Origin: Crocinitomicaceae bacterium
GTDB lineage: Bacteria; Bacteroidota; Bacteroidia; Flavobacteriales_D; Crocinitomicaceae
Direction: 5' to 3'
Assembly: GCA_022447665.1 (NCBI GenBank)
Contig: JAKVAQ010000037.1
Span: 1-45,556, forward strand
Length of the DNA stretch: 45,556 nt
A program made the position numbers and the translations under genes. The notes beneath the pieces were generated by a model. The model was not told the origin of the DNA and searched no databases. It was given only the letters and a program-made list of their open reading frames with translations. Each line of letters starts with the position of its first letter. The stretch's first letter is position 1. Of the stretch, positions 1 through 45,556 are shown piece after piece.

Positions 1-2
1 TA

Positions 3-506
3 TATCCTACACCGCCTATCACAGTTTCTCCTACAGTTTATGCTATTCAAGGAGATACAAGTTTGATTTGGGCCGATGGAGATGGCAGTATAATATGGTC
101 ACCACCTACATTTATTGCTTGTACAACCTGTCCTGAAACAGCAGTTTGGCCGAACAGACCAACAACGTATACCGCGACCTTAACCGATGAAAATGGTTGT
201 TTAAATTCGGGAAATGTTCCGATTTTATATGATCCTATTATTTATGTGCCAAATGCTTTTACGCCGGATGGTAATTCGGTTAATCCTTATTTCTTCGCAG
301 TAACGCATAATATTGATAACTTCAAAATGTACATCTTTAACCGATGGGGTGAGACCATCAAAATCATCGAGAATGAAGGCGATGTATGGGACGGTTATTA
401 TAATGGAACTCTTGTAAAAGATGATGTGTACGTATGGCAAATTTCTTACACCGATTTCGAAGGTGAAAGCTATACGTTAAGAGGCCACGTGACGGTGTTG
501 AAGTAG
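3..506 (+). CDS. T9SS cargo protein, C-terminal part (gliding motility-associated C-terminal domain), 5' truncated by window
   Basis: The reading frame is open from the first bases of the window, so only the C-terminal ~167 residues of a probably much larger secreted protein are present. The visible part has Ig/PKD-like text with a CxxC (ACTTC) and then the hallmark of the type B T9SS sorting domain: a 'YVPNAFTPDG' segment, 'MYIFNRWGE', 'WDGYYNGT', 'DVYVWQISYTD' and a final 'GHVTVLK'. This family is exported across the outer membrane by the type IX system and is retained on or released from the surface. The upstream domains that would define its function are outside the window. The stop codon lies one base from the convergent exonuclease gene, leaving no room for a dedicated terminator. 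Confidence 0.9.
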   Translation, partial: YPTPPITVSPTVYAIQGDTSLIWADGDGSIIWSPPTFIACTTCPETAVWPNRPTTYTATLTDENGCLNSGNVPILYDPIIYVPNAFTPDGNSVNPYFFAVTHNIDNFKMYIFNRWGETIKIIENEGDVWDGYYNGTLVKDDVYVWQISYTDFEGESYTLRGHVTVLK

Positions 507-507
507 C

Positions 508-1236
508 CTACTCCGAAAAGAAAATATTCTCGTCTTTTACCAATCCCTCATTTCTAAACTTTAAGAAAAGTTGAATTAAGGCGACTACGTCTTTTTCACA
601 ATACGTTGTAATTCTTGGGAGGTCATTTTCTTCGTAATAAACACGGGCCACATCAGCGCCAGAGATGTCATCTTTGGGCGTTGGTACACCAAAAATATGA
701 CAGAGTAAACTCAGGCCTGTGTAGTGTTTATAGTCACCAAACTTCCATAATTCCATCGTATCTAAATGGTTTATTTCCCATGGTTTTTTGCCAGCAATAT
801 CTAAAGTGCCGGGAAGGTCAATTCCGTTAATTAACATCCTTCTGCAGATATAAGGGAAGTCAAACTCTTTGGCATTGTGTCCACAAAGAATATGGTTTGG
901 AGTATTGTAATAATCATTCACCATTGCGGCAAAATCACGAAGTAATTTCTCTTCATCGTCATCAGCAAATGACTTCAAACGAATCTCTTTCCCTCCAGTA
1001 ATTCTATCTTTCACTAAGCCGCATGAAATGCATACAATTTTACCAAACTCGGCCATGATTCCTGCTCGCTCATAAGCCTGTTCAGGCGTGAGGTTATCAC
1101 GATCAATGATAAACCTATTCTTGGTTAAATAATGCTTTGCTGTATCCTCATCTAAATCTGAGAATTCATAAACTGCTGGAACAGTTTCAATATCAAGAAA
1201 TAATATTCTATCGAGTTGGAGTTTCTTTAATTGCAT
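508..1236 (-). CDS. 3'-5' exonuclease, PolB-exonuclease-like (DnaQ fold)
   Basis: A 242-residue protein that fits the predicted 3'-5' exonucleases related to the PolB exonuclease domain (the DNA_pol_B_exo2 type). All three exonuclease motifs are visible: ExoI 'FLDIETVP' with Asp15 and Glu17, ExoII 'CGHNAKEFDFPYICRR', and ExoIII 'YCEKDVVALIQL' near residue 215. These acidic residues bind two metal ions that hydrolyse DNA from the 3' end. The enzyme should be cytoplasmic and act in repair or processing; its exact substrate is unknown. Its ATG directly abuts the stop of the upstream BNR-repeat gene with no spacer, so the two are probably co-transcribed, although no functional link is obvious. 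Confidence 0.88.
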   Translation of the reverse strand: MQLKKLQLDRILFLDIETVPAVYEFSDLDEDTAKHYLTKNRFIIDRDNLTPEQAYERAGIMAEFGKIVCISCGLVKDRITGGKEIRLKSFADDDEEKLLRDFAAMVNDYYNTPNHILCGHNAKEFDFPYICRRMLINGIDLPGTLDIAGKKPWEINHLDTMELWKFGDYKHYTGLSLLCHIFGVPTPKDDISGADVARVYYEENDLPRITTYCEKDVVALIQLFLKFRNEGLVKDENIFFSE

Positions 1237-3816
1237 TTATAGCTTCACAATTGAGGTTGACTTGTCTCCCAATTTTAGCAAATAATTCCCACTTGGCAAT
1301 TCAGCAACATTGATACTTTGATTATTTCCAATCGGCACAATAGACTTTGTCAAAATGAGCTTACCATTAAGGTCGTATATTTCTGCGTTTTCGACTTCCG
1401 TTACATTTTTGAAATATAGCAAGTCCTCGGCAGGGTTTGGATAAACTGTAAAGTCGTTTTCAGCCTCCTCAACCCCTAAGTCCATAGGCCCTTGAAGATT
1501 TTCTAACCAAGAAATATCATATGAATACATTGATCTTGAGAAAGTACCTGCAACCAATTTGAAATTCGGAATATCAAAATGTAATTCAGTTACCGTTACG
1601 AATGGTAAATCAACCCCTAAATAATCCCAGGTTGTTCCACTATTCGAAGAGAAGAATACGCCACCATCAAGAGCGGCAAAAAGCATCTCATCGTCATACC
1701 AAGGAGCAATGGCAATATCATTTACAGGTGCTAGAGGTAAATCTCCAGAAACATCTACCCAAGTATCACCATAATCAGTTGACTTGTACAAGTAAGACTC
1801 TAAATCATTTTGCTCGTACCCTGAGAATGTCACATAAACCGTTCCTTCATCATCAGGAGAGCAACGCAATCCAGTAACGTATCTATCCGGCAATGACCCA
1901 GTAATATTTGTATAGGTCCACGTACTTCCAGAACGATTTCCACGCCACACCCATCCATCACTTGTTCCAACATAAAGAACATCATCATTCCCAGTAGGCT
2001 GTGCTAGCTCAGTAATCGTATGTTGCGAGAGAAATCCTTCGAAGATACCATCCTCAGCTTTCGTTAAATCAATGCTTTCAGAAGTGTAGAATAAATCCCA
2101 AGGTGCTAAATCCATAATCCAAATTCCTGAACCACCCACAATTAATTCATTGGTTTGGTCATTGTATAAGTATGGTGTATCCCAGTTGAAACGATCGGCA
2201 CATAAATCACTTGGACTAATGGTTTCAAAATCGCCGGTAAGAACATTTTCATAATATAATCCTCCCCGTTGGGTTTCATAAAATACCGCTCCGGGTGTTT
2301 CTTCGCTATAAGTCATTCTAAACCCATCACCTCCAAATAGTCTATCCCATGAATTGAAAACGCTCGCATTTCCAGACATAGAACCATTATCTTGTGCACC
2401 TCCTCCGTAAAGGCCATCATTTAGTGGGTCAATTTCTATATGATAGAATTGAGTCACCGGAATATTTTCAATGTCGGTCCAGGTTAACGCATTATTGGAT
2501 GTTTGATAAAGGCCACCATCAGTTGCGATGATGTAGGTATCGGCATCTAAGTATAAAATGTCGTGCTTATCTGCATGTACTTCGTACGTCCACCATTCGG
2601 GAACACATAAATCCCAAGTAGCCCCACCGTCTTCAGATTTGAACATATCAACGCCCTGAATAATCAATTGGTCCTCATCATATGGATTCACATGAATATC
2701 TCCAAAGTACCATCCGAAACCTCCCATGGCATTTGTTGGAAGCCCCCCGGCATGAACGTCAAGTGCAGTCCAGTTTGCTCCAGCGTCCGTAGTTTTATAG
2801 ACATCCTTTACATCTAAATCAGCACCATCAACATACAAAGCTAAAAGCGTATTCGGGTCAGAAGGCATAATTTCAAGTCCAATTCTTGCTTCATCTGTGC
2901 TCGGTAAACCACTTGTGAGCTCTGTCCAGGTATCGCCACCATCAGTACTTTTGTAAATACCAGCTTCTGGACCTGTTACTAGGGATTTAAACGGAAGGTT
3001 TATGCGGTTAAATCCAGTAGCATATATAATATCCGGATCAACAGGATTGATCACGAAATCAACCACACCTGATGTATCTGAAAGGAAAAGAACATTGGTC
3101 CAGGTACTTCCTCCATCTTCACTTCTGTATAATCCACGATCTGTTGTTTTCTCGAACGTATTACCCAGGGTGCTCACAAAAATTCTATCAGAATCTGTCG
3201 GGTCTACCTGCACTTTTGTAACTATTCCCACATTGTCAAGGCCAAGATGTGTCCAGGTATCACCAGCATCTTCACTCTTGTAAACACCATTTCCAAGGAA
3301 TGAGCCTCCTCCAAAATTTTTATCTCCTGTACCCACATAAACGATGTCTTCATCAACTGGGTCTAAGGTAATATCGCCTATCGCCAAATACGAAAACTCA
3401 TCAAAAATTGGATCCCAAGAGCTTCCCCCATCGATAGTTTTGAAAATTCCTCCATTACATGCGCCGGCATAAATAATTCCAGGATCTGAAGGTGCTCCTG
3501 CCAACGCGTTAAAACGGCCACCAATGTTTCCTGGGCCTTCTTGAATCCATGGATTGGTTAGAATTACCGTTTTCTTGGTCGCAAAACTACGTTGTTTCAC
3601 AGCGTTTACACTTTCTAAATATTCCTCTTGATCAAATCCATCTGGATAAGATCTTACTTGTAGCCAATAATTGTATTGATCAGGAGATTTTCCTTCTTCT
3701 TCAATTTTTTCTTCCTGTACAACTTCTGTGATTTTTGTAGCAGGAGCGGTAAATGTGTAAATACCCAGGATTGCAATCAAGACCACGGGCAGACTAAGTG
3801 CAATTATTTTCTTCAT
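1237..3816 (-). CDS. Secreted Asp-box (BNR/sortilin-like) beta-propeller protein with T9SS type A sorting domain
   Basis: 859 residues. An N-terminal hydrophobic stretch (residues ~4-25) is a signal peptide or anchor. The body carries about nine Asp-box repeats of the S-x-D-x-G-x-T-W kind, for example 'IYKSTDGGDTW', 'VYKSEDAGDTW', 'LYRSEDGGSTW' and 'LYKSTDYGDTW', which build one or two beta-propellers as in sialidase- and VPS10/sortilin-like proteins. No sialidase catalytic residues could be assigned, so glycosidase activity is not claimed. The last ~75 residues ('FTVYPNPAEDLLYF' to 'GNYLLKLGDKSTSIVKL') are a type A T9SS sorting domain, implying export to the cell surface or medium. The start overlaps the divergent serine-hydrolase promoter region by position only. 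Confidence 0.9.
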   Translation of the reverse strand: MKKIIALSLPVVLIAILGIYTFTAPATKITEVVQEEKIEEEGKSPDQYNYWLQVRSYPDGFDQEEYLESVNAVKQRSFATKKTVILTNPWIQEGPGNIGGRFNALAGAPSDPGIIYAGACNGGIFKTIDGGSSWDPIFDEFSYLAIGDITLDPVDEDIVYVGTGDKNFGGGSFLGNGVYKSEDAGDTWTHLGLDNVGIVTKVQVDPTDSDRIFVSTLGNTFEKTTDRGLYRSEDGGSTWTNVLFLSDTSGVVDFVINPVDPDIIYATGFNRINLPFKSLVTGPEAGIYKSTDGGDTWTELTSGLPSTDEARIGLEIMPSDPNTLLALYVDGADLDVKDVYKTTDAGANWTALDVHAGGLPTNAMGGFGWYFGDIHVNPYDEDQLIIQGVDMFKSEDGGATWDLCVPEWWTYEVHADKHDILYLDADTYIIATDGGLYQTSNNALTWTDIENIPVTQFYHIEIDPLNDGLYGGGAQDNGSMSGNASVFNSWDRLFGGDGFRMTYSEETPGAVFYETQRGGLYYENVLTGDFETISPSDLCADRFNWDTPYLYNDQTNELIVGGSGIWIMDLAPWDLFYTSESIDLTKAEDGIFEGFLSQHTITELAQPTGNDDVLYVGTSDGWVWRGNRSGSTWTYTNITGSLPDRYVTGLRCSPDDEGTVYVTFSGYEQNDLESYLYKSTDYGDTWVDVSGDLPLAPVNDIAIAPWYDDEMLFAALDGGVFFSSNSGTTWDYLGVDLPFVTVTELHFDIPNFKLVAGTFSRSMYSYDISWLENLQGPMDLGVEEAENDFTVYPNPAEDLLYFKNVTEVENAEIYDLNGKLILTKSIVPIGNNQSINVAELPSGNYLLKLGDKSTSIVKL

Positions 3817-3914
3817 GGTCTTATAAATTTAAGAAATTCAATCCTTTAACACTAAAAAATAAAATAAAGAGATTGGAATTCTATACATGTGCATTGATTT
3901 TCCGTATATTAAAT

Positions 3915-5132
3915 ATGATAATGAAGTGGATTAAAAAACTATTGAAATGGTTTATGTGGCTTTTAGTGATAGCCATAGTAGCCTTTAACTTAGCCATTGT
4001 TTTTACCGGTCGTTTCTACGTTTACAAGGGAATAGCCAATACTTATTTAGTGGGCGAGCTTCAGCCCACCATCTATGATTTGGATGTTTTTCACAACAGA
4101 AAAGTACCAGCGGCAGACCCACAGCCTTGGATTGAATCTCCAATTTTATACACCTTAGACTTTACGAAGGAAGAAAGAGAATTGGTAGAATCTTTGGATC
4201 CGGCTTCCTTTTTGGTGCTACATGGCGATACTTTGATTTATGAAGAGTATTGGAATGAGCATCATCAGCATACCGTAAGTAATTCGTTTTCTGGTGGAAA
4301 GTCAGTAATCTCTTTACTAATTGGAGTTGCCATTGAAGAAGGCAAGATTAAATCCTTAGACGAACCAGTTGCCAATTATTTGGAGGAGTTCAATGATGAA
4401 AAGAAAGATATTACGATACGACATGTGATTACTATGAGCACAGGACTTTCCTGGAGTGAATCATATTATTCACCTTTTACGGATGTAGCGGAGTTATACT
4501 ACGATACAGATGCAAGAGATCTATCCTTAAATCGCCGGACCATAGAAGAACCACCTGGAGAAATTCATGACTATAAAAGTGGAGATACGCAGGTACTATT
4601 GTACGTACTTCAAGAAGCTGTAGGAATGTCCGCTTCAGAGTATGCGTCAGAAAAGTTATGGAAGCCCATGGGGGCTGAAAGTGATGCTTTTTGGAGTTTA
4701 ACAGGTGATGAAAACAGTGCCGAAAAAGCCTTTTGTTGTATGTATGCTACAAGCAGAGATTTCTTAAGACTTGGAAGGCTGGTAAACAATAAGGGAAATT
4801 GGAAGGGAGAACAATTGGTGCCTGAATCTTATGTTGAAGAGTTTATGACCTTAGCTCCTTTAAAAACAAGAGAAGGAGAGCCTAATTTGAGATATGGATA
4901 TCAGTACTGGTTGTACACTGGTTTCGATTTCACAGTGGGTTATTTTAGAGGAATGCGTGGACAGTTTATTATTTCTGTTCCGGAAAAAGATCTAGTGATT
5001 GTAAGAACAGGTGGTAAAACTCAACCAAACTGGGTAAACACCGAAACCGAAAAACATGATGAACTTGTGGGCCATTATTCCGAGCTAGATGACTACGTTA
5101 AGATTGGTCTTCGAATGATCGAAAGTTATTAA
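3915..5132 (+). CDS. Membrane-anchored serine hydrolase, beta-lactamase class C/esterase family
   Basis: The reading frame opens at 3798, but the first ~39 codons run through the divergent gene's start and a non-coding AT-rich stretch. I therefore choose the ATG at 3915 (MIMKW), which is followed at once by a membrane anchor (residues ~9-31). The SxxK nucleophile motif is 'FSGGKS' (Ser126, Lys129) and the second motif is Y-x-S in 'HDYKSGD' (Tyr220). 'RTGGKTQ' near the C-terminus stands in for the KTG/HxG box. The family (PF00144) includes peptidases acting on cell-wall peptides, esterases and beta-lactamases, so the substrate cannot be told. The active domain probably faces the periplasm. Confidence 0.88.
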   Translation: MIMKWIKKLLKWFMWLLVIAIVAFNLAIVFTGRFYVYKGIANTYLVGELQPTIYDLDVFHNRKVPAADPQPWIESPILYTLDFTKEERELVESLDPASFLVLHGDTLIYEEYWNEHHQHTVSNSFSGGKSVISLLIGVAIEEGKIKSLDEPVANYLEEFNDEKKDITIRHVITMSTGLSWSESYYSPFTDVAELYYDTDARDLSLNRRTIEEPPGEIHDYKSGDTQVLLYVLQEAVGMSASEYASEKLWKPMGAESDAFWSLTGDENSAEKAFCCMYATSRDFLRLGRLVNNKGNWKGEQLVPESYVEEFMTLAPLKTREGEPNLRYGYQYWLYTGFDFTVGYFRGMRGQFIISVPEKDLVIVRTGGKTQPNWVNTETEKHDELVGHYSELDDYVKIGLRMIESY

Positions 5133-5293
5133 ATAACTGATAGTACAGATCCTAATAGCCATAGAGAAAATAAAAGTACGGGTAGTAATATAAATAGTCC
5201 GAGTACTATGATTATTGAAGCTCCTGTAAGGCCCAGAACTGAGCTGATGGCAAAAAATGTTTTTGCTTCTACTTTATTCGATTTCTTTGTTTC
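5129..5293 (-). pseudogene. Start-less in-frame continuation of the upstream lipoprotein gene: membrane hairpin
   Basis: This segment lies in the same frame as, and immediately after, the TAA of the acidic lipoprotein gene. It reads ETKKSNKVEAKTFF, then AISSVLGLTGASIII, then VLGLFILLPVLLFSL, then WLLGSVLSVI and a stop. There are two hydrophobic segments around a Pro and a Gly-rich turn, as expected of a coding membrane hairpin and not of random intergenic DNA. It contains no ATG, GTG or TTG codon in frame, so it could be translated only by readthrough. It ends 4 bases inside the convergent serine-hydrolase gene. I interpret it as the broken 3' half of the gene at 5294-5620. Confidence 0.55.
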
Positions 5294-5620
5294 TTAAACT
5301 TTTTCTACTTCATTAGATGCTGTTTTCGAAGAGTCTTCAATCGTGAAATCTCTTTTTATTTCTAAAGGAAGAATCTCGTTTTCTTCTTCAATTCGCTGTA
5401 TTTCGATTTCGATATCAAATGCTTCCATATCAATAAATTCTGCTTCTCCCTCTTGTTCAACCTCAGGAATCACAATCATATCTAATTCATTGATATTCTC
5501 TTTTTCTACATGTGTATTATTTACCGGTGTTAACTTTCTAAGTGGGTTAATTCCTTTGTAGGATGAACAAGATGTAGTAATTGAACCAATTAAAAAAATG
5601 TATAATGCTGCTCTTTTCAT
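5294..5620 (-). CDS. Small acidic lipoprotein, probably the 5' part of a gene interrupted by TAA
   Basis: 108 residues. 'MKRAALYIFLIGSITTSCSS' is a lipoprotein signal with lipobox-like TSC, so Cys18 would be lipidated. The rest is low-complexity and very acidic (runs such as 'EVEQEGEAEF' and 'EIEIQRIEEENEI'). No family is recognised. After its TAA stop (5294-5296) the same frame continues for 54 codons that encode a hydrophobic hairpin lacking any ATG, GTG or TTG, described in the next entry. This suggests the original gene was ~162 residues with a C-terminal membrane segment, an architecture I recall from other small Bacteroidota lipoproteins. It is either truncated but functional, a pseudogene, or a sequencing artefact. 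Confidence 0.6.
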   Translation of the reverse strand: MKRAALYIFLIGSITTSCSSYKGINPLRKLTPVNNTHVEKENINELDMIVIPEVEQEGEAEFIDMEAFDIEIEIQRIEEENEILPLEIKRDFTIEDSSKTASNEVEKV

Positions 5621-5624
5621 ACTC

Positions 5625-5632
5625 CAAATTTA
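5625..5632 (-). promoter_or_regulatory. Candidate -7 element (TAAATTTG) for the lipoprotein gene
   Basis: Read on the minus strand, TAAATTTG matches the Bacteroidota -7 consensus TAnnTTTG and ends four bases before the ATG at 5620. Transcription would begin at or just beside the start codon, giving a very short or no leader. I find no good -33 TTTG at the expected distance. Confidence 0.35.
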
Positions 5633-5725
5633 CTGGCGATGAAGGCGGATTTCTAATTGAATTAAGTCAAGAACTAAAAAAATTGCAATTTTCGCAAAAC
5701 AATGATGCCATGGAAAGATTCTTAG

Positions 5726-5733
5726 TAAATTTG
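5726..5733 (+). promoter_or_regulatory. Candidate -7 element (TAAATTTG) for the gene at 5738
   Basis: TAAATTTG matches TAnnTTTG. It ends four bases before the GTG start at 5738, so the message would be essentially leaderless. The same octamer drives the divergent gene ~100 bp away. No clear -33 element is seen. Confidence 0.35.
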
Positions 5734-5737
5734 TGAC

Positions 5738-6148
5738 GTGAGAAAAGACATTGAACTCCATCAAATTGAAGACGTAAAATTAGCTGTTGTTAAAGAGCTG
5801 AATGAGGAAAAAACTGCTGAGGTCTTCAACGTTTATTTTATTAATCTAAAGGATACCAAAGTTGAAAACGTCATGGTCTCATCTCGAGGCTACGGAGTGA
5901 ACTTGACTACTGACGAGAAAATAGAAACTTCCCGACTTCGCCATTTTATTGGTGATGTTGAGGGGAAGGACTATGCGAAAATAGAACTCATAATGGAAGA
6001 TCTCTTTTCATTGAACAATGAATACTGGGTTAGTCTTTATGAAGGCAAGCAAATTCAAGAAAAAAAGTTCATTTTTTTAGCGGAGTCTATTTCTGAGACC
6101 AACTTTGTTGATGTTCCTGTTTTGAATAAAAAAGGCGTCTTGATTTAA
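5738..6148 (+). CDS. Conserved Bacteroidota hypothetical protein, GTG start
   Basis: 136 residues, soluble, no signal peptide. The sequence ('MRKDIELHQIEDVKLAVV', 'LRHFIGDV', 'NNEYWVSLYEGKQ', 'EKKFIFLAESI', 'PVLNKKGVLI') resembles a ~130-residue protein that I remember as widespread in Flavobacteriales and sometimes mislabelled as a phenylalanyl-tRNA synthetase subunit. It has no synthetase motifs, and I assign no function. A stop codon (TAA at 5726) lies in frame four codons upstream and no ATG follows before the conserved text, so the GTG at 5738 is the only plausible start. It converges with the membrane glycosyltransferase-like gene, whose stop is one base away. Confidence 0.75.
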   Translation: MRKDIELHQIEDVKLAVVKELNEEKTAEVFNVYFINLKDTKVENVMVSSRGYGVNLTTDEKIETSRLRHFIGDVEGKDYAKIELIMEDLFSLNNEYWVSLYEGKQIQEKKFIFLAESISETNFVDVPVLNKKGVLI

Positions 6149-6149
6149 G

Positions 6150-7735
6150 CTATTCGAATTCGAAATATTTTCGAATAATATTCCCTTCCAAATCTTTGTA
6201 GAAAACAGTTTTTGAGACAAGTTCATTCGCACTACTTTTATAATACACCGCTTTATCTATAAACTGCGAATCCATTATTTTAAGCACTTTGTCTTCATTC
6301 GCTGCCGGGTGTACATCTTGCTTGATAAGGTAAACAAACTCTGGTCCGTTAGGTAGGTCAGTAAATATATAAGTGTCTGAACGAGCATCTTTACCAATTT
6401 GAATACGGCTCTGGTATAACGCCAAGTCTTCCTTTTTTAAAGTGAATCTATTTTGATAATTTACCGCGCTGATTCCAGCATTTAAAAGGGCAAAAACTCC
6501 GAGAACGGCGACGCTTATCTTTCCAATTTTCTCATCAAGTATTTGTTGGATGGCAAAGACACCAGCAGCACTCAAGAGTATTAGCGCTAAAACCATTTTC
6601 ACACTCCCAAAATGATGCAGCACGTTAAAGTTGAAGAAGAGGAAATAGTGAATAAGCACTGCGCTAAGGAATAGTATAATTGGGTTCAATAGTTTTCCGG
6701 GTTCATAAATTCTTGATCGCAAGTTTTTAAGAACTAACGTGATGACCAAACCAAATCCAATGACCAAAAATCCTATCCAAATGCCTGAAGCATCATCCCA
6801 AAAATGTTCTGTGAGCTTATCGTAAGAAGATTCGCTCCCCAAATCAAATTCAGGATTATCAGAGAACATTGCATTCCCCGATCGTTCTGCGAATTTTAAG
6901 CTCCAAACCTTTTCTAAATTATCCCAGCCCTTAATGTTTGTGTATTGAACCAGAGTAGTGATCAATGCCAAGGCACTTCCAATAAACACGGCAATAAATC
7001 CAGACAAGTATATTTTTAGCTTTTTTCTGAAGTAATAGATGAGAAGTACTAAGCCTAAAAGTTCCGTCCAAAATAGCCCCAACCATTCCGTATACACCGC
7101 AAAAAACGTACTCAGTAATAACCCAATTAATACCAACTTCCCATTTGAATAATCAAGCTGAATTACTTTCTGAAATAAGTAAATGGACCAAAGAACAAAT
7201 ATCGGAACCAAGATATCGGCAAAGTAGATCTGGCCGAAATACCAGAGGTTCCCTTCAGAGAATATGAACGTTCCTGCTGCAATTAACCCAATCCAAGATA
7301 TCTTCTCCTTATTGCGCTCAAAGTTGCGAATTACCCAAACCAATAATATTGCTACAAACAGTCCGCATAACAAGGATAAAACTCGAATCGAAGTTACATC
7401 TGGTCCACCGAACAAGCCGGTAGCGTAATAGGCAGTAATGAAACTCATTGGCGGGTAAGAAACATAGTGATGTCCTTCACTATTGGTGACTCCTCCCAAC
7501 ATTTTACGCCCAAAGTTGGCTTTGCTTTTATAGGTGTACACTGGAGAAAACCCTGAGTAGGAAGGCCCTCCGTTTTCGTTCCAAATGTCAGCGGTTATTA
7601 GCGTGTGGGCAGTTACCCACTCATGATGCCGTCCTATAGGCGCATTTAAATTGTCAATTTTTACAAATACAGCAGAAAAAAATAAAATAAGAATACACCC
7701 AAGATGGATGAGGTCGTATTTATACCGCGAAAGCA

Positions 7736-7736
<1 letters not shown>
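6150..7736 (-). CDS. Polytopic membrane protein, GT-C (PMT/ArnT-like) glycosyltransferase candidate
   Basis: 528 residues with a dozen or so hydrophobic segments from residue 10 to ~425 and a hydrophilic C-terminal tail. The first periplasmic loop has 'GRHHEWVTAHTL', where the conserved acidic residue of GT39/GT83-type enzymes is expected, followed by 'YVSYPPMSFITAYY', similar to the YPP segment of ArnT/PMT proteins. Such enzymes move sugars from polyprenyl-phosphate donors to lipids or proteins on the outer face of the inner membrane. Donor and acceptor are unknown. Its ATG overlaps the stop of the upstream FAD oxidoreductase by one base (TAATG), indicating translational coupling and perhaps a joint role in surface glycans. 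Confidence 0.7.
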
Positions 7737-9819
<2,083 letters not shown>

Positions 9820-9878
9820 ACCAATTTTAATTGAGTGGTAAATTTAGAAAAATGTACGGTATTACTGGTGTTAATTAG

Positions 9879-9989
9879 CGTTTTTATGCCGCCGATCACC
9901 TGCGCTTAGAAAAGCTATGGTGATTTAAAAACGGGCTATACGCTATAGTTGTGCTCAATGCACAAGCTGCCGCTGCTATCCCTGGCGGG
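9879..9989. other. Structured intergenic element upstream of scoB: two stem-loops plus conserved-looking block
   Basis: Two structures lie side by side. In the first, CGTTTTTA (9879-9886) pairs perfectly with TAAAAACG (9926-9933) and, inside it, ATCACC (9895-9900) pairs with GGTGAT (9919-9924) around an 18-base loop. In the second, TTGTGC (9949-9954) pairs with GCACAA (9960-9965) over a 5-base loop. That hairpin is flanked by 'GGGCTATACGCTATAG' and 'CTGCCGCTGCTATCCCTGG', text that I recall as a recurring intergenic element in flavobacterial genomes. It sits between the 3' end of the histidine kinase and the start of scoB. It could be an RNA element, a processing or termination site, or a mobile-element remnant. 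Confidence 0.55.
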
Positions 9990-9993
9990 AAAC

Positions 9994-11214
9994 TTACTGA
10001 ACCTTCAAGTGAAACTCCCAAGATGTGCTCGGTGAAGAGGAAAAGGTTTTGGTTCCGTCCAATTGTTGCGTAAGAATATCAATCAATTCTAAACCAAATG
10101 ATTTTCGTTCAGCCTCACTTTCTTGCCATTTGCCAGAGTCTTTATATGTTAGCTTGATTTTTCCTTCACCTTCATCTTTGATTTTAATCCCTATATATCC
10201 TACAGAATCATCTGTAAAGGCATGCTTTAGTGAATTAGAAATAAGTTCATTCAATATAAGGGCAAAGGGAACTAGCGTTTTGTTTTCAAGGGTCTCAATT
10301 TCAGAGTTAATCTTATAGTCAATAGGTAAATCCACTGCGTAAGAATTAATGATTTCCGTTGCTAAATTCTTAATATAGGCCTCTAAGTCAATCGTAGCTA
10401 AGTCGTCGTTATTGTACATCTTCTCATGGATCAGGGCCATAGCAGAAACTCGGTTAATGGTATCTTGATATGAAACCGAGTTCGTATAATCATCTTCTTG
10501 ATTTGCTTGAAGTCTTAATAAGCTAGAAATAACTTGAAGGTTGTTTTTTACACGATGATGTATTTCACGAAGCATCACGGTTTTTTCTGCGTTCTTAGAT
10601 GAGATGAGCTCGTTTTGATTAGCTAAAACTTGATTGACTTTTTTTAGATCAGTCTCGGCTTTTCGTTTGGTACGGATAAAGAGAATTATCAAGTAGCCAA
10701 TAATTGTGCTTGCCACACAAATATTTAGGGATAATGCTATTCGCTGGTCAATTTCAAACCCTTTTTTAATTATTCCATGTAGATTTTCATAGCTCTCAAA
10801 AATCAGGAAATAACAAACTCCAAGCAGATTTATACATCCTATAATCACCCCCCACTTTTTATCTAGCGTAAAAAAGGTGAAGAGTGTAATCACTAGCATC
10901 CAAAAAGGATCTACAAAATGATTACCATCGGGGATGGTAAGAATTGTAGTTACACAAAGTATGGCGCCAGCTATAGCAAAAATCATTGCGGTCAAACGAT
11001 ATTTCCTAGTTCTGTAGAGAAGGAAGACGAAAACGAGTGAACACAACCAACCAATGCTTGTGGCTATAATGGTAGTTTGTTCAATGAAAATAAACACAAC
11101 CATTAATATGGGTAGAAGTAATGCAAAGAATATGCTTGTCTTCCAGGTTAATTCGAACCTAGCGAGGTCGAAATAATCTTTGTATTCCGTTTTAGGAGGA
11201 GTTAAAAATCCCAT
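9994..11214 (-). CDS. Membrane histidine kinase, HisKA_2 family
   Basis: 406 residues. Five or six membrane segments fill residues ~25-182, followed by a coiled-coil linker (~183-212). The HisKA_2 phosphoacceptor block is 'MLREIHHRVKNNLQVISSLL' (His219/His220), and a HATPase_c domain follows, with the N-box at 'ALILNELISNSLKHAF' and a G-box-like 'FGLELIDILTQQL'. No recognisable extracellular sensor domain is present, so the signal is probably sensed within the membrane region. No response regulator gene is adjacent. The gene lies 29 bases downstream of the polytopic 594-residue protein gene and may belong to the same leftward unit. A paralogue with the same kinase core lies at 35452. Confidence 0.9.
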   Translation of the reverse strand: MGFLTPPKTEYKDYFDLARFELTWKTSIFFALLLPILMVVFIFIEQTTIIATSIGWLCSLVFVFLLYRTRKYRLTAMIFAIAGAILCVTTILTIPDGNHFVDPFWMLVITLFTFFTLDKKWGVIIGCINLLGVCYFLIFESYENLHGIIKKGFEIDQRIALSLNICVASTIIGYLIILFIRTKRKAETDLKKVNQVLANQNELISSKNAEKTVMLREIHHRVKNNLQVISSLLRLQANQEDDYTNSVSYQDTINRVSAMALIHEKMYNNDDLATIDLEAYIKNLATEIINSYAVDLPIDYKINSEIETLENKTLVPFALILNELISNSLKHAFTDDSVGYIGIKIKDEGEGKIKLTYKDSGKWQESEAERKSFGLELIDILTQQLDGTKTFSSSPSTSWEFHLKVQ

Positions 11215-11243
11215 AAACCTAATTTAACTAAAATGTTTAAGTT

Positions 11244-13028
11244 CTATTCGGTTGGTTCAAATATGACGATGGAAAAGTTCTTCATTGTTACCTCTGACTG
11301 CGAACTGTTCCATATAAATGTTCTAAAAATGTCTGATTTAAATCGTACTTCAGGAGTCAAATAGTAGTTTTCGAAATAAGTCCAAATGGTATCTTCTGAA
11401 CTGGCTATGAGACTCAAATTTAAGTCAAGATATTTGTCATGATAATTTTTTCCTCCATGCATGAATGTTTGCGTTACGGACAATGAATTATTGTCAAGAA
11501 CTGAGCTTTTAATGAGTACTGAAGTCTTAATCCAGGCATGGTCTTTTTCAGTGATTTCTGAATAAGGCAAGTCTATGGTCGGGCCGTATTCATCAGTGAA
11601 AGTGTACTCCTCCCCATCATTGAATTCTACAGTAAATGATTCTGAATATTTTGTTTTATCAAATATAGGATTGGCCCTATCTATTAAAAGGAGTTCTCTG
11701 AAATTTTGAGGAATTTCTGTCTTTCCAAAAACAGCAAAATAGGCTTGAGCTGTCATCCTATCGGCATGAATTATTCCTTGTTTGTACTGCCAGGATTGGA
11801 AGAGGTTAAGTGCAAGAAAGAGCACTGCAAAAGTTGTAATAAGATGACGTAACGCTTTTAATTTAGGTGGGTTGGTAAACAAGGCGCCTAGGCCAATAGC
11901 TATTACAATGTAAGATTGCACCATGGTGCGTTGACCGAATGACGTGGCATACCACCAATTGCTCCAACATGAGGAAATGTATGTGTTTACAATAGTGAAG
12001 GCAAGGAGACCTATAATCCAGTTTTGGCGTTGGTCTGCTTTTAATCTTGTTAAGCCGTAAATTCCCAAGACTGCTAGAGGGGTGTAAATAAACCAACCTT
12101 TACGAAATGAGAATAAGAAATTGAATGTGTGCGGGTTATGCAAATCCAATCCCTCTCCGGCGTTAGCGTAGGAATTATATACAAAATGACCTGTAGTGTA
12201 TTTCCAGTAAATCAACTGAATACTTCCAATCAGAATCATCGGAACAGCGATACCTAATGTGGCTTTTAAATCTTTGGTAAAGAATCCACCAATCTTCTCT
12301 TTAAACCCTTTCCATGAATTTACCCCGTAGAGCACTGGAATTAGAATGGCAAAGATTTCGGTTACTCGAGATAAGGCCATTAATCCGAGTATTCCACCGA
12401 GTATGATAGAATTTTTGATGCGTTTATTCGCATGCCATTTTATGGTTTGCCAAATTAAAATGGCATATAAGGTGAACAAATACACATGCGGCATACCGTG
12501 GCTTGCGGTATGAATGACATAATAATTGGTTCCAAAACAAATGAGCAGAATAGCAAGAGCAGAAATCTGTTCTGAGAAAAAATGAAGGAGAACTTTTCGC
12601 GTGTAAATCAAACCAATAATCATGTAAAAATAGCTTCCGGCTAACATGGCGTATTGGTAGGGTGCTGAATACCCGTCTGCAGCATAATCACTCATACCCG
12701 AAATGGCATGACCAATAAAAAAGAAAACTGCATAAAGCACCGAAAGACCCGCTGTATATTGGATTACATGATTTCCATTTTCTACGGGGTGCGCTTGATA
12801 AAGGGTAGGTGCAAGGTCATAATTATGAATAGCATCCAAAACTGGGGCAGTATCGCTTAAAGCTAAATCACCTTCAATAAAGGCTTGTGGTAAGTAGAGA
12901 TAATATCCAAGCGCATCCCAACCAATAAGCTTTGAAGGAAAACCAAAAATCACTGGATAAATAAGAAATATGGCTAGGGCAAATGCTAGTGTGATAAAGC
13001 TTAGACCGTATTTTTTCTTTTGGGTCAT
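11244..13028 (-). CDS. Polytopic membrane protein, GT-C-like, function unknown
   Basis: 594 residues with ~11-12 hydrophobic segments up to residue ~420 and then a ~170-residue soluble domain that looks beta-rich, probably periplasmic. The first loop contains 'GWDALGYYLYLPQAF', an Asp in the position where GT-C glycosyltransferases have their catalytic acidic residue, so a lipid-sugar-dependent transferase is possible. No closer family is recognised. Its start overlaps the end of the helicase gene by four bases (ATGA), so the two are translationally coupled. Helicase and envelope protein have no obvious shared function; the arrangement may reflect operon packing. Confidence 0.65.
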   Translation of the reverse strand: MTQKKKYGLSFITLAFALAIFLIYPVIFGFPSKLIGWDALGYYLYLPQAFIEGDLALSDTAPVLDAIHNYDLAPTLYQAHPVENGNHVIQYTAGLSVLYAVFFFIGHAISGMSDYAADGYSAPYQYAMLAGSYFYMIIGLIYTRKVLLHFFSEQISALAILLICFGTNYYVIHTASHGMPHVYLFTLYAILIWQTIKWHANKRIKNSIILGGILGLMALSRVTEIFAILIPVLYGVNSWKGFKEKIGGFFTKDLKATLGIAVPMILIGSIQLIYWKYTTGHFVYNSYANAGEGLDLHNPHTFNFLFSFRKGWFIYTPLAVLGIYGLTRLKADQRQNWIIGLLAFTIVNTYISSCWSNWWYATSFGQRTMVQSYIVIAIGLGALFTNPPKLKALRHLITTFAVLFLALNLFQSWQYKQGIIHADRMTAQAYFAVFGKTEIPQNFRELLLIDRANPIFDKTKYSESFTVEFNDGEEYTFTDEYGPTIDLPYSEITEKDHAWIKTSVLIKSSVLDNNSLSVTQTFMHGGKNYHDKYLDLNLSLIASSEDTIWTYFENYYLTPEVRFKSDIFRTFIWNSSQSEVTMKNFSIVIFEPTE

Positions 13029-16000
13029 AGTTTAAAGAACGCTAAAATCTTGTCTTTGGTGCGGGCCAAATTATTTTGGAAATCAAGTGAAAGAAGAATT
13101 AATGATTTTGAAAAACGTTCTTGAACTACACCGTAAATGGTGGAGAGATCATCGATTTCTGTTTCTCCTAAAGTTGGGTCAATTAATAAAATCTTCCCGG
13201 TACTGTGTTGTACAAAAGCATTGAAACCAATTTGTTGTGTTGAATCATAGAATTTTACATCGAGCTTGTTTTCTTCTAGAAGCTGACGGGTAGTTTTAAT
13301 CCCCATATTCCCCTCAGAGCCGAACTCCAATAATTGATAACCATGCTCGGCATAATTCAAGAAGTCCTGCAAGGTTTGAACCCCAGGGTTATCCGACATT
13401 TTAAAATCAAAAGCAGATATGCTGGTCACTACGATAAGTTTGATCTTTGCTCTAGTAACCAAAACATTCAATCGGTTTAATCCGCTTTCTTGGTTTATTG
13501 GGCCAAAGTTCATTCTAAAATTGTTCTCCTCATCATACCCATATCCAACTGAGATAATGATATAATCACGTTCTACACCCTGAACATTTTCAAGGTTTCT
13601 TACAAGTATATCTTCGCTATTTGGTAGTTGCTTTGTGATCTCTTTCTGAATCAACTCTGCCTGTTGGAGCGAGAAAGCGACTACACCTATTTTGTCAAAA
13701 TTCACAACCCCAAGGTTCTTAATTTCTTCAATGATCTGTGCTACTTCAGCTTCGTTTTTACCGGCGTCAAAAGTTCCGTTTACTTTTACAAAATCAATTG
13801 GGTTTTCTTCTCTTACTGGCGGAAATGTAATTAGCTCGTTTTCGTAAAATAGCCTATTCGAAAATTGAATTAAAGCTGGGTGCTCGCTACGGTAATGCCA
13901 TTTCAGCATTACATTTTTAAAAGCAAATTGCGCCTGTTGTAATAAGGTTTTCGTTTCTTCATTTGCCGAGAAAAAGTTGCTTGGTGGCATTTGGTGTTCG
14001 TCACCCACAACAATAACATTCTTAGCTCTGTGAATCGCAGGTATAGCATCCTCCAATGGAATCTGACTCGACTCGTCGAAAATGACATAATCAAACAATT
14101 CTGATTGTAATGGAAGTTGTTCTGAAACGCTTAATGGGTTCATGATCCAAACCTTAAACACGTCCTTTAGCCAATTTTCTGTTTGGTCATAGAATGTATG
14201 AACCGGCATAAAACGCTGGCGCTTTCCTAACTCATTAAAGAGTACTTTTTTCGATTGGCGCAAAGCCTTTTTTTCCTCTTTCTTTGGTGCTTTTAGTTTA
14301 GATGCCGGAGTGGTCAATAGTTTCTCATGAGTACGAATTTGTTCTCTGGCTTCTTCTACAATTTTCTTGGCTTGAAACTTTCGCGCAAACTTTTCATTCT
14401 TAATCAGGCTATTCAATGCCCTCGTTATACTAGTGCCGTTTAAGTCTTTGAATACAGGTTCAAAACGTGTTTCAACTAACAAAGCATTCAAACAAACACT
14501 TCTGGTGAGTAGTTCAGAAGGGTATGGATTCAAGCGAACAAAATTTCGAACCGTTGATGGAAGTTTGAAGTAATTTCTCACCTCTTCTAACCATTTCGTC
14601 AATACTGGAAGATCTTTAAAAGTCTCAGATGCGAGCAATTTCATTTCTTGAATACTTTTTTCCTCGATAAGGTCAAAAATGAAGCGTAATAAGGTCTGAA
14701 GTTCTTGAATTTTTGGATGGAAATTTGCCAACTCACGCACCACCTCCAAATGATTTTCTTGTTCCAATAAAAACATATAATCGTTCGGAGCTACCTTATC
14801 TAACTTTCGTCTTAAATCGCGAATATGTTTAATGTCGTGCTCAGGGTTTTCGATTCCTAAGTTATGATTAAGCTTAATTGAAATTTCTTCCAGCTCACCT
14901 GCTAAGCGCCATTCTAATCGAAGTGATTCTAATAATTTGATTTTAGCTTCATCACTTATTTGAGGACTGAAGCCAACGAACTTTTCATTCAATAATCGTT
15001 GGCGTTTTAAGGAACTTAAAATCCCTCTTTTTGGTCGTTTGTTTTTGATGAGGTCCAACAATTCAATTACCTCACTCAAGCTTGGTTTTGATTTCCACTT
15101 TTTGTTAGCTGCAACCGCTTGATTGAGTTTTGCCTTTACCAATTCGTATTTCTTCGCCCAATTGTTAAACGACTTATAAAGCTTGGTATCATGGACCAAC
15201 AAATCCATTTGAATATTGTCTACCATTGCCATCACACTTGATGAAACGCATAGTTGCGTGAAGCTTTTAAGGTCCTTATCTAAGTCAAGTTTCTTCTGTA
15301 TTTTGCTTAACTCGTTTAGGTGATCAATTACCTTTTGTAGTCTTTTTTCAAGGGTAAGTACAGGATCACTATCTATAAAAACGGACTTGTTTAGATAAGC
15401 AAAACTGCATTGGTATAGATGGTCTTTGTCAAATTCTTGAATCACTCTCTTCTCCAAGAAGTGAAGTAGGTCAATGGATTCATCCCAAATTTTCAAGCTT
15501 GGTGTTTCGCCTTTAATTTCAATTTTTTGGTTGGGTTGTTGTAGTATTTTTTGAATCAATTCATTCATTGAACAGCCAATACTATCACGGTAGTTAAGAA
15601 GAGACTCTTTGTAATAGGTCAGTAAGTCATTTTCGCCTGAATGAGGTTCATCTATCTCTTTATTCTCAAACTCATTTAATGCTTTCCAAGAGGCCTTCAA
15701 CCCTTTGTAAAATTCGTTTTTAGACTTGTTATTTCCTTGAACGTAAGCTGTGATTTTATCAAGTCCTATTGCCTTTAAACGTGAGTGCACAACATCTAAA
15801 GCCGACTTCTTTTCAGAAACGAATAGCACCCTTTTACCTTGGGTTAGAATTTCATTAATTAAAGCAACGATGGTATGTGACTTGCCGGTTCCTGGAGGTC
15901 CTTGTATCGTCAAATGATTTGTTAGGGCTTCGTTAATGGCTTGTTCTTGCGTATTATCAACACCATTGATTTTTTGAGGATCAATAACATCACTTAGAAC

Positions 16001-16603
16001 TCCTCCGTTTATTAAAGCTTCAATGGAAGGAGAAGGCTGAAGTTTAATGGCTTCGTAGTCCTTACCTAAAACAGCCTTTTTATAATTGAATACACCAATT
16101 GCTGAGGTGTTTATGATGCACCAGCCTTCATGGTGAATATCGTCGATTAATACGACTTTATTTTCCTTCGAGCTAAGTTGTTCTTGCAGTTCTTTACTAA
16201 ACTCTTTTGGTGAACTTAGCGGCGGAATTTCATAATCAAAGTTAGATTTGAAATAATGCTCCCAAACTGGATTTAATTGAAATTCCTCTTCTGTTTCTAT
16301 TGTAAACTCGTCATTGATTTTCTTCTTTTTTACAATACTCGTTGGTGATACAATGAGGGGTGAGATGTAGAATTTATCGGGAGTAGGCGACCATTTAATA
16401 AAAGAATGAATGTGTAGTAGCGTTTCTAAGGCATATTCCTTTTCATACAAGCGGGCCTTTTTCCAAAGCTTATTGATCTGGGTTTGATTTTCATCGTACC
16501 AATACAGCGAATCTAGCTTGCAATTGAGTAGGGGGTTTCGTGCCGAAAGATCAAAGAGTTCTTTGTGCAATTCATTCAATGCTATGTTTACTGAATCGCT
16601 CAA
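13025..16603 (-). CDS. Large superfamily 1 helicase/ATPase, DUF4011-like (COG1112 type)
   Basis: 1192 residues. The N-terminus 'LFDLSARNPLLN' (residues ~16-27) matches the start of DUF4011-type proteins. Walker A is 'IQGPPGTGKSHT' (GPPGTGKS at 235-242). A long helical insertion (~300-800) precedes the Walker B 'VIFDESSQIP' (Asp842), 'VVGDEHQMPPS' (~868) and a motif VI-like 'LNVLVTRAK' (~1045). The last ~100 residues ('LDVKFYDSTQQIGFNAFV', 'ILLIDP') may be a decayed nuclease-like or RAP-like domain. COG1112 helicases of this build occur both as housekeeping Dna2/Nam7 relatives and in phage-defence systems such as Mokosh. No defence partner is visible here. Overlaps of four bases join it to the HAD gene upstream and the membrane gene downstream. 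Confidence 0.85.
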   Translation of the reverse strand: MSDSVNIALNELHKELFDLSARNPLLNCKLDSLYWYDENQTQINKLWKKARLYEKEYALETLLHIHSFIKWSPTPDKFYISPLIVSPTSIVKKKKINDEFTIETEEEFQLNPVWEHYFKSNFDYEIPPLSSPKEFSKELQEQLSSKENKVVLIDDIHHEGWCIINTSAIGVFNYKKAVLGKDYEAIKLQPSPSIEALINGGVLSDVIDPQKINGVDNTQEQAINEALTNHLTIQGPPGTGKSHTIVALINEILTQGKRVLFVSEKKSALDVVHSRLKAIGLDKITAYVQGNNKSKNEFYKGLKASWKALNEFENKEIDEPHSGENDLLTYYKESLLNYRDSIGCSMNELIQKILQQPNQKIEIKGETPSLKIWDESIDLLHFLEKRVIQEFDKDHLYQCSFAYLNKSVFIDSDPVLTLEKRLQKVIDHLNELSKIQKKLDLDKDLKSFTQLCVSSSVMAMVDNIQMDLLVHDTKLYKSFNNWAKKYELVKAKLNQAVAANKKWKSKPSLSEVIELLDLIKNKRPKRGILSSLKRQRLLNEKFVGFSPQISDEAKIKLLESLRLEWRLAGELEEISIKLNHNLGIENPEHDIKHIRDLRRKLDKVAPNDYMFLLEQENHLEVVRELANFHPKIQELQTLLRFIFDLIEEKSIQEMKLLASETFKDLPVLTKWLEEVRNYFKLPSTVRNFVRLNPYPSELLTRSVCLNALLVETRFEPVFKDLNGTSITRALNSLIKNEKFARKFQAKKIVEEAREQIRTHEKLLTTPASKLKAPKKEEKKALRQSKKVLFNELGKRQRFMPVHTFYDQTENWLKDVFKVWIMNPLSVSEQLPLQSELFDYVIFDESSQIPLEDAIPAIHRAKNVIVVGDEHQMPPSNFFSANEETKTLLQQAQFAFKNVMLKWHYRSEHPALIQFSNRLFYENELITFPPVREENPIDFVKVNGTFDAGKNEAEVAQIIEEIKNLGVVNFDKIGVVAFSLQQAELIQKEITKQLPNSEDILVRNLENVQGVERDYIIISVGYGYDEENNFRMNFGPINQESGLNRLNVLVTRAKIKLIVVTSISAFDFKMSDNPGVQTLQDFLNYAEHGYQLLEFGSEGNMGIKTTRQLLEENKLDVKFYDSTQQIGFNAFVQHSTGKILLIDPTLGETEIDDLSTIYGVVQERFSKSLILLSLDFQNNLARTKDKILAFFKL

Positions 16604-17232
16604 CTCAAATCAAATATTTCTGTAATGTCTTTATCCACCAAATGATAGGCTTGTAATCCTGCAATTTTTGCTCCTTCAACATGTTGAATTGAATCATCAA
16701 TAAATAGAACCTTTCCTGCTTTCAAGTCTTGCTCGTGAAGTATAGAATGAAATGCAGGTGGGTTAGGTTTTCGCTGGCCAAGAATGTGAGAATAATAAGT
16801 AGTATTGAAAAGACTTTCAAGAAGCTTTTCGTTACCATATTCTTGCTTAATTATTTTTCGAAACTCCTTTAAATGGTTGGCATTGGTATTGGAGAAAAGA
16901 ATAATCTTCACTTTATCTTTAATCGCTTTTAAGAATTCTACACGATGCTCGGGTAAATCCAAAAGCATCGAATTCCATGCATAATCAATGTCAACATCTA
17001 ATAAGTTAGGGTCGATTGTTTTCTTGAAATAGGCTCTAAATTCATCTTCTGAAATTTTACCTATTTCAAAATCGTCAAAAATTGCATCCTGTTGAGCTTG
17101 AGCATAATACTCTTCAAAGTTATCCATGCCCAATTTCTGAAAGGCCTCAATAGTCTTATTATAATCAAGGTTCAGAATCACTCCACCTAAATCAAAAATA
17201 ATCGCATCAAAGTCTTCCGGACGAAATTTCAT
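16600..17232 (-). CDS. HAD-family phosphatase (YihX-like, subclass IA)
   Basis: 210 residues. HAD motif I is 'IIFDLGGVILNLD' with nucleophile Asp14. The usual second Asp is replaced by Gly, as is normal in the YihX/epoxide hydrolase-N-terminal-like branch. Motif II is 'ILFSNTNANH', motif III the Lys of 'GQRKPNPPAF', and motif IV 'VLFIDDSIQHVEGA'. An alpha-helical cap (~20-90) lies between motifs I and II. Members dephosphorylate small sugar phosphates such as glucose-1-phosphate; the substrate here is not known. It is the first gene of the leftward block and overlaps the helicase by four bases (ATGA). The next ~190 bases upstream are non-coding and would hold its promoter. Confidence 0.88.
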   Translation of the reverse strand: MKFRPEDFDAIIFDLGGVILNLDYNKTIEAFQKLGMDNFEEYYAQAQQDAIFDDFEIGKISEDEFRAYFKKTIDPNLLDVDIDYAWNSMLLDLPEHRVEFLKAIKDKVKIILFSNTNANHLKEFRKIIKQEYGNEKLLESLFNTTYYSHILGQRKPNPPAFHSILHEQDLKAGKVLFIDDSIQHVEGAKIAGLQAYHLVDKDITEIFDLS

Positions 17233-17384
17233 GAGTTAAAATTAAGGAACTAAAGCACTGAATTTTGACCTTATTAAGGAGAGATGTCCATACCTGATTG
17301 TTTAATCCTCTACGACTTTTATTTATTCGTCGAGTTTACTCCTGCATTCGTCTTATTATCAGAACCTATACGCTTTAAATGTGT

Positions 17385-17392
17385 TATGTTTG
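17385..17392 (+). promoter_or_regulatory. Candidate -7 element (TATGTTTG)
   Basis: TATGTTTG fits TAnnTTTG and would place transcription start ~28 bases before the ATG at 17427. This supports that ATG over an in-frame start at 17379 lying before the element. No convincing -33 box is seen. The 190-base gap (17233-17426) otherwise shows nothing I can name. Confidence 0.35.
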
Positions 17393-17426
17393 CATAGAAA
17401 ATAATAGCTCTAAAACACACATTGTT

Positions 17427-17768
17427 ATGCAGTTAGAAAAATCTATTAATTACGTCATGGTTTCCTGTACAAGAAAGGAACCTACGAGATTTGAAGTCTT
17501 CGACATGGTGAATACTGTTGGGATTGAGCTAACGCGTAGTAATAAAAGTGGACTATTGCTTGACTTATCTGAAACGTTGAAGCCCGAAGAGATTATTGAA
17601 GCTGTAAAATCTGGACTAAGAGATAGATTTCCTATGCTTCCTCATCTTTATTTAGGTTACTCACCATGCGGAGAGAACGAGGAGGAACGTGTTGATTCAG
17701 GCTTTGTGATCAAGTGTTTTTCGGAAACAGATATGGCTAGAGAATGGTTAAATTCAAAAGTCAATTAA
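17427..17768 (+). CDS. SpoIIAA/STAS-like small cytoplasmic protein
   Basis: 113 residues from the ATG at 17427 (MQLEKSINYVMVSC). An in-frame start exists 48 bases upstream but would lie before the putative promoter. The alternation of beta segments and helices ('SGLLLDLSETLKPEEIIEAV', 'DSGFVIKCFSETDMAREWL') and the ending with D-M-A-R-E-W-L are typical of SpoIIAA-like/STAS-fold proteins, in which a '[DE]xAxxWL' helix closes the domain. Function is unknown; related proteins may sense lipids or act as regulatory partners. It stands alone, in opposite direction to the HAD gene. Confidence 0.6.
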   Translation: MQLEKSINYVMVSCTRKEPTRFEVFDMVNTVGIELTRSNKSGLLLDLSETLKPEEIIEAVKSGLRDRFPMLPHLYLGYSPCGENEEERVDSGFVIKCFSETDMAREWLNSKVN

Positions 17769-17818
17769 ACCCTTTTTATTTTTTGGCGTATGTAGAATAG
17801 TACTTTAATATAAAGGCT

Positions 17819-18151
17819 ATGAAAAACACACTAAAAACCCTCTTGTTTACATTTTCTTTAATGCTTTTATCCAATGTTGCTTCTGCTCAAATGGAGAAAG
17901 AAGATTTGGAATCGGCATTCGCTAAAATTTCAATTAAAACACATTCGCACTTTAATTTGGTCCACGATAATAACGTAGACAAGTTTGCAATGGAAGAGGA
18001 TTTTTCGTTGGAGTTCAAAGAAAAGGCTCTAATAATCCATAATGGATTGAACGAAATTCATGTTTCTTATGAAGCAATTAAGTATGTTTCAGTTGGAAAA
18101 CCTGATAAGGCCCATTCAGAATTAAAAGGGCAATGGTTTATTATTTTTTAA
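17819..18151 (+). CDS. Small secreted protein of unknown function
   Basis: 110 residues with a clear Sec signal peptide (MKNTLKTLLFTFSLMLLSNVASAQ, cleavage after Ala-x-Ala near residue 23). The mature part (~86 residues) has no cysteines, is mixed in charge and contains a beta-like stretch 'IKYVSVGKPDKAHSELKGQW'. No family is recognised. It follows the STAS-like gene by 50 bases and is followed by a terminator hairpin, so it is either the second gene of a two-gene unit or monocistronic. Confidence 0.65.
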   Translation: MKNTLKTLLFTFSLMLLSNVASAQMEKEDLESAFAKISIKTHSHFNLVHDNNVDKFAMEEDFSLEFKEKALIIHNGLNEIHVSYEAIKYVSVGKPDKAHSELKGQWFIIF

Positions 18152-18176
18152 AAATAGTTGATTTGAGATAGATGAA

Positions 18177-18213
18177 AAAGGTCCTGCCAGTTAATTGGTA
18201 GGATCTTTTTTTT
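18177..18213. terminator. Terminator hairpin between the secreted-protein gene and the truA-like gene
   Basis: GGTCCTGCCAG pairs with TTGGTAGGATC (including G-U pairs) around a short TTAA-centred loop. It is preceded by A residues and followed by eight T residues, so it can end transcription of the rightward gene and, less strongly, of the convergent pseudouridine synthase gene. Confidence 0.75.
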
Positions 18214-18216
18214 ATG

Positions 18217-18984
18217 CTAAAAATCTAACTTATGTAGTCTTAAACCAGCTGCTGGGGCAATAAACTTTACTGTTTCTGTTTGTGGAGTTTCTAAAGTAGA
18301 ATTGAGATCTTCTAAGGTCCAATTACCCCGTCCAACTTCTAATAGAACGCCCATCATGTGACGTACTTGGTAACGCATAAATCCTCCAGATTTTACTTTG
18401 TAGATGTACGAATTTTCTGGAGCTCTTTCATCTATGTTTTTTACGATTTCTGACAGTAATATTTCTCTATTGAATTTTGTGTTTTCCGTGGGTTTCGTAA
18501 CGAATGCTCTAAAGTTGTGCTCACCTATATAAAGTTTAGCACCTTCAATCATTGCTTCCGCGTCCATATTTTCCTGAAAGTATCGTATAAATGGAGATTG
18601 AAAAGGGTGTGTTTTTTCTCCAAAGGAAAAATGGTAGTGGTATTCTTTAATTTTTGGGTGATTGATAATGTTGAAATCCTTTGTAGTCTCTTCTACTGAG
18701 TTTACCCGAATATCTGCTGGTAAATTATCATTCACCATTTTCAAGAGTAGTTTTGGTTCATGGCTTTGATTGGTGAATAATTCAAAAGCAAAATCCTCTG
18801 CAGATACTAGTGCGTCTGTTCTGCCACACCCTAGAATTTTATAGGGCTCATGATTAAGTACATAACGCATGGTTCTTTCAATAACTCCTTCAATAGTTTT
18901 TACATCGGGTTGTTTTTGCCATCCGTGATAACGATAACCTAAAAACTGGATTCTGAAAATGTAAAACTTTGACCACTTAGACAT
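18217..18984 (-). CDS. truA: tRNA pseudouridine synthase A family protein (divergent active-site motif)
   Basis: 255 residues, the usual TruA size. The catalytic loop is 'ILGCGRTDALVSAEDFAFEL' with Arg55, Thr56 and Asp57, Asp57 being the nucleophile that attacks uridine C6. Standard TruA has RTDAGVHA, and here the Gly and His are Leu and Ser. 'IRYFQENM', 'HNFRAFVTKP' and 'SGGFMRYQVRHMMGVLLEVG' are other TruA signatures. It may be the sole TruA acting on positions 38-40 of tRNA anticodon arms, or a second, Bacteroidota-specific paralogue with another target. The gene is monocistronic and convergent with a secreted protein gene. Confidence 0.82.
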   Translation of the reverse strand: MSKWSKFYIFRIQFLGYRYHGWQKQPDVKTIEGVIERTMRYVLNHEPYKILGCGRTDALVSAEDFAFELFTNQSHEPKLLLKMVNDNLPADIRVNSVEETTKDFNIINHPKIKEYHYHFSFGEKTHPFQSPFIRYFQENMDAEAMIEGAKLYIGEHNFRAFVTKPTENTKFNREILLSEIVKNIDERAPENSYIYKVKSGGFMRYQVRHMMGVLLEVGRGNWTLEDLNSTLETPQTETVKFIAPAAGLRLHKLDF

Positions 18985-19033
18985 TTATCGTCTTATTTGA
19001 AAGCTCAAATATACAAGGGTTTGGAGAGTTTTC

Positions 19034-19063
19034 TTTGATTTTCGTTTAGTATTCTTATTTTTG
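19034..19063 (+). promoter_or_regulatory. Bacteroidota-type promoter for the bestrophin gene
   Basis: TTTG (19034-19037), an 18-base spacer and TATTTTTG (19056-19063) fit the -33/-7 consensus. The predicted transcription start near 19070 supports the ATG at 19082 over an in-frame TTG at 19061, which lies inside the promoter. Confidence 0.55.
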
Positions 19064-19081
19064 ATTGCTCACCGCAGAAAG

Positions 19082-20023
19082 ATGATAGTTTACGATTCAA
19101 AAAAATGGACGGATGTTATCCGTAAAATGGGTCAAACTTTTAAGCAAAGTTATAACCTAAGGCAGCTTGCCAAGTTTATGGCGTTCCTTGCCTTATATGT
19201 TATTGTCATTACCTTTCTTTTGGTAAAATACATTAAGGAGTACCTGGTTATTGAGGTTGTTTTCTTTTCCTTAATCGGTGTAATCCTTTCATTGTTCTTG
19301 GTTTTCCGTTTAAATTCTGCTTACGATCGTTGGTGGGAAGGAAGAAAGCAATGGGGGAAATTGGTAAACGACTCTCGAACTTTTGCCCTGAATTTAAATG
19401 CACTTCTCCCTGAAGAAGATAAAAAGAGGAGAAGGTTTTTTGTTCGAAACATTTCCAATTTTTCATTGTCCTTGCAAAACCATTTACGAGATAATAAAAG
19501 TATAGATGAGTTTATTCATGTGAATGCTCGTTATGCCGAGGATCTAGAAACTTCTACGCATATTCCAAACCGAGTAGTTTCTTATATGTATACCGAGGTT
19601 GAGGACATGTACCGTGAAGGCATTATTACTGATATGGATAAGCATCGTTTAAATGAAAGACTTCAAGGATTTATCGATGTTCTTGGTGCTTGTGAGCGTA
19701 TCAAGAAAACCCCGATTCCTTTCTCGCACAGCACTTTCATTAAAATGTTTGTGATTCTTTATTTATTGATTCTTCCTTTTGGTTTGGTAGAAACCTTTGG
19801 TTTCTTGGCTATCCCAGCAGTAATGATCATGGGGTTTGCTTTATTAAGTGTGGAGCTAATTTCTGATGAAATTGAAAACCCTTTTGGTTTAGATGCGAAC
19901 GATCTTCCATTGGGTAGCATTTCGGATGGAATAAGAGAAAGTTGCTATGAGATTTTACGCGTTAAATCTCGTTTTGCTACGAAGCCAAGAGTTAAAGAAG
20001 GCGAGCTAGAAGTACTCCATTAA
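19082..20023 (+). CDS. Bestrophin-family anion channel protein
   Basis: 313 residues from the ATG at 19082. The N-terminal amphipathic segment, two early membrane helices ('FMAFLALYVIVITFLLVKYI', 'VFFSLIGVILSLFLVFRLNS') followed by 'AYDRWWEGRKQWGKLVNDSRTFA', and two later helices around residues 225-265 fit bacterial bestrophins (UPF0187). The C-terminal 'ISDEIENPFGLDANDLPL' is the acidic cluster that binds calcium in eukaryotic members. These proteins form pentameric channels, anion-selective or, in some bacteria, cation-selective. The physiological role here is not evident. Its stop overlaps the end of the convergent TerB-like gene by four bases. Confidence 0.9.
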   Translation: MIVYDSKKWTDVIRKMGQTFKQSYNLRQLAKFMAFLALYVIVITFLLVKYIKEYLVIEVVFFSLIGVILSLFLVFRLNSAYDRWWEGRKQWGKLVNDSRTFALNLNALLPEEDKKRRRFFVRNISNFSLSLQNHLRDNKSIDEFIHVNARYAEDLETSTHIPNRVVSYMYTEVEDMYREGIITDMDKHRLNERLQGFIDVLGACERIKKTPIPFSHSTFIKMFVILYLLILPFGLVETFGFLAIPAVMIMGFALLSVELISDEIENPFGLDANDLPLGSISDGIRESCYEILRVKSRFATKPRVKEGELEVLH

Positions 20024-20400
20024 ATTTCTCTCCCCAAATCAATATCGTGCTGAAACTTTTCTATTAGATCTTTAGAAAAGCACTCGATAACACGTGCTTC
20101 ATTTGTATCTACTCCATCAGCTGCCGCTGCAATTTCTTTCATTGCTGAAATGAACTCTTCGTAGTAAGCTGAAGGACCATGGTATTTACAATAGTTTATT
20201 GCCTTTTCATAAGCTTCATCTACACTTATATGTCCATCCCTTTTGTGGGTGAATGACCAATTTATTTCTTGTCCCCATGGATGATTTTTAAGCAACTTTT
20301 TCATGGCTTGATTTTCTTCTTTTTGAATTACGCCATCTGCCATTGCTACAGCATATAACAATTCGCCAAGTACTTCATATAAGGTTTCTAAATCACTCAT
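20020..20400 (-). CDS. TerB-like cytoplasmic protein
   Basis: 126 residues, all helical. The N-terminal 'VLGELLYAVAMADGVIQKEENQAMKKLL' and the later 'FISAMKEIAAAADGVDTNEARVIECF' are two copies of the 'A-x-A-D-G-x-(I/V)-x-x-x-E' signature of TerB-like domains, in which the acidic loops can bind metal. The family was first noted in tellurite resistance but is widespread with unclear roles. No other ter genes are near. It is oriented against the bestrophin and away from the polymerase cassette, so the ~260-base region to the right is a divergent promoter region. Confidence 0.65.
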   Translation of the reverse strand: MSDLETLYEVLGELLYAVAMADGVIQKEENQAMKKLLKNHPWGQEINWSFTHKRDGHISVDEAYEKAINYCKYHGPSAYYEEFISAMKEIAAAADGVDTNEARVIECFSKDLIEKFQHDIDLGREI

Positions 20401-20545
20401 AGTCGCTTTTTCTTAAATATACAAAGGATTCATCATTACTAATCCTCAAATGTTAATATCTAATTTTTTTCAGACGAAAATAAATACGTAAATTAGTTGC
20501 CCCTTAATGGATCAAACCAAGGCATTTTCTTGCCGTATTTGAACC

Positions 20546-20585
20546 ACATTTTTTGGTAGAAGTAAATTACATTTTTGGTAGAAGT
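20546..20585 (+). repeat. Two direct repeats (ACATTTTTTGGTAGAAGT) upstream of the DnaE gene
   Basis: ACATTTTTTGGTAGAAGT (20546-20563) is repeated as ACATTTTTGGTAGAAGT (20569-20585), one T shorter. The TTGGTAGAAGT cores are 22 bases apart, about two helical turns, so a regulator could bind both on one face of the DNA. They sit 74 bases or more ahead of the polymerase start. The sequence 20401-20545 before them shows nothing I can name. Confidence 0.6.
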
Positions 20586-20601
20586 GTGATTTGTTTAATT
20601 A

Positions 20602-20619
20602 AAACCTGAACTCAGGTTT
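20602..20619. promoter_or_regulatory. Perfect 8-2-8 palindrome, putative operator of the mutagenesis cassette
   Basis: AAACCTGA-AC-TCAGGTTT is an exact inverted repeat 40 bases before the DnaE ATG. A TTTG at 20590-20593 lies 19 bases before CAGGTTTA (20613-20620), a weak -7 match. If that is the promoter, the palindrome covers the spacer and -7 region, as expected of a repressor site. The repressor, plausibly of LexA/XRE-S24 type, is not in the window. Confidence 0.6.
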
Positions 20620-20659
20620 AGACTCAACGGGCAGGTTGGGGATTTTTTGATTGCCAAAA

Positions 20660-23600
20660 ATGTATTTAAATACACACACGTATTACAGTCTGCGTTACGG
20701 AACCATTTCTCCTGAAGAATTACTTCAACTCGCTGTAGCGAATGATATTTCATCGCTTGCTATAACCGACATAAACAACACTTCGGCTTGTTTAGAGGCG
20801 ATCCGTAGAGCACCAAAATTTGGAGTAAAACCAATTCTAGGAATAGACTTTAGAAATGGGATTGAGCAATTATATGTTGCTATTGCCAAGAATAACGATG
20901 GTTTTCAAGAAATGAATACCTACCTCACACAATTTTTGGTCAATAAATCTGAAATTGAAAATGGGGTAAAAGATATCCCGGCCCAAGCGCCAGAATTCGA
21001 AAATGTTTATGTGATTTATCCTTATGAGAAAGGAAAAACATATACCCTTAGGTCTAATGAGTTTATTGGTATTAAGCCAAAAGATTTAGACTATGTACGC
21101 ATTAAAAACGTAGATACGTCAAAGGCGGTAATTCTTCAAACGACAAGCTTTAGAAACAAGAAGGATTTTAATGCACACCGATTACTCAGGGCCATTGATA
21201 AGAATGAGCTATTGAGCAAGCTTCCAGAGTCGGAACAAGCGAATCCGGATGATAAAATGCTCTCAAAAGAGGAACTGCTGACACTTTATCAAGAGCATCC
21301 AAAAATCATTGAAAACACGCAAAAAATATTGGATGATTCGTCTATTGATTTTGATCTTACCGATACGGCTATTCCTCAAAATCAGCGGTATTATACCGAT
21401 TCTGAAGAAGAGGACGAAGAGCTTTTGTTAAAACTATGCGAAGAAGGAATTAAATACCGGTATCCAAATCAAACCGAAGAAATAAAAGCACGAATTAAAA
21501 AGGAACTAGACACCATTCGTGACATGGGCTTTGTTTCTTATTTCTTAATGAATTGGGACATTGTGAACTATGCCCGCTCTAAAGGATATTTTTATGTGGG
21601 TAGAGGGAGTGGAGCGAACTCTGTAATTGCTTACTTATTACGTATTACAGATGTAGATCCTATTGAGCTTGATTTATATTTTGAACGCTTCATTAACCTC
21701 TACCGCGTAAATCCTCCCGACTTTGATATTGACTTTTCTTGGAAAGATAGAGATGATGTAACACGGTATATTTTTGAACGCTTTGATCATGTAGCACTGG
21801 TAGCCACCTACAATACTTTTAAAGATAGAGCAGTACGACGAGAGCTGGGGAAGGTCTTCGGTTTACCAAAAGAAGAGATAGATAAGTTGGGCAAACCCTA
21901 TATTCAGTCATGGGAATTGAATGAATTGAGTCTTTTGGTATTAAAGTACAGCAAGTATATTCACGGGTTTCCAAGTCACTTAAGTATCCATGCCAGTGGG
22001 ATAATTATTTCTGAAAGACCGATTCATTATTTCACACCTACTTTCATGCCTCCTAAAGGTTATCCTACCATTCAGTTTGATATGCATATTGCTGAAGATG
22101 TAGGGCTTTACAAGTTTGATATTCTAAGTCAAAGAGGGCTCGGTAAAATCAAAGATGCACTGGAGTTGATTCGTGTAATGCGTCCTGATGAACCTGATAT
22201 TGACATTCATGATATGCGCAGGTTTAAAGAGGATGAACGCATTAAAAGTATGCTCAGAAATGCAGAAGCAATTGGTTGTTTTTATGTAGAGTCTCCCGCC
22301 ATGCGAATGTTGCTTAGAAAGCTAAGAGTAGACAACTATTTGGGCTTAGTGGCGGCCAGTTCGGTTATTCGTCCTGGAGTAGCACAATCAGGAATGATGC
22401 AGGCCTATATTGAGCGCTATCGTCATCCAGAAAAAAGGAAAGATGCTCACCCGGTTTTATTGGAGCTTATGCCTGAAACTTATGGGGTAATGGTGTACCA
22501 GGAAGATGTGATTAAGGTGGCCCATCATTTTGCAGATTTAACCTTAGGTGAAGCGGATAAAATGAGGAGAGGGATGTCGGGTAAATACCGTTCCAGAGCA
22601 GAGTTTGAGCAAGTAAAAAATAAGTTTTTTGAGAACTGTATTAAGAAAGGACACTCTAAAGAATTGACCGCTGAGGTTTGGCGACAAACTGAGAGTTTTG
22701 CAGGGTATGCATTTGCTAAAGGGCATTCAGCATCTTATGCTGTAGAGAGTTATCAAAGTCTCTTTTTAAAAGCCTATTACCCCTTAGAATATATGGTGGC
22801 GACCATCAATAATTTTGGTGGTTTTTACCGAACAGAATTGTATGTGCACGAGGCAAAATTACACGGAGGAATTATTCATCCACCATGTGTAAACAGAGGC
22901 TTTTACGAAACCATTTTATACGGAAAGGATATTTATTTAGGCTTTAATCAATTGCATTCTTTTGAGTCGCGAACAGCACAAAATATACTGGAAGAACGAC
23001 AAGAGAATGGTCCTTTTTTAAGCTTCAATGATTTTATAGATCGGGTTAAAATTTCTATTGAACAAATAGGTATTCTTATTCGCATTGATGCGCTTCGATT
23101 TACAGGAAAAGACAAAAGAACTTTGTTGTGGGAAGCTCATTTTAAACTGGGAAATACGGGTTTAAAAAAGCATGCGCATAATATGGATTACGCTATGCAA
23201 GATTTGTTTAAGGTTCAGCATAGTGAATATGAAATACCCCAGCTAGAAAACTCATGGAAGGAAGACACCTTTGACCAAATAGAACTGTTGCATTTTCCTT
23301 TGCATTCACCATTTAATATTTTGAGAGATGATGATACTCCTTATGTTTTGGCAAAGGATTTACCAAAATATAAAGACCAAGTGGTATGGATTAAAGGGTA
23401 CTTGATTCACAGAAAAAATACTTCAACCAAGTCAGGCAAGGTCATGTTTTTTGGAACTTTTTTAGATGAGGAAGGTGCTTGGTTAGATTCAGTTCATTTT
23501 CCTCAAATAGCGGCAAAATATCATTTCAGAGGAGGAGGTGTTTACAAGGTGAGAGGGAAAGTAATTGAAGATTATGATTGCTATACGGTAGAAGCTGAAT

Positions 23601-23743
23601 ACATGGAAAAGATTAGTGTGATTGAAGATCCGAGATATTCGGAGGTAAGGGATGAAGAGAAAGAAAAGGTAGTAGTAACAAGAAATAGAAGAATTGATTA
23701 TTGGGTAGATAAAGGAAAGGCTATTGGTGCCAAATCGGCCTAA
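20660..23743 (+). CDS. dnaE2: Error-prone-type DNA polymerase III alpha subunit (short DnaE, DnaE2/ImuC class)
   Basis: 1027 residues from the ATG at 20660; an in-frame TTG nine bases earlier is less likely. The catalytic triad is present: 'PPDFDIDFSW' (Asp356 and Asp358 are the usual pair in P-D-x-D-x-D) and 'YKFDILSQRGL' (Asp487). The PHP domain at the N-terminus reads 'YLNTHTYYSLRYG', with Asn4 where the first metal-binding His of H-x-H-S is expected, so its exonuclease is probably dead. A helix-hairpin-helix region (~780-860) and an OB fold ('VWIKGYLIHRKN', ~900-960) follow. The ~1030-residue size is that of damage-tolerance polymerases, not the ~1200 of replicative DnaE. Pol IV and a radical SAM gene follow, forming a mutagenesis/repair cassette. 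Confidence 0.88.
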   Translation: MYLNTHTYYSLRYGTISPEELLQLAVANDISSLAITDINNTSACLEAIRRAPKFGVKPILGIDFRNGIEQLYVAIAKNNDGFQEMNTYLTQFLVNKSEIENGVKDIPAQAPEFENVYVIYPYEKGKTYTLRSNEFIGIKPKDLDYVRIKNVDTSKAVILQTTSFRNKKDFNAHRLLRAIDKNELLSKLPESEQANPDDKMLSKEELLTLYQEHPKIIENTQKILDDSSIDFDLTDTAIPQNQRYYTDSEEEDEELLLKLCEEGIKYRYPNQTEEIKARIKKELDTIRDMGFVSYFLMNWDIVNYARSKGYFYVGRGSGANSVIAYLLRITDVDPIELDLYFERFINLYRVNPPDFDIDFSWKDRDDVTRYIFERFDHVALVATYNTFKDRAVRRELGKVFGLPKEEIDKLGKPYIQSWELNELSLLVLKYSKYIHGFPSHLSIHASGIIISERPIHYFTPTFMPPKGYPTIQFDMHIAEDVGLYKFDILSQRGLGKIKDALELIRVMRPDEPDIDIHDMRRFKEDERIKSMLRNAEAIGCFYVESPAMRMLLRKLRVDNYLGLVAASSVIRPGVAQSGMMQAYIERYRHPEKRKDAHPVLLELMPETYGVMVYQEDVIKVAHHFADLTLGEADKMRRGMSGKYRSRAEFEQVKNKFFENCIKKGHSKELTAEVWRQTESFAGYAFAKGHSASYAVESYQSLFLKAYYPLEYMVATINNFGGFYRTELYVHEAKLHGGIIHPPCVNRGFYETILYGKDIYLGFNQLHSFESRTAQNILEERQENGPFLSFNDFIDRVKISIEQIGILIRIDALRFTGKDKRTLLWEAHFKLGNTGLKKHAHNMDYAMQDLFKVQHSEYEIPQLENSWKEDTFDQIELLHFPLHSPFNILRDDDTPYVLAKDLPKYKDQVVWIKGYLIHRKNTSTKSGKVMFFGTFLDEEGAWLDSVHFPQIAAKYHFRGGGVYKVRGKVIEDYDCYTVEAEYMEKISVIEDPRYSEVRDEEKEKVVVTRNRRIDYWVDKGKAIGAKSA

Positions 23744-24016
23744 AGTGGCTTGTTCGAGTGCGTGACGAAGGAACGTGTATCGAGAACACACCAAATAAGT
23801 CCGAGTCCCGCACGTGCGGGAAGGTGTCCGTCAAAAGATAAGAGTTGAGTTGGCGTCTCGACTCCGCTCGACGACCAAGAAATAGTTTCTTCCCCCTTTG
23901 GAGGGGGATTGAGGGGGAGGACAAGTGAAAAGATTTAAAATGTTGTAGCAAACAATGACTTCGACAGGCTCAGCTACCTTTTGGGACTGAGTAGAGGAGT
24001 GATTTATATCATTAAT
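23744..24016. repeat. Repeat- and palindrome-rich spacer between the DnaE and Pol IV genes
   Basis: This 273-base spacer is higher in G+C than its surroundings and made of short palindromes. These are CCCGCACGTGCGGG (23807-23820, perfect), CCCCCT-TTGG-AGGGGG (23892-23907), 'TCTCGACTCCGCTCGACGAC' (~23856-23875) and 'CTTCGACAGGCTCAGCTACC' (~23959-23978). I recall the last three types as dispersed intergenic repeats in Bacteroidota genomes. Frames that run through it in several directions look like repeat-derived noise. It separates two genes expected to be co-regulated, so it may hold a terminator for dnaE2 and make dinB depend on its own promoter. Confidence 0.65.
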
Positions 24017-24034
24017 AATTACCATTTGGTAATT
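24017..24034. promoter_or_regulatory. Perfect 8-2-8 palindrome upstream of dinB, putative operator
   Basis: AATTACCA-TT-TGGTAATT is an exact inverted repeat ending 13 bases before the dinB ATG. It has the same 8-2-8 layout as the palindrome before dnaE2 but a different sequence. Its TTTGGTA core resembles the TTTTGGTA of the dnaE2 direct repeats, hinting at shared regulation. Confidence 0.55.
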
Positions 24035-24047
24035 GAAAATTGAGTTT

Positions 24048-25253
24048 ATGAGAGCAGTAATGCACATGGATTTAGACACTTTTTTTGTGTCTTGTGAACG
24101 ATTAATGGATCGTAGATTAATAGGGAAGCCGGTTATGATTGGTGGTACTTCTGATAGAGGGGTGGTAGCAGCTTGTTCCTACGAGGCAAGAAAGTATGGG
24201 GTGCACTCGGCAATGCCTATGCGAATGGCAAAACAGTTGTGCCCCGACGCCATTATTTTAAGGGGGAATTCGGGAGTTTACAGTAAGTTCTCCAATATGG
24301 TAACAGACATTATTAAAGAAGAAGTTCCCTTATACGAGAAAACTTCGGTAGATGAGTTTTATGCTGATTTAACAGGGATGGATCGCTTTTACGGATGCCA
24401 TAAGTTTGCTTCTGAACTCCGCCAACGAATTATTAAAGAAACAATGTTGCCGATTTCTTTTGGACTTTCCCAAAACAAAACAGTTTCAAAAATTGCAACG
24501 GGTGAAGCCAAGCCAAACAATGAAATAGAAGTGAGTAAAGGAACTGAAAAGACTTTCTTAGCCCCTTTGTCGGTGAAGAAAATCCCAATGGTTGGTGATA
24601 AAACCTATCGCACCTTATGTGATTTAGGTGTAAAGCGAATTAAAACCATTCAAGAAATGCCCATAGAGGTCATGGAAAAAGTGTTTGGGAAGAATGGAAT
24701 TATGATTTGGAAAAAGGCGAATGGGATAGATAACTCTCCGGTGATTCCTTACCAAGAACGTAAGTCTATTTCTACTGAACGTACCTTTGATAAAGACACG
24801 ATTGATACGGTAAAACTAGAAGGAATACTAACTGCTATTGCAGAAAATTTAGTGTATCAATTACGACGAGGAAATAAGCTTACTGCATGCATAACCGTAA
24901 AAATTAGGTATTCAGATTTTCAAACCTATACGCTGCAAAAGCGCATACCTTATTCTGCATCAGACAATACCATAATTCCACTGGTAATGGAGTTGTACCG
25001 GAAGCTTTATCAGCGAAGAATGCTTGTGCGCTTGATTGGAGTTCGGTTTAGCCATTTAGTAGAAGGCGGGCATCAAATTAATTTATTCGATGATTCAAAC
25101 ACCATTAAGCTTTACCAAGCTATGGACCATATTCGAGAGCGTTACGGCGACCGATCCATTATGCGTGCTTCTGGTATGGGAGCCAAAAGTATTAGTAGAT
25201 GGAATCCATTCAATGGAGAACCACCACCATTATTAGCCAATAGAAGAAGATAG
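24048..25253 (+). CDS. dinB: DNA polymerase IV (Y-family translesion polymerase)
   Basis: 401 residues from the ATG at 24048; an in-frame TTG at 24033 lies inside the palindrome and is rejected. The Y-family catalytic residues are intact: Asp8 in 'HMDLDTFFVSCER', and Asp102 with Glu103 in 'TSVDEFYADLTG'. It is therefore an active polymerase and not the catalytically dead ImuB that accompanies DnaE2 in proteobacteria. The helix-hairpin-helix ('IPMVGDKTYRTLCDLGVKRI') and little-finger domains follow. 'HQINLFDD' near the C-terminus contains QINLF, a sliding-clamp-binding pentapeptide. It inserts nucleotides opposite damaged bases. It is seven bases from the radical SAM gene and certainly shares its transcript. 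Confidence 0.95.
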   Translation: MRAVMHMDLDTFFVSCERLMDRRLIGKPVMIGGTSDRGVVAACSYEARKYGVHSAMPMRMAKQLCPDAIILRGNSGVYSKFSNMVTDIIKEEVPLYEKTSVDEFYADLTGMDRFYGCHKFASELRQRIIKETMLPISFGLSQNKTVSKIATGEAKPNNEIEVSKGTEKTFLAPLSVKKIPMVGDKTYRTLCDLGVKRIKTIQEMPIEVMEKVFGKNGIMIWKKANGIDNSPVIPYQERKSISTERTFDKDTIDTVKLEGILTAIAENLVYQLRRGNKLTACITVKIRYSDFQTYTLQKRIPYSASDNTIIPLVMELYRKLYQRRMLVRLIGVRFSHLVEGGHQINLFDDSNTIKLYQAMDHIRERYGDRSIMRASGMGAKSISRWNPFNGEPPPLLANRRR

Positions 25254-25260
25254 TCAAGTA

Positions 25261-26334
25261 ATGAAAGAAGAAAATCAAAACATTTTCAAGGGGAGAGGTG
25301 CGCAGTTGAATCCAAAGAATAGATTCGATAAATCAAGCTATGATCATGCGAATGAAAATGATATAGACGTAGATTTTTATGCTGAGGGAAAGAAAACGAG
25401 ATACATAAAAATTCATCCTAAAACCATCGTTAACAAAGTTCCGAGCCCTGATGTACCTATGGAATATTCCTTAAATCCTTACCAAGGATGTGAGCATGGT
25501 TGTACGTATTGTTACGCCAGACCTACCCATGAATATTGGGGTTACAGTGCGGGTTTGGATTTTGAAAGTGTGATTATGGTGAAAGAGAATGCTCCCGAAC
25601 TTTTGCGTCAGACATTGATGAAAAAAAGTTGGAAAGTACATCCAATTGTGTTTTCTGGAAATACCGATTGCTACCAGCCATGTGAAAAGAAGTTTGGAAT
25701 AACACGACAGCTATTAGAAGTTATGCTCGAGTGTAAACACCCAGTAGGTATCATTACCAAAAATATACTGATAAAAAGAGATTTTGATATTGTGAAAGAG
25801 CTCGCAAAACTCAACCTGATTCATGTTCATTTAAGTATAACGACGTTGAATGAGGAGTTGAGAAGAAACCTTGAACCGCGCACAGCAACATCGAAAAGAA
25901 AACTACAACTCGTTAAGGAGCTTAGTGAAATAAATGTACCGGTAACGGTTATGGCCGCGCCCATTATTCCTGGCTTGAGTGATCATGAAATATTACCAAT
26001 AGCGAAGGCGGCTTCTGAAAACCGTGCCAAACAATTTCATACCCATGTGGTCAGATTAATGGGACCGAATGCAGATTTGTTTGAGAACTGGTTAGAAATC
26101 CATTACCCGAATCATAAATCCAAAGTGATGAATCAAATCAAGGATATTCATGGAGGAAAAACAGGGAGTTCAAACTTTGTAGAACGCATGAAAGGACAAG
26201 GAAATTATTCCAATAACATAGGCCAGCTTAAAAAGCTGGCCCAAGCAAAATATTTTCCTGAAGAATTCAAGAGTAACTTAAACAGCGATCTCTTTGTCCG
26301 TCCTTCAAAAAATGGTCAATTGAATCTTTTCTAG
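25261..26334 (+). CDS. PA0069-family radical SAM protein (spore photoproduct lyase-like) ending in a clamp-binding motif
   Basis: 357 residues. The 4Fe-4S/SAM motif is 'GCEHGCTYCYAR' with Cys77, Cys81 and Cys84 (CxxxCxxC). 'FSGNTDCYQPCEKKFGITR' (Cys137, Cys141) and 'VTVMAAPIIPGLSDHEI' match the PA0069/SplB-related radical SAM branch, whose known member spore photoproduct lyase reverses a UV lesion in DNA. The substrate of the PA0069 branch is unknown to me. The extreme C-terminus is NGQLNLF followed by the stop; QLNLF is a near-ideal sliding-clamp-binding pentapeptide (consensus QL[SD]LF). It lies seven bases after dinB, so a role at stalled forks or lesions is a reasonable inference. The 3' end overlaps the convergent TonB receptor gene by four bases. 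Confidence 0.85.
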   Translation: MKEENQNIFKGRGAQLNPKNRFDKSSYDHANENDIDVDFYAEGKKTRYIKIHPKTIVNKVPSPDVPMEYSLNPYQGCEHGCTYCYARPTHEYWGYSAGLDFESVIMVKENAPELLRQTLMKKSWKVHPIVFSGNTDCYQPCEKKFGITRQLLEVMLECKHPVGIITKNILIKRDFDIVKELAKLNLIHVHLSITTLNEELRRNLEPRTATSKRKLQLVKELSEINVPVTVMAAPIIPGLSDHEILPIAKAASENRAKQFHTHVVRLMGPNADLFENWLEIHYPNHKSKVMNQIKDIHGGKTGSSNFVERMKGQGNYSNNIGQLKKLAQAKYFPEEFKSNLNSDLFVRPSKNGQLNLF

Positions 26335-28763
26335 AATTCAAATATGAGACCTATAGTTGGAGTAATTAATGCGCTTTCGTTTGGTATTAATAACGGAACT
26401 CCATTTGAACCATCCGGACTTAAAGGTTGTCCGTCAGTTGTTGCGAATCCCGTATTGTCCTCATTTCTTTGGAATGCATAGAAAGGAGGGGTTTCTTGCG
26501 TAAACGCCAGCATATTTTGAATGTCAATGTAGAAGTCAAAGCTTACTTTCTTCAAGTTTATAATCTTGTCTAGTCTAAAATCTACTTGGTTAAAGGCACG
26601 TAAACGTTCGCTATTAATACTGTTGAAATCTAAGACCCCGTTTCCAGTTAACGCATATACTGCTTGAGATGCTGCAAGGTCCCAAGGTGTGTACGGTAAC
26701 CCACCTGAGAAGCGGTACTTCAAGCCAAGCTTCCATCCTTTTCCGAAGTTCCAACCAAAAGTGGTCGAAATTAAATGTTGACTATCCCAAGCTGATGCAA
26801 TCAATTCTCCATCTGCACCAGAGAAAAGACTTCTTACATATGTATAGCTGAACACGTAGAAGATGTTTTTTACGAGTTTTTGCTGAACAAAAAATTCAAA
26901 ACCATAGGTTTGACCATCTCCAATTGAAGCGACTGCCTCATTTCCGATAGCGCCGAATTCTTGTCCTTGATTTGCCAGTGAAATACCATTCGCAATGGAT
27001 ACAGGATAATTAGAGTATTCCTTGTAAAATGCTTCTGCTGTAATTCTAAGTCCGTTATTTGGTAAGAATTGGGTTCCGATAACATAATGATCAGAGTTAA
27101 TGTACTCCATTGAACGGTTTACTAACTCACCTGCTTCATTTCTATAACCTAAATTGGTATAGGTTGGTATTTTATAATATGTACCAATTGATCCTGTTAA
27201 ATCCCATTTTTCATTCAATCGGTATGCGAATGAAAGTCGAGGAGAAAGTGTTTCAAGCGGGTTATTTCCATTGTCGGTAAAGCTGTTCATATCGGTTCTC
27301 ACACCTGCAGAGATTAAGAGTCTTTCTTTGAAGAAATTCTTCGAAACTTGCGCAAAAGCACCATATCTATAAAAATCAATTTCTGTAGCCGAATTGATCA
27401 CGACTTCTGGTGATATTAAATTGCCTGCACCATCAAATGTAGCTGGGGCTATTTTATTGAAGATGGATGAATTGTACTTGACGTATTGTCCCATTGCTCC
27501 AAATGAATACTTCCATCCATTCTTGTACTTATTAAAGTCAAATCGAAACTTATTTTCAATTTCCTGCGAATTCAAACCAAAGTTTCGGAAGTCTTCATTT
27601 CCATTTTGAGCATCTTCAAATTGATCCAATTGATTATCAAACATATTTCTGCTTAAAGCAAAATTGATAAACCCACCATCAATTCTATGTTTAATGGCTA
27701 CACCATTCGTATAGTTCCATTGTGTTATAAAAGGAAGAGATCTTCTCAAAAACTCCGTTTCATTGTTGTCCTCGCGAGTAGCCGCGAAGTTGAACCGGTC
27801 ATAAGCCCCAAGTCCCAATAAAGTAATACTTGTTTTATCTGAAGGTCTTAAAGTAGTTTTGAACTGAAAGTCACTAAAATTTGGACGAATTGGTAAATCA
27901 ATTAAAGTGAACAGGAAATCTAAATAGGAAGTTCTTGCCGAAACGAGAAAGTCATTTTTTTCTCCTATTGGACCTTCTAACGTTAGAACACTTTCAGTAA
28001 AACTTGCTCTAACATTACCCGATAATTTTTCGCGGTTTCCTTGACGCTGAGAAATGACAAACGTAGATGCTAATGCATTGTCATAACGCGCATCAAAAGC
28101 AGATGAACTTAGTTTTAAATCTTCAATAAATGATACGTTTAGAATTCCTTGCGCCCCACCCGAAGAACCTTGTGTTTGGAAGTGGTTCAATACCGGGATT
28201 TCAATCCCATCTAGGTAATATACGTTTTCATTGGGAGCACCGCCACGAATAATAATATCATTTCGTTGAGCTCCCCCACCAGATCCACCAACACCAGGAA
28301 GTGTTTGTACAACTTTGGATACATCAAAGTTCCCACCTGGGTTTGATTCTATTTCAACAGAAGTTAGTTTTTGCACCGACATAGGTGTAACCATATCTGT
28401 TGTTTTGGCAATCTTGTTTGATTCATAAACAACATCTACAGTGCCTAATTCCGTGCTTGTCTGAGAGAGCTTGAAGTTTACTGTTTCGAAATTTCCAGAA
28501 GAAACCGGGATATTAAATTTCTGCTGAGCTTCATATCCAACAGATGAAACTGACAAGGTATAAGTCCCAACAGGAAGTTCTATCTTATAATTCCCATTGA
28601 AATCTGTTACAGCGCCGTAAGTGGTGTTCTCCACTAAAATTTTGGCAAAAGGAATGGGCTCCTCTGTATTGATATCAATGATGTTCCCTTGAATGGATCC
28701 AGTACTTTGACTTAGTACTGATCCGCTAAACATGAGTGCCAAGATGGCAAATAAAGGTCGCAT
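26331..28763 (-). CDS. TonB-dependent outer-membrane receptor with carboxypeptidase-like regulatory domain
   Basis: 810 residues. After a signal peptide (~1-18, ending SVLSQ) comes a CarboxypepD_reg-like beta-sandwich ('GSIQGNIIDINTEEPIPFAKILVE', ~22-105). A plug domain follows (~125-230, 'TLPGVGGSGGGAQRNDIIIRGG', 'YYLDGIEIPVLNHF'), then a 22-strand barrel closing with 'ALITPTIGLIFEF'. Such receptors import scarce nutrients with energy from TonB-ExbB-ExbD. No SusD partner is adjacent, so a non-glycan substrate is likelier. It is transcribed alone towards the radical SAM gene. Confidence 0.9.
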   Translation of the reverse strand: MRPLFAILALMFSGSVLSQSTGSIQGNIIDINTEEPIPFAKILVENTTYGAVTDFNGNYKIELPVGTYTLSVSSVGYEAQQKFNIPVSSGNFETVNFKLSQTSTELGTVDVVYESNKIAKTTDMVTPMSVQKLTSVEIESNPGGNFDVSKVVQTLPGVGGSGGGAQRNDIIIRGGAPNENVYYLDGIEIPVLNHFQTQGSSGGAQGILNVSFIEDLKLSSSAFDARYDNALASTFVISQRQGNREKLSGNVRASFTESVLTLEGPIGEKNDFLVSARTSYLDFLFTLIDLPIRPNFSDFQFKTTLRPSDKTSITLLGLGAYDRFNFAATREDNNETEFLRRSLPFITQWNYTNGVAIKHRIDGGFINFALSRNMFDNQLDQFEDAQNGNEDFRNFGLNSQEIENKFRFDFNKYKNGWKYSFGAMGQYVKYNSSIFNKIAPATFDGAGNLISPEVVINSATEIDFYRYGAFAQVSKNFFKERLLISAGVRTDMNSFTDNGNNPLETLSPRLSFAYRLNEKWDLTGSIGTYYKIPTYTNLGYRNEAGELVNRSMEYINSDHYVIGTQFLPNNGLRITAEAFYKEYSNYPVSIANGISLANQGQEFGAIGNEAVASIGDGQTYGFEFFVQQKLVKNIFYVFSYTYVRSLFSGADGELIASAWDSQHLISTTFGWNFGKGWKLGLKYRFSGGLPYTPWDLAASQAVYALTGNGVLDFNSINSERLRAFNQVDFRLDKIINLKKVSFDFYIDIQNMLAFTQETPPFYAFQRNEDNTGFATTDGQPLSPDGSNGVPLLIPNESALITPTIGLIFEF

Positions 28764-28828
28764 AGGTGTCTAGATTTATTTATATGTTACAACAAATAAA
28801 TCTTAGAAAGGTTTAATTGCCCTTGAAC

Positions 28829-29779
28829 TTAAGCCTCTTTTCTCAAAATATAATCCGCAAAGTATTCCCTGCTATCCAGGATTTTTGAAATGACCTTGAA
28901 ATCAGTATCTCTTAAAATTTTTGAGATGATTTCGTCATTATACTTTCGCGATATCTCCATATGAATTTTTTCACCCTCTTTAAAAATAAAGCTTTTGTCT
29001 AACGCTGAAATTTCAACTTCTTGATCTGATAAAGACTCTATATAGCTCTTGGCAATACCTTCTTCTTCGTCGTAATGAGGAGCGTGCTTGAACTCTCCTA
29101 GATCAAAATTCGCTCCTAACTCAGCATTCATGCGATGTAAAAGATTAATGTTGAATTTGGCGGTAATGCCTTGTGCATCATTATAGGCAGGACCAATAAT
29201 ATCAACACTTTTAATTAAGTCAACGCCTAGTACAAGGATGTCTCCTTTATTAAGGTTTCCTCCCAATTGGTAGAGGAATTCAGCGGACTTTTCATCTTTC
29301 AAATTGCCAATATTAGAGCCCAGGAAAAGTACTACCTTTTTTACATCAACAGCTTTAAATTTTGATAAGACTTCGAAATAATCACCTTGCCGCACTTTTA
29401 CTTTTAATGACGGTATTTCTTCTTGAAGGTCAGCATTTAAAAGGTTTAATGCATTCTGTGATATATCGACTGGTAAGTAGGAGAAGTCGGCACCTTTATG
29501 AACTAGCGCTTTCAGTAATTCTTTAGTTTTAGTTCCATCACCCGCTCCTAGCTCAATTAGTTCGAACTTTTCATTGTCTTCAATACCAAAAGAGTTAATA
29601 AGCTCATCTGTTTTTTTGGAAAAAATTTCAAATTCACTATTGGTTAAATAGTATTCTGGCATGTTCATGATCTGAACAAATAAATCATCCCCTATTTTAT
29701 CGTAAAAATACTTGGATGAAAGAAATTTTGGGTTGGATGATAATCCTTCAAGGACATCATTTTTGAATTGTTCGTTCAT
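28829..29779 (-). CDS. egtD: L-histidine N-alpha-methyltransferase (ergothioneine synthesis)
   Basis: 316 residues, typical EgtD length. 'SSKYFYDKIGDDLFVQIMNMPEYYLTNSE' at residues ~23-51 and the SAM-binding 'FELIELGAGDGTKTKELL' (~76-93) are family signatures. It converts histidine to trimethylhistidine (hercynine) with three SAM. The ATG overlaps the egtB stop by one base (TAATG), so egtB and egtD are translationally coupled. The ~65 bases between it and the upstream end of the TonB receptor gene hold that receptor's promoter. Confidence 0.95.
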   Translation of the reverse strand: MNEQFKNDVLEGLSSNPKFLSSKYFYDKIGDDLFVQIMNMPEYYLTNSEFEIFSKKTDELINSFGIEDNEKFELIELGAGDGTKTKELLKALVHKGADFSYLPVDISQNALNLLNADLQEEIPSLKVKVRQGDYFEVLSKFKAVDVKKVVLFLGSNIGNLKDEKSAEFLYQLGGNLNKGDILVLGVDLIKSVDIIGPAYNDAQGITAKFNINLLHRMNAELGANFDLGEFKHAPHYDEEEGIAKSYIESLSDQEVEISALDKSFIFKEGEKIHMEISRKYNDEIISKILRDTDFKVISKILDSREYFADYILRKEA

Positions 29780-30924
29780 TATTTAGCTAGTCTAATTCCA
29801 GTATATTGCCACTGGTAGTGCGGGTGAAAGAAATTTCTATAGGTTTTTCTGCTGTGTCCTTCTGCCGTTGCTGTAGAGCCACCTCTAAGCACCATTTGAT
29901 TTACCATGAACTTACCATTGTATTCGCCCAAGGCACCTGACGCAATTTTGAAGTTAGGATATGGAAGATATGCGGAGTTTGTCCATTCCCATCTTACACC
30001 CCAATCTAATTTATCTGCGGCTACTTCCCACTCAAATTCAGTGGGTAATCGCATTCCGTTCCAGAAAGCAAAAGCGCTGGCCTCATAAAATGAAATGTGT
30101 GCAAGTACTTTATTTGGATCTACCTTTTTAAGACCTGCGAGGGTATAATGATGCCATTCACCATTTATTTTATACCAGTAAAGAGGAGACTCAATTCCGT
30201 TCTCGTTGACCCATGCCCATCCTTCATCTAACCAATATTGGAATGAGGAATAACCTCCGGCCTCAATAAATTCAATGAATTCTCCATTGGTAACCAAAGA
30301 ATTGGAAATCTCAAATTCATGAATGTAAACCTTGTGTCTTCCCAACTCATTATCAAAACAGAATTCATCACCATGATGGCCAATTTCGAAAACACCTTCT
30401 TCGATTTTTACAAAACCAGAAGCTTCATTGGTTGAATTAGTAAGATCAGTATCCGCGTCATAAACTGGAAATAGTGGATTATGCCCGAGGGTATATTTTA
30501 GATCTGTAATCAAGAGTTCCTGGTGCTGCTGCTCATGATTTAATCCTATTAAAAGGACTTTCTCAAAATCATTGTCCCCACTTTGAAGAAGTTTCATCAT
30601 TGCCTCATCAACATACTTACGGTATGCAAATACTTCTTCTACCGAAGGTCGGGTTATATTCCCTCGATCGGCTCTAAAGGTTCTCTCTCCAACTGTATTG
30701 TAATAACTGTTGAATAGGAATGAAAAATCCTTGTCGTAGACTGAATATCCATCAAGATATTTCTCTAGAATGAAGGCTTCGAAAAACCACGTGGTATGGG
30801 CTAAATGCCATTTTGGTGGACTAGCAAATACAACAGGCTGAGGAACATAATCCTCAATTTTCAAAGGTGCACAAATCTCTTCTGTTCGTGCGCGTACGGT
30901 TAAAAATAGGTCTTTAGGTGTCAT
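29779..30924 (-). CDS. egtB: Ergothioneine biosynthesis sulfoxide synthase
   Basis: 381 residues. The N-terminal DinB_2-like domain supplies the iron-binding triad: His43 in 'HLAHTTWFFE' and His130 and His134 in 'LNHEQQHQELL'. A C-terminal FGE-sulfatase domain (~170-381, 'MRLPTEFEWEVAA', 'VLRGGSTATAEGH', 'YQWQYTGIRLAK') binds hercynine. The enzyme uses O2 and iron to join the sulfur of cysteine or gamma-glutamylcysteine to hercynine. No egtA, egtC or egtE is nearby, which favours direct use of cysteine with a C-S lyase encoded elsewhere; this is inference. It abuts the DUF427 gene without a gap. Confidence 0.94.
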   Translation of the reverse strand: MTPKDLFLTVRARTEEICAPLKIEDYVPQPVVFASPPKWHLAHTTWFFEAFILEKYLDGYSVYDKDFSFLFNSYYNTVGERTFRADRGNITRPSVEEVFAYRKYVDEAMMKLLQSGDNDFEKVLLIGLNHEQQHQELLITDLKYTLGHNPLFPVYDADTDLTNSTNEASGFVKIEEGVFEIGHHGDEFCFDNELGRHKVYIHEFEISNSLVTNGEFIEFIEAGGYSSFQYWLDEGWAWVNENGIESPLYWYKINGEWHHYTLAGLKKVDPNKVLAHISFYEASAFAFWNGMRLPTEFEWEVAADKLDWGVRWEWTNSAYLPYPNFKIASGALGEYNGKFMVNQMVLRGGSTATAEGHSRKTYRNFFHPHYQWQYTGIRLAK

Positions 30925-31203
30925 TTATTTTACTTCAACGCCTTTCCAAAAGGCGACTCTTCCTTTAATTCCTTTTGCTAGTTCTGAAACTTCAGGGTAA
31001 TACCATGCTGCATCTGGATTTGTTTGGCCATCAACTTCAATAGAATAGTAAGAAGCTACACCTTTCCATGGGCATGTAGTGTGTGTATTGCTGTCTTTGA
31101 AATACTCTTTCTTTATTGAATCTGCAGGGAAGTAATGATTGTTTTCAATGATTACTGTATCATCACTTTCTGCTATTGTAACTCCGTTCCAAATTGCTTT
31201 CAT
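30925..31203 (-). CDS. DUF427-family protein, first gene of the ergothioneine operon
   Basis: 92 residues. 'TIAESDDTVIIENNHYFPADSI', 'TTCPWKGVASYYSIEVDG' and 'AAWYYPEVSELAKGIKGRVAFW' are the DUF427 signature: a small beta-barrel with a conserved T-x-C-P-W-K-G stretch. No biochemical function is known to me. The gene starts the egtB-egtD unit and its stop directly abuts the egtB ATG, so an accessory role in ergothioneine metabolism is plausible. The 160 bases upstream (31204-31366) are non-coding with no clear promoter match. Confidence 0.85.
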   Translation of the reverse strand: MKAIWNGVTIAESDDTVIIENNHYFPADSIKKEYFKDSNTHTTCPWKGVASYYSIEVDGQTNPDAAWYYPEVSELAKGIKGRVAFWKGVEVK

Positions 31204-31366
31204 AATTCTTCTTTATTGTATAGACGTTTGAGAACGAATAACCTTAAAGTTTTTCCAAAAGGTAACATTTTATTCTACTTAAAACGCCTGAGTTCACAAA
31301 TTTCAACAAAGATGTAGCAGTAGAGTTTAAAAATTAGCTCAAAAAGTATTAGGAAAAGGTCAAGTT

Positions 31367-31774
31367 TTAGGACTGGCAGTTTTTGCATACTCCGGTCGCC
31401 TGAACTTCCACAGAGCTAACTTGAAAGCCTTCTAAATTTTTAGGAACAGGAGTTTCTGCAGGCAACAAAAAGGTTTCATTACAATTTGAACAATGAAAAT
31501 GAATGTGTGAATGCTGATGACCGTCTTCACTGCATGAGCTTTCACATAAGGCAAACTTTTTATCTAGATCACTGAAATGAATTTCATGTATGATTCCTTT
31601 TTCTTTGAACGATTTTAATGTTCTGTATAATGTTATTCTGTCAAAAGATCCTAGGGTATTCTCAATTTGTCTTGCAGATACTGCGTTTTCATTGGATAAA
31701 AATATGTCAAGTACGGAAATTCGAAAATCCGTAATTCGCAAAGATTTTGATGATAAAAGCTCCTTAGAATTCAT
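31367..31774 (-). CDS. Fur-family metalloregulator (Zur/Fur-like)
   Basis: 135 residues. The N-terminal winged helix ('LRITDFRISVLDIFL', 'SARQIENTLGSFDRITLYRTLKSFKEKGIIHEI') is Fur-like. The C-terminal half has a His-rich sensor stretch ('DGHQHSHIHFHC') and two CxxC pairs ('CSNC', 'CKNC') forming the structural zinc site. Metal-loaded Fur proteins repress by binding palindromes. A near-perfect palindrome lies in the divergent receptor promoter at 31808-31830 and two perfect copies lie in the merC promoter ~6 kb away, making those the likely targets. Zinc as the signal is inferred from the Cys/His content and the MerC link; iron or another metal is possible. Confidence 0.88.
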   Translation of the reverse strand: MNSKELLSSKSLRITDFRISVLDIFLSNENAVSARQIENTLGSFDRITLYRTLKSFKEKGIIHEIHFSDLDKKFALCESSCSEDGHQHSHIHFHCSNCNETFLLPAETPVPKNLEGFQVSSVEVQATGVCKNCQS

Positions 31775-31807
31775 GGCCTAAAGTACAAATTTCGCTAAAA
31801 AAGATGG

Positions 31808-31830
31808 TTTTTGCAACATTGTTTCAAAAA
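31808..31830. promoter_or_regulatory. Operator palindrome of the Fur-type regulator in the receptor promoter
   Basis: TTTTTGCAACA-T-TGTTTCAAAAA has 11-base arms with a single mismatch around a central T. It matches the perfect TGCAACAnTGTTGCA sites upstream of merC. It lies between the -33 and -7 elements of the receptor promoter, a position that would block RNA polymerase. Confidence 0.75.
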
Positions 31831-31841
31831 TGGTATATTTG
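31810..31841 (+). promoter_or_regulatory. Promoter of the TonB receptor operon
   Basis: TTTG (31810-31813), a 20-base spacer and TATATTTG (31834-31841) form a full-consensus Bacteroidota promoter. Transcription should start near 31848, which excludes the in-frame ATG at 31804 and supports the ATG at 31858. Confidence 0.7.
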
Positions 31842-31857
31842 CAGGGCAATTGCTATT

Positions 31858-34086
31858 ATGTTAAGAGGTTTTTGGACAATGGTATTCGTATTGCTTTCAC
31901 AACTTGTAATAGGCCAAACTTATTCAGGTTATGTTTATAATGCGGAGAAAGAAGGAGAGGGAATTCCACGAGCAAAGGTTTACTTTGTTGATTTAGGAAA
32001 AACAATAATCACAGATGAAAACGGAAGATGGGAGATTCAAGATGTTCCCTCTGGTGTAAATCATGTTGAGGTATCTTACATTGGATTTGAAACTATTCAC
32101 AAGGATATTGAACTTGTTGAAGGAGTTGAAGTCGTTATAAAGCTAGAGGTTGCGCATCGAAATTTAGATAAAGTAATTGTAAGTAACGATGGATACCTTC
32201 ACCGTGAGAGTATTACAAATATTGAATCGCATAGTATTTCCTCATTGACGAGAATTCCAGGAACTACGGTAGGACAAGCATTGACGAATATTCCAGGTGT
32301 ATACAATACGAGTATTGGAGTAGGGGTCAGTAAACCTGTGATAAGAGGTCTTTCTGGAAGCAGCGTTGTGACTTATGTAAATGGTTTAAGAATTCAAAAC
32401 CAACAATGGGGGAGTGATCATGGAATGCCAATAACTTCGGTGGGTATTGGTAATGTTGAGGTAATTAAAGGTCCTGCTTCGCTTTTGTTTGGTGCAGACG
32501 CCCTCGGTGGGGTTCTATATTTTGTTGACGAGCCTTATGTCGAAAAGAATACAATTTCAGGATTCGTTTCTTCGCGTTTCGAGTCGAATAGTCTTGGTTC
32601 TGTGAATAGAGCTGGGATTAAGTATTCGAAGGGAAATTTGAGATTTAATGCTTACGGAGGCTTCGATAGTTTCGCAGACTATCAAATTCCAAATGGAATG
32701 AAGGTGCTGAATTCTAGATTTTATGAAGCTTCGGGAAAATTCTCTTTAGGGTATTCAAAGAAAAACTGGGTATTTGATTTAAGGTACAACTTTTACAAGG
32801 GTAGAACTGGTTTACCCGGTCATACACATGACTCCATACCAGATTTTGATTCTTTCTTAACCACCAATCAGAATCGTAGAGAAAATGTTCCAGCGATTGT
32901 TACCCATAACAACTTCGTTTCAATTGAAAACAAGTTCTTTTTTAATAACCACGAGCTTTTTGTAACACTGGGGAATACCAATAATAATTTGAAAGAGCAT
33001 GAGGAAAAGTATTTCTTCCCAGACTACAATATGAATCTTAATAATACGCTTTACAATGTTAAGTTCAGATCACGTTGGGGAAGGAGATGGGAGAGTACAA
33101 TAGGAGCTCAAGGGATGTATCAAATGAATAGAAACGGTGATGCCCCATTTACTTTAATTCCTGATGCCAATTACATGGATAATGGAGTCTTTGGACTTAT
33201 CCGTTACAGAACGGATTTATGGAGTGTCTTAGGAGGTGTCCGCTTTGACCAACGCGTCATTGATGCTGGAGATTTTATTGAGAATGCAAAATACAATGGA
33301 TTCAATTACTCTTTAGGATTCGCGCGCGTCTCAGATAAAACATCAATACGTGTTAATGCGTCGAGTGGGTTTAGGGCTCCAAATACCAGTGAATTGCTCT
33401 CTGATGGGGTGCACCATGGAAGTCAACGATATGAAATTGGGAATGTAAATATTGGTACAGAAAGCGCTGTTCAAATTGATGCGAGTTTTGGACTTCATTT
33501 TGATGATTTAGAAATCATACTAAATCCTTTCTACAATAGAATAAGCGACTATATATACATTGAACGCACAGATTCAATAATCGAAGGTTATCAGGTTTTT
33601 GAATATACTCAAACAGATCTTGCACAGCTTTACGGAGTTGATTTTGGATTCCACTATCACCCTCATTTCGCGCATTGGATTCACATTGAAAGTTCTTTAT
33701 CTAATGTATTTGCAGAGGATGGTAATAAGAACCCGCTTCCGCTAATTCCACAAACAAGAATTAATTCTAATATCAGTTTCAACTTTGAACCAGCTACAAA
33801 ATTCAAGACTATAGAATTTGTTCTTCAGCATAAATATTTCTTCGAGCAAAACAGACTTGGTGTATTCGAAGAAGAGACGGGAGATTTTCACTTACTAGAC
33901 ATGGGCATCAATACGGAATTGGATCTTAAAAATCCTATTATGTTATCTCTAGGGGTGAGAAACTTTATGAACGTAGAATACGCTGATCATCTATCAGCCT
34001 TGAGATACTTAGACATATTAAACCCAGGGAGAAATTTCTATTTCTCGATCAGATATCAATTTAGTAAACAATTAAAATCACAATAG
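31858..34086 (+). CDS. TonB-dependent receptor, putative metal uptake, under Fur-type control
   Basis: 742 residues from the ATG at 31858, which begins a signal peptide (MLRGFWTMVFVLLSQLVIGQ). A carboxypeptidase-like regulatory domain (~22-105) is followed by the plug ('GQALTNIPGVYNTSIGVGV', 'KPVIRGLSGSSVVTYVNGL', 'DHGMPITSVGIGNVEVIKGPASLLFG') and a beta-barrel ending 'FYFSIRYQFSKQLKSQ'. The plug text resembles receptors for metals or small chelates such as ZnuD/CirA relatives, and 'LPGHTHD' and 'VHHGS' are His-bearing loops. It is divergent from the Fur-family gene, has a Fur-type operator in its promoter, and is two bases from a Cys-rich lipoprotein gene. A zinc substrate is the best guess. 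Confidence 0.88.
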   Translation: MLRGFWTMVFVLLSQLVIGQTYSGYVYNAEKEGEGIPRAKVYFVDLGKTIITDENGRWEIQDVPSGVNHVEVSYIGFETIHKDIELVEGVEVVIKLEVAHRNLDKVIVSNDGYLHRESITNIESHSISSLTRIPGTTVGQALTNIPGVYNTSIGVGVSKPVIRGLSGSSVVTYVNGLRIQNQQWGSDHGMPITSVGIGNVEVIKGPASLLFGADALGGVLYFVDEPYVEKNTISGFVSSRFESNSLGSVNRAGIKYSKGNLRFNAYGGFDSFADYQIPNGMKVLNSRFYEASGKFSLGYSKKNWVFDLRYNFYKGRTGLPGHTHDSIPDFDSFLTTNQNRRENVPAIVTHNNFVSIENKFFFNNHELFVTLGNTNNNLKEHEEKYFFPDYNMNLNNTLYNVKFRSRWGRRWESTIGAQGMYQMNRNGDAPFTLIPDANYMDNGVFGLIRYRTDLWSVLGGVRFDQRVIDAGDFIENAKYNGFNYSLGFARVSDKTSIRVNASSGFRAPNTSELLSDGVHHGSQRYEIGNVNIGTESAVQIDASFGLHFDDLEIILNPFYNRISDYIYIERTDSIIEGYQVFEYTQTDLAQLYGVDFGFHYHPHFAHWIHIESSLSNVFAEDGNKNPLPLIPQTRINSNISFNFEPATKFKTIEFVLQHKYFFEQNRLGVFEEETGDFHLLDMGINTELDLKNPIMLSLGVRNFMNVEYADHLSALRYLDILNPGRNFYFSIRYQFSKQLKSQ

Positions 34087-34088
34087 AA

Positions 34089-34295
34089 ATGAAAAAGTTA
34101 GCACTAGCAGCAGTAGTTTTAGGAGGGTTGTCATTGACATCTTGTAATAAGTGCAGAGAGTGTCACTACGACGCACCAGATGGTACTTTCATTGACATAG
34201 GAGAGTTATGTGGAGAGGAATTAAGAAATGCGGAAAAGGATGGATATTCTTTAGGGGATACTTTAACAGTAGAAATTCACTGTGAAGATCACTAG
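34089..34295 (+). CDS. Small Cys-rich lipoprotein co-transcribed with the receptor
   Basis: 68 residues. 'MKKLALAAVVLGGLSLTSCNK' is a lipoprotein signal with Cys19 as the lipidated residue. The mature part has further Cys22, Cys25 and His26 ('CNKCRECH'), then 'ELCGEEL' and a C-terminal 'IHCEDH'. The four thiols plus histidines look like a metal-binding or disulfide-stabilised mini-domain. It begins two bases after the receptor stop and is followed by a strong terminator, so it is the second and last gene of the regulated operon. A metal-capture accessory role is inferred from context. Confidence 0.78.
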   Translation: MKKLALAAVVLGGLSLTSCNKCRECHYDAPDGTFIDIGELCGEELRNAEKDGYSLGDTLTVEIHCEDH

Positions 34296-34317
34296 AGCTT
34301 ATTAGATTATACAAATT

Positions 34318-34350
34318 AAAAAAGCCCGATCAATTTGATCGGGCTTTTTT
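34318..34350 (+). terminator. Strong bidirectional Rho-independent terminator
   Basis: GCCCGATCAA-T-TTGATCGGGC is a perfect hairpin flanked by AAAAAA and TTTTTT. It ends the receptor-lipoprotein operon and, on the other strand, the converging UspA gene. Confidence 0.92.
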
Positions 34351-34360
34351 GTTAACTAAA

Positions 34361-35188
34361 CTAAACAGTGATAAACGAGTATCCTGAATTTATTGCCATT
34401 ACCTCTACGGCATTAACCGTTAATACAGGTATACCATGTTTATTCTCTATCATTTCTTGAATAAATTGATGGAACAAGTCTTTAATTCCATGACTGAAGT
34501 ATGCTGCTGCAATTAAATCAGCGTCTATTTCTTTCGCGTATTCTAGCAATCCGGCTTCATAATCAGAACCTGAAGGAATAGAAACTAATTCGTACTCAAT
34601 ACCTAATTCTGCCAAGTGGCGACGAACTACTACTTCGTTAGTTTTAATGTCTCTTGCCAACCATTCATCGGCATCCTTATACCCTACTAAGTGAATTTTA
34701 GCATCAAATTTTTTAGCGAGTGAAGAAGCAAATTCTGCCACTTGTACCGATTCTTTTGCAAAACTAAATGGCATCACGATATCGTTCAATTCAGTTTTTT
34801 GACAATCTTCATTAATGATGAGAAACGGTAGTCCTGAACCACTTACAATTTTAAGGGAACGGCTACCCTATATCTTTTGTAATCCTTGAGCTCCATGAGT
34901 TCCCATTACGATTAACGATGCATTCGTTGCGTCAGCAGTAGTAGCAATATCATTGAATATACTACCTGCGCTTACATTTAACTCTACCAATTCTTGCTCC
35001 TCTTTACTTAAGAATTCATTGATCTTTTGTTCGAGTTTAATCTTGGCAATGCGTGATTCTTCTTTGTGAGCAACATGTGTTACAAGAACTTTCTCTCCGC
35101 CAACTTGAGCTAGGTACACTGCATAGTTGACTGCCTTTACAGATACCTGGGTAAAATCAAAAGGTACTAAGTATAAATCGCTTGACAT
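34361..35188 (-). pseudogene. Tandem-domain universal stress protein split by an in-frame TAG
   Basis: The frame from 35188 encodes a UspA domain ('LYLVPFDFTQVSVKAVNYAVYLAQ', 'ASLIVMGTHGAQGLQKI') and then meets TAG at 34868-34870. Without any frameshift it goes on: GSRSLKIVSGSGLPFLIINED, CQKTELNDIVMPF, and a second UspA-like domain up to 34361. Re-joined, the product has ~274 residues, exactly the size of tandem UspA proteins in Bacteroidota. Usually a Phe, Leu or Tyr stands where the stop is ('LQKIxGS'). The second half has no good start of its own. It is therefore a nonsense mutant, a readthrough gene or a sequencing error. Its expected role was nucleotide-binding stress adaptation. Confidence 0.85.
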
Positions 35189-35210
35189 AGTTTTATAATT
35201 TTTGTTGAAT

Positions 35211-35218
35211 CAAATGTA
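35211..35218 (-). promoter_or_regulatory. Candidate -7 element (TACATTTG) for the UspA gene
   Basis: On the minus strand TACATTTG fits TAnnTTTG and lies 22 bases before the ATG at 35188. No clear -33 box is seen, but an intact-looking promoter suggests the gene was recently or is still transcribed. Confidence 0.35.
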
Positions 35219-35319
35219 TGGCGGTCAACTGCTTGTTTTAATGATGTAGCCTTTTGAAAAATATGATAATGGTCAGTTTTTCAGATAACCAATTAAGTAG
35301 TTCACGTGTTCGTGTATTG

Positions 35320-35377
35320 AAATTTAAGCATTAAGAAACTTAGGTTGTAATTGATTGTCTTCTTAATGCTTAAATTT
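35320..35377. repeat. Perfect 18-base inverted repeat with 22-base loop
   Basis: The arms at 35320-35337 and 35360-35377 are exact reverse complements (AAATTTAAGCATTAAGAA and its complement), separated by 22 bases. It lies in the 263-base divergent region between the UspA gene and the TPR histidine kinase, 75 bases before the kinase ATG. There is no T-run, so it is not a simple terminator. It may be a leader stem-loop, a double operator or a miniature-element relic. The rest of 35189-35451 shows nothing else I can name. Confidence 0.7.
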
Positions 35378-35451
35378 AGCCTGCTGGTAGAACATTTAAT
35401 GTAGATGTTTTTCGGCATATTCCTCGGCCCCGACTTTTTGAGGAAACAAAA

Positions 35452-37248
35452 ATGAGAGTAAGAATCTACATAGTGGTTGTAGTCCTGTTTTGTGGACTTT
35501 ATTCTTCAGGTCAGTCCATAATGGATGAACTGAAAGCTATTTATGTGGATGAAAATCAATCGGACTCTGCACGTGTGGATGCAGCGATTGAAATTGCCAA
35601 TAGAATTTATTATAGAGATTTAGACTCAGCAGAAGCTATTGTTAATCAGGCAAAAGCGCTTTCTCTGCGGTCTAATTATAAATACGGTTTAGCGCGGGTG
35701 GATGGATTTATAGGTTTCATACATCATCACAGGGGAGAATATCCCAAAGCCATAAAGTTTTACAGTAAATCCATACAGTATAATCTGGCCAATGGATTTG
35801 ATGTTGAACGTGCAATGGATCTTGACAATTATGGTACAGTATTGAGTGCACTAGATGATCCAATGGCCGAAGAAGCTTTTAAAGAATCCAAGGCTATATA
35901 TGAGTCTAAGAACATGGAGTATGACCTTGTGTTTGTCTACTCTCATTTGGCTAATTTTTATGATAAGAATGGCGCTACAGATAGTGCATTATACTATTTT
36001 AGAAAGGCTAACAGAATCTGTAAGGATCCGCGCTCTTCCGCAAGTGTAAACCTCGGGTTGAGTATGCTTTATTCCAATATTGATCTTCTTGATAGCTCAG
36101 AGTATTACGCAAGAAAACTAATTCACGTCACAGATGTAACGAAAGATACCACAATACTTGCAAGGTCGTTTGAGCTCATGGCCGGTATTAAATATGAAAA
36201 GAACGAATTGGATTCGGCGCTTTATTATGGAAATAGTGCATTTGAAATCTATGACCACTTGTCTGTCATGGCTCGGGATCAGTTTTACAGAACAATGAGT
36301 AAGGTACATCAAAAATTAGGAAATCATCAAGAGTCATATGCCATGATGGATTCAGCGCTTTATTATTTGGATGTGACGTATAGTAAGGATCTTCGGGAAT
36401 CAGCCTTTAGAGAAGCCATTCATTTAGAGTTGAGTGTGGAAAATATTTCGGATAGCTTAACGTATTTAGCTGAAAGTGAACGACAAGAGTTACAGCATAT
36501 TCTTGCGTTGGAAAAGGAGTCTCAAACACGATCTGTTTTAACTGTTGGTATTGTTGCTTTAGTAGTAATTTCAATAATCATATTTATTGGGTATAGAAGG
36601 ACGACTAGGAAGAACAAAATTATTCTCGAACAGAAAGAATTGGTGGACCAGAAGAATGCGGAAAGGGAAGTTCTTATCAGAGAGATACATCATAGAGTGA
36701 AAAATAATTTTCAAATCATTTGTAGTGTACTTCGATTACAATCAGGACACGTTGACGATGAAAAAATAGCTGAAGTATTTGAAGATGCAATCAATAGAAT
36801 TACCTCAATGGCCCAGGTACACGATATGTTTTACAAGAATGATCGTTTCGTAGATGCTGATCCAAAGGATTATTTTAAAAATCTAACGAGGAGTTATAAG
36901 TATTGTCAAGATGGGAGGGAAGTGAATTATAATTTAAATACTGAGGTTGATTCATTATCAATGGACTCTCTTATTAGTTTAGGACTTATTTCGAATGAGT
37001 TGATTACGAATTCACTAAAGCATGCTTTTCGTAATATTGAAATTAAGCCGACGATTGATTTATCTCTGGTAGAATCACCTAACGGAATCGAATTTAGCTT
37101 TAAGGACAATGGGCCTGGATTTGACCACGGAAGCTTTAAGGTGTCCTTTGGTATGGAGCTGATTAAAACAATGACTGAACAACTGAATGGAAATTCAGAA
37201 ATTAACTCGGAGTCTGGAATGAAGTTTACCTTAATTTATCCGAATTAA
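35452..37248 (+). CDS. TPR-containing histidine kinase, HisKA_2 family
   Basis: 598 residues. A signal peptide (MRVRIYIVVVVLFCGLYSSGQ) is followed by a periplasmic array of TPR-like helices (~25-330; 'AIKFYSKSIQYNLANG', 'DSALYYGNSAFEIYD'), a membrane helix (~361-380) and a coiled linker. The HisKA_2 block 'VLIREIHHRVKNNFQIICSVLRLQSG' (His ~412/413) and HATPase_c ('GLISNELITNSLKHAF', 'KDNGPGFD') follow. It probably senses a periplasmic protein or peptide. No response regulator is adjacent. Its kinase core is closely similar to that of the 9994-11214 protein. Confidence 0.92.
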   Translation: MRVRIYIVVVVLFCGLYSSGQSIMDELKAIYVDENQSDSARVDAAIEIANRIYYRDLDSAEAIVNQAKALSLRSNYKYGLARVDGFIGFIHHHRGEYPKAIKFYSKSIQYNLANGFDVERAMDLDNYGTVLSALDDPMAEEAFKESKAIYESKNMEYDLVFVYSHLANFYDKNGATDSALYYFRKANRICKDPRSSASVNLGLSMLYSNIDLLDSSEYYARKLIHVTDVTKDTTILARSFELMAGIKYEKNELDSALYYGNSAFEIYDHLSVMARDQFYRTMSKVHQKLGNHQESYAMMDSALYYLDVTYSKDLRESAFREAIHLELSVENISDSLTYLAESERQELQHILALEKESQTRSVLTVGIVALVVISIIIFIGYRRTTRKNKIILEQKELVDQKNAEREVLIREIHHRVKNNFQIICSVLRLQSGHVDDEKIAEVFEDAINRITSMAQVHDMFYKNDRFVDADPKDYFKNLTRSYKYCQDGREVNYNLNTEVDSLSMDSLISLGLISNELITNSLKHAFRNIEIKPTIDLSLVESPNGIEFSFKDNGPGFDHGSFKVSFGMELIKTMTEQLNGNSEINSESGMKFTLIYPN

Positions 37249-37283
37249 AAAAAGCCCGCAACCGTTGTTACGAGCTTTTTCTT
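37247..37283 (+). terminator. Terminator of the TPR kinase gene
   Basis: An A-run, GCCCGCAAC-CGTT-GTTACGAGC (two mismatches in the stem) and TTTTTC lie immediately after the kinase stop. The hairpin is imperfect but position and T-run support termination. Confidence 0.6.
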
Positions 37284-37334
37284 GACATGAACTGAGAAAT
37301 TAATCTCAGGTTTTTTGAGCCCTCCGGCTCATCC

Positions 37335-37709
37335 TCACAAACTCAATTTTTTTAAGTTATATATATGTAGTCCAATTAGCACCAGAGCAAATACCTGTAC
37401 CGTGGCCTCTGGAAGAGTAATTAGACCAATTTGGTCGTTTATTATCATTAAAAATAACAGTACCCAAGTAAACCACAGTGCGACTTTCATCCAAGTTTTA
37501 CGCGTTGATTTTGTTGATCTATAAACAGCAAATAATGCGATGAAAATAAAAACGAAATCAATCCATTTCCACCAATCAGGTGCTGATGTGCAACATGCTT
37601 TGGTACACGTATGTGCTACAAATACGAAAGGAGTAATAGCGCAATGAATCAAACATAATGTTCCGGCTAGTGCCCCTATTGAATCTGATTCTATTCCGCT
37701 CACCTTCAT
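37335..37709 (-). CDS. MerC-domain membrane protein under the Fur-type operator
   Basis: 124 residues from the ATG at 37709; an in-frame TTG at 37748 would lie in the promoter and is rejected. 'GALAGTLCLIHCAITPFVFVAHTC' followed by 'TKACC' is the MerC-type first helix and loop with paired cysteines, and three more hydrophobic helices follow. MerC proteins carry Hg(II) or other soft/transition metals across the inner membrane, but many Bacteroidota copies have no mer operon and go with zinc regulators. No merA, merR or merT is present here. Two perfect TGCAACAnTGTTGCA palindromes overlap its promoter, tying it to the Fur-family regulator at 31367. Confidence 0.85.
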   Translation of the reverse strand: MKVSGIESDSIGALAGTLCLIHCAITPFVFVAHTCTKACCTSAPDWWKWIDFVFIFIALFAVYRSTKSTRKTWMKVALWFTWVLLFLMIINDQIGLITLPEATVQVFALVLIGLHIYNLKKLSL

Positions 37710-37713
37710 TTTC

Positions 37714-37728
37714 TGCAACACTGTTGCA
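37714..37728. promoter_or_regulatory. Operator site B of merC (Fur-type palindrome)
   Basis: TGCAACA-C-TGTTGCA, a perfect 7-1-7 palindrome, overlaps the 3' base pairs of the merC -7 element and the predicted transcription start. Confidence 0.75.
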
Positions 37729-37757
37729 AATATAAGTGCAAAAATCAATTATGCAAC
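37727..37757 (-). promoter_or_regulatory. Promoter of merC
   Basis: On the minus strand GTTG (37757-37754), a 19-base spacer and TATATTTG (37734-37727) make a good Bacteroidota promoter, with transcription starting just before the ATG at 37709. Operator A covers the -33 box and operator B the end of the -7 box. Confidence 0.65.
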
Positions 37758-37766
37758 ATTGTTGCA
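37752..37766. promoter_or_regulatory. Operator site A of merC (Fur-type palindrome)
   Basis: TGCAACA-T-TGTTGCA, a perfect 7-1-7 palindrome, lies 38 bases centre-to-centre from site B and overlaps the -33 box of merC. Confidence 0.75.
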
Positions 37767-38077
37767 AAAAAAGATTGAAAAAATTTTTGGATGGAATTCT
37801 TAAAATGAAAAAATCAGATAGGTGAAATAGAAAATGATTTGATGCCCTCTATACACGAATTCTTATAATCCTTCGACTTAGCTCAGGATAAACTGCTTAG
37901 ATTAGTGTTCGTACCGGACTTACGGGATTATATTCTCACACCGATCACGCAGTCAGCCTCATCTATTCGACCTTTCCGGTCGAGATTCGGTCCTTCGGAA
38001 GCAGTGCTTCCTTTCTTCATCGATTCTTCTGTTTCACTTCAGAATCTGATTCCGTCATTCGTGATAGTTCGTTTTCG
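37767..38077. repeat. Non-coding spacer with a series of hairpins and a gene-tail remnant
   Basis: This ~310-base stretch is AT-rich up to ~37860 and then richer in G+C with serial hairpins: TCGACC-TTTCC-GGTCGA (37967-37983), GGAAGC-AGT-GCTTCC (37997-38011) and AGTTCG...CGAACT (38066-38090, reaching into the SpoIIE gene end). A 'CTTCGACTTAGCTCAGGATAA' piece (~37871-37891) resembles the repeat type at 23959. Frames through it look like repeat noise, except for the minus-strand tail listed separately. Confidence 0.55.
37928..37963 (-). pseudogene. Possible remnant of a second SpoIIE-phosphatase gene tail
   Basis: On the minus strand this encodes DEADCVIGVRI and a stop, nearly identical to the DDVCVIGVRV-stop end of the SpoIIE phosphatase 115 bases upstream. 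All codons from Val to Arg differ only at synonymous positions, so this is not a recent DNA duplication but may be the last piece of a lost tandem paralogue. Upstream of these residues similarity ends. Confidence 0.4.
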
Positions 38078-41000
38078 CTATACGCGAACTCCTATAACGC
38101 AGACGTCATCGACCTGTTCGTAATGACTTTTCCAATCTTCAAACCTTTCGTCAATTATTGAACGTTGTTCTTCAAGTGATTTATCTTGAACAGAAAGAAG
38201 TAAACGCTTGAAATTGGCACTTTTGAATTTCTTTCCTCTTTCTCCACCAAATTGGTCGGCATAGCCATCAGAGAAGATATAGAATGAATCACCTTTTTCT
38301 AGTGTTACCTTATGCGTCGTAAATGGCTTAGGGTCGTGGAATTTGCCAATTGGTTGCTTATTTGCTTTAATCTCTTCAATTTCTTCGCTGCCTTTTCTTA
38401 TGATCCATAAGGCATTATGTGCTCCGGCGTATTCAAGTGAAGCCGTTTTGTTAGCGTTGATTTTTAACGCACATAAAGCAATGTCCATTCCGTCCTTCAC
38501 TTCCTCTTCAGACTTTTCAAACTCTTTAATTACAAGTTCACGAGTCTTATCCAAAATGGCTCCTGGATCTGTTATGTTGAACTCATTGACAGAACGATTT
38601 AATCCTCCATTACAAATTACGGACACCATGGCTCCCGGAACACCATGACCAGTGCAATCAGCGGCTGCAAATAGAATTTTGTCATCTGCATGAGCCATCC
38701 AATAAAAATCACCGGCCACAACATCCTTCGGTTTGTAAAGAACGAAGCTTTTTGGTAAGTATTCTTTTACCAATTTTTGAGGCGGTAAAATTGCACTTTG
38801 AATTCGTTTTGCATAGGCAATGGAATCTTTTATTTCTTGATGAGATTCTTCTAATTGCTCATGCTTCTCCTTTAATTCGGCCGTTCTCTCTTCAACGGTG
38901 TTTTCCAATTCTTTTTGACGAGCCAACAATGCTCTCGTTCTAATTTTTAGGACAATCCAGATTATACCAATAAGAATACAGAGGAAAATAAATCGTGCCC
39001 ACCAGGTATGATACCATGGAGGTAAGATGCTGAAATTATAAGTAAACTCTTCGCCAGGTAGTTCTTCATCAATAAACGAGCGCAGGTGAAAGGTATAATT
39101 GCCGTATGGGATATTACGATAATCTGCTTTTTGCTCTTTAGGCCCATTTATCCAATCATCATCTAAACCTTCTACATAATATTGATATTGAAGTCGCAAA
39201 GGGGTCTCGCTTCCATGGTAGTATCCTTCGTAGTGAAAGGTTATATGATTACAATTAAAGGGTAGTTCTAACGTTTTGGGGTAATTGTAAAAAGCCACGG
39301 ATGAGTCTAAGTTGTTTAAATTAGGTAGATCCAACTTTTCAAAATAGTCTGGCTCGTTTGCGCGACCAAAGTCAATTATCTTTGAATTAATATCTATAGA
39401 AGTAAGTGCTGAAATAGGTTTACTCGTAGCTAAATCTGAGTCGTGATTCTTTTTCATTATCAGGCCTCCTTCGGTTCCAAAATAAAGCGTGCCATCTTTT
39501 CCTTTATACATGGCGTCTCTCAGAAATGAGGAGTTGATGAGACCGTCATTTTTAGAGATCAACTCTATCTTATAATTCTCTATTTCCCAATGTTCAGAAG
39601 CTTTAACCTCCTTTAAATGAATAAGCGAATTGAAAAGTCCAAACCAATATCCTCCTTGGTCATCTTGAAGAATGGATTGAACGCTAGATGCATATTTTCC
39701 TCTGTCGAGGGTTACATTATAAACTTTCTCGTCTTCAATGAAATCCAAACCGTCTGAGGTAGCAACCCAAACACGATTCTCATTATCAATATAGATGTCT
39801 CGAATATTATTAGAACTTAGTCCTTCATTCGTAGTGTAGTAATACCAATTGATGCTGTCAAACATTCCAACCCCTTGTCTATAAGAGCCGATCCATTTTC
39901 TGTTCAGATGATCAATCTCTATATCTACTGAAGATCTAAAAGCATATTTTTGATTAGGACCCCATTCATGAACGGAGGTATCTGTCAATATCCACAGTCT
40001 ATCATAATCACTGGCAGTTCCATAAAAAACACCATATTTATCTACAACAACAGATGCAGGATTTTGAGGCATTCCTGCAGTATTACTTCCAAGTCTTCTA
40101 ACATATTTTAAATGTGGAAGATGCCTAGCAAATCCAAAGTTAGAAATGCTGGTTAGAATAACACCATGGGGGTTTACAGCTACATCAGAACTTGTTGTTG
40201 ATTTAAAACTAAAGTTTTTTTGGTCGTTTATTTCTCTGCCGTAAGTTGAAGCCCAAGTTATGGTGTCACCCCTAGCTATTGCAAGTCCTCCATTTGTTGC
40301 ATAATAAGTATTATCGTTTTGCTCTGAAATACCATATACTCCATTTCCTGGAAGTCCATTAGCCTTGCTTAGGTATTCAAATGAATTGGTGTTGATGATA
40401 GAGATCCCTCCGTTGGCTGTACCTACCCATATTTTGCCACTTTCGTCTAATGTCAGTGAATTGACCTCGTCGGATGAAAGCCCTTGATTGGTCCCGTACC
40501 GAAAGATTTGACCGTTTTCATATTTAAGGACTCCTAAATGTGTGGTAGCGATCCAAATATTCCCATTTTGATCTTCAATAAAATCCCCGATGTAACTCGA
40601 CTTGGCATCTGTTACCTTATATTCAATTATTTTTCCACTTTCAATCATCCAAAAATTAGTCCCCGACCCACCGGCCCAAATTCGATTTTTAGAATCTACA
40701 AATACAGCCGAAATCCAACCTGATCTTATGCCAGCTGCGTTATGAAATCCTCTAAGATCTTCTTTTGAATATCGGAATACTCCACCGCCATAGTTAATGA
40801 ACCAAGTATTGTTATCGCTGTCAGTAGTGAAGGATGTTACATCTTTATGGGAGTGAAGTCCATAAGATTTATCGATTACTTTAATAAACTCGCCGTTGTA
40901 AACACAAATTCCTGAACCTAAGGTTCCAATTAAAACGTCTCCAGTTTTATTGATTGTTATGTCGTTCACCATTGGAGCGAAACCGCAGCTTTTTTTATCG

Positions 41001-41728
41001 AAAATTGTTAACTCGTGACCATCATACCTGGCAAATCCTCCCTTCAGAAACCCCATCCAAATTTCTCCATTTTCACTTTCTGCTAGAGAAGAAATAACAT
41101 TGGAAGGTAATCCTTCCTTCTTTGTATAGTTGGAAACGTATACACCATCAAACCTTACCAACCCTCTGTCAGTAGCGATCCAAGTAATCCCACGAGAATC
41201 AATTAAAATATCCTTGATGTTTGAGGAAATAAGGCCCTGGTCATTAGAAATCGTTTGGATATCTACGATAGCCGTTTCTTTGTATTCAGGTGGAAGTAAT
41301 CGCTCTCTGGAAGAATTTTCCATCAGAACAGTGCGTCCCTTAGTGCTAATAGCTTCAGGATGTTGAATAGTGTCATTTTCTTTTTTCCATGTCCATTGAG
41401 TCCAGGCAGAATCGTAATAGAAATTTTGCTCGTAAACAATTTTTACATTCAATTGATTGGATGATAAAGAATGATACTCAGTGCTTAAATTAAAGTACGA
41501 GGGCCCTGGATCAAAGCCGTCTTCTTTTCCCTTCAATCGTTTTGAAGGATTAATGACTTCAATGTTTTCTCCCGTAGCTATAGTGTCACCATTTTGGCTT
41601 ACGAGGAAAAATTCTTCGGTATCTTCTAGAGCCTTTTCTCGGGTGAATTTAGGAGGGGTGCCCTCACGGCATCCTTGAATAATGAAGATGAGAACTAAAA
41701 AAGATATTATTGACCTTAATACGTGCAT
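38078..41728 (-). CDS. Sensor lipoprotein: two-component-regulator propeller, Y_Y_Y domain, SpoIIE/PP2C phosphatase
   Basis: 1216 residues from the ATG at 41728 (MHVLRSIISFLVLIFIIQGC, lipoprotein-like signal); an in-frame TTG lies five codons earlier. Many regulator-propeller repeats ('SSNIKDILIDSRGITWIATDRGLVRFDG', 'SSNNIRDIYIDNENRVWVATSDGL') build periplasmic beta-propellers. A Y_Y_Y domain (~820-890, 'YQYYVEGLDDDW'), a membrane helix (~905-930) and a coiled coil follow. The cytoplasmic SpoIIE phosphatase (~1000-1216) shows 'KRIQSAILPP', 'AAADCTGHGVPGAM' and 'FSDGYADQFGG', with Asp residues for metal binding. It would dephosphorylate a serine-phosphorylated anti-sigma antagonist or similar partner in response to an extracellular ligand. 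No partner gene is nearby. Confidence 0.9.
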   Translation of the reverse strand: MHVLRSIISFLVLIFIIQGCREGTPPKFTREKALEDTEEFFLVSQNGDTIATGENIEVINPSKRLKGKEDGFDPGPSYFNLSTEYHSLSSNQLNVKIVYEQNFYYDSAWTQWTWKKENDTIQHPEAISTKGRTVLMENSSRERLLPPEYKETAIVDIQTISNDQGLISSNIKDILIDSRGITWIATDRGLVRFDGVYVSNYTKKEGLPSNVISSLAESENGEIWMGFLKGGFARYDGHELTIFDKKSCGFAPMVNDITINKTGDVLIGTLGSGICVYNGEFIKVIDKSYGLHSHKDVTSFTTDSDNNTWFINYGGGVFRYSKEDLRGFHNAAGIRSGWISAVFVDSKNRIWAGGSGTNFWMIESGKIIEYKVTDAKSSYIGDFIEDQNGNIWIATTHLGVLKYENGQIFRYGTNQGLSSDEVNSLTLDESGKIWVGTANGGISIINTNSFEYLSKANGLPGNGVYGISEQNDNTYYATNGGLAIARGDTITWASTYGREINDQKNFSFKSTTSSDVAVNPHGVILTSISNFGFARHLPHLKYVRRLGSNTAGMPQNPASVVVDKYGVFYGTASDYDRLWILTDTSVHEWGPNQKYAFRSSVDIEIDHLNRKWIGSYRQGVGMFDSINWYYYTTNEGLSSNNIRDIYIDNENRVWVATSDGLDFIEDEKVYNVTLDRGKYASSVQSILQDDQGGYWFGLFNSLIHLKEVKASEHWEIENYKIELISKNDGLINSSFLRDAMYKGKDGTLYFGTEGGLIMKKNHDSDLATSKPISALTSIDINSKIIDFGRANEPDYFEKLDLPNLNNLDSSVAFYNYPKTLELPFNCNHITFHYEGYYHGSETPLRLQYQYYVEGLDDDWINGPKEQKADYRNIPYGNYTFHLRSFIDEELPGEEFTYNFSILPPWYHTWWARFIFLCILIGIIWIVLKIRTRALLARQKELENTVEERTAELKEKHEQLEESHQEIKDSIAYAKRIQSAILPPQKLVKEYLPKSFVLYKPKDVVAGDFYWMAHADDKILFAAADCTGHGVPGAMVSVICNGGLNRSVNEFNITDPGAILDKTRELVIKEFEKSEEEVKDGMDIALCALKINANKTASLEYAGAHNALWIIRKGSEEIEEIKANKQPIGKFHDPKPFTTHKVTLEKGDSFYIFSDGYADQFGGERGKKFKSANFKRLLLSVQDKSLEEQRSIIDERFEDWKSHYEQVDDVCVIGVRV

Positions 41729-41779
41729 TTTACGCTTTATCAAAGCTAAGAAATAATTTCAGCCGTAGAGGATGAAGAT

Positions 41780-43015
41780 CTATTCAAATACACCTTGTTC
41801 ACTTGCTATAAGTGCTTGAGCAGCAATTGCGCCAGACTCCATAGCGGCATTAAGAGAACCATTTAATAAATAATCACCCGCTAAATAGACTTTAGGGAGT
41901 ACTTCAGTTTCATTCGGAAAGGCCGTATTCCTTAAATTATCTATGTCGGGCAATGCTTGACGAATTCTAAAGGATTCAATAAAGTTGGCCTCCTTTATTT
42001 CACATACGTTTTTTACTTCTTCGAACACGATTTCGGCAAGTTCATTTTCTGTACCTTCAAAATCGCTTACTACAGTAACAGAAAGTATATTCTTTCCAGT
42101 GTTTTCATCAGTATAGGCATATAGGTTATTGGCATATTTGTCCTTTGCAGTAATAAGAGCGATAGTGCCGGCCGGTATGTTGGTCTGATCCACAGAATAA
42201 TATAAGCAATAACAGGATTTCCAGCGCTGTCTTTGATTCCTGAGGTTTTCGATTAACGGGGCTGGATCTGTGGCTATAATTAAACCCTCGTGAGAAATGA
42301 TTTCTCCATTCTCGAGATATATGCTTTGGCCATCTACTTTCTCCACGGCAGTGTTGAACTGAAAGTTCGTGTTTTTAAGCTTTGTTTTGAGTTGGTTCGA
42401 GATCTCCCCAATTCCTTTTTTAGGGATAGTAGCATGGCCTTCACCAAACATTTTGTAAACAAATTCAAACATTCTACTGGATGTTCTTAATTCAGCTTCT
42501 AGAAAGATTCCTGAAAAGAAGGGTCTGAAAAAACGTTCGATCATACGGTTCGAAAAACCAAAGTCCTGGAGGTATTCGAATGTTGTTGTTTCTTCAGAAT
42601 TGAAAATGTCTTCTATCGATTTCTTTTTTAGAACACGATTAAGTTTAAGTATTTTAAGCTTATCTCCAAATGAACCCACTTTAGCAAATAGTGTTGGGAA
42701 AAGCATGTTTAGTTGGCGCGTCGGATCTCCAATGAGGTACTTATTATTTTCAAAGTAAATGAGTGAGCCGGGTGCTAGTTTTGTAAGTTCAAGCGCTTCC
42801 TTATTTAAATACTTGTTGACCAAAGGGTAGGCATCAAGAAGAACCTGGAAGCCTAGGTCGAGCGTATAGTCTCCAGATTTAATACTTTTAACTCTGCCGC
42901 CCACAGAAGGGGTGCGCTCAATAATATGTGGGGAATATCCCTTTTGTTCAAGCTCATAAGCGGCAATTAATCCGCTTATACCCGCTCCAATGATATAGAT
43001 AGGTTTTTTGCTCAT
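41780..43015 (-). CDS. FAD-dependent oxidoreductase, phytoene desaturase/amine oxidase-like
   Basis: 411 residues from the ATG at 43015 (MSKKPIYIIGAG); an in-frame TTG 72 bases upstream directly after the PdeM stop is less likely. The Rossmann motif 'IYIIGAGISGLIAAYELEQKG' is followed by 'HIIERTPSVGGRVKS' and 'YTLDLGFQVLLDAYP', typical of the phytoene desaturase/protoporphyrinogen oxidase superfamily. 'PKVYLAGDYLLNGSLNAAMESG' near the C-terminus is the second FAD-binding stretch. Substrate unknown. No carotenoid genes are adjacent, and the gene follows pdeM on the same strand. Confidence 0.85.
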   Translation of the reverse strand: MSKKPIYIIGAGISGLIAAYELEQKGYSPHIIERTPSVGGRVKSIKSGDYTLDLGFQVLLDAYPLVNKYLNKEALELTKLAPGSLIYFENNKYLIGDPTRQLNMLFPTLFAKVGSFGDKLKILKLNRVLKKKSIEDIFNSEETTTFEYLQDFGFSNRMIERFFRPFFSGIFLEAELRTSSRMFEFVYKMFGEGHATIPKKGIGEISNQLKTKLKNTNFQFNTAVEKVDGQSIYLENGEIISHEGLIIATDPAPLIENLRNQRQRWKSCYCLYYSVDQTNIPAGTIALITAKDKYANNLYAYTDENTGKNILSVTVVSDFEGTENELAEIVFEEVKNVCEIKEANFIESFRIRQALPDIDNLRNTAFPNETEVLPKVYLAGDYLLNGSLNAAMESGAIAAQALIASEQGVFE

Positions 43016-43087
43016 AGGTAAAGCTCTTTCAAATGAGAACAGTGCAGCACTGAAATTGTTTGAACTTCTTTCGGTCAAAGAGATCAA

Positions 43088-43729
43088 TCATTTGAATTTG
43101 ATGACTTCATTGGGAGTATTCAAATAGATATGATTGCAACTACGAATATCTAATTTATGCGTTCCGGTAAAAACTCCAAAAGCTGGAAGAATAAGTTGAT
43201 TATCAAATTGAGCAAAGCAAGTGGATTTTGCTACAAAATTCCCTTTTCCTCGAATAATAACAGCAGGGTGTACATGACCGCAAATATTGAATTTTTTGGA
43301 GTCCTCTTTTGGCTCGTGAGAGAGTGAAAATTCTCCTATTTCCTTTTCATGGGTTATTTCGATTTTATCATGAGGGAGAGATTTAAAATCGTGTGTATCG
43401 TGGTTTCCTACAATTAATTCCACCAGAGCACTTTGTTGGTCTAGCCAATTGGAAAAAGACTCCCATTCTTGGTTCTTTGAGCTATGAAAAAGATCGCCTA
43501 AGAGATAAATGGTTTTTGGAGCAAAGGTTTCAACAAGTGTATTTAAGTTTTTGAAATTTTCTTGTTGAGCGACTTTAGGTACGGCCAATCCCTCTTTTCT
43601 AAAATGTTCAATTTTACCAATATGGAGATCAGCAATGAGCAAGGCATCCAAATTTTTCAAGTAAAGGCCGCCTAGTGGATGTAATTCCATTTTTTCACCA
43701 CGTATTGATATTTCCAGAATACCGTGCAT
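43088..43729 (-). CDS. pdeM: Ligase-associated DNA damage response metallophosphoesterase/endonuclease
   Basis: 213 residues. Calcineurin-type motifs are 'LLIADLHIGKIEHF' (D-x-H), 'YLLGDLFHSSKN' (G-D-x-x), 'LIVGNHDTHD' (G-N-H-D) and 'FNICGHVHPAV' (G-H-x-H), which bind two metals. The 'EHFRKEGLAVPK' stretch is the PdeM-specific signature. The ATG overlaps the Lhr-like helicase stop by one base. In many bacteria PdeM, an Lhr-type helicase, an exonuclease and an ATP-dependent DNA ligase form one repair cluster; the other two genes would lie beyond the window or elsewhere. Confidence 0.92.
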   Translation of the reverse strand: MHGILEISIRGEKMELHPLGGLYLKNLDALLIADLHIGKIEHFRKEGLAVPKVAQQENFKNLNTLVETFAPKTIYLLGDLFHSSKNQEWESFSNWLDQQSALVELIVGNHDTHDFKSLPHDKIEITHEKEIGEFSLSHEPKEDSKKFNICGHVHPAVIIRGKGNFVAKSTCFAQFDNQLILPAFGVFTGTHKLDIRSCNHIYLNTPNEVIKFK

Positions 43730-45556
43730 TAGTCTCTTGTATATGATTTAATCATCCTTTTAATTCTATCCTCCAGTTTTTCACTCGAAATTTTAGCTCT
43801 TAGTCTATCTGTGATTATAGGAAACGAAAAAGGCGTGGGCTTTACCGTGTTTCGAATAATTAATTCTTGACCTGCTATTCTATTTAAGGCATTCATCAAT
43901 CTTTCTTGTTCAAATTGATGCTCGTAAACTTCGGAATAGGCTTGTTGATATAACAAGTTACTAGGTTCATAATCTTCGAAAACACTAAAGTGTAGTTGAG
44001 AACTGGATTGTAAGTGCCTATCTCGTTTTCGTTTATCCGGTGGCCCTGTAAATACTAACCCGGAAATAACTGCTATATCTCTAAATGTTCTTCTGGCTGT
44101 TTCTGCCGCATTTATACTTTCAACAAGATCATTTTCAATCTCATTCGAGCTTAATAAGCTGTGCTCTGCAATAAGATTGGGGTCAAAAAATTGATCGGAA
44201 AGAATTTCAAAACCATAATCATTAAAAGCCAATGAGAAAGAGATAGGTTGAAGCAAGGACATTCTGTAGGCAAGTAGCGAACAAAGTCCTTCGTGCACAT
44301 TTCTACCCTCAAATGGATATACCATTATATGAAAGCCCTCTTTTGATTCAAAAGCTTCGACTAATAATTGATTTGCATTAGGTACAGCAGAGTATTCCAG
44401 TTGTCTGGAAAGAAAGGGCTGAAGGGCTCTGAATTCAGCACTACTATCTGGGTTTAGACGGAGATTTTCCATCTCTTTGCGCAAGGTGTCGCCTAATTGA
44501 GCTGAGAGCGTCATCCTTCCACCCATCCAACTAACAGTTTTTGGCTTTTTCGATTTCGATAGTTTAACCTGAGCTACCATATCTCTGATTCTAACTAATT
44601 CTAGGGTTCTTCCTGAAAATATAAAACTATCGCCAGGATTCATTTTAGAAATAAACCATTCTTCAACCGTACCTAGATATCCTCCACTTACAAATTTTAC
44701 TTTTAACTCACCTCCTCCGACAATTGTGCCGATTTGCATTCGGTGACGCATGGCAACTCTTCTACTATTTACTTTGTATAATCCGTCTTCTAAAACTTCT
44801 ACTTTTTTAAATTCGTCATAGGACTCCTGACTCTGTGAGCCCTTGGTAATGTAGTTTAATAACCACGTCCATTCCTGTAAATCCATATACTGAAAAGCAT
44901 GGGTTTGAAGCACTTCTTCAAGTATGTCGTCTGGATAAAAGCCATCCGATACTGCCAGTGTAATAAGGTATTGAGCCAGAACATCGAAAGACAAGGTGTA
45001 AGGCAATCGATCTTCAACTGTGTTTGAGTTAGAGGCAGTTCTCAGTGCTTGCGCTTCTAAGAGTTCCAAAGAGTAGGTGGGTACGAAGTAGATTTTACTC
45101 GTTTTACCGGGAGAATGCCCACTTCGTCCAGCTCTCTGAAGAAATCTAGCGACCCCTTTTGGACTTCCAATTTGAACAATAGATTCTACCGGTGCAAAAT
45201 CGACTCCAAGATCTAAACTTGAGGTACAAACCACTACTTTCAGCATCTCATCTCTTATGGCTTCCTCTAGCCAAATTCGTTGTCCTTTATCAATGCTTCC
45301 ATGATGCATCCCAATTAGTCCAGCTAGTTCTGGATAGGCATCCAACAAAGCTCTAAACCACGTCTCACACTGCCCGCGAGTGTTGGTAAAAATTAGTGTT
45401 GTTTTACTTTTTTGAATAACCTCAGCGACCAGTTTTATTTGATGAAGTCCAATATGTCCGCGCCAAGGAAAGGCGTCAACCTCTTCAGGAACTAGACTCT
45501 GAATTTTAATTTTTTTCTTTTTCGTTGATTTTATGAGAATACTTTTTTTTCGGACG
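43729..45556 (-). CDS. Ligase-associated Lhr-like DEXH helicase, 5' truncated by window end
   Basis: About 608 codons of the C-terminal part are visible. The frame is open to the window edge, so the true start is outside; a TTG near 45348 is internal. Visible helicase motifs are 'TLIFTNTRGQCETWFRALL' (motif IV region), 'VVCTSSLDLGVDF' (motif V) and 'RFLQRAGRSGHSPG' (motif VI). The Lhr-specific winged-helix and C-terminal domains ('GTVEEWFISKMNPGDSFIFSGRTLELVRI') follow. The protein is a 3'-5' ssDNA translocase/helicase. Overlap with pdeM by one base shows tight coupling, matching the ligase-associated DNA damage response cluster. Confidence 0.93.
   Translation of the reverse strand, partial: VRKKSILIKSTKKKKIKIQSLVPEEVDAFPWRGHIGLHQIKLVAEVIQKSKTTLIFTNTRGQCETWFRALLDAYPELAGLIGMHHGSIDKGQRIWLEEAIRDEMLKVVVCTSSLDLGVDFAPVESIVQIGSPKGVARFLQRAGRSGHSPGKTSKIYFVPTYSLELLEAQALRTASNSNTVEDRLPYTLSFDVLAQYLITLAVSDGFYPDDILEEVLQTHAFQYMDLQEWTWLLNYITKGSQSQESYDEFKKVEVLEDGLYKVNSRRVAMRHRMQIGTIVGGGELKVKFVSGGYLGTVEEWFISKMNPGDSFIFSGRTLELVRIRDMVAQVKLSKSKKPKTVSWMGGRMTLSAQLGDTLRKEMENLRLNPDSSAEFRALQPFLSRQLEYSAVPNANQLLVEAFESKEGFHIMVYPFEGRNVHEGLCSLLAYRMSLLQPISFSLAFNDYGFEILSDQFFDPNLIAEHSLLSSNEIENDLVESINAAETARRTFRDIAVISGLVFTGPPDKRKRDRHLQSSSQLHFSVFEDYEPSNLLYQQAYSEVYEHQFEQERLMNALNRIAGQELIIRNTVKPTPFSFPIITDRLRAKISSEKLEDRIKRMIKSYTRD

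Follow-up and report, generated by a model that had tools for sequence, protein, structure and literature searches.

The dinB-radical SAM locus

The window, by which we mean the whole stretch of 45,556 nucleotides analysed here from a Crocinitomicaceae bacterium (contig JAKVAQ010000037.1), encodes on its forward strand a PA0069-family radical SAM protein of 357 amino acids (25261 to 26334). The protein has a CX3CX2C motif at residues 77 to 84 and a predicted fold like that of spore photoproduct lyase (SPL). It matched the PA0069 family model NF033668 with 458.3 bits against a cut-off of 360, over positions 1 to 348 of 348, and the radical SAM superfamily model PF04055 with 74.7 bits (cut-off 29.5), in agreement with the PA0069-type assignment made in a preliminary description of this DNA. 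In the ORF translation the C-terminus reads ...RPSKNGQLNLF, followed by the stop codon at 26332 to 26334. The last five residues, QLNLF (residues 353 to 357, 26317 to 26331, plus strand), come after a variable linker and are a predicted beta-clamp-binding motif. Among 27 likely genes of the window, taken from its 36 ORFs of 100 amino acids or more, the radical SAM gene was the only one whose product has the pattern Q..[LMI][FL] within its last 25 residues.

The gene upstream, on the same strand, encodes DinB (DNA polymerase IV; 24048 to 25253, 401 amino acids), which passed the cut-off of the Pol IV equivalog NF002677. Its ORF is open from a TTG at 24033, with the ATG at 24048 as the likely start. 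Seven nucleotides separate the dinB stop codon from the radical SAM ATG, and the two genes are probably in one transcript. DinB carries a predicted clamp-binding motif of its own, QINLF (residues 343 to 347, 25074 to 25088, plus strand), 54 residues before its end. The preliminary description had pointed to the exactly terminal QLNLF and to the QINLF of the polymerase seven bases upstream, and both were confirmed by the ORF translations and coordinates.

Upstream of dinB lies a gene for a DNA polymerase III alpha-type (DnaE-like) polymerase of 1030 amino acids (20651 to 23743, plus strand), itself preceded by two genes that match bestrophin and TerB. Towards its end the DnaE-type polymerase lacks a canonical clamp motif; candidates elsewhere in it are QSLFL (702), QIGIL (805), MQDLF (849) and QIELL (876). 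The pairing of a DnaE-type with a Y-family polymerase on one strand is also found in the imuA-imuB-dnaE2 and Bacteroidetes dinB-dnaE operons described in excerpts of PMC8565304. The window differs from imuA-imuB-dnaE2 cassettes, in which ImuA and ImuB adjoin DnaE2: ImuA is absent from the scanned neighbours, the Y-family polymerase is DinB and the third gene encodes the radical SAM enzyme.

The gene downstream of the radical SAM gene (26331 to 28763) is on the opposite strand. Beyond it, 28829 to 30924 encodes an EgtB-like protein (over the cut-off of TIGR03440 with 528 bits, under that of the SenA model with 333) and an EgtD-like histidine methyltransferase slightly under cut-off (280.3 of 290.9). 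Judged from these matches, the two are likely an ergothioneine-type pair.

Candidate regulatory sites

A perfect 8-bp inverted repeat, AATTACCA-TT-TGGTAATT (24017 to 24034), lies 13 nucleotides before the likely dinB ATG and is a candidate operator. One place in the genome matched it with fewer than three mismatches. When up to three were permitted, there were 12 forward and 12 reverse matches, as against 7 and 11 for a control pattern. A regulon sharing this palindrome was rejected, as the palindrome was not enriched genome-wide and there were no other strong sites.

Excerpts of PMC8565304 report COG1533 ‘SplB’ genes and dinB-dnaE operons in predicted Bacteroidetes SOS regulons, and excerpts of PMC3765255 report, from neighbourhood analysis, genes with an ImuB-C domain in operons with SplB-like enzymes; the COG1533 subfamily is not specified in the excerpts of either paper. 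Neither of the published Bacteroidetes SOS operators was in excess within the window. GGA-N5-TCC occurred 7 times (8.2 expected), once between dnaE and dinB (23819 to 23829), and CTAA-N5-TTAG had no exact match and 28 matches with one mismatch (27.8 expected). The gap between dnaE and dinB (23744 to 24010) contains several short inverted repeats and by eye resembles a repetitive intergenic element.

Recovery of family members

The PA0069 family is common, yet no tested function was found for it. NF033668 was over cut-off in 139 of the 395 genomes surveyed from the window’s phylum, Bacteroidota, and in 72 of 229 gammaproteobacterial genomes; within the window’s own GTDB family the gene is patchy (12 of 60 genomes). 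The 139 phylum genomes held 141 over-cut-off places, two genomes having two each, and this set minus the window plus one sub-cut-off member (G370) gave 141 proteins. The gammaproteobacterial genomes yielded 71 proteins, since one repeated a locus from a scan of named GTDB contigs. That scan returned almost only Proteobacteria, and the best 80 of its 590 places were used, the places being chosen by core peptides and ranked by whole-protein similarity to the tailed query. From a plasmid search, 7 of 25 records with at least 80% query coverage were fetched, plus three actinomycete records below 80%, and one more was added from a second search.

Three kinds of entry were dropped: ORFs below 250 bits against the A1 profile, ORFs truncated by the end of a contig, and repeats. 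The non-redundant set consisted of 315 proteins (336 ORFs before repeats were removed) from the window’s phylum, Proteobacteria and, with four proteins, actinomycetes. Because the tail columns are part of both NF033668 and the A1 profile, the selection leans slightly to tailed proteins. As background we used the 1333 other genes of the same loci, which are mechanical ORFs of at least 150 amino acids, some of them spurious, within fetched flanks of 1.5 to 5 kb, some ended by contig ends. The tree of members was made with FastTree and midpoint-rooted; support was not used, and the labels of 30 exceptions were set by eye. In one genome of the window’s own family (G030) a member is split into two ORFs (L014 and L018), the second of which still ends in EQLGLFE.

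Conservation of the C-terminal motif

Q..[LMI][FL] was present in the last 25 residues of 285 of the 315 members and of 24 of the 1333 background genes. In 215 members it was exactly terminal, compared with two background genes. When member tails were shuffled, 5.5% had the motif in the last 25 residues and 0.22% had it at the end. A loose pattern that also admitted six-residue forms and endings in W, I or V matched 307 members and 68 background genes, and the stricter Q-phi-x[LM](x)[FL] matched 253 and 13. The background genes with Q..LF in the last 25 residues or with a terminal match (13 listed) were mostly 2H phosphoesterases from a single family of the phylum (f4), described below.

The preliminary description had proposed scoring a C-terminal QxxLF across PA0069 proteins from Bacteroidota; in the wider form Q..[LMI][FL] the motif was present in 130 of the 141 proteins of the window’s phylum. 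By group, the tail was found in the window, in 10 of 11 proteins of its own family, 59 of 71 from Gammaproteobacteria, 74 of 80 from the named-contig scan (best 80 of 590) and 7 of 7 from plasmids. It was also found in all four Rv2578c-type proteins examined, one annotated as such and three assigned by similarity, with the motif at the terminus; NF038135 (rSAM_Rv2578c) comprises the nearest NCBIfam relatives of NF033668 (rSAM_PA0069), which includes the window protein. In an alignment of 316 rows, Q353 was kept in 305, L356 in 296 and F357 in 267, after the variable linker, while core identity among sampled pairs of members was as low as 28%. On this comparative evidence, the view that the tail is a real, selected feature of the whole PA0069 family and of four Rv2578c-type sister proteins is strongly supported.

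The position of the motif is less constant than its presence. Further residues come after it in 70 of the 285 motif-bearing members, and the tree implies 51 changes between ending and not ending in the five-residue form. The six-residue form occurs in 12 scattered members, with 11 changes. The pLDDT of the predicted structure is 64 in the last block, against 75 to 98 over residues 41 to 350. Since both the length of the motif and the end of the protein change repeatedly on the tree, the tail appears to be a short linear motif that shifts position and is retained for the sake of a partner, and not a piece of the fixed fold. Interchange of five- and six-residue forms would be expected if conservation lies in the groove of the clamp.

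Similarity to known clamp ligands

The clamp-binding consensus is given as QL[S/D]LF in excerpts of PMC3716654 and PMC9690074. A revised consensus, in an excerpt of PMC13254535, has a first form, Q-phi-x[L/M][F/L], and a second, Q-phi-x[L/M]x[F/L], which the six-residue tails of members fit. Among the 285 motif-bearing members, position 2 was L or M in 234, position 3 was S in 77, D in 31, R in 30, N in 28 and E in 27, position 4 was L in 274 and position 5 was F or L. In the window protein QLNLF falls within Q-phi-x[L/M](x)[F/L] in an accessible, flexible place: it is terminal, it lies in the low-pLDDT end and it is conserved in the family.

According to PMC3716654, the clamp motif crystallised from E. 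coli UmuC is 357-QLNLF-361, letter for letter the tail of the window protein. The E. coli Pol II motif QLGLF and the RecB motif QVEMEF, as quoted in source excerpts, are of the same five- or six-residue type as the PA0069-clade tails. UmuC, Pol II and RecB are not radical SAM enzymes, however, and clamp binding by the window protein is a prediction.

Members and relatives without the tail

The motif glutamine was absent from eight of the 315 members, four in GTDB family f8 and four in f37, for which the tree infers two losses. The ends SLSLF, TLSLF, TLSFDFG and YNLFPT occur among the f8 proteins (L037, L040, L299 and L306). The f37 proteins (L030, L332, L307 and L346) come from two genomes with two copies each, all four without the glutamine. 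As eight members lack this residue, including both copies in two genomes, the tail is not indispensable everywhere.

Relatives on viral contigs were sampled as the best 80 of 274, of which 63 had usable C-termini. The five-residue form had no match in 61 of these 63, and the loosest pattern matched six. The two five-residue matches were L370, a family member by score (376 bits) which is perhaps cellular DNA or a prophage, and L435, with QKFLL away from the end. Among phage records, 9 of 50,697 matched the query, none over 80% of its length. Five low-scoring relatives from the window’s own family (L015, L016, L017, L019 and L020) also lacked the tail, with QYGLPL of L016 matching by the loosest pattern only. 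A Gemmatimonadota relative (L363, 231 bits) ends in QLSLGI, which was read as a six-residue form. Given its scarcity in viral and low-scoring relatives, the tail can be considered a mark of the PA0069/Rv2578c clade, which it sets apart from viral SPL-like proteins.

Gene neighbourhoods

DinB was found in the same operon at only two of the 315 loci, within the fetched flanks of 1.5 to 5 kb. Besides the window this was a gammaproteobacterial locus (L232:243-2541), an independent DinB-radical SAM pair in which DinB has QLELF and the enzyme QLALF. The trio of DnaE, DinB and radical SAM genes occurred only in the window among the 315 loci, again within the fetched flanks. On the flanks covered, coupling to Pol IV is therefore rejected as a family rule. 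As a gene arrangement, the coupling proposed in the preliminary description is local to the window and L232; a UmuC-type polymerase lies on the other strand, within about 2.3 kb, at eight more loci. The tail was retained in L232, the sole other homologue found in one operon with dinB, where its absence would have spoken against the proposal.

Those eight loci belong to f4, a family of the window’s phylum. A 2H phosphoesterase gene was present in 10 of the 11 f4 loci (L064, L068, L074, L077, L080, L081, L085, L089, L093 and L337), on the same strand within 300 bp in nine, and as a tandem pair in several. PF13563 was over cut-off in four of the six proteins scanned, and the rest were assigned by similarity. 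One copy of the phosphoesterase itself carries a clamp-like motif at its C-terminus (such as QGELF, QGSLF or QAMLF) in nine of these ten loci, and QGELY is found in the remaining one. A search of the window’s own genome, which had no positive control, did not find a 2H phosphoesterase. In the literature searched, a jumbo-phage review was the only paper to mention 2H phosphoesterases together with the sliding clamp.

RNase HII was found in 49, CcrM in 29 and MoaB in 35 of the 80 named-contig loci (best 80 of 590; L132 and L140 to L219, mainly Alphaproteobacteria), and RNase HII lay on the same strand within 300 bp at 35 of all 315 loci. Other common neighbours, in part of the window’s phylum, included PdxH and thioredoxin-like and amidohydrolase-like proteins, the last two assigned by eye. 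As the neighbours vary by lineage and include genes without a DNA role (PdxH and MoaB), they fix no single pathway. Linkage to genes for replication and lesion processing recurs; the partners vary between lineages and the clamp tail persists.

Predicted fold and catalytic residues

The predicted model of the window protein has a mean pLDDT of 85.8. In a fold search with this model SPL was the best match, with a Z of 19.5, an rmsd of 3.5 over 271 aligned residues and 13% identity, and the top six rows, with Z between 18.9 and 19.5, were all SPL structures (PDB 4fhc, 4fhe-4fhg, 4k9r and 4rh0). The next family had a Z of 14.2. The likeness to SPL came from the fold search; a PDB profile search with A1 gave SkfB and NifB and not SPL, and none of the window protein’s six NCBIfam matches was to a family named spore photoproduct lyase. 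In Alphaproteobacteria the SPL model TIGR03886 matched 3 of 58 genomes, all under cut-off, and one of these was used to fetch the PDB SPL alignment.

The cluster cysteines C77, C81 and C84 were kept in 314, 314 and 315 of the 316 alignment rows. Like SPL, the clade has CX3CX2C with a tyrosine before the last cysteine: the Y96-like tyrosine was kept in 314 rows, and the Y98-like residue was Y in 186 and F in 127. SPL, according to an excerpt of PMC3742179, relies on a tyrosine and on a fourth cysteine as H donor (C141 in B. subtilis, C140 in Geobacillus). Unlike in SPL, this essential cysteine has no conserved counterpart in the clade. No further column had cysteine in half of the 316 rows, and the column judged by eye from the sequence alignment to be equivalent to C140 held G in 156, T in 91, A in 31 and I in 16. 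The window protein does have cysteines near that column, at 137 (where the column is C in 98 and P in 155 of 316 rows) and at 141 (where C is not among the four commonest residues). As modelled, then, the window protein is SPL-like in fold, without a conserved counterpart of SPL’s defining fourth cysteine. The preliminary description had invoked a best-studied relative that repairs a UV photoproduct; the kinship is upheld by the predicted fold, but not by the fourth cysteine. The enzyme probably does not simply act on the spore photoproduct.

Possible function at the clamp

We suggest that the PA0069/Rv2578c clade comprises SPL-fold radical SAM enzymes that are tethered to the clamp by a C-terminal QL[S/D]LF-type motif and process nucleotides in DNA, a reading that we consider likely as a whole. 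The tail would dock in the ligand groove of the clamp, as the identical UmuC peptide does, and this step we hold to be highly probable. Docking would bring the enzyme to DNA that is stalled or has just been replicated, and there it might share the two clamp pockets with polymerases, or compete with them for these pockets, for example with the Pol IV encoded seven nucleotides upstream. The sequence of the tail thus suggests that the enzyme works on DNA at the replication fork or immediately behind it. A 5′-deoxyadenosyl radical would take a hydrogen from one of the nucleotides of the DNA, by which a nucleotide that is damaged or abnormal would be reversed or processed. That the enzyme acts on DNA is, in our judgement, probable; its reversing lesions directly is a guess to which we give somewhat less than even weight. 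A broader scheme, in which PA0069/Rv2578c proteins are phylum-spanning, replication-coupled radical DNA enzymes that reverse lesions or edit by non-SPL chemistry and associate with lineage-specific clamp-holding partners, is offered tentatively. The partners in such a scheme would be Pol IV in the window and the clamp-tailed 2H phosphoesterase beside UmuC in f4.

A chance occurrence of a low-information QxxLF in one protein has a negligible probability. The motif is short enough to arise somewhere in 5.5% of shuffled tails, but chance is refuted by its conservation in 285 of 315 members, sampled pairs of which share as little as 28% core identity, as against 24 of 1333 background genes. The tail could be conserved for another reason, as a C-terminal degron or a fixed intramolecular latch. 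Hydrophobic C-termini can act as protease signals, and in 215 of the 315 members the motif is at the extreme C-terminus. However, residues after the motif in 70 of 285 members, the 51 changes of terminal form, the interchange of five- and six-residue forms, the glutamine as the best-kept tail residue and the pLDDT of 64 in the last block all argue against a degron or latch, which we regard as very unlikely.

Other explanations accept the clamp and differ in the chemistry. A true SPL-type lyase, incidentally tethered to the clamp and reversing 5-thyminyl-5,6-dihydrothymine or a similar UV dimer near the fork, would account for the best structural match (Z 19.5 over 271 residues at 13% identity), for a CX3C-x-Y-C-[Y/F] that resembles the SPL motif with Y96 and Y98, and for the SOS regulation of COG1533 predicted for Bacteroidetes in the excerpts of PMC8565304. 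It is difficult to reconcile with a mostly G, T, A or I column in place of the H-donor cysteine, with F for Y98 in 127 of 316 rows and with the lack of an SPL-named family among the six NCBIfam matches, and we think it quite improbable. Alternatively, the enzyme could modify bases, or act on ribonucleotides in new DNA, together with RNase HII, CcrM or the 2H phosphoesterase, and repair no damage. The frequency of RNase HII (49 of 80) and CcrM (29 of 80) among the best 80 of 590 named-contig loci, the 35 of 315 loci with RNase HII close by on the same strand and the clamp-tailed phosphoesterase of f4 would fit such editing. Against this, the RNase HII and CcrM neighbourhood may be plain alphaproteobacterial synteny, apart from the cluster cysteines none is conserved that could serve in ribose reduction, and quite different neighbours are found in other lineages. 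We consider this explanation unlikely. Returning to the clamp-tethered reading, the tail is observed generally, whereas linkage to Pol IV is a local matter, and lesion reversal is plausible.

The preliminary description knew of no report of clamp recruitment for this family, and none was found in the literature searched, which held few subscription papers. Within that same literature no paper pairs radical SAM with the beta clamp, COG1533 with the clamp or PA0069 with radical SAM. Papers there that mention both radical SAM and the sliding clamp apparently do not concern a clamp-tailed radical SAM enzyme, and Rv2578c is only mentioned, without a tested function for the PA0069 family. A clamp tail on an SPL-like radical SAM enzyme would thus be a new combination of two known kinds. 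If the proposal is true, oxygen-sensitive radical chemistry would take place at the replication fork, as a means of dealing with damaged DNA that is distinct from excision and bypass. The tail tells where the enzyme would work and makes the PA0069 family directly testable: mutation of five residues should separate recruitment from catalysis.
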